From Azonexus sp. (lineage in GTDB: Bacteria > Pseudomonadota > Gammaproteobacteria > Burkholderiales > Rhodocyclaceae), in contig JAIRKE010000010.1 in NCBI GenBank assembly GCA_031260295.1, forward strand, positions 42,334 through 106,333: 64,000 nucleotides of DNA. The letters are read 5' to 3'. The notes below the pieces were generated by a model. That model worked only from the letters and a program-made list of their open reading frames with translations. It did no database searches and had not been told where the DNA came from. Positions 1 through 64,000 of this stretch are shown piece after piece. The stretch's first letter is position 1; every line of letters starts with the position of its first letter. The translations under genes were made by a program, and so were the position numbers.

Positions 1-234
1 GACCACTTGGTCGCCCTGAATCGACACGACCTTGACGCCGTCGAGCGATTCGCCAACGCGCACCGCCTCCGGCTCGCCGCCGTTGATGATCAGCATCGCC
101 CTGCTGCCCATGATACCGGCCAGGCCAACATCCTGCGCGGCCAGCGGCGCCGCCGCGAACAGCAGACAGGCCAGCAGCGCGGATTGAACGCCCCGACCGA
201 CACCCCGCCCCGAAACCAAGCTACCTGTTGCCAT
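1..234 (-). CDS. Retropepsin-like aspartic protease family protein, N-terminal part only
   Basis: The gene runs off the left edge; only the first 78 codons are present. The ATG at 234 has a GGAGAG purine stretch upstream at good spacing. Residues about 16-34 (QSALLACLLFAAAPLAAQ) form a signal peptide, so the protein is exported. The following stretch (VGLAGIMGSRAMLIINGG, then a VGESLDGVKVVSIQGD segment) resembles the N-terminal region that precedes the protease domain in clan AA retropepsin-like proteins of betaproteobacteria. The catalytic Asp motif lies outside the window, so the family call is from memory of this N-terminal pattern and is tentative. It could be another exported protein with a similar N-terminal domain. 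Confidence 0.55.
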   Translation of the reverse strand, partial: MATGSLVSGRGVGRGVQSALLACLLFAAAPLAAQDVGLAGIMGSRAMLIINGGEPEAVRVGESLDGVKVVSIQGDQVV

Positions 235-334
235 TTTTCACCACTCTCCGACTGAAAGACCGGGGTATTTTGCCATATCCCTTGAGCATAACCGGATTCC
301 CTGGAGGCTGATCGCCACTGCGGTCGCCCGCGTC

Positions 335-829
335 TCAGTCGCGGAAATTGCCATAGCGGATTGGAAAATCGGTAATCGATTTCTTGATCAGCGCGATGCA
401 TTCCTGCAAATCGTCGCGCTTGGCCCCCTGGACACGCACCGCATCGCCCTGAATCGACGCCTGCACCTTGAGCTTGGCATCCTTGACCAGCTTGACGATT
501 TTCTTGGCCATCTCACTTTCGATGCCGTCCTTGATTTTCAACACTTGCTTGGCCTTGTTGCCGGAAACGCTTTCGACCTTCTGCTGGTCGAGGCGCTTGG
601 TGCTCTCGGCTTCTTTTTTCTCCATCGCCGGAAGCAGGATGTCCTTGATCTGGTCGAGCTGGAAGTCCGAGTCGCCCCACAGGGTGATGAGCTTGTCCTT
701 CTCGTTCAGCTCGACCTTGGCGCTGGTGCCCTTGAAGTCATAGCGGTTGTCGATCTGGCGGGCGGCGACGTCGATGGCGTTCTTCAAGGCCACCATGTCG
801 GCTTCGGAAGTGAAATCAAAAGACGGCAT
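335..829 (-). CDS. yajQ: YajQ family nucleotide/cyclic-di-GMP-binding protein
   Basis: A 164-residue cytoplasmic protein, the normal length for YajQ. It begins MPSFDFTSEAD, has the conserved NRYDFKGT segment near residue 30, and ends PIRYGNFRD, all typical of the family. Members bind nucleotides, and in Xanthomonas and Pseudomonas a member binds cyclic di-GMP and acts with a transcription factor; whether this one does so is not shown by the sequence. It lies 27 bp downstream of ppnP on the same strand and is probably the last gene of that transcription unit. Several other cyclic-di-GMP-type proteins (GGDEF, EAL, PilZ-like) occur later in the window. Confidence 0.93.
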   Translation of the reverse strand: MPSFDFTSEADMVALKNAIDVAARQIDNRYDFKGTSAKVELNEKDKLITLWGDSDFQLDQIKDILLPAMEKKEAESTKRLDQQKVESVSGNKAKQVLKIKDGIESEMAKKIVKLVKDAKLKVQASIQGDAVRVQGAKRDDLQECIALIKKSITDFPIRYGNFRD

Positions 830-856
830 CTTGAGCTCCTTGGGTGCGACGAAAAA

Positions 857-1171
857 TCAGCCGAAGTGGCAGACGTAGTGATAGGCCTCGCCCTCGGCGA
901 CGGCTATTTCGAACGAGGAATTGCCCGGCACCTTGAAGGACTGGCCCTCGCCGTAGTTTGTCCACTCGCTTTCGCCCTGGAGCCGGACACGGCAGGAACC
1001 GCCGACGCCTTCCATGATTTCCGGCGCGCCGGTGTTGAAGGTCAGCGACGACGGCAGAATCACGCCGAGCGTCTTCTTCGTGCCATCGGCCAGCAGCACG
1101 GTGTGGCTAACGCATTTGCCGTCGAAGTACACGTTGGCCTTTTTGAGCACGGAGACACTGTCATATTGCAT
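857..1171 (-). CDS. ppnP: Pyrimidine/purine nucleoside phosphorylase PpnP
   Basis: A 104-residue cupin-fold protein of the PpnP (former DUF1255/YaiE) family, which phosphorolyses several nucleosides to free base and ribose-1-phosphate. It has the family pattern throughout: an N-terminal [16 protein letters not shown] segment, a [20 protein letters not shown] core and the C-terminal YHYVCHFG, at full normal length. It sits 3 bp after the DUF2788 gene and 27 bp before yajQ, so these three are probably cotranscribed. Confidence 0.92.
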
Positions 1172-1174
1172 CGT

Positions 1175-1399
1175 TCAGATACCCCACAATTTCTGGATCA
1201 CGGATTTGGCGACGAAACCGACCATGCCGAAGGAAAGCACGAAAAAAAGTACGAAGGTGCCCATTTTGCCAGCCTTGGACTTCCAGGCGATCTCGCCAAT
1301 GATGAACAGCATGAACAGGATGAAGGCGCCGACTCCCCAAGTCGAGAAGAAGTCGGCGATCTGTTCCTCGGTCAACCCGAACAGGGTGCCATTTTCCAC
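1175..1399 (-). CDS. DUF2788 small membrane protein
   Basis: A 74-residue protein with two hydrophobic segments, about residues 22-39 and 47-66, separated by a short basic loop (WKSKAGK), so a two-helix inner membrane protein. The pattern matches DUF2788, a small family known mainly from betaproteobacteria. No function is established. It lies 3 bp downstream of the argG stop codon and 3 bp upstream of ppnP, consistent with cotranscription. Confidence 0.8.
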   Translation of the reverse strand: MENGTLFGLTEEQIADFFSTWGVGAFILFMLFIIGEIAWKSKAGKMGTFVLFFVLSFGMVGFVAKSVIQKLWGI

Positions 1400-1402
1400 A
1401 AC

Positions 1403-2635
<1,233 letters not shown>

Positions 2636-2665
2636 TTGCTTTTTCCTTTGTGTTGACGATGCCGA

Positions 2666-3586
2666 TCAAGCCTCAAGGCGGCCGAGCAGCAGGTATTCCA
2701 TGAGAGCCTTCTGGACGTGCAAACGGTTTTCCGCCTCGTCCCAAACCACCGATTGCAGGCCGTCGATGACTTCGGCAGTCACTTCCTCACCGCGATGCGC
2801 TGGCAGGCAGTGCATGAACAGCGCCTTTTCATCGGCGACGCCCATCATCTCGGCGTCGACGCACCAATCGGCAAAGGCTTTCATGCGCGCCTCGTTCTCG
2901 GCCTCGTAACCCATCGAGGTCCACACGTCGGTCGTCACCAGATTGGCGCCCCGGCAGGCTTCCATCGGATCGGCAAAGACCGTGAAACGGGCCGGGTCGA
3001 TCTTGCCGATCAGGTCGGGATTTATCTCGTAACCCGGCGGCGTCGACACATGCACCTTGAAATCGAGCACTTCGGCAGCCTGCAACCAGGTGTTGCACAT
3101 GTTGTTGGCATCGCCAACCCAGGCCACGGTCTTGCCCTGAATGTCGCCGCGATGCTCGATGTAGGTGTAAATGTCGGCCAGAATCTGACACGGATGGTAT
3201 TCGTTGGTCAGGCCATTGATGACCGGCACCCGCGAATTGGCGGCGAAGCGCTCGATGATGTCCTGCTCGAAGGTGCGGATCATCACGATGTCGCTCATCC
3301 GCGAAATGACCTGCGCCGCATCCTCGACCGGCTCACCGCGGCCGAGTTGCGAATCGCGGGTATTGAGGTAGATCGCCGCCCCGCCCAGTTGTTGCATGCC
3401 GGCCTCGAAGGACAGGCGGGTGCGGGTACTGGCCTTCTCGAAAATCATCACCAGCGTCCGGTCGCTGAGCGGCCAGTATTTCTGGTAGGACTTGAACTGA
3501 TTCTTGATCCAGCGCGTGCGCTCGAACACATGGTCAAACTCGTCGCGCGTGAAATCCTTGAATTGCAGAAAATGTTTGATCGCCAT
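2666..3586 (-). CDS. argF: Ornithine carbamoyltransferase
   Basis: A 306-residue anabolic ornithine transcarbamylase, making citrulline from ornithine and carbamoyl phosphate. The carbamoyl phosphate loop STRTR is at residues 53-57, the HPCQ motif is in the middle (EYHPCQILAD), and the ornithine/catalytic loop HCLPAHRGEEV is near residue 260. Length is normal. The start codon at 3586 lies only 5 bp from the end of a structured repeat (3592-3859) that separates this gene from argD, so any argD-argF read-through transcript must cross that repeat. An AGG within the repeat terminus is the only visible ribosome binding candidate. Confidence 0.97.
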   Translation of the reverse strand: MAIKHFLQFKDFTRDEFDHVFERTRWIKNQFKSYQKYWPLSDRTLVMIFEKASTRTRLSFEAGMQQLGGAAIYLNTRDSQLGRGEPVEDAAQVISRMSDIVMIRTFEQDIIERFAANSRVPVINGLTNEYHPCQILADIYTYIEHRGDIQGKTVAWVGDANNMCNTWLQAAEVLDFKVHVSTPPGYEINPDLIGKIDPARFTVFADPMEACRGANLVTTDVWTSMGYEAENEARMKAFADWCVDAEMMGVADEKALFMHCLPAHRGEEVTAEVIDGLQSVVWDEAENRLHVQKALMEYLLLGRLEA

Positions 3587-3591
3587 GATTC

Positions 3592-3859
3592 AACCTAAAA
3601 ACCGTGGTTGGACGTACCCGAGCAGGCCGTCATCGGGTGGGCTGGGCTGGCAAGGCGCGACGACGCCCCGCAGGAAGTCCCCTTGGGGGACGCGGCAGGC
3701 TCATGCCAGCAAGGAGGAAACGCCACCGGCGCGCCCGAGGGCGGCCTGCTCGGGTGCGTAGCGCCCTCACCCCAATGGGGACTGTCATCAGAGCCAGGAA
3801 AAGTAATATTCATGCGGGTTTCGTAAGGATTACAAGCGGTCAACTGCGGTTTTTAGGTT
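3592..3859. repeat. Structured intergenic repeat, copy 1 (argD-argF gap)
   Basis: A 268 bp non-housekeeping segment that recurs at 51026-51259. Its ends are 13 bp perfect inverted repeats (AACCTAAAAACCG at 3592-3604 and its complement at 3847-3859). Inside are two 21 bp hairpin units in opposite orientation, at 3617-3637 (CCCGAGCAGG...CATCGGG) and 3734-3754 (CCCGAGGG...CTGCTCGGG), reminiscent of paired REP units. Copy 1 carries about 30 extra bases not found in copy 2, around 3664-3692. The left end is 5 bp from the argF start codon, and the right end touches the argD stop codon. A TTG-initiated 82-codon frame on the minus strand (3843-3595) resembles the frame in copy 2, but I do not call it a gene. 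Confidence 0.85.
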
Positions 3860-5031
3860 CATGCCGCCAGAAACTCCTTGATTAGCGGCGCGGTTCTCTC
3901 CACTAGTTCGCGCGCATCGCTGTCGCTGAAAATGAGCGACGGCAACAAACGAATCACCGAATCCGCCGTGACGTTGATCAGCAGCCCGGCAGCCAGCGCC
4001 TTGCCGACCAGTTCGCCGCAGGGCCGATCCAGCTCAATACCGATCATCAGGCCCCGGCCGCGAATCTCGCGCACGCCCTCGACGCCTGCCAGCGCCTCGC
4101 CAAACAACTGGCGGATAAGGGCGCCGACGCGGGCCGCGTTATCCAGTAAGCCCTCCTCTTCCATCACCTGGATGGTCGTCAGGGCGGCGGCGCAAGCCAG
4201 GGGATTGCCGCCGAAGGTCGAGCCGTGATTGCCCGGCCCGAACAGCCCGGCCGCCCGGCCGCCGGCCAGGCAAGCGCCGATCGGCACACCCGAGCCCAAG
4301 CCCTTGGCCAGGGTGGCGATGTCTGGACTAACGCCGATCTGCTGATAGCCGAACCATTTGCCGGTACGGCCCATGCCGCACTGCACCTCGTCGCAGATCA
4401 TCAGCCAGCCCTGGCTGTCGCAGAATTCGCGCACACCCCGGTAATAGGATGGATCGACCAGATGGATGCCGCCTTCGCCTTGGAGGATTTCCAGCATCAC
4501 GGCCACGATGTTCTTGTTGTGCTCAGCGATGGAGCGAATCGCCTCCAGATCGCCGTAGGGAACCCGGACGAAACCCGACACCAGCGGCTCGAAACCCGCC
4601 TGGGTCTTGCGGTTGCCGGTCGCCGACAGGGTTGCCAGCGTGCGCCCGTGAAAAGCCTTCTCCATGACGATGATGGTCGGCAGCTCGATGCCCTGCTTGT
4701 GCCCGTAGAAGCGGGCCAGCTTGATCGCCGCCTCGTTGGCCTCGCACCCGGAATTACCGAAGAAAACCTCCTGCATGCCGGACAGTTCGCACAGCTTGTC
4801 CGCCAGTTGCTCCTGCTCGTCGATGCGGTACAGGTTGGAGGTATGCAGCAGGCGCCCGGCCTGGGCGGCGATGGTGGCGACCAGTTTGGGATGGGCATGA
4901 CCGAGGGTCGAAACAGCGATCCCGGACAGTGCATCCAGATATTCGCGCCCTGCGCAATCGAAGATCCGGCACCCCTGACCATAGCTGAAGGTCACGGGTA
5001 AACGGGCATAGGTGTTCATGACATGCGACAT
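3859..5031 (-). CDS. argD: Acetylornithine/succinyldiaminopimelate-type aminotransferase
   Basis: A class III PLP-dependent aminotransferase of 390 residues that converts N-acetylglutamate semialdehyde to N-acetylornithine. The PLP lysine is in TLAKGLGSGVPIGA; the cofactor-contacting DEVQCGMGRTG and the HGSTFGGNPLACAA segment are intact. I start it at the ATG at 5031 (MSHVMNTYARLP), where homologues begin; the ATG at 5064 would add 11 unrelated residues, and the ATG at 5019 is another possibility. It is the first of the three arginine genes, and its stop codon abuts the structured repeat before argF. Confidence 0.93.
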   Translation of the reverse strand: MSHVMNTYARLPVTFSYGQGCRIFDCAGREYLDALSGIAVSTLGHAHPKLVATIAAQAGRLLHTSNLYRIDEQEQLADKLCELSGMQEVFFGNSGCEANEAAIKLARFYGHKQGIELPTIIVMEKAFHGRTLATLSATGNRKTQAGFEPLVSGFVRVPYGDLEAIRSIAEHNKNIVAVMLEILQGEGGIHLVDPSYYRGVREFCDSQGWLMICDEVQCGMGRTGKWFGYQQIGVSPDIATLAKGLGSGVPIGACLAGGRAAGLFGPGNHGSTFGGNPLACAAALTTIQVMEEEGLLDNAARVGALIRQLFGEALAGVEGVREIRGRGLMIGIELDRPCGELVGKALAAGLLINVTADSVIRLLPSLIFSDSDARELVERTAPLIKEFLAA

Positions 5032-5170
5032 CAGGCAACCCCAACAAACGAAAACGGCGGCCATCGCCGCCGAAAAACGAGCCCCTCCGACAGATAAATT
5101 TCATCCGAAAGAGTTGCAGGAATTGGAATGTTAAGTGAAAAATAGAGGCTTGTATAGAACGACAAAAGCC

Positions 5171-5947
5171 ATGCGCATCGCCATTTTCAATCAAAAGGGG
5201 GGCGTCGGAAAAACGACGACTGCGCTCAATCTCGGCGCCGCCCTGAACCGCGCGGGCAAACCGCCGCTGCTCCTCGACCTCGATCCGCAAGGCCATCTTT
5301 CCAGTATCCACGGCCAAGCCCCGGTCGAAGCCAGCCGCAGCCTGTTTGCCTTCTACCAGGACAACCGCAGCCTGAGCGAGCTGGAAATCGACTGGGAGCA
5401 CATCGGCCGACTGATTCCGGCGCACCAACAACTGATGAAGGTCGACTCGATTTTCGGCAAAGGCCCGGCCATTCTCAACAAGCTGCGCGTCGGCCTCGAC
5501 GCGACCCTGGCCAGTCATCCCGAGCGCCCCTGCATCATCGACTGCTGTCCCTACATCGGCGTACTCGCGCTCAACGCCATCTTCGCCTGCGACAGGCTGA
5601 TCATCCCGGTTTCGACCGACTACCTCTCACTGCAAGCCGCCGACCACATCACCCATACGCTGCAAGTGCTGGAACCCGTCCTCAAGCACCGTGTCGAGCG
5701 CCGCTACCTGCTCACCCGTTTCGACCGCCGGCGGCGCATGAGCGAGGACGTGCGTAAAAAACTGCGCAACCGCTATGGCGACGAAGTGCTGGACACGGTG
5801 ATTTCCGAGAACGTGACCGTCGCCGAAAGCCCCTCGGTCAACCAAGACGTGTTCCGCCGCAACGCCTCCAGCACCGGCGCCCACGACTACCAGAGCCTGC
5901 TCGCCGAACTCGTGACCCGCGGCGACATGTCACTCACGCCGTCGTAA
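5171..5947 (+). CDS. ParA family ATPase
   Basis: A 258-residue ATPase of the ParA/MinD group. The deviant Walker A KGGVGKTT lies near residues 10-17 and the DLDPQGHLSS switch segment at about residues 36-46, followed by IIDCCPYIGVLALNAI and IIPVSTDYLSLQA. These proteins form ATP-dependent dimers that bind DNA or membranes and position cargo (chromosomes, plasmids, pili or chemoreceptors). No parB or parS-like partner is next to it, so this is not the main chromosome partition locus. I start at the ATG at 5171; an upstream ATG at 5135 adds 12 non-family residues. It is divergent from argD and its last 14 bases overlap the tail of the opposite-strand gene that follows. Confidence 0.85.
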   Translation: MRIAIFNQKGGVGKTTTALNLGAALNRAGKPPLLLDLDPQGHLSSIHGQAPVEASRSLFAFYQDNRSLSELEIDWEHIGRLIPAHQQLMKVDSIFGKGPAILNKLRVGLDATLASHPERPCIIDCCPYIGVLALNAIFACDRLIIPVSTDYLSLQAADHITHTLQVLEPVLKHRVERRYLLTRFDRRRRMSEDVRKKLRNRYGDEVLDTVISENVTVAESPSVNQDVFRRNASSTGAHDYQSLLAELVTRGDMSLTPS

Positions 5948-6164
5948 TCAGGTCGACGACATCCTCGTAATTGAGATGCCCGCCACGCACCCCCGACGGC
6001 AGGCGTTCTTCTTGGCATTGCAGGACCTCGCAATCGCGGTAGATGCGCTGCAATTTCTGCCGCGCCGCCGCCTCGTCGGCCCCAAAAAAAGACAAGTTCT
6101 CCACCACCACACCATTGCGCGTCCGGATGCGAAAATGATATTTCGTGATCACGGCAGCCTGCAT
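5934..6164 (-). CDS. Hypothetical small protein (76 aa)
   Basis: A 76-residue soluble protein preceded by a strong AGGGGG ribosome binding site 5-6 bases before its ATG, which is the main support for it being real. It starts with an alternating beta-like segment (YHFRIRTRNGVVVENLSFFG) followed by a predicted helix (EAAARQKLQRIYRDC), a pattern seen in small alpha-beta proteins. I do not recognise the family. It is convergent with the ParA-type gene and the two coding regions overlap by 14 bp. Confidence 0.6.
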   Translation of the reverse strand: MQAAVITKYHFRIRTRNGVVVENLSFFGADEAAARQKLQRIYRDCEVLQCQEERLPSGVRGGHLNYEDVVDLITTA

Positions 6165-6345
6165 GAAACCCCCTGTGGATCATTGAACTAGGTCAAGTAT
6201 ATGCAGTGAATTCTGCAAAAACAATCTATCTCACTAATACCAAAGAAGTTTCCTTCACCTCCCTGGCGAAGCCGCCAAGGCATAGGCCCCTCTGCTAAAA
6301 TGCAAGAGTGCTAGTCGTACCCAACCCCATGCAGAGCAAAAATCA

Positions 6346-6645
6346 ATGACAACGCTTGAATCGACCACCTTCATCATTGTCGGCCTCACCAAGCAAGGCA
6401 AGAAATTTCGCCCCAGCGACTGGGCCGAGCGACTCTGCGGCGTCATGTCGGCATTTGGCGCCGAACGCAAGATGAAATACTCCCCCTACGTCGGACCGGG
6501 CGATTACAACGGCGAAAAGGCAGTCTTCGTCGATGGCCGGCTGGATGAAATCGAACCCATGGCCTACCGCTTCATGCTCAACTTCGCTCAGGACAACGAT
6601 TTGCAGATCGTCGATGGCGTCTGCCCGATCGACGGCAAAAAATGA
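6346..6645 (+). CDS. DUF3579 domain protein
   Basis: A 99-residue soluble protein matching the betaproteobacterial DUF3579 family: an N-terminal beta strand (FIIVGLTKQGKKFRPSDWAERL), a KYSPYVGP segment and a C-terminal MLNFAQDNDLQIVDG. Function unknown. Its stop codon is followed within 20 bp by a perfect bidirectional terminator shared with rpsT on the other strand. Confidence 0.8.
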   Translation: MTTLESTTFIIVGLTKQGKKFRPSDWAERLCGVMSAFGAERKMKYSPYVGPGDYNGEKAVFVDGRLDEIEPMAYRFMLNFAQDNDLQIVDGVCPIDGKK

Positions 6646-6662
6646 CACCACACACAAGCAAA

Positions 6663-6688
6663 AAAATGGCGCCCGCGGGCGCCATTTT
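6663..6688. terminator. Bidirectional rho-independent terminator
   Basis: A perfect 26 bp palindrome (AAAATGGCGCCCG and its complement) with A and T runs at its two ends. It lies between the convergent DUF3579 gene and rpsT, so it can stop transcription from both sides. Confidence 0.9.
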
Positions 6689-6707
6689 CACTGGATCGCA
6701 GCCAGAA

Positions 6708-6974
6708 TCAGGCGGCGAGCGCCTTGATCTGGGCAGACAGACGGCTCTTGGTGCGAGCGGCCTTGTTCTTGTGAACGATCTTTTTGTCCGCGATGCGATC
6801 GAGAACCGCGACGGACTTCTGGAAGACGCCCTGGGCGGCGGTCTTGTCGCCAGCCAGGATCGCCTGACGCACGCGCTTGATCGCGGTACGCAGGGTCGAA
6901 CGCAGGCTTGCGTTATGGGCGCGCTGCTTGTCAGCTTGACGGGCGCGCTTGCGGGCTTGTGCGCTGTTGGCCAT
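6708..6974 (-). CDS. rpsT: 30S ribosomal protein S20
   Basis: An 88-residue basic protein beginning [13 protein letters not shown], the signature start of S20, with the expected helical, lysine/arginine-rich composition throughout. S20 binds 16S rRNA in the early steps of 30S assembly. It is monocistronic, with a good sigma-70 promoter at 7009-7036 and a strong terminator at 6663-6688. Confidence 0.97.
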
Positions 6975-7008
6975 TAAATTTCCAAGTACGTATGAACGAA
7001 AAGCAACG

Positions 7009-7036
7009 ATTGTATCAGGAAACCACTCTCTTTCAA
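7009..7036 (-). promoter_or_regulatory. Sigma-70 promoter for rpsT
   Basis: On the minus strand a TTGAAA -35 box (7036-7031) and a TACAAT -10 box (7014-7009) are separated by 16 bp. The -10 box lies 34 bp upstream of the rpsT start codon. Five of six bases match the consensus in each box. Confidence 0.75.
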
Positions 7037-7273
7037 GCGCGGCGCAGGATTATTTGGGAGCAAGCAGTCTTTCCGGACTCGTAGCAAACGAAAATTGTCC
7101 GGTTTCATTCAGCGCTGAAAGAGATACGCTTTGAAAAAACGCTTGGCGACCGGAGCCTGGTCCGGCTGACGTGGGCGAATCACATATAAAACAACCACTC
7201 ATCCGGGGGAAGCAACCGCCGACCTCCCCAATTCGCCCTTGGCTGAAATATCAATTAAGGTACAACACAATAC

Positions 7274-7843
7274 ATGAACCAGCAGAGTGCTTCCGTCATG
7301 CTCCAGCGCCTCCCACATTCCTGCTACATGCCGCCATCCGCCAAATCAGGTGGGTTCACCCTGATCGAGTTGATGGTTGTCGTCATGATTCTGGCAATTC
7401 TGGCGGCTTTTGCGGCACCTGCGATGCAAAACATGATCGTGCAAAACCGCCTGGCCGGCCAAACCAATGAACTACTCGGCACCATACAGTTCGCCCGTGG
7501 CGAAGCCATCAAGCGCAATCAGAGCATCCGCTTCTGCCCCGTCGCAAACGCCGGCGACACAGCGTGCGACGCCGACGCCGGCAACTGGGCGCACTGGGTC
7601 GTCGCTCTCAACGCCGACGATACCGTATTACGCCAGGGCAGCATGCCCACCAACCTCCAGCTCAGCAGCGACCTGGACAACAACACGCTCATCTTCGCGC
7701 CCACCGGACTCAACAACGTTACCGACGGCGTTGCTGACACCATCACACTCTGCTCGCCAACCGGCAACGGAGACACCACCCGCACCATCAAGGTTCGCCT
7801 CGCCGGTGGCACCACCATCAGTCAATCTCCTGGATGCAATTAA
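7274..7843 (+). CDS. fimT: Type IV minor pilin, FimT/GspH family
   Basis: A 189-residue prepilin. The class III cleavage site GGFTLIELMVVVMILAIL is near residues 26-43: cleavage after Gly by PilD leaves Phe +1, with Glu +5 present and the hydrophobic helix following. The C-terminal part has the two conserved cysteines and the GspH-like LIFAPTGLNN...TITLCSP pattern. It is the first gene of the minor pilin operon; minor pilins prime pilus assembly and help display PilY1. The leader from the ATG at 7274 is long (26 residues before cleavage), so the ATGs at 7298 or 7328 may be the true start. A possible promoter (TTGGCT, 16 bp, TACAAC) at 7239-7266 lies only 8 bp before 7274, which also favours a later start. 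Confidence 0.88.
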   Translation: MNQQSASVMLQRLPHSCYMPPSAKSGGFTLIELMVVVMILAILAAFAAPAMQNMIVQNRLAGQTNELLGTIQFARGEAIKRNQSIRFCPVANAGDTACDADAGNWAHWVVALNADDTVLRQGSMPTNLQLSSDLDNNTLIFAPTGLNNVTDGVADTITLCSPTGNGDTTRTIKVRLAGGTTISQSPGCN

Positions 7844-7844
7844 A

Positions 7845-8318
7845 GTGAAAAAGATCATTCTTCCCTCTCGTTGCAAGCAGCGTGGCGTCAGCCTGCTGGA
7901 AGTCCTGATTGCCGTGCTCATCCTGTCTTTCGGCCTGCTCGGGCTGGCCAGCCTGCAAATGACCACATTGCGCAACAACCAGAGTTCCTTCGAGCGTAGC
8001 CGGGCAATCATGGCGATCTACAGCATCGCCGACAGCCTGCGCGCCGACCCGGCAACAGCCGATGGCACCCTGGAAACTAGCGCAGGTACTGCCGCAGCGA
8101 TCATCGGCACCTGGAAAGAGAGCCTCATACAGCACTACTTGGGCAGCGACGCCGATGGCAGCGTCGACTGCAAGTCAGAAATCATCGAACCGCCTGCTTT
8201 CGACCCGATCACGACCTACATCTGCACCATCACCGTCACCTGGAACGACAGCCTGGGGGGAATGCAAGGTGCGCAAGGTTCCGACACACACACCATGACC
8301 ATGGAGGTACCGCTATGA
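7845..8318 (+). CDS. pilV: Type IV pilus modification protein PilV (minor pilin)
   Basis: A 157-residue prepilin-like protein with the cleavage motif RGVSLLEVLIAVLILSFGLLG; Glu +5 is present. I place the start at the GTG at 7845, one base after the fimT stop codon; no in-frame ATG lies between there and the cleavage site. There is no clear ribosome binding site, which suggests coupling to fimT translation. It overlaps pilW by four bases (ATGA). Confidence 0.87.
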   Translation: MKKIILPSRCKQRGVSLLEVLIAVLILSFGLLGLASLQMTTLRNNQSSFERSRAIMAIYSIADSLRADPATADGTLETSAGTAAAIIGTWKESLIQHYLGSDADGSVDCKSEIIEPPAFDPITTYICTITVTWNDSLGGMQGAQGSDTHTMTMEVPL

Positions 8319-9310
8319 AACAGCATCCCCTCCTTGGCCGGCGCATGCCGATGCACCCCATGCGCGGCCTGTCCTTGGTTGAAGTGATGGTTACCCTGGC
8401 TATCGGCATGATAGTCACCTTGGGCATCGTCGGCATCATGCTCACCAACCGGCAGAACCTGCGCATCACCGAAGGTCTCTCCGAATCGCAGGAAAATGCC
8501 CGCATGGCGTTCGAACTCATCGCCCGCGACGTGCGCCAGGCGCGTGACACCGGTTGCGGCACCGTACCGGTTACCAACGCTCTCAATGCCGGCGACAACT
8601 GGTGGGAAGCATGGTGGCCCATCCGAGGCTTTGCCGGTGATGAAGACACTAGCGACATTGGTGCCGCCGCAACCGGCACCAACGAAGGCGAGCGCGTCGC
8701 CGACACCGAGGCCTTGCAGCTTCTGGGCAGCGGTGAAGCCCGCATCGTCAAAACAATCACAGCCGACGGAACAACGATTAACCTGAAATCGCCCGCCGGC
8801 ACCTTGGCTGGCGGACCAGTCATCGTCTGCGACCTGCTAACCGCCAGCCTGCACACGGCAGGTGCAGCCGGCGCCAATTCGATTACAGCCACCCCGGCAG
8901 TCGCCGACGGCGCCCCGGATCTGGGCAATCCGCCATTCCAGGTTTCCCGCCTGACCGCCGTCATGTGGTACATCGGCAACAATGGCCGTGCCACCGAAGG
9001 CGGACGTTCCCTCTACCGCATCAGCCTGCAGTCCAACGGCACCACTGCTACGGAAGAAATCCTGCCCGGCGTCGTCAATATGCAGATGAGCTACCACCTC
9101 AATGACACGAATAATTTCGTCGGGAGCGGCGCCCTCGCCGCCCAAGCTGACTGGGACAAGATCAACGCCATCCAACTCACCCTGACCACGGAAAGCACGC
9201 AGCGCAACGTCACCAGCGATGCCGCAACCGACTCGGAATTCGTCAGTGACAGTGACGGCCGGATACGCCGCGATATCACCCACGTCATCTCCCTGCGCAA
9301 CACCATCTGA
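8315..9310 (+). CDS. pilW: Type IV minor pilin PilW
   Basis: A 331-residue prepilin. The cleavage motif RGLSLVEVMVTLAIGMIVTLG lies near residue 20, with Glu +5 present. The long C-terminal domain and the position between pilV and pilX match PilW, a pilus-tip minor pilin. A segment NMQMSYHLND and a TLTTESTQRNVTS segment before the end are typical of the PilW C-terminal region. Start codon overlaps the pilV stop; pilX begins 1 base after its stop codon, so the operon is translationally tight. Confidence 0.88.
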   Translation: MKQHPLLGRRMPMHPMRGLSLVEVMVTLAIGMIVTLGIVGIMLTNRQNLRITEGLSESQENARMAFELIARDVRQARDTGCGTVPVTNALNAGDNWWEAWWPIRGFAGDEDTSDIGAAATGTNEGERVADTEALQLLGSGEARIVKTITADGTTINLKSPAGTLAGGPVIVCDLLTASLHTAGAAGANSITATPAVADGAPDLGNPPFQVSRLTAVMWYIGNNGRATEGGRSLYRISLQSNGTTATEEILPGVVNMQMSYHLNDTNNFVGSGALAAQADWDKINAIQLTLTTESTQRNVTSDAATDSEFVSDSDGRIRRDITHVISLRNTI

Positions 9311-9311
9311 C

Positions 9312-9935
9312 ATGACTACACATTTCCAGCGCCGCAGCGCCATTGCCCCACGCCGGCAACAGGGCATTGCCCTGATCATGGCCATCATCATGCTCGTCAT
9401 CGCCACCCTCATCGGCCTGGCCGGTATGCGCTACACCTCCTTGCAGGAAAAGCTCTCCGCCAATCTCTACGACCGGGCCATCGCCATGCAGGCGGCGGAG
9501 TATGCTCTGGGCGCAGCCGAAAAATGGTTGTTCGAGAACGGGGTTGAAGACGTCACCGCAACACCCACCGTCGTCGACTGCAGCGCAGACGACGCAACAA
9601 TCTGCCCCACCTTTCCTGACAGCACCTTCCTGACGGACGGCGCGGACAGCGACAACTGGGTATCCGTCAATCTCCCCGCCGATTTCAACCACGGCCTGAA
9701 CGCCGACAGCAATCCACAATATTTCATCCAGTTTCTAGGTTTTAAATCCAGTGAAGCCCTCGCCGACGGCGGCGGCTCGGCCACGTGCAATCAATACGGT
9801 AGTAGCTGCGGCTCTAATCCCAAGGAAATAGCATCGGTGAACGCCCTCTATCGGGTAATCGTGCGCAGCAGCACCCCCACGGCCGACAACGATCGCTCCA
9901 TTGTCGTCCTGAGCAGTCTCGTCAAAGGTAGTTAA
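9312..9935 (+). CDS. pilX: Type IV pilus assembly protein PilX
   Basis: A 207-residue pilin-like protein. Its N-terminus RRQQGIALIMAIIMLVIATLIGLAG is the PilX-type motif, with Gln-Gly before the processed residue and no Glu at +5, as in family members. It continues LQEKLSANLYDRAIAMQAAEYAL, a highly conserved PilX segment. It forms part of the tip complex with PilV, PilW, FimT and PilY1. Start taken at the ATG at 9312, one base after the pilW stop; an upstream in-frame ATG at 9219 lies inside pilW. Confidence 0.88.
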   Translation: MTTHFQRRSAIAPRRQQGIALIMAIIMLVIATLIGLAGMRYTSLQEKLSANLYDRAIAMQAAEYALGAAEKWLFENGVEDVTATPTVVDCSADDATICPTFPDSTFLTDGADSDNWVSVNLPADFNHGLNADSNPQYFIQFLGFKSSEALADGGGSATCNQYGSSCGSNPKEIASVNALYRVIVRSSTPTADNDRSIVVLSSLVKGS

Positions 9936-9964
9936 TTTTCCAATCTTGCCTACAGGTAATCGCC

Positions 9965-12900
9965 ATGAAACAACCTGCCCGCAACAGCACTCAATTTCCG
10001 CAGTTTCGCCCACTCACCCTGGCCCTAGCCGTCAGCGCCGCGCTGGCTTCGCTATCGGTTCAGGCTGGCGTCGAGATCGCGCAGCAGCCCCTGCTCATCG
10101 CCGAACCCATTGCGCCCAACATCATGTTCATTCTCGACGATTCAGGGTCGATGAACTGGGAGTTCATGCCAGGCGCGACTGGCTGGACAAGCGCCCCACC
10201 GGCCGGCCTGCCGACAACGGTCAGCGTCCGTGACATTCGCCTGCGCGCGGCCAATATCAACACGATGTGGTACAACCCGCTCCTGAAATACGATCCTTGG
10301 CTCAAACACGATGGCAGTTCCTGGGACAACGCCAATTACGACGGCGGTAACCTGGACGCCGACCCTTCTAAAAAATCCGGCAGCGGCACCCTTAATTTCA
10401 AGACCACGTTCACCCAGTGGAAGCCTATGACCACCGGCTCCGGCGACAATGGCATTGACAACAGCGCAACGGTATCGACAGGCACAGGATCAACCGGCTT
10501 AAGCGCCAATTGGCGTTACAACGGTTTTTACCATCTGACCGGCGACGATGCAACAACCGTAACCGACTACAAGCGCTACGAGTTCATCTACGGCTGCGCC
10601 ACCGGCACCGGTTGTGGTGATGCTGATAAACAATGGCGCGCCCGCCAGGTTTCACTGAAGACAGACGGCACAGACGACAGCACTAGCGAACTGTCCGAAT
10701 TCGACTGGACCCCCTACGGCGGCGTCAAGCGCAGCGTCACGGAAGAAATACAAAATTACGCCAACTGGTTTTCCTACTACCGCCTGCGTATCACCATGGC
10801 CAAGGGAGCCGCCTTCAAGGCTTTTGCCAAATTAGGCAGTGGTTATCGTGTTGGCTATAACACGATTTGGGATCGACAGAACTACGAGATTCCGGTTGGA
10901 ACCAATGATGGCCTTTTCTCCGGCGCAAACAAGCAAGCCTGGTTTCAGAAGCTTCATGATTCCATCAGCAATGATGGCACTCCGCTGCACAGAGCGTTAC
11001 AGCGGACCGGGGAATATTATAAAAATGATACAGCCAGCGGGCCTTATGGCCCAGGCACCGGTAGCGCACAAATTTCCTGCCGGCAAAACTTCGCCATTCT
11101 AACCACGGACGGTTACTGGAACAATAGGAATGACATCTTAGCTGCTCTTCAGGAGAACGTTGACGATACGGATGGAACGGAACACACGGACAGCAAAGGG
11201 AACACATACAAATACATAGCGCAGACCCCCTTCAGGGATAGTCATAGTTTCACGCTGGCCGACGCCGCCATGTATTACTGGAAAACCGACCTGCGCCCCG
11301 ATATGGCCAATAACGTGCCCACCACCGCCAAGAATCCGGCTTTCTGGCAGCATATGCGCACCTTTGGCATCTCCATCGGCGAAAAAGGCACCCTGACCCC
11401 AGACCAGGCAACGCTGGACGCCCTCACGGCAGGCACCATCTCATGGCCCACACCTGGAGACGACAGGAGGGAAAACATCGACGACCTCTGGCATGCCACC
11501 GTCAACTCCCGGGGTGAATTTGTGGCCGCGACCAGCCCGGATGAATTCGCCAAGGCGCTAACAGACACGCTTAACGCCATCGCCAGCGAAACGAAATATG
11601 AAGCCAGCGGCGGCGCCAGTTCGACGGAAGTGAAGGCGGGCGCCATGACCTTTTTCAGCCGCTACACCTCCGGCACCTGGAACGGCGATATCGTCGCCTA
11701 CACCGTGAATGAAATAACCGGCTTGCAGGACCAGACCGCGACCGTCTGGGAGGCCGAAAGCAAACTGCCCACCTGGAATAGCCGCAAGATTTACGTGAAT
11801 GTCAACGGGGAAGCCAAGCCATTTCTCTACGGCAATCTGAGTGGCGCGCAACAGGCTCACCTCAGTTCCGATATCGTCGACTTTCTGCGCGGCGACCGCA
11901 GCAAGGAAGCGGACAAGCCCGGCGGCACCCTGCGCAAACGGGCCGGTGTCTTGCCGGCCTTCATCAACTCGCAACTGGTGTACGTCGGCCCGCCGACACA
12001 TGGCAGCCTCGGTAAATTTCCCCTTGCCGACGGCTCCAGCGCTTACCCTGGTTGGGCCAACGAGCCCGCGCAAAAGACCCGCAAACCGGTGATCTATATT
12101 GCCGGCAATAACGGCATGCTGCACGCCTTCGATGCCAGCGACGACGATGCCGTCAGCGGCAAGGAAATCTACGCCTTCCTGCCCAATTTCTCGATTTCGG
12201 AGAAGCTGGCGAATTACGCCGACAAGGAGTACGGCTCCGGCGAGACGACGGCGAAGCCGCACCAGTACATCCTCGATGGCGAACTGACCGTGGCCGATGC
12301 CTATCTCGACGGTAAGTGGAAGACCATCCTGGTCGCTACCCAGGGCCGAGGCGGCAGCGGCATCTTCGCGCTGGATGTGACGGACCCCGACAACATCGAG
12401 TTTCTCTGGGAAAAATCCGCCACCGATGACAACGCGCTGGGCAACAATCTGGGCAAGCCCATCATCGCCCAGGTCGCCAACAAGAAGTGGCGGGTCATTC
12501 TGGGCAATGGCCCGAATAGTACCGGTGACAAGGCGCAACTGCTCATGTTCGACCTGGCAATGGGCGGAATCACCAAGGTGGACACGGGAGTCGACGGAAA
12601 CAATGGCCTTGCCGCGGTGAATCCCTGGGACAGCAACAAGAACGGTTTCTATGACACGGCCTATGCCGGTGATCTGCAAGGTAACGTCTGGCGGTTCAAG
12701 GATCTGGGCACGTCGCCCACTGCCGCCAAACTGCTTGCCGGCGGCGATAGCCGCCCCATCACGGCCATGCCCTTGGTCGTCCGCAATCTGAAAACCGGCG
12801 CCACCTGGGTGTATGTCGGCACCGGCCAATATCTGAATATGGGCGACCTGCAATCACCTTTCAATACCCAGACTTGGTATGGCCTGATCGACGATGGCGG

Positions 12901-13507
12901 CCCGACAATCGCGCCAGAAGACGACCTGAGAATGAGCCAATTCGAGAGCAGCGGGGTCGGCCAACGTGTCCTGGAGGCCGTTACCGAATGGGATATCATC
13001 GGTGGCGCCAGCCCCAAACGAGGCTGGTATATCGATTTCCCCCTTGACGGAGAACGCATGATGACCCCGAATTCCGTTCGTGGCGGCGTTCTGTTCGGCA
13101 TCACCTTCACTCCCGACGCGAGTGACCCTTGCAGTCCCAACGGCAGCAGTTCTCTCTGGGCGGTCGACCCGTTCAGCGGTGGGCGCATCAAGCAGGGCAT
13201 CTTCGATGTCGACGGAGATGGCATTCCCGACAAAACAAGCGATGGGTTCTATCTCACGGTTCTGGATGGTCTGTCGGCAATCACGACTGGCGCTCTTCCA
13301 TCAATGTTCAACTCCGGCAACCCCGATGGTGAGATAGTTATAGTTGATCCTGATGATGATGATGATGGTGATGATGATGACGATAAGAAGAAGAAGAAGA
13401 AGAAGAAGCATCAAGTCTGCCGCTACCTATACGACAGGACCATTTGCCATGATGCTCCCACGGGGCAAATTGGTCGCCAATCCTGGCGTGAAATCATCGG
13501 CCAGTAA
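9965..13507 (+). CDS. pilY1: PilY1 family type IV pilus tip adhesin
   Basis: A large exported protein of 1180 residues, close to Pseudomonas PilY1 (about 1160). A signal peptide ends near ...ASLSVQAG (residue 35). A von Willebrand A-like region follows, with a MIDAS-type DDSGSM near residues 58-63. The C-terminal half has the PilC/PilY1 beta-propeller, with VIYIAGNNGMLHAFDA and LVATQGRGGSGIFALD blades. A calcium loop of the D-x-N-x-N-x-x-x-D type (DSNKNGFYD, about residues 888-896) precedes AGDLQGNVWRF. A second D-rich loop (DVDGDGIPDKTSD) is near residue 1081. PilY1 controls pilus extension/retraction and surface sensing. The C-terminus is odd: an aspartate tract is followed by a run of eight lysines, then a Cys-containing tail. 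Confidence 0.93.
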   Translation: MKQPARNSTQFPQFRPLTLALAVSAALASLSVQAGVEIAQQPLLIAEPIAPNIMFILDDSGSMNWEFMPGATGWTSAPPAGLPTTVSVRDIRLRAANINTMWYNPLLKYDPWLKHDGSSWDNANYDGGNLDADPSKKSGSGTLNFKTTFTQWKPMTTGSGDNGIDNSATVSTGTGSTGLSANWRYNGFYHLTGDDATTVTDYKRYEFIYGCATGTGCGDADKQWRARQVSLKTDGTDDSTSELSEFDWTPYGGVKRSVTEEIQNYANWFSYYRLRITMAKGAAFKAFAKLGSGYRVGYNTIWDRQNYEIPVGTNDGLFSGANKQAWFQKLHDSISNDGTPLHRALQRTGEYYKNDTASGPYGPGTGSAQISCRQNFAILTTDGYWNNRNDILAALQENVDDTDGTEHTDSKGNTYKYIAQTPFRDSHSFTLADAAMYYWKTDLRPDMANNVPTTAKNPAFWQHMRTFGISIGEKGTLTPDQATLDALTAGTISWPTPGDDRRENIDDLWHATVNSRGEFVAATSPDEFAKALTDTLNAIASETKYEASGGASSTEVKAGAMTFFSRYTSGTWNGDIVAYTVNEITGLQDQTATVWEAESKLPTWNSRKIYVNVNGEAKPFLYGNLSGAQQAHLSSDIVDFLRGDRSKEADKPGGTLRKRAGVLPAFINSQLVYVGPPTHGSLGKFPLADGSSAYPGWANEPAQKTRKPVIYIAGNNGMLHAFDASDDDAVSGKEIYAFLPNFSISEKLANYADKEYGSGETTAKPHQYILDGELTVADAYLDGKWKTILVATQGRGGSGIFALDVTDPDNIEFLWEKSATDDNALGNNLGKPIIAQVANKKWRVILGNGPNSTGDKAQLLMFDLAMGGITKVDTGVDGNNGLAAVNPWDSNKNGFYDTAYAGDLQGNVWRFKDLGTSPTAAKLLAGGDSRPITAMPLVVRNLKTGATWVYVGTGQYLNMGDLQSPFNTQTWYGLIDDGGPTIAPEDDLRMSQFESSGVGQRVLEAVTEWDIIGGASPKRGWYIDFPLDGERMMTPNSVRGGVLFGITFTPDASDPCSPNGSSSLWAVDPFSGGRIKQGIFDVDGDGIPDKTSDGFYLTVLDGLSAITTGALPSMFNSGNPDGEIVIVDPDDDDDGDDDDDKKKKKKKKHQVCRYLYDRTICHDAPTGQIGRQSWREIIGQ
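13352..13410 (+). repeat. GAT/AAG trinucleotide repeat inside pilY1
   Basis: A simple-sequence tract: mostly GAT codons (aspartate) followed by AAG codons (lysine), encoding about residues 1130-1148 of PilY1. Because the unit is three bases, slippage changes tract length without shifting the frame. Confidence 0.9.
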
Positions 13508-13522
13508 ATCGAGACGCATATC

Positions 13523-13948
13523 ATGAAATCCATCGCCCAGCGCAGTGCCGCCCGCCCGCCAGCGGGCGGTTTCACCCTGATCGAAGTGATGATCGTGGTG
13601 GTCATCGTCGGCATTCTGGCCGCTATCGCGGTACCGTCTTATCTGCAACATGTGCGCAAAAGCTTTCGCTCACAAGCGCAGTCCTGCATGTTGCAAACTG
13701 CCCAGGCGATGGAGCGGCGCTACACCACCAATCTAGCTTACGACCAAGGTGACAACACGGGTGACCCTGCCTTGGGGTGCAGAACCGAGGGTAGGCTGGA
13801 TACCCGGTATACGATCACCGTCGATGATATTGGCCCCAGAACCTACACCATTACCGCCACAGCAATTGGTGATCAAACCAACGATATCTGCGGTGACATG
13901 ACACTCAATCAACAGGGCGCCAAAACACCGACCGCAGGTTGCTGGTAA
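13523..13948 (+). CDS. pilE: Type IV minor pilin PilE
   Basis: A 141-residue prepilin ending the minor pilin operon. The cleavage motif GGFTLIEVMIVVVIVGILAAIAVPSY begins near residue 14 and is textbook, with Glu +5. The remainder (QSCMLQTAQAMERRYTTNLAY, and a cysteine pair near the end in NDICGDMTL...AGCW) matches PilE-type minor pilins found downstream of pilY1 rather than the major pilin PilA. It follows pilY1 by 15 bp. Confidence 0.9.
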   Translation: MKSIAQRSAARPPAGGFTLIEVMIVVVIVGILAAIAVPSYLQHVRKSFRSQAQSCMLQTAQAMERRYTTNLAYDQGDNTGDPALGCRTEGRLDTRYTITVDDIGPRTYTITATAIGDQTNDICGDMTLNQQGAKTPTAGCW

Positions 13949-13985
13949 ACTTGAGCCCATCAAAAATGACTGACGGCTCACCACC

Positions 13986-14204
13986 ATGCAAACCAAAAAA
14001 TTCAATATCGACGAGCTCACCCTGGAAGAAATGCAACCCAGACAGGAGGATCCCGAGCCTTCGAATATCGGTCGCCAATGCCTGAAGTGCGAACATGTCC
14101 GCCTAGCCTCCGAAAGCCACGCGCCGGCCTATGCATGTCCGGCATGTGGCGCGGTTTACGAGAAGGTTGAGCAAACGCTCTTCAAGCAGCCGCCCAGAAC
14201 ATAA
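13986..14204 (+). CDS. Small zinc-ribbon protein
   Basis: A 72-residue soluble protein. Two CxxC pairs (CLKC near residue 32 and CPAC near residue 53) separated by about 17 residues form a likely zinc ribbon. The N-terminal 30 residues are acidic and probably disordered. I do not recognise a characterised family. It lies 37 bp after pilE on the same strand and converges with ispH 9 bp downstream. Confidence 0.65.
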   Translation: MQTKKFNIDELTLEEMQPRQEDPEPSNIGRQCLKCEHVRLASESHAPAYACPACGAVYEKVEQTLFKQPPRT

Positions 14205-14213
14205 CAATTCGTA

Positions 14214-15134
14214 TCAGCCCAGTTCCTTTGGCAGGGGGAAAAACACCCCCTCCTCAGCCCCCTGTAATTGCCCGACCTCGGCACAGGTCAATTCCCTGAG
14301 ACGGGAAGCCACTTCCTGCACCAGAACCTCCGGCGCCGACGCGCCCGCCGTCACGCCGATATTCTGCTTCCCGGCCAACCATGCCGGATCGATCTCGGCA
14401 GCGCCGTCGATCAGATAAGCATCAATGCCACGGCCAGCGGCGACCTCCTTCAAGCGGCGCGAGTTGGAACTGTTCGGACTGCCGACGACGATGACCAGAT
14501 CGCATTGTCCGGCCAGCGCCTTGACCGCGTCCTGACGATTCTGCGTGGCATAGCAGATATCTTCCTTCTTCGGCCCCTGAATCGACGGGAAACGTATCTT
14601 CAAGGACTGGATGACGGTTTGGGCATCGTCCATCGACAAGGTCGTCTGCGTCACATAGGAAAGCTCGTCGGGAGAGGCAACTTCCAACCGGGCAACATCG
14701 TCGACCGTCTCGACCAGGTACATGCCGCCTTCGCTCTGTCCCATCGTACCCTCGACTTCAGGATGTCCCTTGTGGCCGATCATGACGACCTCGCGGGCCC
14801 CCTTGCGCATGCGCCCGACTTCAAGGTGTACCTTGGTGACCAGCGGGCAGGTGGCGTCGAAGATCTTCAGGCCGCGCCGTTCGGCATTGTCGCGGACGGC
14901 CTTGGAGACGCCGTGGGCGCTGAAGATCACGGTGCTGCCGGCCGGCGCCTCGTCGAGTTCCTTGATGAATATTGCACCCTTGGCACGCAAATCGTCACAA
15001 ACGAACTTGTTGTGCACGATTTCGTGGCGGACGTAGATCGGCGCACCGAATTTTTCCAGCGCGCGCTCGACGATGGCGATGGCGCGCTCGACGCCGGCGC
15101 AGAAGCCGCGCGGGTTAGCCAGGACGATCTGCAT
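14214..15134 (-). CDS. ispH: 4-hydroxy-3-methylbut-2-enyl diphosphate reductase
   Basis: A 306-residue iron-sulfur enzyme catalysing the last step of the MEP pathway, giving IPP and DMAPP. The three cluster cysteines are present in [13 protein letters not shown] (residue 12), [11 protein letters not shown] (near 96) and [17 protein letters not shown] (near 195), together with the ATQTTL-type [11 protein letters not shown] segment. Its start codon abuts the fkpB stop, the usual fkpB-ispH arrangement. Two other isoprenoid genes, dxs and ispA, are at 28.9-31.6 kb. Confidence 0.97.
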
Positions 15135-15563
15135 TTACATGATTCCGATGATTTCCACCTCGAAGCGGATGGTTTTGCCGGCCAGCGGGTGGTTAAAGTC
15201 AAAGAGCGCGTGCGTGGCGCCCAGTTCGCGCAGAAAACCGGCGAAGCTGCCGCCGTTGGGCACAGCGAATTCGACGACCGAATTTTCCTTGAGTTCCATG
15301 TCGGCCGGCAGGCCGCTGCGGGCGATGCGCTCGATCAGGCGGGGATTGTGCTGGCCGAAGGCGGCGTCGGGTTCGAGTTCGAAGACGAAGCGCTCGTGCG
15401 CCGGCAGGCCGAGCAGTACCGATTCCAGCGTGTCGGCCAACTGGCCGCCGCCCATTTGCAGGGTCGCCGGACTCATGTCGAAGGTGGAGAGAAATTCCTC
15501 GCCATCGAGGGTGGTGATGCGGTAATGCAGGGTCAGGTAGCTGTCGTAGCGGACGGTGGTCAT
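15135..15563 (-). CDS. fkpB: FKBP-type peptidyl-prolyl cis-trans isomerase (SlpA/FkpB)
   Basis: A 142-residue cytoplasmic FKBP of the SlyD/SlpA type: it starts with the YLTLHYRITTLDGEEF strand, contains the LLGLPAHERFVFELEPDAAFG flap boundary and ends with DFNHPLAGKTIRFEVEIIGI, the FKBP core signature. These proteins act as proline isomerases and chaperones. The fkpB-ispH adjacency is widespread in proteobacteria. Confidence 0.92.
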   Translation of the reverse strand: MTTVRYDSYLTLHYRITTLDGEEFLSTFDMSPATLQMGGGQLADTLESVLLGLPAHERFVFELEPDAAFGQHNPRLIERIARSGLPADMELKENSVVEFAVPNGGSFAGFLRELGATHALFDFNHPLAGKTIRFEVEIIGIM

Positions 15564-15578
15564 TTTCTCGGGTATTGC

Positions 15579-15962
15579 TCAGTGCAAGGTGGGCTGGTGC
15601 ATGACGCCAAAGCGCTCAGTCAGCGTGCATAGCCGTTTGTCCAGCGTCCACAGTTTGGCGTCCGGCGTCATCAGCGTAGAAGCCAGCAACAGCATATCGA
15701 CCACGCCGCAACCTGAACCGAACAGGCGCTCACGTTCGATGAAATCCATGACTTCGCGGATGCTGACTTGCTGCGTCTGTCGCAGGTGGCAGAAATCGGA
15801 CAGCGTTTGTGTCCGGTTGGGCGGCGTTCCACAGGCGATTTCGCCAACGACCAGCGGATGCATCATCACGCGATCCGATTCAAGCAGATCAATCAGCGTC
15901 TCGTTAGGGGTGCGGAAATGATCGACCCATACCGAGGTATCGACGAGAATACCCTTCAGCAC
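15579..15962 (-). CDS. vapC: VapC-type PIN domain toxin
   Basis: A 127-residue PIN-domain endoribonuclease. The acidic metal-binding residues are visible: Asp in [12 protein letters not shown] (residue 8), Glu in VVGEIACG (near 41), Asp in [10 protein letters not shown] (near 89) and Asp in LWTLDKRL (near 108). VapC toxins cleave tRNA or rRNA when freed from antitoxin. Its start overlaps the vapB antitoxin stop by 7 bp, so the pair is translationally coupled. It sits between fkpB and lspA, splitting what is usually a tight ileS-lspA-fkpB-ispH order, which suggests insertion of the module. Confidence 0.9.
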
Positions 15963-16156
15963 GGAGGGGTCTCGCGGCGGGGTATTTCCGCCATAGCAGG
16001 CGCGGCCCCGCCAAGCGCGGCCAGTCGTTTTGCCACTTGCACGCGCACGAAGGTTTTGACAGCTTCCCGGAACAGGTCAGTTTTGTCCATCGACGGATCA
16101 GCCACTTCCAGCGCTTTCTCATACAGCGCGTCATCAATCGTCACGGTTGTTCTCAT
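15956..16156 (-). CDS. vapB: VapB-type antitoxin
   Basis: A 66-residue antitoxin with an N-terminal ribbon-helix-helix-like start ([20 protein letters not shown]) and the [27 protein letters not shown] segment common in VapB proteins paired with PIN toxins. The alanine/proline-rich tail would wrap the toxin. I place the start at the ATG at 16156, which has GAAGG 7 bases upstream; an ATG at 16168 is in frame but lies inside the palindromic operator candidate. The gene overlaps vapC by 7 bp. Confidence 0.88.
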
Positions 16157-16165
16157 GGCGGCCTT

Positions 16166-16207
16166 CATCATCAAAAACGATGTAATCATACATCGTTTTT
16201 GATGATG
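16166..16207. promoter_or_regulatory. Perfect palindrome: candidate VapBC operator or lspA terminator
   Basis: A 42 bp inverted repeat with 19 bp perfect arms (16166-16184 and 16189-16207) and a 4 bp centre, filling the gap between the lspA stop codon (16208-16210) and the vapB ribosome binding site. The arms are AT-rich (CATCATCAAAAACGATGTA). VapB proteins bind palindromes just upstream of their genes to repress them, so operator is the first choice. As RNA it would also form a stable hairpin after lspA, so a terminator role is possible. Confidence 0.75.
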
Positions 16208-16705
16208 TTACGAGTTGCGGCTGCGGCGGCCAGCCAGCAATTGTTCGCTGACGAGAAGCACGGCGCCGACGGTGATCGCCGCATCGGCGACGTTGAAGGC
16301 CGGCCAGTAGTAGCCGGCGGCATGCCACTGAATGAAATCGACGACGGCACCGAAACGCAAGCGGTCGATGACGTTGCCCAGCGCGCCGCCGAGGATCAGG
16401 GCCAGTGAAAAGGAGGCCAGCTTCTGTTGCGGATGCCGGTAGAGCATCAACGCGATCCAGGCCGAGACGGCCAGCGCCAGCAGGGTGAAAAACCAGCGCT
16501 GCCAGCCCGGCTGCCCGGCGAGGAAGCTGAATGCCGCGCCAGGGTTGAAGGCCAGCACCCAGTTCCAGAATGGTGCGACATAGAGGCTTTGGCCGTAGTC
16601 AAGGCTGTTGAGCACGACCCATTTGCTGAGTTGGTCGAGGACGATGACCAGCGCGGCCAAGCTGTACCAGTGCGCCGCCTTAGGCACAGCGACGCGCCTC
16701 GCCAT
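16208..16705 (-). CDS. lspA: Lipoprotein signal peptidase (signal peptidase II)
   Basis: A 165-residue inner membrane aspartic protease that removes signal peptides from diacylglyceryl prolipoproteins. Four hydrophobic segments are visible. The catalytic pair is in [19 protein letters not shown] and [11 protein letters not shown]. Start taken at the ATG at 16705 ([14 protein letters not shown]), giving normal length and a 26 bp overlap with the end of ileS; no clear ribosome binding site is seen, consistent with coupling to ileS. Confidence 0.95.
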
Positions 16706-19496
16706 CGCTGTACAGGTTGCTGATACAACGGCCACACAGGGCTGGATGTTCGGCGTTGGTGCCGACATCGGGGCGGACGTGCCAGCAGCGTTCGCATTTG
16801 GCATGGGTCAGCGGCGTAGCGATCACTTGTTCCGCCTCGTCGCGGATCAATGTCGTGGCCGAGCAGATGAAGACGAATTTCAGGTCGTCCCCGAGCGCCG
16901 CCAGGGCATCGTATTTTTCTCCGGTGCAGCAGATTTCGACGGCGGCTTGCAGCGCCGAGCCGATTTCGCCGGCTTCGCGCCGGGCTTCCAGCGCCTTGGT
17001 CACGTCGTTGCGCACGGCGCGGACGATCGCCCATTTCGCCAGCAGTTTGTCCTCGCCGGCCGGCGTCGGCAGATCGTACCAGAGCTGGAACATCACCGAG
17101 TCGTCGGCCTGGCCATTGAGCACGGCCCAGACCTCCTCGGCGGTGAAAGCGGTAATCGGCGCCAGCAGGCGGACCAGGGACTGGGTGATGTGCCACAGCG
17201 CCGATTGCGCCGAACGGCGGGCGAGCGATTTGGGCGCAGTGGTGTACAGACGATCCTTGAGGATGTCGAGGTAGAAGCCGCCCAGGTCTTCCGAGCAGAA
17301 GGTTTGCAGCGCCTGGACGACGCGGTGGAATTCGTAGCGGTCGTAGTCGGCGCGGCAGGCTTCCTGCAATTGGCGGGTCAGGGCCAGCGCGTAGCGGTCG
17401 ATTTCCAGCCATTCGTCGACCGGCAGCATGTCGGTGGCGGCGGCGAAGTCGGAGACGTTGGCGAGCAGGAAGCGCAGCGTGTTGCGGATGCGGCGGTAAC
17501 CTTCGACGACGCGCTTGAGGATTTCGTCGGAGATCGACAGTTCGCCGGAGTAGTCGGTCGCGGCCGTCCACAGGCGCAGAATGTCGGCGCCCATTTTGTC
17601 GGAAACCTGCTGCGGTGCGATGACGTTGCCCCGCGACTTCGACATTTTGTGGCCCTTGCCGTCGACGACGAAGCCGTGCGTCAGCAAGGCCTTGTACGGC
17701 GCCCGGCCGTCGATGGCGGCGCCGGTCAGCAGCGAGGAATGGAACCAGCCGCGATGCTGGTCCGAGCCTTCGAGGTAGAGATCGGCCGGCCAGAGCAGTT
17801 GGTCGCTATGCGAGCCACGCAGGACACTCATGTGGGTGGTGCCGGAATCGAACCAGACATCGAGGATGTCGGTAGTCTTGACATAGTCGGAGGCCTCGTT
17901 GCCGAGCAGTTCGGCCACATCGAGCTGCGTCCACGCCTCGATGCCGCCCTGCTCGACGCGCCGGGCGACGGCTTCCATCAGTTCAAGCGTGTTCGGGTGC
18001 AGCTCGCCAGTCGCCTTGTGGGTAAAGAAGGGCAACGGCACGCCCCAGTTGCGCTGGCGCGAAATGCACCAATCCGGGCGGTTGGCGATCATCGCATGCA
18101 GGCGGTTTTTACCCCAGGCCGGGTAGAAGGCGGTGTCCTCGACGCCTTGCAGCGCCGCAGTGCGCAGCGTGTGGCCGGCCGGTTCGGTAGCGACGACGCC
18201 TTGGCTGTCGATATCCGGCGCATCCATGCGCACGAACCATTGGCTGGTGGCGCGGTAGATCAACGGCGTCTTGTGCCGCCAGCAGTGCATGTAACTGTGT
18301 TCGACGTTGGCGTGTTTGAGCAGCGCGCCCACTTCGGCCAGCTTGTCGACGATGACCGGGTTGGCTTTCCATACGTTCAGACCGCCGAAGAACGGCAGAT
18401 CGGCGGCGAATGTGCCGTCGCCCTGTACCGGCGTCAGGATGTCCTCGTTGTGCAGGCCGTACTGCTTGCACGACTGGAAGTCCTCCAGGCCATAGGCCGG
18501 GGCCGAATGGACGATGCCGGTACCGGCGTCCAGCGTCACGTAGTCGCCGAGGAAGACCGGCGACAGGCGGTCGTAGAAAGGATGGCAGAAAGCGACGCGC
18601 TCCAGCGCCGCGCCCTGGCAACTGGCGATCGTGGTACCGCTCAGGCCATAGCGGGCGAGGCAGCTTTCCTGCAAATCGGCGGCCAGGATCAGGCAGCCTT
18701 TCTCGGTCTGCACCAAGTTGTAGGTGATCTCGGGATGCGCGTTGAGCGCCTGGTTACCGGGAATGGTCCACGGCGTCGTCGTCCAGATCACGGCATAGGC
18801 TTCGCCAGCCGGCAGCGCGGCTAAGTTGAAGGCAGCGGCCAGCTTGTCGCGCTCGGCCACGGCGAAGGCGACGTCGATGGCCGGCGATTTCTTGTCCTGG
18901 TATTCGACCTCGGCCTCGGCCAGCGCCGAGCCGCAGTCGAAGCACCAGTTGACCGGCTTCAAGCCACGATAGACGAAGCCGCGCTTGATCATCGCCGCCA
19001 GCGCCCGGATTTCGTCGGCCTCGGTCTTGAAGGCCATCGTCTGGTAGGGGTTATCCCATTCGCCGAGCACGCCGAGGCGAATGAAATCCTTCTTTTGCCG
19101 CTCGATCTGCTCGGCGGCGTAGGCACGGGCCAGCTTCTGGACTTCCGCACGGGCGATGTTCTTGCCGTGCGTCTTCTCGATCTGGATCTCGATCGGCATG
19201 CCGTGGCAGTCCCAACCCGGCACGTAGGGCGCATCGAAGCCGGACAGGGTCTTGGCGCGGACAATGATGTCCTTGAGGATCTTATTGACCGCGTGGCCGA
19301 TGTGGATGTCGCCATTGGCGTAAGGCGGGCCATCGTGCAGGATGAACTTCGGCCGGCCGGCACTGATTTCGCGGATGCGCCGGTAGAGCTGTTTCTGCTG
19401 CCATTCGCCGACCCACTGCGGTTCGCGCTTGGGCAGGTCGCCGCGCATCGGGAAGGGCGTGTCGGGAAGATTCAGGGTGTCCTTGTAGTCAGCCAT
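16680..19496 (-). CDS. ileS: Isoleucyl-tRNA synthetase
   Basis: A 938-residue class I synthetase charging tRNA-Ile. HIGH is at residues 65-68 (NGDIHIGHA) and KMSKSRGN lies near residue 600. The CP1 editing domain includes [16 protein letters not shown] and the [12 protein letters not shown] segment. A C-terminal zinc-binding motif has [12 protein letters not shown]...CGRCISNLY. Length matches bacterial IleS. Its ATG overlaps the ribF stop by 8 bp, and lspA begins inside its 3' end, so ribF-ileS-lspA form an operon. Confidence 0.98.
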
Positions 19497-20421
19497 TTTG
19501 CCTGCTCGTGAAAAAAGCCCGGGCCGCCACCGCGTCGGCCGCGATCTGCGCCTTCAGGGCATCAAAAGTGGGAAAGCGTTGTTCGTCGCGCAGTTTTTTG
19601 ATGAAGCGCACCGCGATGTGGGCGCCATAAATATCGCGGTCGAAATCGAAAAGATGCACTTCCAGCAGCGGCCGCGTGCCGCCGACGGTTGGCCGGATGC
19701 CGAGATTGGCGACGCCGGGCAGCGGCCGCTCGCCGAGACCGCCGACCTCGACCGCGAAGACGCCGGTCATCGGCAACGGATTGTGCTTGAGGCGGATATT
19801 GGCAGTGGCAAAGCCCAGTTGGCGGCCAATCTTCTGACCATGCGAAACCTGCCCGTCCATGCCATAGGGGCGGCCCAGCAGGCGGGCGGCATGATCCATA
19901 TCGCCGGCGGCCAGGGCGCGGCGCACGCCGGAACTGGAAACCCGTTCGCCGCCGACGACGACGCTGGGCGTCGCCATCACGGCAAAACCCAGGCGCCGGC
20001 CGGCCGCCTGCAACAGGGCGAAATCACCCTGGCGGCCACGGCCGAAACGGAAATCGTCGCCGACGATCAATTGCCGTGTCCGCAGTCCGTGGCACAGTAC
20101 CTGCTCGATGAAATCTTCCGCCGACAGCGCCGCGAAAGCCGCATTGAAGGGGCAGATCATGGTCTGGGCGACGCCTGCCTCGCCCAGCAATTCGAGCTTC
20201 TCGCGCAGGGTGGTGAGCCGGGCCGGGGCCGAAGCCGGGGCGAAAAATTCGCGTGGATGCGGCTCGAAAGTCAGGATCGTCGGCGCCAACCGCAACTGCT
20301 CTGCTGCTTCGGCCAATTGCCCGAGCAGCGCCGCATGGCCGAGGTGCACCCCATCGAAATTGCCGATGGCGAGAACGACCGGAGCGGAAACGGGACGCGA
20401 ATAACCGCGATAGACGCGCAT
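19489..20421 (-). CDS. ribF: Bifunctional riboflavin kinase/FMN adenylyltransferase
   Basis: A 310-residue enzyme that makes FMN and then FAD. The N-terminal nucleotidyltransferase domain has [13 protein letters not shown] (near residue 18) and [14 protein letters not shown]. The C-terminal kinase domain starts with the [27 protein letters not shown] segment, followed by [12 protein letters not shown] and [14 protein letters not shown]. Length is normal. First gene of the ribF-ileS-lspA operon; the 121 bp to the divergent GGDEF gene should hold the promoters. Confidence 0.96.
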
Positions 20422-20542
20422 GAAGTGGAAAACCGGAAAAAAACGTTGAATTATAATGGCCCACAGCCTGCCGGCCGTGAAAATAGTGCATCAACCATGG
20501 CTATAATCGTGCCCGCTCATTTGATTTATTCAGTCCCCGCAG

Positions 20543-21598
20543 ATGCTCGACCTGATTACCCATGTTGTGAAGATTTCGGCCCACCGCGACCGGACCGAAA
20601 TCAATTCAGCCATGGTCGACGCGCTGAACAGGTTGTTCCAGCCACGGCAGACCACCATCTACCGCTGCTACACCGGGCGCAACAAGGCTGTTTTCTTCCC
20701 TTGTGCCGGCATCGGGCCGAACGGTGCCTTCCTGCGCAACGCCTACCTGCCGGACCGCCAGTTCTGCCACGGCATCGATCAGGACCGGCTGCTGCAGCGC
20801 TGCCGCGCCGAAAGCTCGGTGGTACTCGAACGGCGCGACGACGGTTCGCACCGCATCGTGTTCCCGATCATCCGCCGCGAGGAACCGAGCTATATGATCG
20901 ATCTGGTCCTCCATGACGAGTTCTCGGCCGACCAGCGGGCGGCGCTGATGGGGCTGATCGAGTATTTCAATAACCACATCGCCCTGCTCGATTACGGCGA
21001 GGGTGATTCGCTGACCGGCCTGCTCAGCCGCAAGACCTTCGACAAACACCTGTTCGAACTGCTCGGCCAGGCCGCCAACGACGAACGGCTCGGCGGCAAC
21101 GGCAACGGCAGCGAGCCGCGGCGGCGCCGTGGCCGTTCCGACGCCGCCAGTCACTGGCTGGCGGTCTGCGACATCGACCACTTCAAGCAGGTCAACGACA
21201 ATTTCGGCCACCTGATCGGTGACGAGGTGTTGATCCTGGTCGCCCAGGTGATGCGTCGCTCCTTCCGTTTCGACGACCAGTTGTTCCGTTTCGGCGGCGA
21301 GGAATTCGTCGCGCTGTTACAGCCGACCGACGCCATATCGGCCCAAGCAACGCTGGAACGCTTCCGCAGCCAGATCGCCAGCCAAGTATTCAGCCGCATC
21401 GGCCACATCACCATCAGCATCGGCTTCAGTCACTTGCAACCGCACGACACGCCGGCCGACGCCATCGACCGCGCCGACGAGGCGCTGTATTTTGCCAAGC
21501 GCCACGGGCGCAACCGCATCGCCTGCCGCGACGATCTGGTCGCCAACCGGCAGTTGCCGGAGCGGGAGAGGATACGCGGGGAAATCGAGCTGTTCTAG
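20543..21598 (+). CDS. Diguanylate cyclase with N-terminal sensor domain
   Basis: A 351-residue protein. The C-terminal GGDEF domain begins DSLTGLLSRKTFD (near residue 155) and has the active-site loop FRFGGEEFVALL. Five residues before GGEEF is RFDD, matching the RxxD product-inhibition site, so it should be an active, feedback-inhibited enzyme making cyclic di-GMP from two GTP. The first 150 residues form a GAF-like soluble domain (IYRCYTGRNKAVFFPCAGIG...), with no membrane segments. The stop codon TAG is part of the CTAG boundary of the inverted-repeat element that follows. Confidence 0.92.
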   Translation: MLDLITHVVKISAHRDRTEINSAMVDALNRLFQPRQTTIYRCYTGRNKAVFFPCAGIGPNGAFLRNAYLPDRQFCHGIDQDRLLQRCRAESSVVLERRDDGSHRIVFPIIRREEPSYMIDLVLHDEFSADQRAALMGLIEYFNNHIALLDYGEGDSLTGLLSRKTFDKHLFELLGQAANDERLGGNGNGSEPRRRRGRSDAASHWLAVCDIDHFKQVNDNFGHLIGDEVLILVAQVMRRSFRFDDQLFRFGGEEFVALLQPTDAISAQATLERFRSQIASQVFSRIGHITISIGFSHLQPHDTPADAIDRADEALYFAKRHGRNRIACRDDLVANRQLPERERIRGEIELF

Positions 21599-21761
21599 TG
21601 TGCTGTCCCGCAAATACCTGCACATGAAATCGCGTCTTCGCGCCCACAGCGGCGTTGCAAATGCTCGCGATACCACCCGGTATCGCTACGCTTTGCGCCT
21701 TGCCGTGAACGCGAATCCAGCAATTTCATTGTGTGCAGCCATTCACGGGACAGCACACTAG
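21595..21761. mobile_element. MITE-like element with CTAG ends
   Basis: A 167 bp non-coding element with perfect 16 bp inverted termini CTAGTGTGCTGTCCCG (21595-21610 and complement at 21746-21761), and imperfect pairing further in. CTAG at both ends fits a YTAR target duplication of the kind made by some IS5-family elements. It is too short for a transposase. It sits exactly between two convergent genes, and each CTAG supplies the neighbouring gene's TAG stop. Its centre (about 21652-21700) resembles the centre of the element at 26256-26416. Confidence 0.85.
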
Positions 21762-23068
21762 TCGAGTACGGCGAGCCGCGCCTTCGGGCCGGGCGGGTGC
21801 TTGATGAAATACTGGCGGATGCCACGGATGATGGCTTCGGCCAGTTTCTCCTGATAGGCGTCGTCGTTGAGCCGGCGCTCCTCTTCTTGATTGGAGATGA
21901 AGGCCGTCTCAATCAGTGCCGAGGGAATGTCCGGCGCCTTGAGCACGGCGAAGCCGGCCTGCTCGACTTGGTTCTTGTGCAAGGTGTTGATCGCCCCCAG
22001 TTCGCCGAGCAGGTAGCGGCCGAGCTTCAGGCTGTCGGCGATGGTTGCCGTCTGCGACAGATCGAGCAGGGTACGGGCGAGGAAGGGATCGCGGGAGCGG
22101 ATATTGACGCCACCGACCAGATCGGCCTCGTTCTCGCGTTGCGCCAAAAGACGCGCCTGGGTACTCGAAGCGCCGCGCTCGGAGAGCACGAATACCGACG
22201 AACCACGGGCATCGGGCTTGATCCAGGCGTCGGCATGGATCGACAGGAAGAGGTCGGACTGCACCCGCCTTGCCTTCTGCACGCGGACGTTGAGCGGCAC
22301 AAAGAAATCGGAGTCGCGTGTCAGCACCGCACGCATGTTTGGTTCGGCGTCGATGAGCCGCTTCAGGCGCTTGGCGACCTTTAGCGTGACGTTCTTCTCG
22401 TAGGTGCCGCCCTTGCCGATGGCGCCCGGATCCTCGCCGCCGTGTCCGGGATCGAGGGTAATCGTCACTAGGCGGTCGACCACCGGTTTGCCCGATTTTT
22501 TCGCTGTTTGCACTTCCGGCGCTGCCAGCTTTTTTTCCTCGAGCGGGAAATCCTGCTCGTTCTTCAGCGGCTCGACCCCGTCCTCGCGCCCCTCCAGCAG
22601 GGCCATCAGCGGATCGGGCGGTTCCGCCGGATAAACGTCGAGCACCAGACGATGGCCGTATTCGCCGATCGGCACCAGTGTGAATACCTGCGGATTGACT
22701 TTGCCCTTCAGCTCCATGACCAAGCGCACGATGCCCGGTTTGAAGCGGCCGGCACGCAACAGCTTGATGTTGGGGTCGTCGGCGGCCAGCTTGCCGGCCA
22801 GACCGTCGAGCACGCTGTTGAATTCGACACCTTCGATGTCGACGACCAGGCGGTCGGGATTGTCGACCAGGAAATGGTTGAATTTGATCGCGGCGCTACA
22901 TTCGAGCGTGACGCGGGTGTAGTCGGCGGATGGCCAGACGCGCACGGCGAGCACCGCCGGCAGCTTCGCCGCAGCGCCAGCCAGCGGCGTCACTGAGAGG
23001 ATCAGCGCGGCACCGGCATAACGGAGGAGTTGCCGGCGTTCCAGGCTGAGGCCAAGCCTTCTAGACAT
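21758..23068 (-). CDS. amiC: N-acetylmuramoyl-L-alanine amidase with AMIN domain
   Basis: A 436-residue exported amidase that cleaves the amide between MurNAc and the stem peptide during cell separation. The N-terminus carries a twin-arginine-like or Sec signal (SLERRQLLRYAGAALILSV). An AMIN domain follows (AVRVWPSADYTRVTLE...), which targets the septum. The C-terminal Amidase_3 domain has the zinc ligands in TLDPGHGGEDPGAIG, the catalytic-region LSIHADAW and a final PSALIETAFISNQEEE. Start taken at the ATG at 23068; 67 bp overlap the 3' end of tsaE, the usual tsaE-ami order. The TAG stop is in the terminal CTAG of the MITE-like element. Confidence 0.93.
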   Translation of the reverse strand: MSRRLGLSLERRQLLRYAGAALILSVTPLAGAAAKLPAVLAVRVWPSADYTRVTLECSAAIKFNHFLVDNPDRLVVDIEGVEFNSVLDGLAGKLAADDPNIKLLRAGRFKPGIVRLVMELKGKVNPQVFTLVPIGEYGHRLVLDVYPAEPPDPLMALLEGREDGVEPLKNEQDFPLEEKKLAAPEVQTAKKSGKPVVDRLVTITLDPGHGGEDPGAIGKGGTYEKNVTLKVAKRLKRLIDAEPNMRAVLTRDSDFFVPLNVRVQKARRVQSDLFLSIHADAWIKPDARGSSVFVLSERGASSTQARLLAQRENEADLVGGVNIRSRDPFLARTLLDLSQTATIADSLKLGRYLLGELGAINTLHKNQVEQAGFAVLKAPDIPSALIETAFISNQEEERRLNDDAYQEKLAEAIIRGIRQYFIKHPPGPKARLAVLD

Positions 23069-23529
23069 TGCGCTCCTTCCGGCGAATCGACGACGGTTTC
23101 GAGTACCCGGCCCTGGCCCTCGTGGCGCAGGCGCAAACGGAGATCCGGCAGCGGGACGCAGCCCGTAGCGCGCTCCGGCCATTCGACCAGACAGACTGCG
23201 CCTTTGTTGAAGTATTCGCCAAATCCCGCATCGAGAAACTCCTCAGGTGACTCGAAACGATAAAAATCAAAGTGATATAAGTATAAGCTCGAAACCACAT
23301 AAACTTCAACCAGGGAATAGGTCGGACTTTTGACCGGACCGGTATGCCCGAGAGCACGGATCAGCGCCCGCGCCAGGGTCGTCTTGCCGGCCCCCAGGTC
23401 GCCTTCGAGGTAGATGACCAGCCCACCGCTCAGACGCGGCGCCAGCAAGGCCCCGAAGCGCTGCGTCGCGGCCTCGTCGGGCAGGTGATGAATGGTGGCA
23501 ACAGCGGCGGTAACATCGGGGCTATGCAC
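23002..23529 (-). CDS. tsaE: tRNA threonylcarbamoyladenosine synthesis ATPase TsaE
   Basis: About 175 residues. The Walker A GDLGAGKTTLARALIRALG, the SPTYSLVE switch segment, HFDFYRFESPEEFLDAGFGEYF and LVEWPERA are the conserved TsaE order. The protein works with TsaB and TsaD to make t6A on tRNAs reading ANN codons. No ATG precedes the domain; the GTG at 23529 is the only good start I see, and it overlaps the divergent queG start by 6 bp. Its 3' end overlaps amiC by 67 bp. The middle of the gene (about 23260-23320) is locally AT-rich. Confidence 0.9.
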   Translation of the reverse strand: MHSPDVTAAVATIHHLPDEAATQRFGALLAPRLSGGLVIYLEGDLGAGKTTLARALIRALGHTGPVKSPTYSLVEVYVVSSLYLYHFDFYRFESPEEFLDAGFGEYFNKGAVCLVEWPERATGCVPLPDLRLRLRHEGQGRVLETVVDSPEGAQCLEGLASAWNAGNSSVMPVPR

Positions 23530-24570
23530 GATCAGGACTCCACGGTGGATTACGCGGCGCTGCGCGAGGAAATCCGCGCCGCCGGCAAGAAACTCGGCTT
23601 CGCCGCCATCGGCGTCGCCCGCGCCGAGCCGGGGCCGGCCGTCGACCGGCTGCGCGCCTGGCTGGCCGAGGGCTGCCACGGCGAGATGGATTATATGGCC
23701 CGCCATGCCGAACTGCGCGCCCAGCCGCAGCAGTTGCACCCAGGCACGCTGACGGTGATCTCGGCGGCGCTCGACTATCTGCCACCCGAGCAAACCACGC
23801 TCGACCCCGAGCAGGCGGCGATTTCGCGCTACGCCCAGGGCCGCGATTACCACAAGGTAGTGCGCGGCCGCTTGCAGAAGCTGGCCGACGCCATCACCCT
23901 CCTCGCCGGCCCTTTCGGCTACCGCGTTTTTTCCGACTCGGCACCGGTCATGGAAGTCGAATTCGCCCGCCAGGCCGGCCTCGGCTGGCGCGGCAAGCAC
24001 ACGCTGCTACTGTCGAAGCAAGGTTCGTGGCGCTTTCTCGGCGAAATCTACAGCGACCTGCCGCTGCCGCCCGACGCGCCAGTCGCCGAGCACTGCGGCC
24101 GGTGCAGCGCCTGCCTGACGGCCTGCCCAACCGGCGCCATCGTCGCTCCCTACCGGGTCGATGCGCGGCGCTGCATCAGCTACCTGACCATCGAGCTGGC
24201 CGGCACGATTCCCGAAGCACTGCGACCGCTGCTCGGCAACCGCATCTACGGGTGCGATGACTGTCAGTCGTACTGCCCGTGGAACCGCTTCGCCGTGCTC
24301 GGCGACCCCGCCTTCGTGCCGCGCCACGGCCTGAACGCGGCGCGGCTGACGGAATTGTTCGCCTGGACCAAGGAACAGTTCGAGCAGCGCCTGGCGGGCA
24401 ACCCGATCCGCCGCATCGGCCATGAACACTGGCTGCGCAACATCGCCGTCGCGCTCGGCAACGGGCCGGCCACCGCCGCGACGGTGGCCGCGCTGCAATC
24501 CCGCGCCGCACACCCGTCGGCGCTGGTCCGCGAACATGTCTCCTGGGCGCTGCGGCGGCTCGCCCGCTAG
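23524..24570 (+). CDS. queG: Epoxyqueuosine reductase
   Basis: A 348-residue cobalamin- and Fe-S-dependent enzyme catalysing the last step of queuosine synthesis on tRNA. The N-terminal part (LGFAAIGVARAEPGP) and the conserved RYAQGRDYHKVVRGRL are present. Two [4Fe-4S] motifs are intact: CGRCSACLTACPTGAI and CDDCQSYCPWN. A short C-terminal HEAT-like tail follows. It starts at the ATG at 23524. Divergent from tsaE with overlapping 5' ends, so each promoter must lie within the neighbouring coding region or one start is misplaced. Confidence 0.95.
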   Translation: MHDQDSTVDYAALREEIRAAGKKLGFAAIGVARAEPGPAVDRLRAWLAEGCHGEMDYMARHAELRAQPQQLHPGTLTVISAALDYLPPEQTTLDPEQAAISRYAQGRDYHKVVRGRLQKLADAITLLAGPFGYRVFSDSAPVMEVEFARQAGLGWRGKHTLLLSKQGSWRFLGEIYSDLPLPPDAPVAEHCGRCSACLTACPTGAIVAPYRVDARRCISYLTIELAGTIPEALRPLLGNRIYGCDDCQSYCPWNRFAVLGDPAFVPRHGLNAARLTELFAWTKEQFEQRLAGNPIRRIGHEHWLRNIAVALGNGPATAATVAALQSRAAHPSALVREHVSWALRRLAR

Positions 24571-24641
24571 ACGGCTGGCAACGCCGATTGCGGTCATGTA
24601 CAGTGCAAAAAATCTCTTTTTGCATAATCGGAATCCATCCC

Positions 24642-25778
24642 ATGTCTGACATTACCCTGCTTGTCATTGATCTCGCCGACTGCCAACGCTTGTTCGACAT
24701 CTTCGGCGAGGATGCGATAAACCGCGCCCTGGACGACCTCGGCCGGGCCTGCCCGGCACTGATCCGGCGCCTGCTCGCCCAGCATGAGATCATCGAGCAG
24801 AAGCATGACCGCCGTGACCGCTGGAGCGCCCGCTTCCGCCTCGGCAACGACGAGTTGCGCGACAGGGAGGAAACCCTGACCAGCCTGCGCGATGCCGGTC
24901 AGCAATTGCTACGCGAAACGCTGGTTGGCATCTTCGGCAACAGCACCGGCATGCGAGTCCGCGCCAGACTCGCCTTGCTGCCCGAGGAAAACGACCCGGC
25001 TGCTGGCGAGGTACTCGACCTGTGTTTCATGACAGAAATCATCGGCAGAAACGATGCCGAAAGCATCCAAGAAATCACGAACATCCTCGGTGATGGTTCG
25101 CTACGCACCGTCGTCCAGCCCATCGTCCGCCTGAGCGATCGGCGACTGCTCGGTTACGAAGCCTTGTCGCGCGGTCCGCGCAACTCGCCGCTGGAATCCC
25201 CCGATCGGCTATTCGCCGCCGCCGCCGGAGCCGGCCTCACCGTCGAGGCCGAATTGGCCTGCGCCCGGCTGGCCCTCGAACGCACGGCAAAACGGGTGCC
25301 GGCGGGCCAATTCTTGAGCATCAACCTCGGGCCAGCGGCACTCGCCAGAGCCATCGACTCCCTGCCGCTGGCGGGACGCGACGACGTCATTATCGAAATC
25401 ACCGAGCATCTGCCGCTCGACGCGGCCGAGGAACTGCGCGACGCGGTCGCCCACCTGCGCGAACTCGGCCTGCGCCTCTCGCTCGATGACACGGGCTGCG
25501 GTTTCGCCGATCTGGAAACCGTGCGGGTCCTGCAACCGGACATCGTCAAACTGTGCATCACCATCATCCGCAACGCCGCCTTGGGCGATCCCTTTATCAC
25601 GGCCATCCGCAAAACGGTAGCCCAATTGCACGAGCAAAACATCCAGGTCCTGGCCGAAGGGGTAGAGACGGAAGCTCAGCACCAAGCGCTGGCCGGGTGC
25701 GGCATCGAACTGGCCCAGGGCTGGCTCTACGGCCGGCCGCAGGAACTCGATACCGCCTTCGGTCCGCGGGCAGGCTGA
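24642..25778 (+). CDS. EAL domain cyclic-di-GMP phosphodiesterase-type protein
   Basis: A 378-residue protein with an EAL domain from about residue 140. The signature is GYEALSRGP. The ligands of active enzymes can be placed: Asn in FLSINLGP, Glu in IIEITEH, Asp-Asp in LSLDDTGCGFADL, Lys in PDIVKLC, Glu in VLAEGVETE and Gln in LAQGWLYGRP. The usual KID is KLC here, but the lysine remains, so hydrolysis of cyclic di-GMP is plausible. The first 130 residues contain a degenerate soluble N-terminal region (DITLLVIDLADCQRLFDIFG), perhaps a decayed GGDEF-like fold. Start taken at the ATG at 24642, not the ATG at 24588. Confidence 0.9.
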   Translation: MSDITLLVIDLADCQRLFDIFGEDAINRALDDLGRACPALIRRLLAQHEIIEQKHDRRDRWSARFRLGNDELRDREETLTSLRDAGQQLLRETLVGIFGNSTGMRVRARLALLPEENDPAAGEVLDLCFMTEIIGRNDAESIQEITNILGDGSLRTVVQPIVRLSDRRLLGYEALSRGPRNSPLESPDRLFAAAAGAGLTVEAELACARLALERTAKRVPAGQFLSINLGPAALARAIDSLPLAGRDDVIIEITEHLPLDAAEELRDAVAHLRELGLRLSLDDTGCGFADLETVRVLQPDIVKLCITIIRNAALGDPFITAIRKTVAQLHEQNIQVLAEGVETEAQHQALAGCGIELAQGWLYGRPQELDTAFGPRAG

Positions 25779-25821
25779 CCGCCCTCGCATCAACGCTGCG
25801 CGGGATCAGCAAAGGATAAAA

Positions 25822-25854
25822 GCCGGCGACGCCGCAGCGCTCGGCGTCGCCCGG
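25822..25854. terminator. GC-rich hairpin between convergent genes
   Basis: Near-perfect inverted repeat: arms 25822-25834 (GCCGGCGACGCCG) and 25842-25854. It lies between the convergent EAL gene and the SpoIIAA-like gene. There is no long T run, only AAAA on the left side, so terminator function is likely but not certain. Confidence 0.5.
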
Positions 25855-25857
25855 AAC

Positions 25858-26211
25858 TCAGGCCATCGCTTGCTCCAGCCAGGCCCTGGCCTCGTCGGCG
25901 TCGTCGAAAACAGTGACATCAGCATTGACGAAGGTCTGTGAAACCCAGGCGCTCCAAGTCACCCATTGGCTGTCGGTGACTACCGCCACGCGGTTGAAAT
26001 CGTTGGCATGGGCGCGCGAGAATTTGAGTTCCTCCCAGGCCACATCAAGCGTCGCCCCCTGCATCTCTCTCAGGTCGAAATAGAGATCAATCGGCCCCTC
26101 GAAACGCACCTTATAATTGACGACCTCTTCGAATTCCTTGTAATCGGACAGCGTGAACTCGCCGAACACAGAAACGCTAACTCGGCTGGCTTGATGGTCG
26201 ACGACGATCAT
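25858..26211 (-). CDS. SpoIIAA/STAS-like domain protein
   Basis: A 117-residue single-domain protein resembling the SpoIIAA-like family (former DUF3478): alternating strands and helices, with RVSVSVFGEFTLSDYKEFEEVV at the start, a PIDLYFDLREMQGATLDVAWEELKF core and FDDADEARAWLEQA at the end. Members are STAS-fold proteins of unclear function, possibly binding small molecules or partner proteins. It is a monocistronic gene convergent with the EAL gene. Confidence 0.75.
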   Translation of the reverse strand: MIVVDHQASRVSVSVFGEFTLSDYKEFEEVVNYKVRFEGPIDLYFDLREMQGATLDVAWEELKFSRAHANDFNRVAVVTDSQWVTWSAWVSQTFVNADVTVFDDADEARAWLEQAMA

Positions 26212-26255
26212 GATGGGACTCCGTTGTTGTTTGGTTCAGTGTAACGCCAATCCGC

Positions 26256-26416
26256 GGAAGCTCTGAATAATTCCCCGCGAGTTGGCGCGCCCGGATTGGG
26301 GATGGGCCGCGAGGCGCAAAGCGCAGCAATACGGGCGGTATTGCGAGCATTTGCAGCGAAGCAGACCGCCCCAAGCCGGGATGCGACGACCGCGAGGGGA
26401 TTGTTCGGAGCTTTCC
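26256..26416. mobile_element. MITE-like inverted-repeat element
   Basis: A 161 bp non-coding element with imperfect inverted termini of about 24-26 bp (left begins GGAAGCTCTGAATAATTCCC; the complement of the right end begins GGAAAGCTCCGAACAATCCC). Its central segment (about 26311-26357), read on the minus strand, matches the centre of the element at 21595-21761 at roughly 85 percent by eye. The outer termini of the two elements differ. No convincing target duplication is seen. The right end abuts the stop codon of the DMT transporter gene. Confidence 0.75.
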
Positions 26417-27267
26417 TAATCCTGTTCGAGCGGGCTGGCGCGGGAAAAATGCGTGGCCGCGATGCCGGAGAGCACGATCAGCCCGATGCCCGCCCACGCT
26501 GAGATGCCCAGCGTTTCGCCCCAGAGCAGCATGCCGAACAGGCTGGAGAACACCACCGTGCTGTAGGCCAGCGCCGCCGCCGCCATGGTTTTGCCTCGCG
26601 CATAGGCGCGAGTCATTGCCAGTTGCGCCAGTGTGGCGAAAATGCCGACGCCGAGCAGCAAACCACCGCTCCGGGCATCAATCGGGTGCCAATCAAAAAA
26701 CGGCAGCCAGGCGACGGAGGCCACGGTAGCCACCAGCGAAAAATAGAATACCGTCCGCGTTTCCGCCTCGCCGCGCGCACCCAGTTCGCGCAAGCTGAAG
26801 TAGGCCATGCCGGCCATTACACCGGAGGCCAGCCCGACCAGACCGCCAAACAGTTGATCGGCATGGAAGCTGGGCCGCAGCAGCAGCACGACACCAACCA
26901 GGCCGATGACCACCGCGCCAAGAATGCCGCGCTGGAGACGCCATCCGGACAGCGCCAGGTAGAGGGCGAGGAAGATTGCCGAGGTGTAGTTGAGCGTCAC
27001 CGCGGTCGCCAGCGGCAGCAAGCTGATGGCGTAAAAGTAGGAGAACAGCGAGGCAAAGCCGACCGCTCCGCGCGTGATCTGCCAGCGCCAGTGCGGTGTG
27101 CGCAGCGACACGCCACGCAAACGAACCAGGGCGAAACTCAGGACCAGCGCAATCAGGCTGCGCCAGAAAGAGATTTCGACCGCCGAGTGAGTTGCCGCCG
27201 CGAGCTTGACGCAGACGCCCATACAGGCGAACAGCAGGCTGGCGACGAGCATCCACAGGGATTGCAT
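26416..27267 (-). CDS. DMT family (EamA-type) transporter
   Basis: A 283-residue inner membrane protein with about ten hydrophobic segments in two EamA repeats; the second repeat starts near residue 145 (LASGVMAGMAYFSLRELGARGE). Conserved features include the EISFWRSLIALVLSF first-repeat motif and the ALAYSTVVFSSLFGMLLWGE motif before the last helices. Such proteins export amino acids or other metabolites; the substrate cannot be told. Start taken at the ATG at 27267 (MQSLWMLVASLLFACMG). Confidence 0.87.
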   Translation of the reverse strand: MQSLWMLVASLLFACMGVCVKLAAATHSAVEISFWRSLIALVLSFALVRLRGVSLRTPHWRWQITRGAVGFASLFSYFYAISLLPLATAVTLNYTSAIFLALYLALSGWRLQRGILGAVVIGLVGVVLLLRPSFHADQLFGGLVGLASGVMAGMAYFSLRELGARGEAETRTVFYFSLVATVASVAWLPFFDWHPIDARSGGLLLGVGIFATLAQLAMTRAYARGKTMAAAALAYSTVVFSSLFGMLLWGETLGISAWAGIGLIVLSGIAATHFSRASPLEQD

Positions 27268-27388
27268 GGGAAGACTCCAGAAAGAAAAGCGTTTGCCTGC
27301 AAAGCTAGGGATGACAGCGATTGAACTCGGCAAGCACCATGAAAAAGGCGCCGGTTGCGACCCCGGCGCCTGGTGCGATGGCTGTCGC

Positions 27389-28522
27389 TCAACGGCTTTC
27401 GATGGCCCGCTGCATGATCCGCCGGTAGAACTCGTGGAAATGCTGCATGCCGTCCTCCATCGGGCTCTGGTACGGGCCGACCTCGTTCCGCCCTTCGGCC
27501 AGCAGGGCCAGCCGGCCGCGATCCATGCGCTCGCCGATGTCGTCGTCCTCGATGGCTGTCTCCATGTAGGCGGCGCGTTCGGCCTCGATGAATTCGCGCT
27601 CGAAATCGACGATTTCCTCGGGGTAGTAGAACTCGACAACGTTCATGGTTTTGTGCACGCCCATCGGCAGCAGCGTCGATACCACCAGCACGTGCGGATA
27701 CCACTCGACCATGATGTTCGGGTAGTAAGTCAACCACACCGCGCCCTGTGGCGGCGTCTCGCCGCGGTCGCCGTAGTATTCGCGGACCACTTTCTGCCAG
27801 CGGTCATAGACCGCCGAGCCTGACTTGAGCAGCGAGGTGATGCCGACCTTCTGCACCGAGTACCACTCGCCGAACTGCCAGGTCAGGTCGTCGCAGGTGA
27901 CGAAGTTGCCAAGGCCCGGGTGATAGGGCGCGACGTGGTAGTCCTCCAGGTAAACCTCGATGAAGGTCTTCCAGTTGTAATGGCACTCGTGCATTTCGAC
28001 GTGGTCGAGCTTGTAACCGGCGAAATCGAAATCGCGGGCGGTCAGCATGTCGGCGAGATCAGCGTTGGCCGAGCGCGGCCCCTTGAACAACAGGCCGTTC
28101 CAGTTTTCCAGCCGGGCCTTGTCGAGATTCAGGCAGGGGTTCTGCGGAAAGTGTGGCGCACCAATCAACTCGCCGCTCTGGTCGTAGGTCCAGCGGTGGA
28201 TCGGGCAGACCACCGGGCCGTTCAGCTTGCCGCTGCCCTGCAACATGATCGCCTGACGGTGACGACAGACGTTGGACATTTGCCAGATGCCGGCGTTGGG
28301 ACCGACCTCGCCGCCGTTGAGCAGCATCTGGCCATGATCCTTCCATTCCAACGAACGGTAATCTCCCGCTTCCGGCACCATCAGCCGATGTCCGACGTAG
28401 CCGGGACCGGCATCGAAGATCAAACGCTTCTCCAATGCATAGATCCCTTCATCGAAGTACCAGTCCACCGGCAGCTGCGAAACTGCGGGCACCAACCGGG
28501 ACAACGTCGCCATGTCAGACAT
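27389..28522 (-). CDS. Aromatic ring-hydroxylating oxygenase alpha subunit (Rieske/mononuclear iron)
   Basis: A 377-residue oxygenase. The Rieske [2Fe-2S] ligands are in VCRHRQAI and VVCPIHRWTYD (about residues 102-125). The catalytic iron ligands are in NWKTFIEVYLEDYHVAPYHPGLG (about residues 199-220), with a further acidic ligand expected downstream. It would need a reductase/ferredoxin partner, and none is encoded nearby. The gene lies divergent from xseB-ispA-dxs, an arrangement I recall from other betaproteobacteria; substrate unknown. Start taken at the ATG at 28522 (MSDMATLSRLVPAVSQLP). Confidence 0.9.
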   Translation of the reverse strand: MSDMATLSRLVPAVSQLPVDWYFDEGIYALEKRLIFDAGPGYVGHRLMVPEAGDYRSLEWKDHGQMLLNGGEVGPNAGIWQMSNVCRHRQAIMLQGSGKLNGPVVCPIHRWTYDQSGELIGAPHFPQNPCLNLDKARLENWNGLLFKGPRSANADLADMLTARDFDFAGYKLDHVEMHECHYNWKTFIEVYLEDYHVAPYHPGLGNFVTCDDLTWQFGEWYSVQKVGITSLLKSGSAVYDRWQKVVREYYGDRGETPPQGAVWLTYYPNIMVEWYPHVLVVSTLLPMGVHKTMNVVEFYYPEEIVDFEREFIEAERAAYMETAIEDDDIGERMDRGRLALLAEGRNEVGPYQSPMEDGMQHFHEFYRRIMQRAIESR

Positions 28523-28627
28523 GCCAAGCCTCCAGCCTATTGAAAATATTGATTCTACCCCGAGACGAGATTTGACCGGGCAACCCGTGATGGAGTATTT
28601 TTGCGTGTTTCCCCGACTTCGGACACC

Positions 28628-28867
28628 ATGGATCAGACCCCGATCGCCGACCTGAAATTCGAAACGGCACTGGCCGAATTGGAGGCCATCGTCGCCAGCA
28701 TGGAGGGCGGTCAGTTCGAACTCGAAGCTTCGATCGCCGCCTATCGCCGCGGCATGGAACTGATGAAGCATTGCCAGGTCCAACTGGCCAATGCCGAAAG
28801 CCAGATTCGCATCATTGAGAATGGCGAACTCCGGGAAGTCGACCGCACGACACTGGAGGGCGAGTGA
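28628..28867 (+). CDS. xseB: Exodeoxyribonuclease VII small subunit
   Basis: A 79-residue helical protein with the family core KFETALAELEAIVASMEGG...LEASIAAYRRGMELMKHCQ. Together with XseA it degrades single-stranded DNA from both ends. It precedes ispA with a GTGA stop/start overlap, the classic xseB-ispA-dxs operon head. The large subunit gene is not in this window. Start at the ATG at 28628. Confidence 0.94.
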   Translation: MDQTPIADLKFETALAELEAIVASMEGGQFELEASIAAYRRGMELMKHCQVQLANAESQIRIIENGELREVDRTTLEGE

Positions 28868-29769
28868 ACGTTACGTCAAGCGCCGCCCCCTTCGCCGAAT
28901 GGATGGGCGGCGTCCAGGCGCGCGTCGAAGCCGCGCTGGCCCGCTGCCTACCGGGCGCCGACGGCATCCCGCAACGCCTGCACGAAGCCATGCGCTACGC
29001 CGCACTCGGCGGCGGCAAGCGCGTCCGCCCGCTGCTCGCTTTCGCCGCCGGCGAACTGAGCGGCGCGGCACCAGAGAAACTCGACTTGGTCGCCTGTGCC
29101 GTCGAGTTGATCCACGCCTATTCGCTGGTCCACGACGACCTGCCGTGCATGGACGACGACGTGCTGCGCCGTGGCCGCCCGACCTGCCATGTCGAATACG
29201 GCGAAGCGACCGCCCTGCTGGTCGGCGACAGCCTGCAACCCCGGGCTTTCGAACTGCTGGCCGGCGCCGACTTCGGCGAGCCGACACGGCAGCTTGAGAT
29301 GATCGCCCTGCTCGCTCACGCCAGCGGCTCGCGCGGCATGGCCGGCGGCCAGGCGATCGACCTCGCCGCGGTCGGCAAGCCGCTGGAGCAACCTGAACTC
29401 GAGCTGATGCATGCGCTGAAGACCGGCGCCCTGATCCGCGCCGCCGTGCTGCTCGGCGCCCTAACCGGCGCGCCGCTGTCCAGCCAACAACGCGCGCAAT
29501 TGGATCGCTTCGCCAAACGCATCGGCTTGCTCTTCCAGGTCGTCGACGACATTCTCGACTGCACCGCCAGCACCGCCACGCTGGGCAAGACGGCCGGCAA
29601 GGACGAAGCCGCCGCCAAGCCGACCTACGTCACGCTGCTCGGCCTCGACACCGCCCGCGCCTATGCTGAGGAACTGCGTACCGAGGCCCTGGCGGCGCTG
29701 GCCGTGTTCGGCGACCGGGCGGCGCGCCTGACCCAACTGGCCGACTTCATCTGTCACCGGCGCTTTTGA
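28864..29769 (+). CDS. ispA: Farnesyl diphosphate synthase
   Basis: A 301-residue short-chain trans-prenyltransferase condensing IPP with DMAPP and geranyl diphosphate. The first aspartate-rich motif is DDLPCMDDD (residues 91-99), the second VVDDILD (near 222). GGGKRVRPLL precedes the first motif. One oddity: after VGDS the usual LQTLAFELL reads LQPRAFELL. Start is GTG at 28864, overlapping the xseB stop. Confidence 0.95.
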   Translation: MNVTSSAAPFAEWMGGVQARVEAALARCLPGADGIPQRLHEAMRYAALGGGKRVRPLLAFAAGELSGAAPEKLDLVACAVELIHAYSLVHDDLPCMDDDVLRRGRPTCHVEYGEATALLVGDSLQPRAFELLAGADFGEPTRQLEMIALLAHASGSRGMAGGQAIDLAAVGKPLEQPELELMHALKTGALIRAAVLLGALTGAPLSSQQRAQLDRFAKRIGLLFQVVDDILDCTASTATLGKTAGKDEAAAKPTYVTLLGLDTARAYAEELRTEALAALAVFGDRAARLTQLADFICHRRF

Positions 29770-29781
29770 CGATTTCTGACA

Positions 29782-31641
29782 ATGACCGCCGTACCCTCCT
29801 GCACCCTGCTCGAAACCATCAATAGTCCGGCCGACCTGCGCCGCCTGGAACGCAAACAACTGGCGCAACTGGCCGACGAGCTACGCACCTTCCTGATCGA
29901 GTCGGTGGCGCAGACCGGCGGCCATCTGTCGTCCAATCTCGGCACCGTCGAGCTGACCATCGCCCTGCACACCGTCTACGACACACCGCACGACCGCCTG
30001 GTCTGGGACGTCGGCCATCAGTGCTACCCGCACAAGATCCTGACCGGCCGGCGCAATGGCATGGACAAGCTGCGCATGCGCCACGGCGTCGCCGGTTTTC
30101 CCAAGCGCGGCGAGAGCCCCTACGACACCTTCGGCGTCGGCCACTCGTCGACCTCGATCTCGGCCGCCCTGGGCATGGCGCTGGCCGCCAAGCACAAAGG
30201 CGAAGAGCGCAAGGTGGTGGCCGTCATCGGCGACGGCGCGATGTCGGCCGGCATGGCCTTCGAGGCGCTGAACAACGCCGGCGTCGCCGATGCCGACATG
30301 CTGGTCATCCTCAACGACAACGAGATGTCGATCTCGCCGCCGGTCGGCGCACTGAACAACATCCTGACCCGGCTGACGTCGAGCAAGACCTACAACGCCG
30401 CCCGCGAGGCCGGCCGCCACATGCTCGGCTTCGCCCCGCCACTGCTCGAACTGGCGCGCCGCGCCGAGGAGCACGTCAAGGGCATGATCGCCCCCGGCAC
30501 GCTGTTCGAGGAATTCGGCTTCCATTACTACGGCCCGATCGACGGCCACGACCTCGACGCCCTGATCCCGACACTGGAAAACCTGAAGAAGCTCAAGGGG
30601 CCGAAGTTCCTGCACGTCATCACCAAGAAGGGCCAGGGTTACAAACTGGCCGAATCCGACCCCATCCTCTACCACGGCGTCGGCAAGTTCTCCGCCGACC
30701 AGGGCATCCCCACCGGCGGCAGTAAGCTGACCTACACCCAGGTCTTCGGCGACTGGCTGTGCGACCAGGCCCAGGCCGATTCCAGGCTGGTCGCCATTAC
30801 CCCGGCGATGGGCGAGGGCTCGGGCATGGTCCGCTTCGCCAGCGAGCATCCCGACCGCTATTTCGACGTCGGCATCGCCGAGCAGCACGCCGTCACCTTC
30901 GCCGCCGGGCTGGCCTGCGAGGGCTTAAAGCCGGTCGTCGCCATCTACTCGACCTTCCTACAGCGCGCCTACGATCAGTTGATCCACGATGTCGCGCTGC
31001 AGAACCTGCCAGTCGTCTTCGCCGTCGACCGCGGCGGTCTGGTCGGCGCCGACGGCCCAACCCACCACGGCACCTTCGACCTGTCGTTCGCCACCTGCAT
31101 CCCAAACCTGCTAGTGATGACTCCATCCGACGAAGCCGAATGCCGGCGCATGCTGGCCACCGCCTTCGCCTACGACGGCCCGGCCCTGGTCCGCTATCCG
31201 CGTGGCGGCGGCAACGGTACACCGCCCGGCCCTGGGCTCGACACCTTGCCGCTTGGCAAGGGCGAAATCCGCCGCCGCGGCCGCAACGTCGCCCTGCTCG
31301 CCTTCGGCAGCCTGCTGCCGGAAGCGCTGGCCGCCGGCGACGAACTGGACGCCACGGTGGCCAACATGCGCTTCGTCAAGCCGCTCGACGTCGAACTGAT
31401 CGTCGAACTGGCCGGGAACCATTCGCTGTTGGTCAGCATCGAAGAGAACGCCGTGATCGGCGGCGCTGGCTCGGAAATCGAGCGGATACTGGCCGAACGC
31501 GGCATCTGCGTGCCGGTACTGCGTCTCGGCCTGCCCGACCGCTTCATCGACCACGGCGAACAAGGCCAGTTGTTGGCCGAACTCGGCCTGGACCAGGATG
31601 GCATCGTGCGCGCCGTACGCCAACGCACCACCCGACAATAA
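29782..31641 (+). CDS. dxs: 1-deoxy-D-xylulose-5-phosphate synthase
   Basis: A 619-residue thiamine diphosphate enzyme joining pyruvate and glyceraldehyde 3-phosphate, the first and flux-controlling step of the MEP pathway. Domain I has [14 protein letters not shown] and the ThDP motif [19 protein letters not shown]. The transketolase-like domain has [12 protein letters not shown] and [17 protein letters not shown]. The C-terminal domain ends [16 protein letters not shown]. It follows ispA by 12 bp. Confidence 0.98.
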
Positions 31642-31659
31642 TTTTTCCCGAATAGCCCG

Positions 31660-32460
31660 ATGAACAGCCCCAACCTCGCCATTCCCGACGTCCAAAGTTC
31701 CGCCGACACCCGCCACATCGCCATCAACAAAGTCGGCATCAAGTCGATCCGCCACCCGATCCGGGTTCGGGACAAATCCGCCGGCGTCCAGCACACGATC
31801 GCCGTGTTCAACATGTACGTCGGCCTGCCGCACAACTTCAAGGGTACCCACATGTCCCGTTTCGTGGAGATCCTGAACGGCCACGAACGCGAAACCTCGG
31901 TCGAGAATTTCCCGATCATGCTGCGCGACATGCTGGTCAAGCTCGAGGCCGAAACTGGCCACATCGAGACGAATTTCCCGTACTTCATCAACAAGACAGC
32001 CCCGGTTTCCGGCGTACAGAGCTTGATGGATTACGACGTCACCTTCATCGGCGACATCAGCCACGGCCAGATCAGCACCTCGGTCCGCGTCGTCGTGCCG
32101 GTGACCAGCCTGTGCCCGTGCTCAAAAAAAATCGCCGAACGCGGCGCCCACAACCAGCGCTCGCACGTCACCGTCACCGCCCGTACCAACGACTTCGTGT
32201 GGATCGAGGAACTGGTCGAGCTGGTCGAGCAGGAAGCCTCCTGCGAACTGTTCGGCCTCTTGAAGCGCCCGGACGAAAAATACGTCACCGAACGCGCTTA
32301 CGACAATCCGAAATTCGTCGAGGACATGGTCCGCGACGTCGCCGCCCGGCTCAATGCCGAGCCCCGCATCGACGCCTACGTAGTCGAATCGGAGAATTTC
32401 GAGTCAATCCACAATCACTCAGCCTACGCGTTGATTGAGAAGGACAAGACGGTTTCCTAA
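31660..32460 (+). CDS. folE2: GTP cyclohydrolase FolE2 (type IB)
   Basis: A 266-residue enzyme that converts GTP to 7,8-dihydroneopterin triphosphate for folate (and pre-queuosine) synthesis using metals other than zinc. It has the family motifs [10 protein letters not shown], the metal/catalytic cysteine in [20 protein letters not shown], and the C-terminal [14 protein letters not shown]. It follows dxs by 18 bp and ends the operon. FolE2 is often induced on zinc shortage, but I see no Zur-like palindrome here. The neighbouring queG means queuosine synthesis has two steps in this window. Confidence 0.95.
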
Positions 32461-32579
32461 AATCAGGAACCACGTCGCACGGTTGGGTATTTTGCAGGCT
32501 GGTGGGGTCAGTTGGGCGAAATTCGTCAACTTTCCCGTTTATGTGAAAAATCGACAAAAGCATAACGGAGAGCGCACAC

Positions 32580-33452
32580 ATGAACCTCATCACACAAACC
32601 GCACTGCGCCAGCCGCGCACCATCGAAAGACTCGTTCAGGGTGTCATGACTTCGGATGGCGCGGGCGTCAAACTCACCCGCGTGCTGCACGGCGCGTTGC
32701 AGCGCCGCCTTGATCCTTTTTTGATGCTGGATGCCTTCGACAGTGACGACCCCGACGATTACATCGCGGGCTTTCCCGATCATCCGCATCGCGGCTTTGA
32801 AACCGTGACTTACATGCTCGCAGGTCGTATGCGCCACCGTGACAGTGCCGGGCATGAAGGTTTGCTGGAAAGCGGCGGCGTGCAATGGATGACTGCCGCG
32901 CGCGGCGTGATTCATTCAGAGATTCCGCAACAGATAAACGGCGTGATGGAAGGTTTTCAGCTTTGGCTGAATCTGCCCGCGCAGCGCAAAATGAATGCGC
33001 CGTGGTATCGGGATTTTTCCGCCGGAGAAATTCCGCAATATGCCACGTCCGCAGGCGCGACCGTGCGCGTGATTGCGGGTTCAAGCAATGGCGTCGAAGG
33101 CGCCGTCACGCGCGCATTGACCGAACCGCTGTATCTGGACATTCACCTGCCAGCGGACGTCACGTTCTCGACCGCGCTGCCGGACAATCACAATGCCTTC
33201 GTTTATGTTTATCGCGGCACGGCGGTAATCGACGGCACGCAAATCACATCGCGTCACATGGGCATCCTCGCCAACACGCCCGGCAGCGACGGGGTGACGG
33301 TATCGGCGGGGAATGATGGGGAAACACGGCTGATACTGGTCGCCGGCAAACCGCTCAACGAACCCATCGTCCAGCACGGCCCCTTCGTGATGAACACGCA
33401 AAACGAAATCCATCAGGCCATCGTCGATTATCAATCGGGCGTCTTTGGATGA
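32580..33452 (+). CDS. Pirin family protein
   Basis: A 290-residue bicupin. The N-terminal cupin has the iron ligands in FPDHPHRGFETVTYMLAG (two His), then the ESGGVQWMTAARGVIHSE segment with the remaining His and Glu. Some bacterial pirins are quercetinase-like or modulate central metabolism. Third-position codon use looks less GC-biased than in the neighbours, suggesting acquisition by transfer. An AGCGCA/GGAG-type ribosome binding site is upstream (ACGGAGAG). It is convergent with the catalase gene. Confidence 0.9.
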   Translation: MNLITQTALRQPRTIERLVQGVMTSDGAGVKLTRVLHGALQRRLDPFLMLDAFDSDDPDDYIAGFPDHPHRGFETVTYMLAGRMRHRDSAGHEGLLESGGVQWMTAARGVIHSEIPQQINGVMEGFQLWLNLPAQRKMNAPWYRDFSAGEIPQYATSAGATVRVIAGSSNGVEGAVTRALTEPLYLDIHLPADVTFSTALPDNHNAFVYVYRGTAVIDGTQITSRHMGILANTPGSDGVTVSAGNDGETRLILVAGKPLNEPIVQHGPFVMNTQNEIHQAIVDYQSGVFG

Positions 33453-33510
33453 CTCCGGTTGATGGTCATCCGCAAATGCGCTGCGGCAAGCGGTGCTGGC
33501 CGCGGCTGAC

Positions 33511-33543
33511 CGCCCCCCGACGCTCAGGCGTCGCCGAGGGGCG
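33511..33543. terminator. GC-rich hairpin between pirin and catalase genes
   Basis: Inverted repeat with CGCCCC/GGGGCG outer and CGACGC/GCGTCG inner arms around a TCAG loop. No T run. It sits between convergent genes and may stop transcription from both. Confidence 0.45.
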
Positions 33544-33560
33544 CAGGTAAACCACCGGCC

Positions 33561-35090
33561 TCAAGCGGGTAGCGGCACCAGCGGACTGCCGTTCATCGGG
33601 TCGTCTTGCTTCGAAGCCAGCGCCTTTTGCAAATCGAGGCCCAATGCCTTGGCGACGCCAGCGCCGTAGGCCGGGTCGGCGGCGTGGCAGTTGCGGATGT
33701 GGCGGAACTTGACGAATTCCGGCGCGTCGCCCATGCCACGGCCGGTATTGTCGAACAACGCCTGCCGCTGCGCCGGGGTCATCAACTGGAACAGCTTGCG
33801 CGGCTGCTCGAAGTAATTGTCGTCATCCTGGTGGGCCGACCAGAATTTGGCGTCACCGTTGATGCGCAGCGGCGGTTCCCCGAACTCGGGCTGCGCCTGC
33901 CATTGACCGAAGCTGTTCGGCTCGTAGTGCGGCAAGCTGCCGTAGTTGCCGTCCACGCGGCCCATGCCATCGCGGTGATTGCTGTGGACCGGGCAGCGCG
34001 CCTGATTGACGGGAATTTGGTGGTAGTTCACGCCCAAACGGTAGCGCTGCGCGTCGGCATAGTTGAACAGGCGCGCTTGCAGCATGTGGTCGGGGCTGAC
34101 GCCGATGCCCGGCACCAGGTTACTGGGCGCGAAGGCGCTTTGCTCGACATCGAGGAAAAAATTCTCGGGGTTGCGATTCAGCTCGAATTCGCCGACTTCG
34201 ATCAGCGGGTAATCGCCCTGATACCAGACCTTGGTCAGATCGAACGGGTGCAGGCGGTATTTTTCGGCCTCCAGCTCAGGCATCACCTGGATGTACATCG
34301 TCCATTTGGGAAAATCGCCGCGCTCGATGACGTCGTACAGATCGCGCTGGTGACTTTCGCGATCCACGCCGATCAGTTGCGCGGCCTCGGCGTCGGTCAG
34401 GTTCTTGATGCCCTGTTGGGTCTTGAAGTGCAGCTTGACCCAGAAACGCTCGCCCTGGGCATTCCAAAAGCTGTAAGTGTGTGAGCCGAAACCGTGCATG
34501 TGGCGGTAGCTGGCGGGAATGCCGCGCTCGCTCATGACGATGGTGATCTGGTGCAGTGCCTCGGGCAGCAGCGTCCAGTAATCCCAGTTGTGGGTGGCGC
34601 TACGCAGATTGGTGCGCGGATCGCGCTTGACGGCTTTGTTGAGATCGGGGAACTGGCGCGGGTCGCGGATGAAGAACACCGGCGTGTTGTTGCCGACCAT
34701 GTCCCAGTTACCCTCCTCGGTATAGAACTTGAGGGCAAAGCCGCGAATGTCGCGCTCGGCATCGGCCGCGCCGCGTTCGCCGGCGACGGTGGTAAAGCGA
34801 GCGAATAGCTCGGTTTTCTTGCCGACCTGGCTGAACAGCTTGGCGCGGGTGTAGCGGGTGATGTCCTTCGTCACCGTGAAAGTGCCGAAAGCACCCGAAC
34901 CTTTGGCGTGCATGCGACGCTCGGGAATCACCTCACGCACGAAGTTGGCAAGTTTCTCGTTGAGCCACACATCCTGCGCCAGCAGCGGGCCGCGCGGGCC
35001 GGCGGTCAGACTGTCGCGGTTGCTGGCCACGGGGGCGCCAAAATCAGTCGTCAGATGGGTAACGGGACACTTCCTCATATCGTTGCTCAT
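33561..35090 (-). CDS. katA: Monofunctional heme catalase
   Basis: A 509-residue small-subunit catalase converting hydrogen peroxide to water and oxygen. The distal catalytic histidine is in [12 protein letters not shown] (His61). The active-site Asn is in [15 protein letters not shown]. The proximal heme tyrosine signature is [14 protein letters not shown]. The conserved [16 protein letters not shown] is present. Length suits the clade 3 (KatA) group. No transport signal is seen, so it is cytoplasmic. Monocistronic, convergent with the pirin gene; the promoter region is the 35091-35170 gap. Confidence 0.96.
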
Positions 35091-35170
35091 GGTGGCTCCT
35101 TCTCGGTGAAGTCATCGTCAAGGCCGCGCGTGGCGGGCAGGCCGTAATATCGCTTCATCATCGAGAAAAC

Positions 35171-35200
35171 GCAAACGGGGCGCCGAAGCGCCCCGTTTGC
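35171..35200 (-). terminator. Rho-independent terminator of the rpsP-rimM-trmD-rplS operon
   Basis: A 12 bp perfect stem (35171-35182 with 35189-35200). On the minus strand the loop is CTTCGG, a stable UUCG tetraloop closed by C-G, followed by GTTTTC. It begins 20 bp after the rplS stop codon. Confidence 0.92.
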
Positions 35201-35220
35201 AATTGCCATGCTTCGCCAGA

Positions 35221-35598
35221 TTATTCGGCGGCGGCTACCTTCCTGGCAGGCAGCTTTTCCTTGATGCGGGCCGACTTGCCGGAACGCTCGCGCAGGTAGT
35301 ACAGCTTGGCGCGACGCACGTCGCCGCGACGCTTGACCTCGATCGAGGCGACCAGCGGGGAATAGGTCTGGAAAGTCCGCTCGACGCCCTCGCCGGAGGA
35401 AATCTTGCGCACGGTGAAACCGGAGTTCAGGCCCCGGTTGCGCTTGGCGATGACGACGCCTTCATAGGCTTGCAAACGCTCGCGGGTGCCTTCCTTGACC
35501 TTGACCTGGACGACGACGGTGTCGCCGGGGGCGAATTCGGGAATGGTCTTGCCCAGGCGGGCGATTTCTTCTTGTTCCAACTGTTGAATCAGGTTCAT
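35221..35598 (-). CDS. rplS: 50S ribosomal protein L19
   Basis: A 125-residue ribosomal protein at the 30S-50S interface. It begins [15 protein letters not shown] and has the [42 protein letters not shown] and [20 protein letters not shown] segments of L19. I start at the ATG at 35598, which has AAGGA upstream; an in-frame start 27 bases earlier would add nine non-family residues. Last gene of the operon, followed by a strong terminator. Confidence 0.97.
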
Positions 35599-35621
35599 GT
35601 GAGATTCCTTTTTCTCAAACT

Positions 35622-36401
35622 TCATTGCTCACCGCATTGCTCCGCTGCGGAAATTTCCGCGAGGAGTTGCGTTTCTTCCGCAGTCAGACTGCGGTGCGCC
35701 AGCAAATCCGGCCGGCGCTTCCGGGTTCGCGCCAGCGACTCTTTGAGCCGCCAGCGACGAATTCTTTGGTGATCGCCGGAGAGCAGCACTTCCGGCGCCG
35801 TCTGGCCTTCATAGACCTCGGGCCGGGTGTAGTGCGGGCAATCCAGCAAACCACCGACAAACGAATCTTCCACCGCCGAAGCGACATCTCCCAACACGCC
35901 CGGCAACTGGCGGACGACGGCGTCGATCAACGCCATCGCCGGCAATTCGCCGCCGGAGAGGACAAAATCCCCGAGCGAAATTTCCTCATCAACGCAACGC
36001 TCGATCAAACGCTCGTCGACTCCTTCATAACGACCGCAGAGCAGGATCAAGCCCGCCTCGCCCGCCGTCATCTCCGCTACCAGCCGCATCACCCGTTCAT
36101 GGGTCAGCGGCGCGCCCTGCGGCGAGAGGTAGATGACCCGGCTCTTGGCCAGCCCCACCTCGCGCTGCCGGGCCTTGGCGGCAACAATCGCCTTTTCCAG
36201 CGGCCCTGGCTGCATCACCATGCCTGGCCCGCCGCCGAACGGCCGGTCGTCCACCCGCCGCCAGGCATTGTCGGCGAAATCCCGCGGATTCCAGCCCTGC
36301 CACGCCCAGCGCCCCTCTTCCAGGGCACGCCGGGTAATACCGCTGTCGGTCACGGCAGCGAACATCTCCGGAAAGATGCTCACGCAGTCGAACCGGATCA
36401 C
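35622..36401 (-). CDS. trmD: tRNA (guanine-37-N1)-methyltransferase
   Basis: A 259-residue SPOUT-fold enzyme methylating G37 of tRNAs reading CUN, CCN and CGG codons. It has the start [11 protein letters not shown], the [17 protein letters not shown] segment, the knot residues [17 protein letters not shown] and [19 protein letters not shown], and the C-terminal [10 protein letters not shown]. The start is a GTG at 36401, 16 bp after the rimM stop. Confidence 0.96.
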
Positions 36402-36417
36402 CGGCCGCCCCCGCAAC

Positions 36418-36930
36418 TCACCAGTCACTTCCCCACTCGACGCGAATTTGCCGCGCCGCCCGGTCCACCGCCAGCACCACGGCCGCCACGAAAGGCAACA
36501 GGCGCTCGCCACCGTCATCGTCGACGACCTGCAAGACGTCGTTGGCGCCGGTCTCGATCAGTCCGGCCACCGTACCGAGCCGCTCACCGGCGGTATTGAC
36601 GACTTCCAGGCCAAACAGATCGGCCCAGTAGAACTCGTCCTCGCCGGCCACCGGCAGAGCCGCGCGCGGCGCACCGACCAGAACCCCTTTCAGGGCTTCG
36701 GCGGCAGTACGGTCGGCAACCCCTTCGAGGGCGACCACCAGACCATCGCCATGCACCTTCAATCCCTTCAGCGCCACCTCGCGCCACGGCTCGCCGTCAC
36801 GGGCGACCCACCAAACCGGCATGCTTCCCCAAGACAGGGGATCGTCGCCGAAGGGGATCAACCTGATCCAGCCACGAATCCCGTAGGGGTCGGCAAGCCG
36901 CCCCAGGACGACGATGTCGTTGCCGGACAA
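36418..36930 (-). CDS. rimM: Ribosome maturation factor RimM
   Basis: A 170-residue 16S rRNA-processing factor that binds S19 during 30S head assembly. It has the N-terminal barrel motif [17 protein letters not shown] and the PRC-barrel domain [24 protein letters not shown]...[11 protein letters not shown] with the family's final [13 protein letters not shown]. Standard place between rpsP and trmD. Confidence 0.96.
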
Positions 36931-36939
36931 GGGGAAAAC

Positions 36940-37194
36940 TTAGGCTGCCGGCTGGGCAGCGTTCTGCTTGACCAGACGGACGACGGTCGGCGACAGTTGG
37001 GCGCCGTTCTTCTGCCAGTAGGCCAGGCGCTCGGCGGAAATACGCAGCTTTTCGGCACTGCCGGAAGCCACCGGGTTGTAGAAGCCGATCCGCTCGACGA
37101 AACGGCCGTCGCGGCGGTTGCGGGAATCGGTGACAACCAGATTGTAGAACGGGCGCTTCTTGGCGCCACCACGGGCAAGACGGATAACAACCAT
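36940..37194 (-). CDS. rpsP: 30S ribosomal protein S16
   Basis: An 84-residue protein starting [17 protein letters not shown], with the diagnostic [19 protein letters not shown] segment and [20 protein letters not shown]. Binds 16S rRNA early in assembly. First gene of the rpsP-rimM-trmD-rplS operon. Confidence 0.97.
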
Positions 37195-37377
37195 GAGATG
37201 GGCTTCCTGGATGGAAAAAAGACTTGGGATTATAGCGCTTTAGCGAGGAAAAACAAGCCACTTGCCGTACTTCGATCATTCCCGGCGGAGCACGCCGCCG
37301 TTCAGCGCGCCAGCAACGCCGGCCGGCATGCAGCGTACTGGCGCAATGGCGAATTATTTGCTATTCATGCTTCTTCC

Positions 37378-38892
37378 ATGAGCACCTTACCCGAACCCTC
37401 GCCCTCCCCGGCTGCCGAAGCCAGTATCAGGCATATCCTCGAGTGGCTGGCGACGGCGCACGGTCGCAGCGGCAGCGACGATGCCGAGCAGCTCCACCGC
37501 CAGTTGCTCAAACTGCGCGACACGCCGGTACCGGTTTCCCATCGCATCAAGCTGCTCGATCTGCTGCACGGCCATGTCGAGCGCGTCGTCAAGGCCGAAC
37601 TGCCGTCTTTCCAGAAGATATCGCTGCCGGTCGCGCGCAAGATGCGCCAGCGGGTCAAGCAGGTCGTCGACCTGCTCGAACCCCTGACCCAGGATTATTT
37701 CAACTCGCTGGCCGAACTGTTCGGCCCCGCTGGCGGCAATTCGCTGCGCTCGCCCCACAACTCGCTGCTGCGCGCCATGCAGGGCATTGGCTGGCAGATC
37801 AAGATCAGTCACCTGGTCGCCGCGCCGACCGGCGTCGGCCTCTGGCAGCAATTGCATGCCGCCTTCCGTACCGCCCGCCGCTTCGACCTGGGGGCCATTC
37901 CCGGCCCGCGCGGCAGCGCCAGCATCGAGCGCGCCTACGCCGACATTCTGCTCGCCGCGACCGCGCAGCCAGCCTCTTTCTCGGCCAGCGAACTGAAATT
38001 CATCAGCGACTACATCGAGGCTAGCCCGCTCCGCGTCGAATTGTCCGAAACACCGCCGGCCGGCGCCGATGCCGTTTTCTGGGTCGATCTCGACCGGGAC
38101 TTTCCCGCCCATGCACTGATCCGCCGCCTGCCGGCGGCCGAGTCGCTACCGCTGTACTTCGCCTGCGACACCATCGCCGCCGAAGCACGGCGCCAACTTG
38201 GCGAGCTTGAGCGCGGCGCCAGCGCCGTCGACCTCAATCTGCCGGCCTTCGCCGAAACCCGGGCCGGCCACGGCGTGCTGCGGCGCCTGACCAAGCTCTG
38301 GGGCAAGCCGGCCAAGCGGCGTTTTCCGCGGCGGCGGCAATCGTATCGCGCCAACCTCTGCCTCGGCCTGGATAATCTGTGGCGGCTGATGCGGCATACC
38401 GGCAGCCCGGTCCCGCTGAGCGAATGGATGGTCACCAACGAAAGCCCGGAAGGCTATGCGCTGATGCACGTCAGCGGCGATACCGACGATCTGCGCATCG
38501 GCGACGTAGTGGCGCTGCAGGCGATCGACGAACAGGACGGCGGCAACGCGCCGCAGCGCATCTGCATCATCCGCTGGGCCATGTCGGAAAACCCGGAACA
38601 TATCGAACTGGGCCTGCAACTGATCGCTCCCCGCGCCATCGCCGCCGAAATCGCCCAGCCCTACGAACTAGACGCCGGCCGCGTGGCCGTGCTGATCCTG
38701 CCCGAGACGCCGCCTTTACGCCCGTCCGAATCGCTACTGCTGGCCCCGGGCAAGATTCAGAACGCCGGCGCGCCGCTGATTCTGCTGGTCGAAAAGGACA
38801 ATCTGCTGATCCGCGAGATCCGCACCGAAAATCTCGACGAGCAGACCAACAACATCGAACTGTTCAGCGTTGCGCCGGACCATTCAGCCTAG
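37378..38892 (+). CDS. Large cytoplasmic protein with PilZ-like C-terminal motif
   Basis: A 504-residue soluble protein starting MSTLPEPSPSPAAEAS at the ATG at 37378. The N-terminal 170 residues are helical, with no known catalytic motif visible. In the C-terminal third, RRRQSYR (about residues 317-323) and NESPEG (about 354-359), followed by GDVVALQ, match the two PilZ cyclic-di-GMP-binding motifs RxxxR and (D/N)xSxxG with the usual spacing of about 30 residues. I therefore infer a cyclic-di-GMP receptor; this rests on motif reading only. It is divergent from rpsP, and its end overlaps the YihY gene on the other strand by 29 bp. Confidence 0.75.
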   Translation: MSTLPEPSPSPAAEASIRHILEWLATAHGRSGSDDAEQLHRQLLKLRDTPVPVSHRIKLLDLLHGHVERVVKAELPSFQKISLPVARKMRQRVKQVVDLLEPLTQDYFNSLAELFGPAGGNSLRSPHNSLLRAMQGIGWQIKISHLVAAPTGVGLWQQLHAAFRTARRFDLGAIPGPRGSASIERAYADILLAATAQPASFSASELKFISDYIEASPLRVELSETPPAGADAVFWVDLDRDFPAHALIRRLPAAESLPLYFACDTIAAEARRQLGELERGASAVDLNLPAFAETRAGHGVLRRLTKLWGKPAKRRFPRRRQSYRANLCLGLDNLWRLMRHTGSPVPLSEWMVTNESPEGYALMHVSGDTDDLRIGDVVALQAIDEQDGGNAPQRICIIRWAMSENPEHIELGLQLIAPRAIAAEIAQPYELDAGRVAVLILPETPPLRPSESLLLAPGKIQNAGAPLILLVEKDNLLIREIRTENLDEQTNNIELFSVAPDHSA

Positions 38893-39697
38893 CCGCCAGC
38901 AACCCGCCGAACAGCACGATCGCCCACGACAGGTGGAGCCAGATAAGAAAGATCGGCACCGCCGCCAGGGCGCCGTAGATGCTCCGAAACATGCCCGAGG
39001 CGCTCAGGTAGAGTTCGAACAGTTTCTGCATGGCCACCACGGCCAGCGCCGCGAAGGCGCCGCCGGTCAGTGCCGCTCGCTTGGCCACCCGGGCATTGGG
39101 CACGGCATAATAGAGAAAGGCAAAAAAAAGGCCGAGCAACAGCACCGAGGTGCCTTTCGACAGTAGCAGGCGGACCCAGTCCGGCCAGTCGATGATGCCC
39201 AGCGAAATACTGACTGCCATCGAGATGGCCAAGGCGATGGCGCCAAGGATGAACGGCCAGACCGCCATCACGAAGGCATACAGACCGAGGCGAGCGGCTA
39301 ACGGACGCGGCTCGACCCGCCACAGGTGATTGAAGGTACGCTCGATGGTGTGCAGCAGCATGAAAGCGGTCAGACCGAGCAACAACAGGCCGGCCACGGT
39401 CAGTTCCTTCGCCCTGAGGGAGAAGCGGCCGATGCCACCGGCAATGGTGCTGGCGGCGCCGCTGGGCAACAGCGTTTCACGCAACAGCGGCTGCAAGCGG
39501 CCAAGGAGCAGGTCGAAATAAGGTACCGCATCGGCCACAGCCAGAATCACCGCAACCAGCGGCACCAGCGCCAGCAGCGTGGTGAAGGCCAGGGCGGCGC
39601 TGGTTTGCAGCATGTTCTCGCTGAAGAAACGGTGGACGATGCCGTCGGCCGGCGCCGACGGGCGACGGGAGCGGCGATAGCGGGAACGGGTCAGCAT
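38864..39697 (-). CDS. YihY/BrkB family inner membrane protein
   Basis: A 277-residue polytopic protein with about six membrane helices. It has the family landmarks TSAALAFTTLLALVPLVAVI near residue 33, RTFNHLWRVEPRP, and GALAAVPIFLIWLHLSWAIVLFGG near the end. The family was once called RNase BN, but that activity belongs to a different protein; the function is unknown. Start taken at the ATG at 39697. Convergent with the PilZ-like gene. Confidence 0.9.
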   Translation of the reverse strand: MLTRSRYRRSRRPSAPADGIVHRFFSENMLQTSAALAFTTLLALVPLVAVILAVADAVPYFDLLLGRLQPLLRETLLPSGAASTIAGGIGRFSLRAKELTVAGLLLLGLTAFMLLHTIERTFNHLWRVEPRPLAARLGLYAFVMAVWPFILGAIALAISMAVSISLGIIDWPDWVRLLLSKGTSVLLLGLFFAFLYYAVPNARVAKRAALTGGAFAALAVVAMQKLFELYLSASGMFRSIYGALAAVPIFLIWLHLSWAIVLFGGLLAARLNGPAQR

Positions 39698-39813
39698 GGG
39701 CCCGTATAATAGCCGACCATGCGCAACACCCATGTCTCCAACATCCCCGGCAATCCGCCAGCGGTCCATGCCGATACCCTCCTCGCCACCTTCGCCGCCA
39801 AACCGGGAGTCAT

Positions 39814-40173
39814 ATGGTGAACGCTACCCGCTGGCAGACGCTGACCAGCGCCAGCCTGATCGCCCTGATTTTCCTGTGCCTGGCGTGGGAAGGCTGGCTG
39901 GCGCCGCTACGCCCCGGCGGCTCATGGCTGACGCTGAAGGCCGCCGTGCTGTTGCTGCCGCTGTTCGGCGTACTGCGCGGCAAGCGCTACACCTACAAGT
40001 GGCTGTCGCTGCTGATCCAGTTCTACCTGCTCGAAGGCTTGACCCGCGCCACCAGCGACCGTGGCCTGGCGCAATGGCTGGCGGTCGGCGAAACGCTGCT
40101 GGCGATGACGGTCTTCGTCGCGGCCATCCTCTACGTCCGCAGCACACGACCCCAAACCACCGGGAAAAACTGA
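39814..40173 (+). CDS. DUF2069 membrane protein
   Basis: A 119-residue inner membrane protein with four hydrophobic segments. The segment LFGVLRGKRYTYKWLSLLIQFYLLEGLTRA is typical of DUF2069. Function unknown. Between it and the divergent YihY gene is a TATAAT at about 39705-39710, a likely -10 element. Confidence 0.85.
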   Translation: MVNATRWQTLTSASLIALIFLCLAWEGWLAPLRPGGSWLTLKAAVLLLPLFGVLRGKRYTYKWLSLLIQFYLLEGLTRATSDRGLAQWLAVGETLLAMTVFVAAILYVRSTRPQTTGKN

Positions 40174-40244
40174 GACTGCTTTCCGGAAAACGACCCGGTG
40201 GCACTCACACTAACCTGGCTGATGGGAGCTTGCGCAGAAGTTCC

Positions 40245-40916
40245 ATGACAGAGATAGATACTTTATTTAAAAACCGAAAAATAAGGATCGGACAACTTCT
40301 TCCTTTTGGATTTTCTGAAAGCGGGGATGTTTATATCTATTCCACCAGCTTGGTTGACGGTCAATTTGAAATGGTAGTGACTGTCACGAAAAAAGGAAAA
40401 GTATCGGCCGAGGTAATCGACAGCTTTTCAAAGGAACACTATGTGCTTCATCGTGTTCCCGATGCCACGGGCGCATTTGTCGGGAAAGTTCGGGAAGAAT
40501 ACGAGGGCGTACTCGCCACGGTTGCCGATGCCTGCTTCGAACCTGATGTATTCAAGAGCGAAGGTGCAAGGCAGGTTATTCAGTATGTCCGAGAAAAATA
40601 CCGAGACGAACTTCAATTTCTGTGGAAGCGCTTTCCCAACAACGCAATCTTCCGGCGCCAAGACAATGCAAAATGGTACGCAGCATTATTGATCTTGCAA
40701 AAGCAGAAATTGGGATTGGACGAAGAGGGTACGGTCGATATTATTGATTTGCGAATCAGACCGGAAGAAATAGGCGACTTGGTGGATGGAAAGAAATATT
40801 TACCTGGGTATCACATGAACAAAAAGCACTGGTTTACGATGTGTCTTGACGGTTCCGTTCCCATAGAAGAAATTTTCCGCCGGATCGATGCGAGCTTCGC
40901 GCTTGCGACAAAGTGA
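40245..40916 (+). CDS. MmcQ/YjbR family protein with N-terminal extension
   Basis: A 223-residue protein. The C-terminal 110 residues match MmcQ/YjbR (CyaY-like fold, DNA-binding in some members): LRIRPEEIGDLVDGKKYLPGYHMNKKHWFTMCLDGSVPIEEIFRRID. The N-terminal half (residues 1-110) has FGFSESGDVYIYSTSLVDGQFEMVVTVTKKGKVS and is longer than in ordinary YjbR. The gene is clearly more AT-rich than everything around it, including many A/T third positions, which points to recent acquisition. Start at the ATG at 40245. Confidence 0.82.
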   Translation: MTEIDTLFKNRKIRIGQLLPFGFSESGDVYIYSTSLVDGQFEMVVTVTKKGKVSAEVIDSFSKEHYVLHRVPDATGAFVGKVREEYEGVLATVADACFEPDVFKSEGARQVIQYVREKYRDELQFLWKRFPNNAIFRRQDNAKWYAALLILQKQKLGLDEEGTVDIIDLRIRPEEIGDLVDGKKYLPGYHMNKKHWFTMCLDGSVPIEEIFRRIDASFALATK

Positions 40917-41077
40917 AAGCCACCGTTGGGCTGTTTGGGGGTAGCCGGGATTTTCCGGTGGACAGTAGGGGTGGCAGGGCTAGAACAATCCTCAGCTAGC
41001 CCGCGTGGACTGGGCTGGAGCGCAATGCACCAAGCCCGCAGTCCTGAAACGGCCTTCCAGAGAACAACCTACCCCAC

Positions 41078-42622
41078 TCAGATGTCGCCTTGGGCGCGCA
41101 CCTTGTCCAGCGACGAATGCAGCTTGTTTAGCGCATTCAGGTAGGAACGCGCTGAGGCGATAACGATATCGGTATCGGCGCCGTTGCCGTTGACGATGCG
41201 CTCGCCTTTGGCCAGCCGCGTCGTTACCTCGCCCTGGGCATCGGTACCGGTGGTGATGGCATTAACCGAATAGAGCAGCAGTTCGGCACCACTGCCGGCA
41301 ATGCTTTCGATGGCCTTGAAAGTGGCATCGACCGGCCCGCCACCACCGGCCTGCGCTTTGTGCTCGACGCCGCCAACGTTGAGGATGACGGTGGCCAGCG
41401 GCATTTCGCCGGTCTCGGAGCAGACGTGCGAATAGACCAACTTGTAGTGCTCCTGCTCCGGCGTCGCGAGTTCATCGGAAACCAGCGCGTGCAGATCCTC
41501 GTCGAAGATTTCGTGCTTCTTGTCGGCCAGTTCCTTGAAGCGGGCAAAGGCGGCATTCAGCGCCTCGTCGCTGGCCAATTCGATGCCTAGCTCGGCCAGG
41601 CGGGTCTTGAAGGCGTTGCGCCCGGAATGCTTGCCGAGCACCAGTTTGTTCTGCGCCCAGCCGACATCCTGGGCGCGCATGATCTCGTAGGTCTCGCGGT
41701 GCTTGAGCACGCCATCCTGGTGAATACCGGACTCGTGGGCAAAGGCATTGGCGCCGACCACGGCCTTGTTCGGCTGCACCGGGTAGCCGGTGATCTGCGA
41801 CACCAGCTTGGAGGCCGGCACGATCTGTGTCGTGTCGATGCGCGTCTCGACCGGGAAGATGTCCGCCCGCGTGCGCACGGCCATGACGATTTCCTCCAAC
41901 GCCGCGTTGCCGGCCCGCTCGCCGAGGCCGTTGATGGTGCATTCGACTTGGCGGGCACCGGCCAACACGGCAGCCAGCGAGTTGGAGACGGCCAAGCCGA
42001 GGTCGTTATGGCAATGCACCGACCACACCACTTTGTCCGAATTGGGTACGCGCTCGATCAACCGACGAATGGTCTCGGCATATTGAAAAGGGATGGCGTA
42101 ACCGACCGTGTCCGGCACGTTGATGGTCCTGGCCCCGGCCTTGATCACCGCCTCGAAGACGCGGCACAGGAAATCGATGTCGGAACGCCCCGCGTCCTCG
42201 GCTGAAAACTCGACATCGTCAGTGTATTGCCGCGCCCAACCGACCGCCTTGACCGCCTGCTCGACGACCTGGTCGGGCGTCATGCGCAGCTTCTTCTCCA
42301 TGTGAATGGGCGAGGTGGCGATGAAGGTGTGGATGCGGCCGGATGCCGCCGATTTGATGGCTTCGCCGGAACGCCGGATGTCGGTCTCGTTGGCGCGCGA
42401 AAGCGAGCAGACGGTTGATTCGCGGACGGTTTGGGCGATGGCCTGGATGGCTTCGAAATCACCCGGCGAGGCAGCGGCAAAGCCGGCCTCAATGACATCG
42501 ACGCGCATTTTCTCCAGTTGCCGGGCGACGCGGATCTTCTCTTCCTTGGTCATCGAAGCGCCGGGGCTCTGTTCGCCGTCGCGCAGGGTGGTATCGAAAA
42601 TGACGAGATGTTGCTTGTTCAT
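41078..42622 (-). CDS. leuA: 2-isopropylmalate synthase
   Basis: A 514-residue enzyme making the first leucine-specific intermediate from 2-ketoisovalerate and acetyl-CoA. The catalytic segment [17 protein letters not shown] is at the N-terminus; the metal HxH is in [13 protein letters not shown]; the C-terminal regulatory domain (leucine feedback) includes [22 protein letters not shown]. Start at the ATG at 42622; the longer frame to 42763 has no family match. Follows pssA by 16 bp, and the group continues the ilv genes. Confidence 0.97.
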
Positions 42623-42638
42623 GGGATGCTCCGGGAAT

Positions 42639-43403
42639 TCACGCGATTTTGTCCGCACTCTTGCGCCTGGCCAGACCGACGGCCGCCACCGCGTAGCCGG
42701 ACAGAGCATAGACAACGAAAAAGGCGAACAGGGCGATTTCCGGGCTGTAGGCGACCAGCGCAAAACCGAGGGCGATGGCGGCGATGGCGAAAAAGGGCAC
42801 GCTCTTCTTCAAGTTCACGTCCTTGAAGCTGTAGTAACGGATGTTGGAAATCATCGTCACACCGGCAAAGATGGTCAGCCCACAGGCCAGCCAGCGGACG
42901 TCGTAGCCAGGCACCTCGGCCAGGATCATGACCCAGACCAGGCCGGCCACCAGCGCCGCGGCAGCGGGCGACGGCAGCCCCTGGAAGAAGCGCTTGTCGA
43001 TGACTTCTAGCGTCGTATTGAAGCGCGCCAGGCGCAACGCGGCCCCAGCGCAGTAGACGAAAGCGGCGATCCAGCCCAACCGGCCGAGATCGCGCAAGGC
43101 CCATTCGTACATCACCAGGGCCGGCGCGGCGCCAAAGCTGACCATGTCGGACAGCGAATCGTACTCGGCGCCGAAGGCCGACTGGGTGTTGGTCAGACGC
43201 GCCACCCGGCCGTCCAGCCCATCGAGCACCATGGCGATGAAAATGGCCATCGCCGCCCGCTCGAAATCGCCCTGCATCGCCTGAACAATGGCGAAGAAAC
43301 CGGCGAACAGGGCCGCCGTGGTAAACAGGTTGGGCAAAACGTAAATGCCGCGCCGCTTGAGTTCAGGGTTAAACAAGGTCTTACGGGGCTTGAGTTCGGT
43401 CAT
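42639..43403 (-). CDS. pssA: CDP-diacylglycerol-serine O-phosphatidyltransferase
   Basis: A 254-residue membrane enzyme that makes phosphatidylserine, precursor of phosphatidylethanolamine. The CDP-alcohol phosphotransferase motif is [10 protein letters not shown] followed by [10 protein letters not shown]. Seven or eight hydrophobic segments are visible. It is the Gram-positive-like type II enzyme also common in betaproteobacteria. The [16 protein letters not shown] start is typical. It lies between leuA and ilvC, an order seen in related genomes. Confidence 0.95.
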
Positions 43404-43468
43404 GGGAGATGGCGATCATCCAGAACTGCGAAAGGATACACCTTGGCAGATATAGCCCGAAAAACAAA

Positions 43469-43496
43469 TGGGCGGTGCAGATTCCTGCACCGCCCA
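43469..43496 (-). terminator. Rho-independent terminator after ilvC
   Basis: A 12 bp perfect stem (43469-43480 with 43485-43496) and 4-base loop. On the minus strand it is followed by TTTGTTTTT. It lies about 90 bp after the ilvC stop codon and would separate the ilv genes from pssA-leuA. Confidence 0.88.
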
Positions 43497-43584
43497 AAGC
43501 GAAGACGAGGCTAGGCGTGAGCGCGCAGACAGTACTTTAGTACGATAAGCGCGAACAACGACGCATCGTCGAGCCGGTAAGCAC

Positions 43585-44625
<1,041 letters not shown>

Positions 44626-45117
44626 TTAGACTTTGAGAATACGGTCGCCGCGGCCAACGCCGCAAACGCCGGTACGAACCGTTTCGAGAATCAGGCCGCC
44701 ATCGAGCGCGGCGATGAAGGAATCGAGTTTGGAACTGGCACCGGTCAACTCGATGACATAGGTCGTCTCGGTGACGTCGATGATGCGGCCACGAAAAATG
44801 TCGGCCATCCGCTTCATCTCATCGCGGTCCTTGCCGGTGGCGCGAACCTTGATCAGCATCAGTTCGCGCTCGACGTGGGGCGCCTCGGAGAGATCGACCA
44901 CCTTGACCACATCAACCAGCTTGTTGAGCTGCTTGGTGATCTGTTCGAGCACGTCGTCCGAGCCCCAGGTCAGGATGGTCATCCGGGACAGCGAGGGATC
45001 TTCCGTCGGTGCCACGGTCAGCGATTCAATGTTGTAGCCGCGGGCGGAGAACAGCCCGGCGACGCGGGACAGCGCGCCCGATTCGTTTTCGATCAGGATG
45101 GAAATGATGTGTCGCAT
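44626..45117 (-). CDS. ilvN: Acetolactate synthase small (regulatory) subunit
   Basis: A 163-residue regulatory subunit with an N-terminal ACT domain (HIISILIENESGALSRVAGLFSARGYNIESL), which binds valine for feedback inhibition, and a C-terminal ACT-like domain. The symbol ilvH would be equally suitable. It follows the large subunit by 18 bp. Confidence 0.96.
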   Translation of the reverse strand: MRHIISILIENESGALSRVAGLFSARGYNIESLTVAPTEDPSLSRMTILTWGSDDVLEQITKQLNKLVDVVKVVDLSEAPHVERELMLIKVRATGKDRDEMKRMADIFRGRIIDVTETTYVIELTGASSKLDSFIAALDGGLILETVRTGVCGVGRGDRILKV

Positions 45118-45135
45118 AGTGTATTCCTCCCCCGC

Positions 45136-46836
45136 TTACAGTTCTTCGGCGAGGATCATTTCGGTCAGGCCCTTGCCGGCGGCGACCATCGGGAAAACGT
45201 TGGCGGTCGGATCGATGATGAAATCCATGAATACCAGATCGTCCTTGTGCTCGGTGAAGGCTTTGCGCAACGCCGGCTCGACATCCTCCGGCTTCTCGAT
45301 GCGCATGCCGACATGGCCGTAGGCTTCGGCCAGCTTGACGAAATCGGGCAGCGAGGTGACGTAGGACTGGGAATAGCGCTTCGAATAGAACATCTCCTGC
45401 CACTGGCGGACCATGCCCAGCATGCCGTTGTTGAGGTTGATGATCTTGATCGGGAAGCCGTACTGTTTGCAGGTGGACATTTCCTGGATGCACATCTGGA
45501 TCGAACCTTCGCCGGTGATACAGGCGACCTGCGCCTCCGGGTTGGCCATCAGCACCCCCATGCCGTACGGCAAACCGACGCCCATGGTGCCCAGGCCGCC
45601 GGAATTGATCCAGCGGCGCGGCTTGTCGAACTTGTAGTATTGCGCGGCGAACATCTGATGCTGGCCAACGTCGGAGGTGACGAAAGCGTCGCCGCCGGTG
45701 ACTTCGTACAGCTTTTCGACGACGAACTGCGGCATGATGCGCTCGCTCTGGCGATAGGCCAGCGACTTGCGGCCACGCCATTCGTCGATCTGCTTCCACC
45801 AGTCGGCCACTTCCGGATCGGTCTTGCAGCCGCCATCCATCAGCTTGAGCATTTCGTCGAGCACATCGGCAACGTTGCCGACGATCGGCACGTCGACCCG
45901 GACACGCTTGGAGATCGAGGAGGGATCGATGTCGATGTGGATGATGCGCCGCTTCTCCTCGCCGAAATGCTCGGGATTGCCGATCACACGGTCGTCGAAA
46001 CGAGCACCGATGGCCAGAACCACGTCGGCGTAATGCATCGCGTTGTTGGCTTCAAACGTGCCATGCATGCCGAGCATGCCGACGAACTGGCGGTCGGTGG
46101 CCGGATAGCCGCCCAGACCCATCAGCGTGCTGGTGACCGGAAAGCCGAGTTGGCGGGCAAGCCGGGTCAGCTTTCCTGAAGCCTCCGACAGGATCACGCC
46201 ACCACCGCTGTAGATGATCGGCCGCTTGGCTTCCTGCAGCACCTGTACGGCTTTCTTGATCTGGCCGAGATGCCCCTTGACCACCGGATTGTAGGAACGC
46301 ATCTGGATCGACTTTGGATAGTCGAACTCGGCCATCTGGGCGGTGACGTCCTTGGGGATATCGACGACGACCGGCCCGGGACGACCGGTGGCGGCTATGT
46401 GGAAAGCCTTCTTGATGGTGACGGCCAAGTCCTTGACGTCCTTGACCAGGAAATTGTGCTTGACACAGGGCCGGGTGATACCGACGGCATCGCACTCCTG
46501 GAAGGCATCCTGGCCGATGTATTGGGTCGGCACCTGACCACAGAGCACGACCATCGGAATGGAATCCATGTAGGCGGTGGCAATGCCGGTAATCGTGTTG
46601 GTCACGCCGGGACCGGAAGTCACCAGCGCCACGCCGACTTTCTGCGACGAGCGCGAATAGGCGTCGGCGGCATGAACCGCAGCCTGCTCGTGGCGGACCA
46701 GAATGTGCTTGACCTCGTCCTGCTTGAACAGTGCGTCATAAATGTGCAGAACGGACCCACCGGGGTAGCCGAAAACACAATCGACCTTTTCTTCCTGCAG
46801 GCACCTGATTACAATTTCTGCACCGCTGATCATCAT
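45136..46836 (-). CDS. ilvB: Acetolactate synthase large (catalytic) subunit
   Basis: A 566-residue thiamine diphosphate/FAD enzyme. It has the N-terminal VFGYPGGSVLHIYDAL, the catalytic glutamate in VRHEQAAVHAADAY, and ThDP binding in CITGEGSIQMCIQEM...NLNNGMLGMVRQWQ. The canonical GDG of that motif is GEG here. Start taken at the ATG at 46836; a TTG at 46848 would add four residues. First of ilvB-ilvN-ilvC. It is divergent from the sigma factor gene with only about 80 bp between, where the promoters must lie. Confidence 0.96.
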   Translation of the reverse strand: MMISGAEIVIRCLQEEKVDCVFGYPGGSVLHIYDALFKQDEVKHILVRHEQAAVHAADAYSRSSQKVGVALVTSGPGVTNTITGIATAYMDSIPMVVLCGQVPTQYIGQDAFQECDAVGITRPCVKHNFLVKDVKDLAVTIKKAFHIAATGRPGPVVVDIPKDVTAQMAEFDYPKSIQMRSYNPVVKGHLGQIKKAVQVLQEAKRPIIYSGGGVILSEASGKLTRLARQLGFPVTSTLMGLGGYPATDRQFVGMLGMHGTFEANNAMHYADVVLAIGARFDDRVIGNPEHFGEEKRRIIHIDIDPSSISKRVRVDVPIVGNVADVLDEMLKLMDGGCKTDPEVADWWKQIDEWRGRKSLAYRQSERIMPQFVVEKLYEVTGGDAFVTSDVGQHQMFAAQYYKFDKPRRWINSGGLGTMGVGLPYGMGVLMANPEAQVACITGEGSIQMCIQEMSTCKQYGFPIKIINLNNGMLGMVRQWQEMFYSKRYSQSYVTSLPDFVKLAEAYGHVGMRIEKPEDVEPALRKAFTEHKDDLVFMDFIIDPTANVFPMVAAGKGLTEMILAEEL

Positions 46837-46917
46837 TCTCGAGCCCAAAAAAGCTGTTGCTTAAAGGGTGCAACCTTAATCGAGCGCCGATTTTCGGTCA
46901 AGATTCCCGGTCAAGGT

Positions 46918-47529
46918 TTGCCGGCACAACCCCAGCCCACCCGGCTTTCACTGGACGAGATTTTTCTGGCTTCACCCCGACAACTTTCCAGCTTTCTCGA
47001 ATCGGTCGAACGGCGCGCCTTCAAGCAGGCCATGTTCGCTGTCCACGAGGAGGAGACCGCCCTCGACATCGTCCAGGATGCGATGCTGAAGCTGGCCGAA
47101 AAATACGGCGACCGGCCGGAGGAGGAGTTTCCGATGCTCTTCCAGCGCATTCTGCAAAACACCATCCGCGACTTTTACCGACGCAGCAAGGTGCGTTCGA
47201 TGTGGACCACCCTGCTCTCAGCCTTCTCCTCCGATGACGACGAAGACCATGATCCGCTCGAAACCCTGACCGTCGACGGCGACAAAGGTGGTCCAAAAAC
47301 GCCGGAAAGCACGCTACTGCAGGCGCAAACCCTGAATCTCATCGACCAGGAAATAAAAAAATTGCCGACGCGTCAACGTGAAGCCTTCCTCATGCGTTAC
47401 TGGGAAGAGTTGGACGTCGCCGAAACCGCAACCGCGATGGGCTGTTCGGAAGGCAGCGTCAAGACCCATTGCTCCCGCGCCACGCACACGCTGGCCGTCG
47501 CGCTATCGGCCAAAGGTATCAAGCTATGA
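46918..47529 (+). CDS. RNA polymerase sigma factor (sigma-70 family, ECF-like)
   Basis: About 203 residues. Region 2 includes RRAFKQAMFAVHEEETALDIVQDAMLKLAEKYGDR and FPMLFQRILQNTIRDFYRRSKVR; region 4 has LPTRQREAFLMRYWEELDVAETATAMGCSEGSVKTHCSRATHTL, a helix-turn-helix. An acidic linker of about 50 residues joins them. No ATG or GTG precedes region 2 at a sensible place; I use the TTG at 46918, so the start is uncertain. Its stop overlaps the DUF3619 start (ATGA), and the four-gene set to 48852 is tightly coupled. Confidence 0.88.
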   Translation: MPAQPQPTRLSLDEIFLASPRQLSSFLESVERRAFKQAMFAVHEEETALDIVQDAMLKLAEKYGDRPEEEFPMLFQRILQNTIRDFYRRSKVRSMWTTLLSAFSSDDDEDHDPLETLTVDGDKGGPKTPESTLLQAQTLNLIDQEIKKLPTRQREAFLMRYWEELDVAETATAMGCSEGSVKTHCSRATHTLAVALSAKGIKL

Positions 47530-47924
47530 ACGAACAACGCTACGCTTCCCGTATCCGGCAAGTCCTGAACCATGGGCTGGACGACATTCCGCCGCCCGCC
47601 GCCCGCCGCCTCGAAGCGGCACGCCACCTCGCGCTGTCGCGGCAAAAACAGGAAGCGCCGCACCTGATGCTTGCCGGCGCCGGCAAGCGCCTGCCCTGGC
47701 CGATGTTGCTGCGTTCCGGTACCGATTTCGCCCGCGTCAAGCCCCTCCTCGCCATCGTCGCCCTGCTCGCCGGCATGTGGCTCTCCTTCTATTGGCACAG
47801 CATCCAGTATGTCAATGAAATCGGGGCGGTCGACAGTGCGCTGCTGGCCGACGACCTGCCACCCGAAGCTTTCCTCGACCGCGAATTCATCGAATGGCTA
47901 AAAGACGACTCCTCGCCCCGCTGA
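47526..47924 (+). CDS. DUF3619 membrane-anchored protein
   Basis: A 132-residue protein with a cytoplasmic N-terminal domain (residues 1-75), a single hydrophobic helix (PLLAIVALLAGMWLSFYW, about residues 73-90) and a short acidic outer part ending LPPEAFLDREFIEWLKDD. This matches DUF3619, found after sigma factor genes in betaproteobacteria. Start overlaps the sigma factor stop. The layout (cytoplasmic domain, one helix, external tail, next to an ECF-like sigma factor) is that of a membrane anti-sigma factor; this is inference. Confidence 0.8.
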   Translation: MNEQRYASRIRQVLNHGLDDIPPPAARRLEAARHLALSRQKQEAPHLMLAGAGKRLPWPMLLRSGTDFARVKPLLAIVALLAGMWLSFYWHSIQYVNEIGAVDSALLADDLPPEAFLDREFIEWLKDDSSPR

Positions 47925-48433
47925 TCTTCGGGCTGGCCTTGACTGGCAGCGCTCTGGCGGAACCGCCAGCGACTGTTATCATCGGCACCCCGCCGCAACC
48001 CGACTGGGCGCAGTTGAGCACCACCCAGAAAAATATCCTGGCGCCGCTGGCCAAGGACTGGGACGCGATGGACAACATCCGCAAGAAAAAATGGCTGGGC
48101 ATCGCCGAACGCTACCCGAGCATGCAAGCCGCCGAGCAAGCTCGCATGCAGGCGCGGATGCAGGAATGGGGACGCATGACGCCCAGCCAGCGCGATCAGG
48201 TGCGCGACTCCTACAAGGATTTCAACCAATTGCCCGCCGAGCAGAAGCAAGCCATCAAGGAAAAATGGAAGGCCTACCTCAACCTGCCCGCCGAAGAGCG
48301 CCAGCGGCTGCGCGAAGAAGGGAAATCGGCACAATTGCTGGCACCGCCGGCCGAAATGACGGCGGCCGAAGAGATGGCCATCAGCCCGCCAGAACCGGAC
48401 ACGCCGCCCACCGACGCGGCAGGCACCCCATGA
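47894..48433 (+). CDS. DUF3106 exported protein
   Basis: A 179-residue protein with a signal peptide (LLAPLIFGLALTGSALA), then an alpha-helical, W/R-rich repeat region: QKNILAPLAKDWDAMDNIRKKKWL, WGRMTPSQRDQVRDSYKDF and NQLPAEQKQAIKEKWKAYLNLPAEERQRLREE. That is the DUF3106 pattern, reminiscent of heat/metal-stress periplasmic helical proteins. A proline-rich tail follows. It overlaps the DUF3619 gene by 31 bp. Confidence 0.82.
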   Translation: MAKRRLLAPLIFGLALTGSALAEPPATVIIGTPPQPDWAQLSTTQKNILAPLAKDWDAMDNIRKKKWLGIAERYPSMQAAEQARMQARMQEWGRMTPSQRDQVRDSYKDFNQLPAEQKQAIKEKWKAYLNLPAEERQRLREEGKSAQLLAPPAEMTAAEEMAISPPEPDTPPTDAAGTP

Positions 48434-48852
48434 CCGGCACACCGCTCGCCGGTATCGGCCGGCGCCTGGCCAGCATGCTGTACGAAGGCTTGGTCGTGTT
48501 CGCTGTGCTATTGATAGGCTTCTGGCTGCCCCAGGCTCTGCTGGCCGGCATGGGTCTCGGCATCAGCCCGCGCCTGCTGTGGCTGCATGTGCTGCTGCTG
48601 CTGATGCTCTATTTCGTCTGGTTCTGGCTGCATGGCGGCCAGACCCTGCCGATGAAGACCTGGAAACTGCGCCTCGCCAGTGCCGACGGCAGGCCGCTAC
48701 GGCCGCTCCAAGCCGTTTTGCGCTATCTCGCCGCGTGGCCGAGCATCCTGCTGTTTGGCGTCGGCATCCTGTGGGCGCTGGTCGACCGTGACCGCCAGTT
48801 CCTGCACGACCGCATCGCCGGCACCCGCATCGTCAACCAGCCGGCCGCCTGA
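48430..48852 (+). CDS. RDD family membrane protein
   Basis: A 140-residue inner membrane protein. It begins with the RDD pattern (GIGRRLASMLYEGLVVFAVLL) and ends LVDRDRQFLHDRIAGTRIV. Hydrophobic segments occupy residues about 18-35, 50-68 and 103-120. Function of the family is unclear (ion exchange has been proposed for a few). Its start overlaps the DUF3106 stop (ATGA). Last gene of the sigma factor operon; converges with lptG 8 bp downstream. Confidence 0.88.
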   Translation: MTGTPLAGIGRRLASMLYEGLVVFAVLLIGFWLPQALLAGMGLGISPRLLWLHVLLLLMLYFVWFWLHGGQTLPMKTWKLRLASADGRPLRPLQAVLRYLAAWPSILLFGVGILWALVDRDRQFLHDRIAGTRIVNQPAA

Positions 48853-48860
48853 TCGGGGAT

Positions 48861-49943
48861 TCAACGCCGCTCGACCCACCACAGCATGATTGCCGCGGCC
48901 AGCATGAACATCGCCGACGGCGCCGTGGCGCTGGCGAACGGCGGCCAGGAATTGATGATGCCGAGATTCGAGGATAGGCCATTCAGCGCGTAGAACAGGA
49001 TGCCAAGCATGACGCCGGCGAAGATTTTCAGGCTGACCCCGCCAACGCGGTTGTGCGAATAGCCGAACGGTAGCGCCAGCGCCACCATGACAAAGGCCGC
49101 CAGCGGATAGACCAGCTTCTTCCAGATGGCAATTTCGTAGCGTTCGGTCTGCTGCCGATTCTCCACCAGATGCCGGGTAAAGTTCAGCAGGCCGAACAGC
49201 GTCATCCGCTCGGGCGCCACCATCAACACTTTCAGCAGATCGGGCGTCACCGCCGAGTTCCAGTCCATGCCCGGCAGATGCTCGACGCGTGCCACATCCC
49301 CGACCAGCGTCGTGCGCGAGACATTGCTCAACTGCCAGGCGCCGGAGGCGTCGAAATGCGCTTCCTCGGCATCGATCACCGATTCCAGGGCATTGTTCGG
49401 GTCGAACTTGTAGATACGCAACTGGCGCAACGCCGAATCGGGGGTCACCGTGCGAATGTTGATGAAGCTGCGTCCGTCCTTGACCCACAGACCCGACGTG
49501 AACCCCTGCTGGACGATGGCCTCGCTGAGCGCCCTGGCCCGGATCTCGTTGCCGATGCGCTCGGTGAATGGCACCAGCGCCTCGCCGACGACAAAGGTCA
49601 GCACGGCGAGCAAGCCGGCAACGCGGAACAGGGTCAGCAGCAGATCGCGGGTGGCCAGGCCCGAGGCACGCAAAACAGTGATCTCCGAATGTCGCGCCAG
49701 GGTCGACAACGCATACAGCGTGCCAATCAGCGCCGCGATCGGAATCAGCTCGTAGATGAAGCTGGGCAAATTAAGGGCGACGGTCAGGATGGCGTACCCG
49801 AGCTGGTAGTTCTTGTCGACCTTGCGCAATTCGTTGATCAGGTCGAAAAAGCTGAACAGCGCGAGGAAGGCCAACAGGACGAGAAAAACCGCAGCCAGGG
49901 TTTCGCGCATCACGTAGCGCTGGTACAGGCGCAGGCGGAACAT
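48861..49943 (-). CDS. lptG: LPS export ABC transporter permease LptG
   Basis: A 360-residue inner membrane permease of the LptB2FG complex, which extracts lipopolysaccharide from the inner membrane. It has a helical N-terminus (RLYQRYVMRETLAAVFLVLLAFLALFSFFDLINEL), a periplasmic jellyroll domain in the middle, and three C-terminal helices with FGYSHNRVGGVSLKIFAGVMLGILFY. Start at the ATG at 49943 overlaps the lptF stop (ATGA). Confidence 0.95.
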   Translation of the reverse strand: MFRLRLYQRYVMRETLAAVFLVLLAFLALFSFFDLINELRKVDKNYQLGYAILTVALNLPSFIYELIPIAALIGTLYALSTLARHSEITVLRASGLATRDLLLTLFRVAGLLAVLTFVVGEALVPFTERIGNEIRARALSEAIVQQGFTSGLWVKDGRSFINIRTVTPDSALRQLRIYKFDPNNALESVIDAEEAHFDASGAWQLSNVSRTTLVGDVARVEHLPGMDWNSAVTPDLLKVLMVAPERMTLFGLLNFTRHLVENRQQTERYEIAIWKKLVYPLAAFVMVALALPFGYSHNRVGGVSLKIFAGVMLGILFYALNGLSSNLGIINSWPPFASATAPSAMFMLAAAIMLWWVERR

Positions 49944-51025
49944 CAGCGACGCCTCCGGGAGAAGGGATTGCCAACGCTCATGCGCTGAAAGAACAGTACC
50001 AGCAAGGGCAGCAACATCAGCGCATGCACCGCCCACAAGCCGATCCAGAATGACAGGCGGCCTTGCGACACCCAAGTCTGGCTGACCGACAGCAGATTGT
50101 TGTAAATGGCATAGATCGGAATGGCGATCAACAGATTGGCCGAACGTCCCGCCCGCGGGTTGACGAAACCGAGCGGAATCGCCATCAGCGCCAAGACCAG
50201 CGCCGATACCGGCACGCCGAAGCGCCACACCAGTTCGCCGCGCGCCCGCTCGCTGCTGTCGAGCAGCAGGCTGGTGATCGGCATCGTCTTCGGCGAGTCG
50301 GCCACCGGCTTGGCCTCGCCATCCTCGATGCGGACATGGTAACGCTCGAATTCCATGATCCTGAATTCCGGAGTCCCCGGCTCAACCTCGTAGCGGCGCC
50401 CGCTTTCCAGCACCACGAAGCGGTCGCCGTTCTCGGCAACGCGCTGGTGGCCGGTATCGGACATCACCACGCCGAGCCTGCCCTCCTGTACCGAGGCGAC
50501 AAAGATATTGCCGACCGTGCTGGCATCCTCGGCCACGGCCTCGACGAACAACACCCGCCGGCCACCGCTGGCCTCCTGGAAGGCGCCGGGCGACACCTGG
50601 GCCAATTCGCTGCGCGCCGACAGTTTTTGCTTGTATTCATCGCGGCTGTAATTGGCCCACGGCGACAGAAACCAGGACAGCAAGGCGATGGCGCCGACGA
50701 TGGGCAGCGCGAAGCGCAAAACCGGGCGCACCCAGGCGGTCAACGGCTGGCCGCTGGTAAACCAGATGACCATTTCCGAATCCCGGTAGGCACGGGACAA
50801 ACTGAGCAAAATCGCGACGAAAAGCGTCAGCGACAGCAAAACCGGCATGAAATTCAAGGCGGCGAAGCCGAGCAGCGAAGCCACGGCCTCCGGTGCAATG
50901 CGCCCGCCAGCCGCATCCTTGAGCAGGCGAATCAATTGGGTGGAGGTCAGGATGGCCAGCAGCGCAACGCTGATGCCGGCGGCTGCCTGCGCGAATTCAC
51001 GCCGGGCGGCGCGCTCGAATATCAT
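49943..51025 (-). CDS. lptF: LPS export ABC transporter permease LptF
   Basis: A 360-residue permease paired with LptG. It begins MIFERAARREFAQAAAGISVALLAILTSTQLIRLL, has the periplasmic domain with LFVEAVAEDASTVGNIFVASVQEG, and closes with the NPRAGRSANLLIAIPIYAIYNNLL helices. The start codon at 51025 touches the second copy of the structured repeat; the GAGG that could act as ribosome binding site lies inside the repeat's terminal stem. Confidence 0.95.
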   Translation of the reverse strand: MIFERAARREFAQAAAGISVALLAILTSTQLIRLLKDAAGGRIAPEAVASLLGFAALNFMPVLLSLTLFVAILLSLSRAYRDSEMVIWFTSGQPLTAWVRPVLRFALPIVGAIALLSWFLSPWANYSRDEYKQKLSARSELAQVSPGAFQEASGGRRVLFVEAVAEDASTVGNIFVASVQEGRLGVVMSDTGHQRVAENGDRFVVLESGRRYEVEPGTPEFRIMEFERYHVRIEDGEAKPVADSPKTMPITSLLLDSSERARGELVWRFGVPVSALVLALMAIPLGFVNPRAGRSANLLIAIPIYAIYNNLLSVSQTWVSQGRLSFWIGLWAVHALMLLPLLVLFFQRMSVGNPFSRRRR

Positions 51026-51259
51026 CCTGGAAACCTCAGTTGGACGCGCCCGAGCAGGCTGTCATCGGGCGAGCTGGCAAGGCGCGACGACGCGGCAGGC
51101 TCGTGCCTGCAAGGAGGAGCAACGCCGCCAGCGCGCCCGAGGGCTGCCTGATCGGGTGCGTAGCGTGCTCACCCATCTGATGATGTTTGTTGAAGTCTGA
51201 AAAGTGAATGTTCATGCGGCTGCTATCAACAGCACAAGCGGTCAACTGCGGCTTCCAGG
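51026..51259. repeat. Structured intergenic repeat, copy 2 (lptF-pepA gap)
   Basis: A 234 bp copy of the element at 3592-3859. The ends are inverted (CCTGGAAACCTCAGTTGG at 51026, complement of the right end CCTGGAAGCCGCAGTTGACC from 51259). Outer bases differ from those of copy 1 yet pair within this copy. The two 21 bp hairpin units are at 51049-51069 and 51136-51156; a GCAGGC/GCCTGC hairpin lies between them. The element covers the 5' untranslated region of lptF and lies upstream of divergent pepA. Confidence 0.85.
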
Positions 51260-51335
51260 ATCACGCTTTGACGAAACTGAAAAATTGCGGGGATAATCCT
51301 GCGGATACTGACATCCCCCCGAACAGGAGCAGCCT

Positions 51336-52829
51336 GTGGAATTTAGCATAAAAAGCGGTAGCCCGGAAAAGCAGCGCAGCGCCTGTGTCGTGGTTGGCAT
51401 CTTCGAATTGCGCAAACTGACCCTGGCCGCGGAACTGCTCGACAAGGCCGCTGGCGGCGCCATCGGCGACATCGTCCGGCGCGGCGACATGGACGGCAAG
51501 AGCGGCACCACCCTGCTGCTGCACAATGTGCCCGGTACCCTGTGCGACCGCGTGCTGCTGGTCGGCCTCGGCAAGGAAAGGGATTTCCGCGAGAAGGAGT
51601 TTGCTCAGGCCATTCGCACCGCGGTCAAGACGCTGAACGAAACCGGTGCCTTCGACGCCTCCATTTTCCTCACCGAACTCGCCGTCAAGAAGCGCAACAT
51701 CGCTTGGCGCATCCGCCAGACCGTGATCGTCGCCCGCGACGCGACCTACCGGTTCGAGCAATTCAAGAGCAAGAAGAACGAAGTCCGCCGCCCGCTGCGC
51801 AAACTGACACTCGGCGTCGAGCGCCGCAATGAGCTGGCCCTGGCCGAACAGGCGCTGACTCAGGGCTCGGCCATCGCCGAAGGCATGGCCTTGGCGAAAG
51901 ATCTCGGCAACCTGCCGCCGAACGTCTGCAACCCAACCTACCTCGCCAGCCGAGCACAGACCCTGGCCGACGAACTGGGCCTCCACTGCGAGATTCTCGA
52001 GCGCGCCGACATGGAAAAACTCGGCATGAACGCGCTGCTGTCGGTCGCCAATGGCACCCACCAGCCGCCGAAGCTGATCGTGCTCGGCTACCAGGGCGCC
52101 CGCTCCAACGAGAAGCCGCTGGTGCTGGTCGGCAAGGGCATCACCTTCGACAGCGGCGGCGTTTCGCTGAAGCCGGCCGCCGACATGGACGAGATGAAAT
52201 ACGACATGTGCGGCGCCGCCAGTGTGCTCGGCACCCTCGTCGCGGCAGCCCTGATGAAGCTGCCGCTCAACCTGAAGGTACTGATCCCGGCCACCGAGAA
52301 CATGCCGGGCGGCAACGCCACCCGCCCCGGCGACATCGTCGCTTCGCTGTCCGGTCAGACCATCGAGATTCTCAACACTGACGCCGAGGGCCGGCTGATC
52401 CTGTGCGACACGCTGAGCTACGCGGAGCGCTTCGATCCCGACACCGTGATCGACGTCGCCACCTTGACCGGCGCCTGCGTCGTCGCCCTGGGCGGCGTCG
52501 CCAGCGGCCTGTTCGCCAACAAGGACAGCCTGGCCCGCGATCTGCTCGAAGCTGGCGACGAGGCACATGACCGCGCCTGGCACCTGCCGCTGTGGGATGA
52601 CTACCAGGAATTGCTGAAGAGTCCGTTCGCCGACATGACCAACAGCGGCGGCCGCTGGGCCGGCCCTGTGACCGCCGCCTGCTTCCTGTCGCGCTTTGCC
52701 AAGAAATTCGACTGGGCCCATCTCGACATCGCCGGCACGGCCTGGAAATCGGGCGCCGACAAGGGCGCCACCGGCCGGCCGGTACCTCTATTGGCCCACT
52801 ATCTCCTGCAACGCGCAGGCCACAATTGA
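51336..52829 (+). CDS. pepA: Leucyl aminopeptidase (M17, PepA)
   Basis: A 497-residue cytosolic dizinc aminopeptidase. Metal ligands lie in LVGKGITFDSGGVSLKP and the signature NTDAEGRLILCDTL. In many bacteria PepA also binds DNA (carAB regulation, Xer recombination). Starts with GTG at 51336, with AGGAG 8 bases upstream. Divergent from lptF across the structured repeat; the stop overlaps the holC start. Confidence 0.97.
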   Translation: MEFSIKSGSPEKQRSACVVVGIFELRKLTLAAELLDKAAGGAIGDIVRRGDMDGKSGTTLLLHNVPGTLCDRVLLVGLGKERDFREKEFAQAIRTAVKTLNETGAFDASIFLTELAVKKRNIAWRIRQTVIVARDATYRFEQFKSKKNEVRRPLRKLTLGVERRNELALAEQALTQGSAIAEGMALAKDLGNLPPNVCNPTYLASRAQTLADELGLHCEILERADMEKLGMNALLSVANGTHQPPKLIVLGYQGARSNEKPLVLVGKGITFDSGGVSLKPAADMDEMKYDMCGAASVLGTLVAAALMKLPLNLKVLIPATENMPGGNATRPGDIVASLSGQTIEILNTDAEGRLILCDTLSYAERFDPDTVIDVATLTGACVVALGGVASGLFANKDSLARDLLEAGDEAHDRAWHLPLWDDYQELLKSPFADMTNSGGRWAGPVTAACFLSRFAKKFDWAHLDIAGTAWKSGADKGATGRPVPLLAHYLLQRAGHN

Positions 52830-53251
52830 CCCAGGTCTTCTTCTACCACGGCGCCTCCGACCGTCTGGCAGCGGCCTGTGCCCTGATCGGCGGCGCCTGG
52901 GCCAAGCGCAAACCGCTGCTGGTCTACGCTCCCGATGCACCGGTCGCCGATGGCCTCGACCGTCTGCTGTGGACACAGGCGCAACTGAGCTTCATCCCGC
53001 ACTGCCGCGCTGACTCGCCGCTGGCCGTGGAAACGCCGATCCTGATCGCCGACCGTGTCGACACCGCGCCGCAGCAGGAGCGGCTGATGAACCTGGCACG
53101 CGCCATACCGTCCGGCTACGACCGTTTCCAAAGTTTGATCGAGGTCGTCGGCCGCGACGAGGATGACCGCCTGGCGGCGCGCGAGCGCGTCCGCCAGTAC
53201 AAGGAACAGGGTTGCGAAGTGCAGTATTTCGACCTGTCCGCCCGCAACTGA
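52826..53251 (+). CDS. holC: DNA polymerase III chi subunit
   Basis: A 141-residue subunit of the clamp-loader that links the polymerase to single-strand-binding protein. It has the N-terminal QVFFYHGASDRLAAACALIGGAWAKRKPLLVYAPD and the FIPHCRADSPLAVETPILIA segment. Starts with TTG at 52826, overlapping the pepA stop (TTGA), so translation is likely coupled. pepA-holC-valS is a conserved order. Confidence 0.93.
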   Translation: MTQVFFYHGASDRLAAACALIGGAWAKRKPLLVYAPDAPVADGLDRLLWTQAQLSFIPHCRADSPLAVETPILIADRVDTAPQQERLMNLARAIPSGYDRFQSLIEVVGRDEDDRLAARERVRQYKEQGCEVQYFDLSARN

Positions 53252-53265
53252 CCAGGCGACCCGCC

Positions 53266-53754
53266 ATGCCCAGCCCGATCCTCGCCCGCGCCGACGCCCT
53301 GATGCAGCGTCGGCGGACGAACGCCGATGCCGACGATGTACCGGTATTGACCGACGCCATTGACCTGTCCAAGCCGGAGACGGATGACGACATCCCGGTA
53401 CTGCGCGACATCGAGGCCGGCGAACGGCGCCGGCCGGCCAACAAGGCCGCCGCACCGACATCGCCGCCGACTCCGGCGAAAGTCGCCGTCCCGGAAGAGG
53501 TTCCCTTTCCCACCTTGAACTACGACGACCCAGTCGCCAGCCCGACTCCGGCGGTTGTGGTTGCGGCCAAGGCCGCCCCGCCCGTCGCCAAGGATGTCCC
53601 GCCTGCCGCCAAGCCCGCCCCGCCCGCCGTCAGCCGCGAAGACATCGCCCGCGACATCGCCCGCCGCGTTCAACGGCGTCTGGTCGCCGAGTTGCCACGC
53701 CTGATCACCGCCGCCGTCAACGACTACCTGGCCGAGCAGGAAACGACCCGCTGA
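53266..53754 (+). CDS. Alanine/proline-rich hypothetical protein
   Basis: A 162-residue protein between holC and valS. The N-terminal third has acidic short motifs ([12 protein letters not shown] and [12 protein letters not shown], an internal near-repeat). The middle is a low-complexity Ala/Pro/Val linker. The last 40 residues form a predicted helix ([34 protein letters not shown]). No known domain recognised. Conserved location in the pepA-holC-valS operon suggests a real gene. Start at the ATG at 53266. Confidence 0.75.
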
Positions 53755-53827
53755 CGCGGCTGACATGGCCGCCAAGGGCTGGCGGGGCTCCAGTATAATT
53801 ATCGGTTTTCCTCATTCCGCCACGCCC

Positions 53828-56671
53828 ATGGAACTCGCCAAAGCCTTTGAACCGGCCGACATCGAACGTCGCTGGTACCCCGAGTGGGAAGCCAGTAACT
53901 ATTTCGCCGCTGGTATCGATCGCGACAAGACCGATCATTTCTGCATCCTGCTGCCGCCGCCCAACGTCACCGGCACGCTGCACATGGGCCACGGTTTCAA
54001 CCAGACGATCATGGATGCCCTGACCCGCCACTACCGGATGAAGGGTCACAACACACTGTGGCAGCCGGGCACCGACCACGCCGGCATCGCCACGCAGATC
54101 GTTGTCGAACGCCAGTTGGATGCCCAGGGCGTCTCGCGTCACGACCTCGGCCGCGAGAAATTCCTGGAAAAGGTCTGGGAATGGAAGGAATATTCCGGCG
54201 GCACCATCACCCGCCAGATGCGCCGCATGGGCCCCAGCCCGGACTGGACGCGCGAGCGCTTCACGATGGACGCCGGCCTCAACAAGGTGGTCACCGAAAC
54301 CTTCGTCCGCCTCTACAACGAGGGCCTGATCTATCGCGGCAAGCGCTTGGTCAACTGGGATCCGAAGTTGCACACCGCTGTCTCCGACCTGGAAGTGGTA
54401 CAGGAGGAAGAAGACGGCTTCATGTGGCACATCCGCTACCCGCTGGCCGATGGCTCGGGTAGCCTGACCGTGGCCACGACGCGGCCGGAAACCATGCTCG
54501 GCGACAGCGCCGTGATGGTGCACCCGGAGGATGAGCGTTACCAACACATGATCGGCAAGATGGTGAAGCTGCCGCTGACCGCGCGCGAAATCCCGATCAT
54601 CGCCGACAGCTACGTCGATCTCGCATTCGGCACCGGCTGCGTCAAGGTCACGCCGGCGCACGACTTCAACGACTACGCTGTCGGCCAGCGCCACGACCTG
54701 CCGTTGATCTCGATCCTGACGTTGGACGCCAAAATCAACGACCAGGCGCCCGAAAAGTACCGCGGCCTGGATCGCTTCGATGCCCGAAAGGCAGTGGTCG
54801 CCGATCTCGAAGCACTCGGCCTGCTGGTCAAGACCGACAAGCACAAGCTCAAGGTGCCGCGCGGCGACCGTACCGGCGTCGTCATCGAGCCGATGTTGAC
54901 CGACCAGTGGTTCGTCGCCATGAGCAAACCCGGTGTGGACGGCAACAGCATCACGCAAAAGGCGCTCGATGTCGTGCATTCCGGCGAGATCAAGTTCTAC
55001 CCGGAGAACTGGGTCAATACTTACAACCAGTGGCTGAACAACATCCAGGACTGGTGCATCTCGCGCCAACTGTGGTGGGGCCACCAGATTCCGGCGTGGT
55101 ACGGCGACAACGGCGAGACCTTCGTCGCCCACAGCGAAGAGGAAGCACGGGCCGCCGCCGCCCGCCAGGGCTATGCTGGCTCGCTGAAGCGCGACGAGGA
55201 CGTCCTCGACACCTGGTTCTCATCGGCGCTGTGGCCCTTCTCGACACTGGACTGGACCGGTGACGCCGCCACCGATGCGGCCAACCCGCTGCTGCAGCAA
55301 TACTTGCCGTCGTCGGTGCTGGTCACCGGCTTCGACATCATCTTCTTCTGGGTCGCCCGCATGGTCATGATGACCAAGCAGATCACCGGCCAGATCCCGT
55401 TCAAGCACGTCTATGTACATGGCCTGATCCGCGACGGCGAAGGCCAAAAGATGTCCAAGTCCAAGGGCAATGTACTCGATCCGATCGACCTGATCGACGG
55501 CATCGGTGTCGATGCCTTGGTTGATAAGCGCACCTCCGGCCTGATGAACCCGAAACAGGCAGAGAGCATCGCCAAGAAGACGCGCAAAGAATTCCCCGAG
55601 GGCATCCCAGCCTTCGGCACCGACGCGTTGCGCTTCACTTTCGCCTCGCTGGCCTCACCCGGCCGCGACATCAAGTTTGACCTCGGCCGCTGCGACGGCT
55701 ACCGCAATTTCTGCAACAAGCTGTGGAACGCCACCCGCTTCGTGCTGATGAACATCGAAGGCCAAGACCTGGCGCTCGACCACCGGCAAGAGCCGAACAC
55801 TGGCGCCTGCGCCGTGCCGGCCGGTAGCGAGGTCCGCCTGGACTTCAGCTTTGCCGACCGCTGGATCGTCAGCCAGTTGCAGCACCTCACAGCCGAAGTC
55901 GAGCAGCATTTCGCCGACTACCGCTTCGACCTGCTGGCGCAAACCATTTACAAGTTCGTCTGGGACGAGTTCTGCGACTGGTACCTGGAAATCGCCAAGG
56001 TGCAGATCCAGACCGGTAGCGCCGCCCAGCAGCGCGCCGCTCGGCGGACCCTGGTGCGCGTGCTGGAAACCGTACTGCGCCTGGCCCACCCGCTGATCCC
56101 CTTCATCACCGAGGAACTCTGGCAAGTCGTCGCCCCCATCGCCGGCCGTAAGACGCACGACTCGATCATGCTCGCCGCCTACCCCCAAGCTGATTTGTCG
56201 CGCCTCGACGCGGCCTCGGAAGCCAGGATCGAACGCCTCAAAACCCTGACCCATGCCTGTCGCAACCTGCGCGGCGAAATGGGCCTGTCGCCCGCCCTGC
56301 GCCCGCCCTTACTGATCGCCGGCGGCAGCGCTGAAATGACCGATTTCGTGCCGATTCTGCAAGCCCTCGGCAAGCTGTCGGAAGTGCGCATTGTCGACGA
56401 AATGCCGGAAGACGCCGTTGCCCCGGTCGCCGTGGTCGGCGAAACGCGCCTCATGCTCAAGGTCGAAATCGACCCCGCCGCCGAACGCGAACGCCTGAAA
56501 AAAGAAATCGACAAACTGGAAAAACAGATCGCCATCGCCCAGGGCAAGCTCGCCAACGAAAGCTTCGTCGCCCGCGCCCCAGCCGCCGTGGTCGAGCAGG
56601 AAAAACAACGGGTCGCCGATTTTTCCGCCACCCTGGAGCAACTCAGGCAGCAATTGGCGAAGCTGGGCTGA
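53828..56671 (+). CDS. valS: Valyl-tRNA synthetase
   Basis: A 947-residue class I synthetase. The HIGH-type motif is [14 protein letters not shown] (near residue 44), and KMSKSKGN is near residue 540. The editing domain includes [24 protein letters not shown]-terminal coiled-coil arm ([24 protein letters not shown]) is present, as in full-length bacterial ValRS. Start taken at the ATG at 53828; the earlier ATG at 53765 adds 21 unrelated residues. A TATAAT at 53794-53799 may be an internal promoter. Confidence 0.98.
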
Positions 56672-56736
56672 ATCCACCCGGCCCGGGGGTTCATTCAAGG
56701 TAGGTAAGGTGATTGGAATATGTCGAACCCGACCCT

Positions 56737-57755
56737 TTATTTAAGGGGATTGGGGGTGGAGGATTGGGTGTGGTAGGTGGGGAATTGCTGAGAGGAATTT
56801 GATGCTGACCCTCTGGGCTTTTCCGTGGGAAAGGCCAGGTCAAGTACGGCGCTCGATTGTTCGAAGTGCTTTGACAGACAATCCATGAAAGCCCTGAAAG
56901 CGGGTGATGTTCCCCGGCTGGAGGCAAAAAGGGCATGCACCAGGACTTCCTGCGAATACCAGCCGCTGAAAATCCGCTGCAATTTTCCCGAAGCGAGCGA
57001 TTCCTTGCAGACGAGTTGCGGCAGGAGCGCAACGCCGATGCCTTCGATTGCAGCGCATATGAGAGCGGCAAAATTACTGGAAATCAACCGTGGTTGCAGA
57101 TCGATACGTTTGCGCCCTTCCGTCGCATGTTCCAGGATCCATGAGTGGCTTCCTGCGTTACTGAGTCGGCTCAGTGTCGGCACTTTTTTCAGGCTATCGA
57201 TCGACACGGTCAGTTCCGGATGCCGTTCGATCAACTGCGGGCTGGCGACCAGGATATCGTGTCGCCGGTCCAGGGTATGCATGTGCAGATCGGAATCGGC
57301 GAGCGGCAGCGGTTTGGCGCGGATGGCGATATCGATGCCTTCTTCAATGACATCGACGTCGCGGTTGATGGCCAGGAGTTCGATGTGAACATCCGGGTAG
57401 GATTTAAGGAACTCCGCCACCAGCGGCGCGAGTACGATTTCGCTCATGGCGACCGGCGCGCAAACAACCAGCCTGCCCCTTGGATAAGCCAGCGAATCGG
57501 CGACCAGGTGCTCGGCCAGATCGGCCTGTTCGAGCATCCGGGCACATTGTTCGGCGTAACGCTCTCCCAGGGCTGTGACCGAAAAATGCCGGGACGAGCG
57601 GTTCAACAACCGGATGCCGAGCCGGTTTTCAAGCTCGGCCACCCGGCGGCTGAGCAGCGACTTTGAGCTGCCCATGGCTTTGGCGGCGGCGGAAAAACCT
57701 TTGTGCTGCACACCACGGCCGCAAAATAGGCCATGTCGTTCAAGTCTTGTTTCAT
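56737..57755 (-). pseudogene. LysR family regulator gene with an N-terminal frameshift
   Basis: The body of a LysR regulator: helix-turn-helix remainder GFSAAAKAMGSSKSLLSRRVAELENRLG, then the effector domain from about residue 85. The normal N-terminus MKQDLNDMAYFAAVV is encoded from an ATG at 57755, but an extra CA dinucleotide at about 57709-57712 throws it out of frame with QHKGFSAAAK. The downstream frame could start only at a GTG at 57711, losing the first helix of the DNA-binding domain. Either a real mutation or a sequence error. The gene is divergent from the ferric reductase-like gene, its likely target. Confidence 0.82.
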
Positions 57756-57942
57756 TTCATCGTTCCAATTTTAGGACGAAAAGTCATTTTTCCGGGTACA
57801 TCAATTCATTGCAAGGATGATTAAAATTTGTCCATGGCTACGGTCGGATGTAACAACAAAGCGAAAACAAGCCATTTGGTATGAACCGTTTTGATGCATC
57901 AAGGCTTTTGTTTTATCGATAATTCTGATGGAGTTGATCATC

Positions 57943-59271
57943 ATGAAAAAGACAAATTTATGGATCATCGGCGGGTTTGCCCTGGCCGGTCTGATTTATC
58001 TTTCGTCGTTTGGTCTTGGCCATCTGTTCGGCCAGGCGACGTTCTGGACCTGGCGCGAAGAAATCATGCTGCTGCTCGGTGTGGTTGCTTTTGTCTTCAT
58101 GACATTGGCGATGGTTATTTCGGTACGGCCCAGGTGGATCGATTCGGCCATGGACGGGCTTGACAAGGCGTATGGATTGCATAAATGGGCGGGAATCTGC
58201 GCGGCCGTGGCGGCAACGATGCACTGGCTGGCCGAAAACGCGCCCAAATGGGTGGTCGACCTGGGCTGGCTGGAGCACCCTGGGCACTTGGGCGGCGCCA
58301 AACCGGCAGAGTGGCAACTCAACCTCGTACACAGCGGGGCCGTGGTCGGTGAATGGGCTTTTTACATTCTGGTGGCCATGGTTGTTGCAGCGCTGATCCA
58401 AAAAATCCCGTATCGCTGGTTTCGCTATGCGCATAAGGTTTTCCCGGTCATTTATATTGCTGTGGCTTATCATGCCATTGCCGTTTTGTTGAAAAACGCG
58501 TGGTGGTCGACGCCGGCGGCCTATTTGCTGGTCGCGCTGGCTGCTGTCGGCTGCGTCTGTGCAGTGATTTCGCTCACGCAAGGAATCGGTCGGTCGCGTA
58601 AGGTTGGAGCCGTGATCGACAAGATCGATCGCTTTGACAACGGTATCGTCGATATCGAATTGCGGATTGAAAACGGCGGTTTTTCGCATCAGCAGGGTCA
58701 ATTCGCCTTTGTCCGCTTCGACTTCGATAACGAGCCGCATCCTTTTACCATTGCTTCGTCGGGTGAAGATCCGAAGCGGCTGCGTTTTGCCATCAAGGCA
58801 CTGGGTGACTTCACCAATACGCTGGCGGCAAAAATCCACGAAGGACAAGCCGTGGAAGTCGAAGGCCCATACGGCCGCTTCGATTTCGATACTGCGACCG
58901 AACGGCAGGTTTGGGTTGCGGGGGGAATCGGTGTCACGCCGTTCATGTCACGCCTGGAAGCGCTAGCGCAAAACGGCAGTGCCAAAGGTTCGGTCGATTT
59001 CTGGTACTGCACCAGGAACGAGAGCGATGCCGCCTTCCCTGTCAGCCTGGAAGAGTTATGCCAAAAAGCCGGTGTGGTTTTGCACCGTATCGAGGCGTTC
59101 AAGGAACAGACCTTGAATGCCGAAGCGATTCGCACGGTTGTTCGGGATCTGGCCAAGGTACATGTCTGGTTCTGCGGACCGCAGGCTTTTGCCCAGAGTC
59201 TGCAAAACGGGCTTGTCAACCTGGGCTTCAATAAAAACGCTTTTCACTACGACCGATTCAATATGCGTTGA
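57943..59271 (+). CDS. Ferric reductase-like transmembrane flavoprotein
   Basis: A 442-residue membrane oxidoreductase of the ferric reductase/NADPH oxidase-like superfamily. The N-terminal half has about six helices with heme-ligand histidines (YGLHKWAGICAAVAATMHWLAE, RYAHKVFPVIYIAVAYHAIA). The C-terminal half is a ferredoxin-reductase module: FAD motif HPFTIASSG, then NAD(P)-binding WVAGGIGVTPFMSRLEAL and VWFCGPQAF. It would pass electrons from NAD(P)H across the membrane. Start taken at the ATG at 57943, which has GGAG upstream; the ATG at 57928 is possible. Lower GC than neighbours. Followed by a strong terminator; divergent from the broken LysR gene. Confidence 0.88.
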   Translation: MKKTNLWIIGGFALAGLIYLSSFGLGHLFGQATFWTWREEIMLLLGVVAFVFMTLAMVISVRPRWIDSAMDGLDKAYGLHKWAGICAAVAATMHWLAENAPKWVVDLGWLEHPGHLGGAKPAEWQLNLVHSGAVVGEWAFYILVAMVVAALIQKIPYRWFRYAHKVFPVIYIAVAYHAIAVLLKNAWWSTPAAYLLVALAAVGCVCAVISLTQGIGRSRKVGAVIDKIDRFDNGIVDIELRIENGGFSHQQGQFAFVRFDFDNEPHPFTIASSGEDPKRLRFAIKALGDFTNTLAAKIHEGQAVEVEGPYGRFDFDTATERQVWVAGGIGVTPFMSRLEALAQNGSAKGSVDFWYCTRNESDAAFPVSLEELCQKAGVVLHRIEAFKEQTLNAEAIRTVVRDLAKVHVWFCGPQAFAQSLQNGLVNLGFNKNAFHYDRFNMR

Positions 59272-59283
59272 ACTCAGGTCACC

Positions 59284-59322
59284 AACCAAAACGCCGCTCT
59301 GCAAACGGGCGGCGTTTTGGTT
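59284..59322 (+). terminator. Rho-independent terminator after the reductase gene
   Basis: Perfect 14 bp arms (59284-59297, AACCAAAACGCCGC, with 59309-59322) around an 11-base loop, with TTTT within the distal arm. It is 12 bp after the stop codon. Confidence 0.88.
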
Positions 59323-59435
59323 GCTGGAGCTGGATTGTTGCCACATTTTTTGCTCTGCCGGCCCTTCCCTCGCTTGCTTAAAGTGCGATAAATCAATTTG
59401 ACCAATTGATTTATAAAAGGTTGAATTTAAAACAA

Positions 59436-59660
59436 CCCCGCGATCACTGCGGCAGGCATCGCATCAAGCTTCATCGCCTTCCGCGACAACACGAACGAAG
59501 CCGCCAAGGCGCTCGCCAATCTGAACCTGAAGGCCGAAGAGGCCGTCGAGAAATTCCTGAAACTCGGCAAAGCGCAGCGTCAGGCGGCGCTCGCCGGGAT
59601 GCAAAAAGAGGTTTCCGACGCCGAGGCGGAATACCACTCGATGGGCGCGTCGCTCGCTAG
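59436..59660 (+). pseudogene. Fragment of a phage tail tape-measure-type protein
   Basis: About 75 codons with no start codon. The translation (ITAAGIASSFIAFRD, then NEAAKALANLNLKAEEA and VEKFLKLGKAQRQAALAGMQ) is helical, Ala/Lys/Glu-rich and resembles the repeated region of tail length tape measure proteins. It breaks off at about 59660. No other phage genes flank it. The assignment to tape measure is by composition and pattern, so modest. Confidence 0.45.
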
Positions 59661-59865
59661 GGAACCTCTGAACAAAAGCCCTTTTAAGCGCACTGACTCA
59701 AGTCAGCGATTTTGAGACCTTCAAGCTGAAAATCATCTAGCCGGCCTCCCGCCGCGGAGGTTGCGGTAAGGTTGTCCGCGCCGACTGAATTTTGACCAGG
59801 GGCGAAAGCCGGGATTTTAGTATCCGGCTGTGGATAAGTGGTGTGTTTTTCTCCTTTGTTGATGG
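59661..59865. other. Gene-free stretch, possible insertion-element remnant
   Basis: About 200 bp separating two gene fragments. It begins GGAACCTCTGAACAAAAGCC, an end-like sequence similar to those seen at termini of some IS elements. No transposase frame of useful length is present; a 110-codon minus-strand frame covers it but has no recognisable domain. I can only say it is the joint between unrelated broken genes. Confidence 0.35.
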
Positions 59866-60019
59866 TGCCACCGGGCACGGCCAGACGCTCTACGCGCGGG
59901 CGAACGACCCCAAGCGCTTCATCGAGCTGGCGGGCGGCCATAACGAGGGCTTTCTCTTCGCGCGCCCGGAGTGGACTTTGGCGCTGGACGAGTTCCTGCG
60001 CGACGCGGAACGGCATTAG
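59866..60019 (+). pseudogene. C-terminal fragment of an alpha/beta hydrolase
   Basis: About 50 codons in frame to the stop at 60017-60019. The sequence HGQTLYARANDPKRFIELAG, then GHNEGFLFARPEWTLALDEF, matches the end of alpha/beta hydrolases, including the catalytic histidine in GGHNEGF. The rest of the enzyme (nucleophile Ser, acid) is missing, so it cannot be functional. It abuts the Doc-type toxin gene on the other strand. Confidence 0.6.
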
Positions 60020-60025
60020 CCGCGC

Positions 60026-60427
60026 TTACTTCTCCCGCACATGCTGGCGAAACCAGTCGGTCAGTTGCTCCTCCGATAGCTCACCGGCGGCCAGCGCGAG
60101 GACGGTGTTGATGGCGTCCTCGGGCGCGAAAACGATGGTCACGCCATTGAGCGCAAGGAAAAGGCGGGCCAGCACCCAGGCCGTGCGCTTGTTGCCATCC
60201 GCGAACGGGTAATTGCGCGCGACGCCGAAGGCATAGGCGGCGGCAAGCGCGCAACGGCCATCTTCGCCGTAAGCCCAGCGGTTAAGAAGACGGGCAAGAG
60301 CGGAATCCAGCATTTCGACGGAGCGCACGCCAGCCATGCCGCCGTGCTCGGCTAGCTGACGATCATGAATCGCCGCTGCATCGACAAGGTCGAGCCAAAC
60401 TGGCTCGATCCGGTCGGTCCGTGGCAT
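60026..60427 (-). CDS. doc: Death-on-curing (Doc/Fic-like) toxin with altered motif
   Basis: A 133-residue Fic-fold protein of the Doc type. It begins EPVWLDLVDAAAIHDRQLAEHGG and has the motif region GVARNYPFADGNKRTAWVLARLFLALNG. Family members read H at the start of HPFxDGNKR; here Tyr73 takes that place. Doc phosphorylates elongation factor Tu, and its motif histidine is important, so this copy may be inactive or altered. It follows the AbrB-like antitoxin gene by 9 bp. Confidence 0.85.
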   Translation of the reverse strand: MPRTDRIEPVWLDLVDAAAIHDRQLAEHGGMAGVRSVEMLDSALARLLNRWAYGEDGRCALAAAYAFGVARNYPFADGNKRTAWVLARLFLALNGVTIVFAPEDAINTVLALAAGELSEEQLTDWFRQHVREK

Positions 60428-60436
60428 GAGCCGTCG

Positions 60437-60664
60437 TTATTTGGCAAGGACGCGGAGAATATCGCGGTCCTCGCGCATGATCTGTTCGGCCAATTCCATC
60501 TTGGTGGCAAATTCGGGATTGGCGGCGGTCAGACGTAGACCATCGGGCGACTCGGTGGCATAGAGGCTGTCACCCAGCCCCACGCGCAGCAGCGCCAGCG
60601 GTTCCTTGGGCAGGATGACGCCAGCGCTGTTGCCGATTTTGGTCTCTTTGAGAGCGATGCTCAT
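60437..60664 (-). CDS. AbrB/MazE-type antitoxin
   Basis: A 75-residue protein with a swapped-hairpin DNA-binding start (ALKETKIGNSAGVILPKEPLALLRVGLGDSLYA) and a helical tail (PEFATKMELAEQIMREDRDILRVLAK) for toxin binding. It is the upstream partner of the Doc-type toxin and would repress the pair. Start at the ATG at 60664. Confidence 0.85.
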   Translation of the reverse strand: MSIALKETKIGNSAGVILPKEPLALLRVGLGDSLYATESPDGLRLTAANPEFATKMELAEQIMREDRDILRVLAK

Positions 60665-60808
60665 ACGTTAGTTATAACGCCAAAAGCAGTTTTTATCCGC
60701 CGATTCCTTCAGCGCTGCTCAACCTCGCAAAACTAGGGCAGGTTGCTGGCGAGCCGCAGGCGAAGACCAACAAGAGACGTTTCGCGGCAACAGGCATTCC
60801 ATGTTGGG

Positions 60809-61126
60809 CTAGGCATCGGCAATAAGCTCGACCGACACCGCTGTGACTGAAATGAGGCCGCGCGCCAAGTAGATGTAGCTGACCCCAGAACGTTCCCCAG
60901 ATACCCATTGAACGATATTCCCGAACCGGGCATGTTCCTCCAGTAGCCCAAGATCGACCAGTTGGTTGAACTGGCTGACGCCGGTGAAACGCAAGGCACC
61001 CAAAACACGCTCAGAAGACTGCTCGTTAGGGTAGTAGGCGAGCCTCACGTCGGCTGTGCGAGCAACGGGATCGAATGCTACCCCGAGTAAGTTGGCATCA
61101 TGTAGTTCGAGCTGTGCAAGATCCAT
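60809..61126 (-). CDS. Hypothetical protein (105 aa)
   Basis: A 105-residue soluble protein: DLAQLELHDANLLGVAFDPVARTADVRLAYY at the start, a strand-rich middle and SVTAVSVELIAD at the end. It looks like a small beta-rich domain of the kind common in toxin-antitoxin or immunity neighbourhoods, but I recognise no family. It lies between the Doc module and tusA; about 145 bp before the antitoxin gene hold nothing I can name. Confidence 0.5.
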   Translation of the reverse strand: MDLAQLELHDANLLGVAFDPVARTADVRLAYYPNEQSSERVLGALRFTGVSQFNQLVDLGLLEEHARFGNIVQWVSGERSGVSYIYLARGLISVTAVSVELIADA

Positions 61127-61153
61127 TTTGCGGCACCTAGCACTGGGGTAGCG

Positions 61154-61381
61154 TTACTTGCGCTTGAGAAAAAATGCGAAAACGCGGCCTTCTTCCTGTT
61201 GGCCGATCAGCTCATTGCCGGTCTGCTTGGCGAAGGCGGGGAAATCTTTCTGCGCCCCCGGATCGGTGGCCTGCACGCGCAGCACCTGGCCGGATTCCAT
61301 CTCGGCCAGCGCTTTCTTGGTGCGCAGGATGGGGAGCGGGCAGTTGAGGCCCTTGACGTCGAGATCGCGATCGAATTGCAT
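61154..61381 (-). CDS. tusA: Sulfur carrier protein TusA family
   Basis: A 75-residue protein. The persulfide cysteine is in DVKGLNCPLPILRTKKALAEM (about residue 13), followed by LRVQATDPGAQKDFPAFAKQTG and the hydrophobic C-terminal strand. TusA-like proteins pass sulfur for tRNA thiolation or molybdenum cofactor assembly; moaC is nearby. Start at the ATG at 61381; 17 bp separate it from the upstream NTF2-like gene. Confidence 0.92.
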   Translation of the reverse strand: MQFDRDLDVKGLNCPLPILRTKKALAEMESGQVLRVQATDPGAQKDFPAFAKQTGNELIGQQEEGRVFAFFLKRK

Positions 61382-61398
61382 GGTGTCGTGTTCCGGGG

Positions 61399-61800
61399 TC
61401 AGGCCGGATAGGGCGAGAATTGATCGGCAACCGCCCACCACCTTTGGCCTTCCTTGACGAAGAAAAACATGTCTCTACCCCCCATGTCGATGGTATTGCC
61501 GCCCATGTCGAAGGACATGTCGAAGTAGTAGGCGACCACGGCCGAGTCGCCGTAGACGTGAATGACGGGATCGATTTCTTCCCAGCGATAGATGCGGGCC
61601 GCATGGCAAAAGCCCTTCCATCCCGCAACGCACGCGGCTCCGCCATCCCGACGATTGCGCTCGGCAGGGGTGATGGCCACCATGTCCCGGTGAAAGAAAT
61701 TGGCAAGCTCGTCCGGGTTGCCCTTGGTCCATGCATCGTTCATCGCGCGGACGGTTGCCCAGATTTCCTGTTTGATCGGATCGGTGAAGGAAATCATCAA
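61399..61800 (-). CDS. NTF2-like/SnoaL-like domain protein
   Basis: A 133-residue protein of the cone-shaped NTF2-like fold: helix EIWATVRAMNDAWTKGNPDELANFFHRDMVAITP, then strands with VIHVYGDSAVVAYYFDMSFDMGG and GRDMFFFVKEGQRWWAVADQFSPYP. This is the DUF4440/SnoaL-like type; no clear function can be assigned. It lies between the M48 protease gene (37 bp) and tusA (17 bp), so all three are probably cotranscribed. Confidence 0.83.
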   Translation of the reverse strand: MMISFTDPIKQEIWATVRAMNDAWTKGNPDELANFFHRDMVAITPAERNRRDGGAACVAGWKGFCHAARIYRWEEIDPVIHVYGDSAVVAYYFDMSFDMGGNTIDMGGRDMFFFVKEGQRWWAVADQFSPYPA

Positions 61801-61837
61801 AACTCCTTTGCTTGGGGTATGTGAGAACGACCTAAAT

Positions 61838-63286
61838 TCAATTCCGTCCTTCCTTCAGTTCCTCCAGGCGCTGCCGCTTGAGCTCGCGCAACCGGGCGTC
61901 GATGGCCGACATCACGTAGAAATCCGCATCGCCGGCCTTTTGCGCCAACTCCAATTGCTCGATGGCGGCCGCCGTCTGCCCTTGCAGAGCAAAAACGTCG
62001 GCCAGCGCCTGATGCTGCTGCGCCTCCTGTCCAAGGCCGGCATGGCTGGCCGCCCGCACCCGATTGAAGCGGATTGAATCCGGTTGCCACTGCAACTGTG
62101 TATCGGCAAAGCGTAGCGCCTCATCGAAGCGGCGGCTTGCCAGCAGGGCCTGGGTATACCCGTCGAGCAAGCCCAGGTGCCGCGGCGAGCACTGGATGGC
62201 TTGGCGATAGACGGCCAGGCCGCCGTCGGCATCGCCACGGGCCAGGCGGATATCGGCATACAGGCGCTCGATCATCGGCTCTGGCGTCTTGTTAGCGCGC
62301 GCCTTCTGGATTTGTTGTTCGGCCGCCGCCCAGTCGCGGGCGCGAAACAGGGCATAAGCGAGGCCGTAGCGGGTAGCCTCCTCGGAGGCGAATTTGCGCT
62401 CATCGAGCAGCCGCTTGAAATAACTCGCCGCTTCCGCCGGCGTACCCTGCATTGCTCGCAGCTTGGCCCGCACCAGTTGGAACTCGACGCTGTCCGGCAC
62501 CTGCCGGTAACGCACCCCGCCCTCGCGGTTCTGCATGTCGCTCAGACGCTCGCCGGTCAGCGGGTGGGTGCGCAGGTAGGCGGTGGCATTGTTCTCGTAA
62601 TGCCGCGTCGCCTGCTGCAAGCTGCCGAAGAAAGCCGCCATGCCGCGCACGTCATAGTCCGCCTTGCGCAGGATGTCGAAGCCGAGCCGGTCGGCCTCGC
62701 GTTCAAAATCCCGCGAGAAGGCCAGTTGCGCGGAAAGCGCCCCGGCCTGGGTGGCGGCGATCGCCCCCCCCGCCGCCTGCGAATTGGAACGCGCCGCCAG
62801 CAGCGCCAGACCCATCGCCAGCATCGAAGCCATACTGACCTGCTTGGACTGGAACACTTGGCGGGCAATGTGGCGCTGAGTGACGTGGGCAATTTCGTGC
62901 GCCATCACGCCGGCTAGTTCCGATTCAGTCTGAGCACTCAGGATCAGGCCGCTATGCACGCCGATGTAGCCGCCAGGCATGGCGAAGGCGTTAATGCTCG
63001 GATCGGAGATGGCGAAAAAGAAAAAACCCTGGCCCGGGTCGTCGCTGGCGGCAACCAGCTTGCTGCCGAGCATGTTGAGATAGCCCTCGATGTCGGAATC
63101 GTCTAGATAGGCCGGCTCGCGCAGGCGAATCTCGTTCATGATCTGCCGCCCGATCCGCTTTTCCGTCAGCGGCGACAATTCGTTGCTGGCAGCATCGCCG
63201 AGTTCCGGCAATTCGTCGGCGCGCAACGGATGCAGCGCCAGCGCACAGGCGAGTATTCCGGCGGTCAGACGGCGGCTCAAGGTCAT
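61838..63286 (-). CDS. bepA: M48 family periplasmic metalloprotease with TPR repeats (BepA-like)
   Basis: A 482-residue exported protease. A signal peptide ([17 protein letters not shown]) is followed by the M48 domain. Its zinc motif is [20 protein letters not shown], with the third ligand in [13 protein letters not shown]. The last 200 residues are TPR-like ([23 protein letters not shown] and so on). BepA degrades or chaperones misassembled outer membrane proteins such as LptD and BamA, which fits with lptFG in this window. Start at the ATG at 63286; divergent from moaC with only 33 bp between. Confidence 0.93.
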
Positions 63287-63319
63287 GGGTGCTATGATAG
63301 CCCACCTCCCCACCATCCC

Positions 63320-63841
63320 ATGCGGCCACCGCAAACCCCTGCCAAACCCGTGACATCAGTCAATCTCACCCATTTCGACAGCGCCGGCCAAGCCCATATG
63401 GTCGACGTCGGCGGCAAGAACGAAACGGCGCGCAGCGCCCGCGCCGCCGGCAGCATTTTCATGAAAGCGGAAACCCTGGCGCTGATTCGCGACGGTTCGG
63501 CGAAAAAGGGCGACGTGCTGGGCATTGCCCGCATCGCGGCGATCCAGGCGGCGAAACGCAGCGGTGAGCTGATCCCCCTGTGCCACCCGATTGCCCTGAC
63601 CCGGGTCGCCGCCGAGTTCACGATCGACGAGGCCAACCACGCGGTGCATTGCCAAGTCACTGCCGAATGCTTCGGCCGGACCGGTGTCGAGATGGAAGCG
63701 CTGACCGCCGTCTCGCTCGGCCTGCTGACCATCTACGACATGTGCAAAGCGGTCGACCGCGGCATGCGCATCGACAACGTCCGTCTCGTCGAAAAACAGG
63801 GCGGCAAATCGGGACACTGGACCGCCCCGGCAACTATCTGA
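63320..63841 (+). CDS. moaC: Cyclic pyranopterin monophosphate synthase
   Basis: A 173-residue enzyme of molybdenum cofactor synthesis, making cPMP from the MoaA product. It has the conserved [28 protein letters not shown] and [28 protein letters not shown] segments. The ATG at 63320 gives a short non-conserved lead; a GTG at 63350 ([10 protein letters not shown]) fits homologues as well. Divergent from the BepA-like gene. Confidence 0.95.
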
Positions 63842-64000
63842 AATTAGTTTTCAGGCCAGAGTTTCAAATCAAGAACCGCCAACGCAATTATGTATCTGAT
63901 GCACATGACAAGGTGCTGAGGTTTTGGTGACAATCCCGAGATGGCAAACCATCTCGGAAACACAATCAACCGGATCATTCGCGATATCGCCTACACCAAA
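63842..64000. other. Intergenic end of window with a small hairpin
   Basis: No gene seen. A 9 bp perfect hairpin (CCGAGATGG, loop CAAA) lies at 63936-63957, about 95 bp after moaC. It lacks a T run and could be a weak terminator or part of a leader for a gene beyond the edge. Confidence 0.4.

Follow-up and report, generated by a model that had tools for sequence, protein, structure and literature searches.

The two structured repeats in the window, by which we mean the whole analysed stretch of 64,000 nucleotides, very probably represent a family of non-autonomous miniature transposons (MITEs) of about 234 bp, which moves by its terminal inverted repeats (TIRs) and carries a modular domain that folds on one specific strand. 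The family shows the MITE features that we tested, including small size, dispersed copies and the lack of a transposase gene, and is in this respect of a known kind; its conserved fold and modular tip are new. A reading of the sequence alone had proposed a dispersed, non-coding, structured and mobile family, a proposal borne out by copies in Rhodocyclales and far beyond.

Two window copies and a dispersed family

The covariance model finds both window copies (Table 1), confirming the repeated structured element to which the sequence-only reading had pointed; the 46 copies on which the model was trained included copy 2 and left out copy 1. That reading had bounded copy 1 at 3592-3859, where the element is indeed present, with its true ends at 3594 and 3857. 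It had not mentioned TIRs or target duplications, which we found at both copies, the duplications matching at four of five bases in each. The two hairpin units that it described do contain the CCCGA...TCGGG motifs, but together they form a single long stem, each unit being one of its strands, and are not separate hairpins; in copy 1, the 34-nt arms 3612-3645/3726-3759 are 82% complementary. Copy 1, situated between argD and argF, exceeds copy 2, situated between lptF and pepA, mainly by a 27-bp insert that alignment places at about 3662-3688. This insert is found again, nearly alone, elsewhere in the same genome (G000:C32:38801-38826), and it recurs in many other members of the genus; at nearly the same apical position, other copies (L230 and L231) have different inserts.

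Table 1. Coordinates of the two copies, their neighbouring genes and related palindromes in the window
Feature	Position	Strand	Evidence
argF, ornithine carbamoyltransferase	2666..3586	-	NCBIfam, over cut-off
Left target duplication of copy 1, TTCAA	3589..3593	.	sequence and family TSD analysis
Copy 1, full element, 264 bp	3594..3857	+	covariance model, 139 bits
Left terminal inverted repeat of copy 1	3594..3611	+	sequence and consensus fold
Long 5' hairpin of copy 1, its two strands being the two units of the sequence-only reading	3612..3757 (end approximate)	+	
Apical 27-bp insert within the hairpin, lacking in copy 2	3662..3688 (exact ends ambiguous)	+	alignment
Right terminal inverted repeat of copy 1	3840..3857	-	sequence and consensus fold
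Right target duplication of copy 1, TTCAT	3858..3862	.	sequence
argD, acetylornithine transaminase; stop codon 3859-3861 inside the TTCAT duplication	3859..5064	-	NCBIfam, over cut-off
Palindrome, 167 bp, near-perfect, ends CTAGTGTGCTGTCCCG, same apical domain	21595-21761	-	fold z -13
Amidase-like gene; stop codon in the CTAG end of the 21595-21761 palindrome	21758-23182	-	NCBIfam, below cut-offs
Weaker palindrome, degenerate apical domain	26276-26394	+	covariance model, 21 bits
lptF; start codon 51023-51025 inside the ATCAT duplication	49943..51025	-	NCBIfam, over cut-off
Left target duplication of copy 2, ATCAT	51021..51025	.	
Copy 2, full element, 234 bp	51026..51259	+	covariance model, 201 bits
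Apical domain of copy 2, GCAAGGCGC...GCAACGCCGC	51077..51128	+	exact core pattern, two occurrences in the window and none in 100 shuffles
Right target duplication of copy 2, ATCAC	51260..51264	.	
pepA, leucyl aminopeptidase	51336..52829	+	NCBIfam, over cut-off

Compared with its own genome by BLAST, copy 1 retrieved copy 2 (E 2.4e-27) and a third copy (E 8.2e-22); the third full copy lies on another contig (G000:C29:11256-11489). The covariance model gave five matches in this genome, with at least three full copies among the matches listed, and the case in which only two copies exist, arisen by local duplication, is excluded. By exact patterns, copies occur in 19 of 100 relatives and in 18 of 399 genomes of the order, and a scan of named genomes matched at least 119 stretches, the matches listed including Rhodoferax, Thiobacillus, Gallionellaceae, Sulfuricella and Nitrosomonas as well as Polaromonas, Sedimenticola, Thiotrichaceae and Lysobacterales. 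The family spans Beta- and Gammaproteobacteria. At E ≤ 0.001 the covariance model found matches in 38 of 184 genomes of the class, and at 80 bits or more in 16 of the 184; the weak matches (about 34-60 bits) mostly fall on the apical domain or on other palindromes, in some cases on both strands, and their E-values therefore mean little. Single copies used as queries gave one match in plasmids and none in phages or in E. coli.

The Azonexus MAG G055, from the genus of the window genome, probably carries about 100 copies, judging by its 213 end motifs with at most two mismatches (2 for a reversed-pattern control). Most of the unmatched TIRs sampled there had a partner with more mismatches, met a contig end or were decayed, and one was joined to a stretch that we take to be a transposase. 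An odd TIR at L132 led to nothing further.

Ends, target sites and transposase

The anatomy of the copies shows that the family transposes by its TIRs and duplicates 5 bp of target. Copies typically end in 18-bp TIRs, CCTnnAnnCCTCAGTTGG with its inverse at the opposite end. The two arms of one copy agree even where copies differ from each other (CCTAGAAACC, CCTAGATTCC, CCTTGAAACC, CCTAAAAACC, CCTACTTTCC), and at each of the 12 outer positions the arms match in 126-139 of 143 copies. The target-site duplication (TSD), alignment and gene analyses drew on 147 copies, 143 of which had flanks for TSDs; all 147 contain AGTTGGACG and GCGGTCAACT by construction of the search patterns, and those from the named-genome scan also contain the right-hand GAGG, likewise part of the pattern; the invariance of these letters, including pair 21-238, therefore carries no meaning, and copies found with the model vary at them.

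The duplicated target is NTNAN and mostly palindromic, its first and last bases being complementary in 75 of 80 perfect duplications. Among the 143 distinct copies with flanks, the duplication matches at 5/5 bases in 80, at 4/5 in 42, at 3/5 in 8 and at 0-2 in 13, and identity is 77-95% at each of the five positions compared with 17-34% at 15 neighbouring offsets. In G111, a three-contig genome from the same family, the TSD is perfect in 21 of 22 copies and 20 measure 231-235 bp, the remaining two measuring 134 and 444 bp. Empty sites were found as well. The argD end was fetched from 29 of 55 relatives with an argD match, and in 23 of these 29 Azonexus relatives the argF-argD junction is empty, with the genes 5-8 bp apart; CATGATTCAGGCCGCC is one example, as against CATGA-TTCAA-[264 bp]-TTCAT-GCCGCC in the window. 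No clean argF-argD junction was found by pattern in the remaining six, none of which showed the element; the gap is about 9 bp in two, and a longer spacer free of the element is present in one.

Several variants were seen among the copies. Short forms of 134 bp (L228, L229 and L289) keep both ends and lack most of the long hairpin, and their duplications match at 5/5 bases in L228 and 4/5 in L229 and L289; because these forms retain ends and duplications, movement may be possible without the hairpin tip. Three G111 copies (L295, L298 and L305) probably sit in another dispersed repeat, since all three have the flank ATCTGGGTTCAA in common. Divergent members found with the model end in CCCAGATTAATCAGTTG (L324) or CCTAGATTAATCAGCTG (L322), the latter end being changed on both arms.

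The stop codon of the facing gene lies exactly in the TSD in 31 of 107 cases and the facing start codon in 19 of 119, as determined with a crude ORF caller, and no other offset in the range listed (-20 to 12) holds more than three stop or start cases on either side. For this analysis 121 copies passed the flank and gene filters, and 8 with an ORF spanning the element were set aside, leaving 113 with two flanking genes. Since NTNAN contains TGA and TAA, and ATGAT contains ATG, the duplication restores the codon; insertions may survive at gene borders in this manner, the duplicated NTNAN giving back a stop (TGA/TAA) or start (ATG) codon. We infer that copies at codons reflect survival at harmless sites and not active targeting. 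Landing in stop and start codons with a duplication that restores them would be a simple rule for spread in compact genomes.

The transposase would be supplied in trans and act on the TIRs, and the likeliest source is the IS1380 family, to which we give about even chances. IS1380-type (PF13701) elements in the searched genomes have the ends CCTTAATTCCGCAAC, and those with a duplicated 5-mer have CCCAGATAATCCAT (ATAAA) and CCTGAATCCGTGTT (AAAAG, AGATC); these ends, from other genomes, are similar and not identical to those of the element. The end search required equal 5-mers and so is no independent test of the 5 bp, and at 10 of its 14 loci it returned either no pair or pairs that look like chance. 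Of the three duplications at CC ends, two depart from NTNAN, and in a sister copy (L384) the 5-mer is one base out. For ISEcp1, PMC7864471 gives CCTAGATTCTACGT as the IRL and TCATA as a 5-bp duplication, a duplication length common to ISEcp1 and the element; the ends of IS1380 and ISEcp1 begin CCT, close to CCTAGATTC, whereas these are autonomous IS with a transposase and the target fit is partial in the members examined. PMC10813416 gave a further lead, on IS1380 only.

The PF13701 search for a parent covered 60 genomes (own genome included) and then 23, 3 and 30 sequence sets, partly overlapping, two of the 23 being the same MAG. In the genomes searched we found no full-length element that combines the same ends with a transposase, and IS1380-type genes, called by PF13701 only, in some. 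The own genome gave 0 PF13701 matches, G111 one fragment and two weak matches with no full IS1380 gene, and G055 one strong IS1380-type gene, at which matching ends could not be recognised. Three short elements of 163-178 bp (L331, L338 and L332) have the same CCTnnAnnCCTCAGTTG ends around unrelated interiors, which is what recognition of the ends alone, in trans, would lead one to expect.

Strand-specific fold

The strand that folds is the + strand of the window. Its fold z-scores are -6.3 (as RNA) and -7.2 (as DNA) in copy 1 and -6.7 (as RNA) in copy 2, with 0 of 200 shuffles folding as well as the + strand copies, and the minus strand of copy 1 scores -3.8. From 133 copies of 228-240 bp without N, clustering retained 46 below 80% identity, and their consensus fold comprises 57 pairs, made up of the 18-bp stem of the TIRs and, stacked on this stem, a long hairpin. 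Across the 46 copies, 40 of these 57 pairs have one or more double changes, and the covariation score is 0.503 compared with 0.162 after shuffling and 0.074-0.106 with slid partners. The MFE is lower on the + strand in all 46 copies. Where the commonest form of a pair in the + structure is Watson-Crick, we counted 157 G-U against 28 A-C cells; because predicting this structure from the + strand biases it towards G-U on that strand, we used as controls the 38 pairs predicted from both strands (83 G-U against 20 A-C) and the minus-strand structure (39 against 88).

Internal loops are conserved as well: GA faces GA at columns 68-69/98-99 in 36 of the 46 copies and at columns 65-66/102-103 in 19 of 46, where it alternates with AA/TT (14 of 46), and some G-U pairs are common (columns 35-134 UG in 34 of 46; columns 36-133 GU in 31 of 46). 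Together, covariation, strand bias and loops support selection for a single-strand fold. This fold is kept among copies more than 20% diverged and in two large proteobacterial groups, and for this reason something appears to select for it.

The folded strand would act as a single-stranded nucleic acid, most likely RNA, and we lean towards RNA over DNA. An action as single-stranded DNA, during transposition or replication for instance, seems rather unlikely to us; copies between tandem genes show no bias to sense (25 sense and 40 antisense), which fits it, as does the DNA fold z-score of copy 1, but tolerance of G-U is more in keeping with RNA, even if DNA too can have G-T, and 5-bp TSDs and TIRs point, by what is known of IS mechanisms, to double-stranded transposition. 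If the folded strand is RNA, as we favour, the fold might serve as a double-stranded structure for processing, decay or insulation and so make the insertion less costly; the absence of a sense bias in tandem-gene copies makes such a processing or insulating role a weak suggestion.

Selection is also the better explanation when set against a plain MITE whose covariation arises without it, by template switching in replication that keeps the arms of a long palindrome alike. Template-switch correction is known for quasipalindromes and nearly all helices here belong to one nested palindrome, but correction would remove the non-Watson-Crick GA/GA positions, the common G-U pairs and the strand asymmetry, all of which persist, and we consider this account improbable.

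Far less probable is a REP/BIME-type repeat, the arrangement to which the two units had been likened, in which a RAYT (Y1 HUH) transposase would mobilise a pair of inverted REP hairpins. The CCCGA...TCGGG motifs are in inverted arrangement and a conserved GTAG adjoins the hairpin, but pairing inside each unit does not covary (0.240 compared with 0.231 shuffled; 54.9% of cells paired), whereas pairing between the two units does (0.908 compared with 0.238 shuffled; 91.7% of cells paired). Moreover, the unit is not a short hairpin of 20-40 nt, and the ends are transposon-type TIRs with 5-bp TSDs; such duplications are not known from REP sequences.

We give least credence to a small minus-strand gene of about 59 aa (...LAGxSLPRRR...GASN), since, although a particular minus-strand frame runs uninterrupted across the body of 106 of the 142 copies without N that were tested (32-67 for the other five frames), an excess of third-position mismatches is absent in 455 pairs (2318/3366/3047 at codon positions 1/2/3), lengths vary in single-base steps, a stop interrupts that frame in 36 of 142, and the only annotated CDS seen over a copy is a hypothetical protein on the opposite strand in a Polaromonas plasmid. 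The element had been described as coding for no recognised protein, and in agreement with this we saw no coding constraint. An attC-type recombination site, considered on account of GTTGGAC/GGTCAAC motifs, was dropped by reasoning, as the motif order is reversed.

Known elements and the shared apical domain

As the sequence-only reading had said, we know of no named family that the element matches, and we found none in Rfam or in the literature searched. At gathering score, Rfam gave no match in the window or in 17 loci, and at a looser threshold none in 3 loci; 20 stretches with related palindromes gave six microRNA or snoRNA matches below gathering scores (best E 0.0007). The family was not found in the open-licence full texts searched, where a search for literal sequence returned only a plant paper, by one 12-letter term.

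Bacterial MITEs are usually seen as IS scraps without a conserved interior. Correia elements/NEMIS of Neisseria differ from the element in having a TA target and a length of 100-160 bp. Like it, they are short inverted-repeat elements, and according to PMC2649163 they can be bound or cut by RNase III, as the element might be too. MITEAba12 and its like (PMC6382973) are similarly short, non-coding and mobile, with TIRs, a TSD and many copies. In contrast to MITEs of that type, the element has a covarying fold deeply conserved across Beta- and Gammaproteobacteria, no identified parent, and an apical domain common to other palindromes. QMITE2 of Coxiella, as described in PMC5896051, is a MITE of 150-190 bp with a very stable hairpin, has short REP-like versions without TIRs and overlaps gene 3' ends, and differs in its direct repeats of 7-11 bp.

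The apical domain of the element is modular and recurs in other palindromes whose ends differ. This hairpin tip, GGCAAGGCGC...[variable hairpin]...GCAACGCCGCC, is common to further long palindromes that were reached through weak covariance-model matches. Ends of the type TATACCC...GGGTATA are found in most copies of G639 and in G640, G638 and G643, ends of the type CCTTTAACG... in 3 of 4 copies in G602, and in other places the tip is borne by hairpins of about 100 nt. TA and CTAG are the target duplications of IS630- and IS481-type elements. Of 40 palindrome stretches that had been selected for their matches to the model, 12 have the exact core pattern and 33 a looser core, defined by an expression that was composed with the sequences already in view. 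The model again matches every one of the 40 (43 matches), as it must given their selection, and their structure covaries (0.334 compared with 0.092 shuffled) in an alignment that was fitted to the model and leans towards it.

Tentatively, and with less than even expectation by a wide measure, the apical domain could be an independent selfish or regulatory module that travels as cargo of several unrelated miniature transposons at gene borders. In that event the 5-bp NTNAN, TA and CTAG end types would each carry it, and a host or transposon factor recognising it would explain its retention in many palindromes. Being common to them, the domain links several palindrome families and raises the question of what reads these hairpins.

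Searched against plasmids, one hairpin with the apical domain gave three weak partial matches. Within the window, the exact core is present only in the 21595-21761 palindrome and in copy 2, and in 0 of 100 shuffles. Both window palindromes (21595-21761 and 26276-26394) score 21 bits with the model, the next best match in the stretch scoring 10. Among the 40 stretches are also a divergent member of the family (L419) and a MITE with the same ends (L431).
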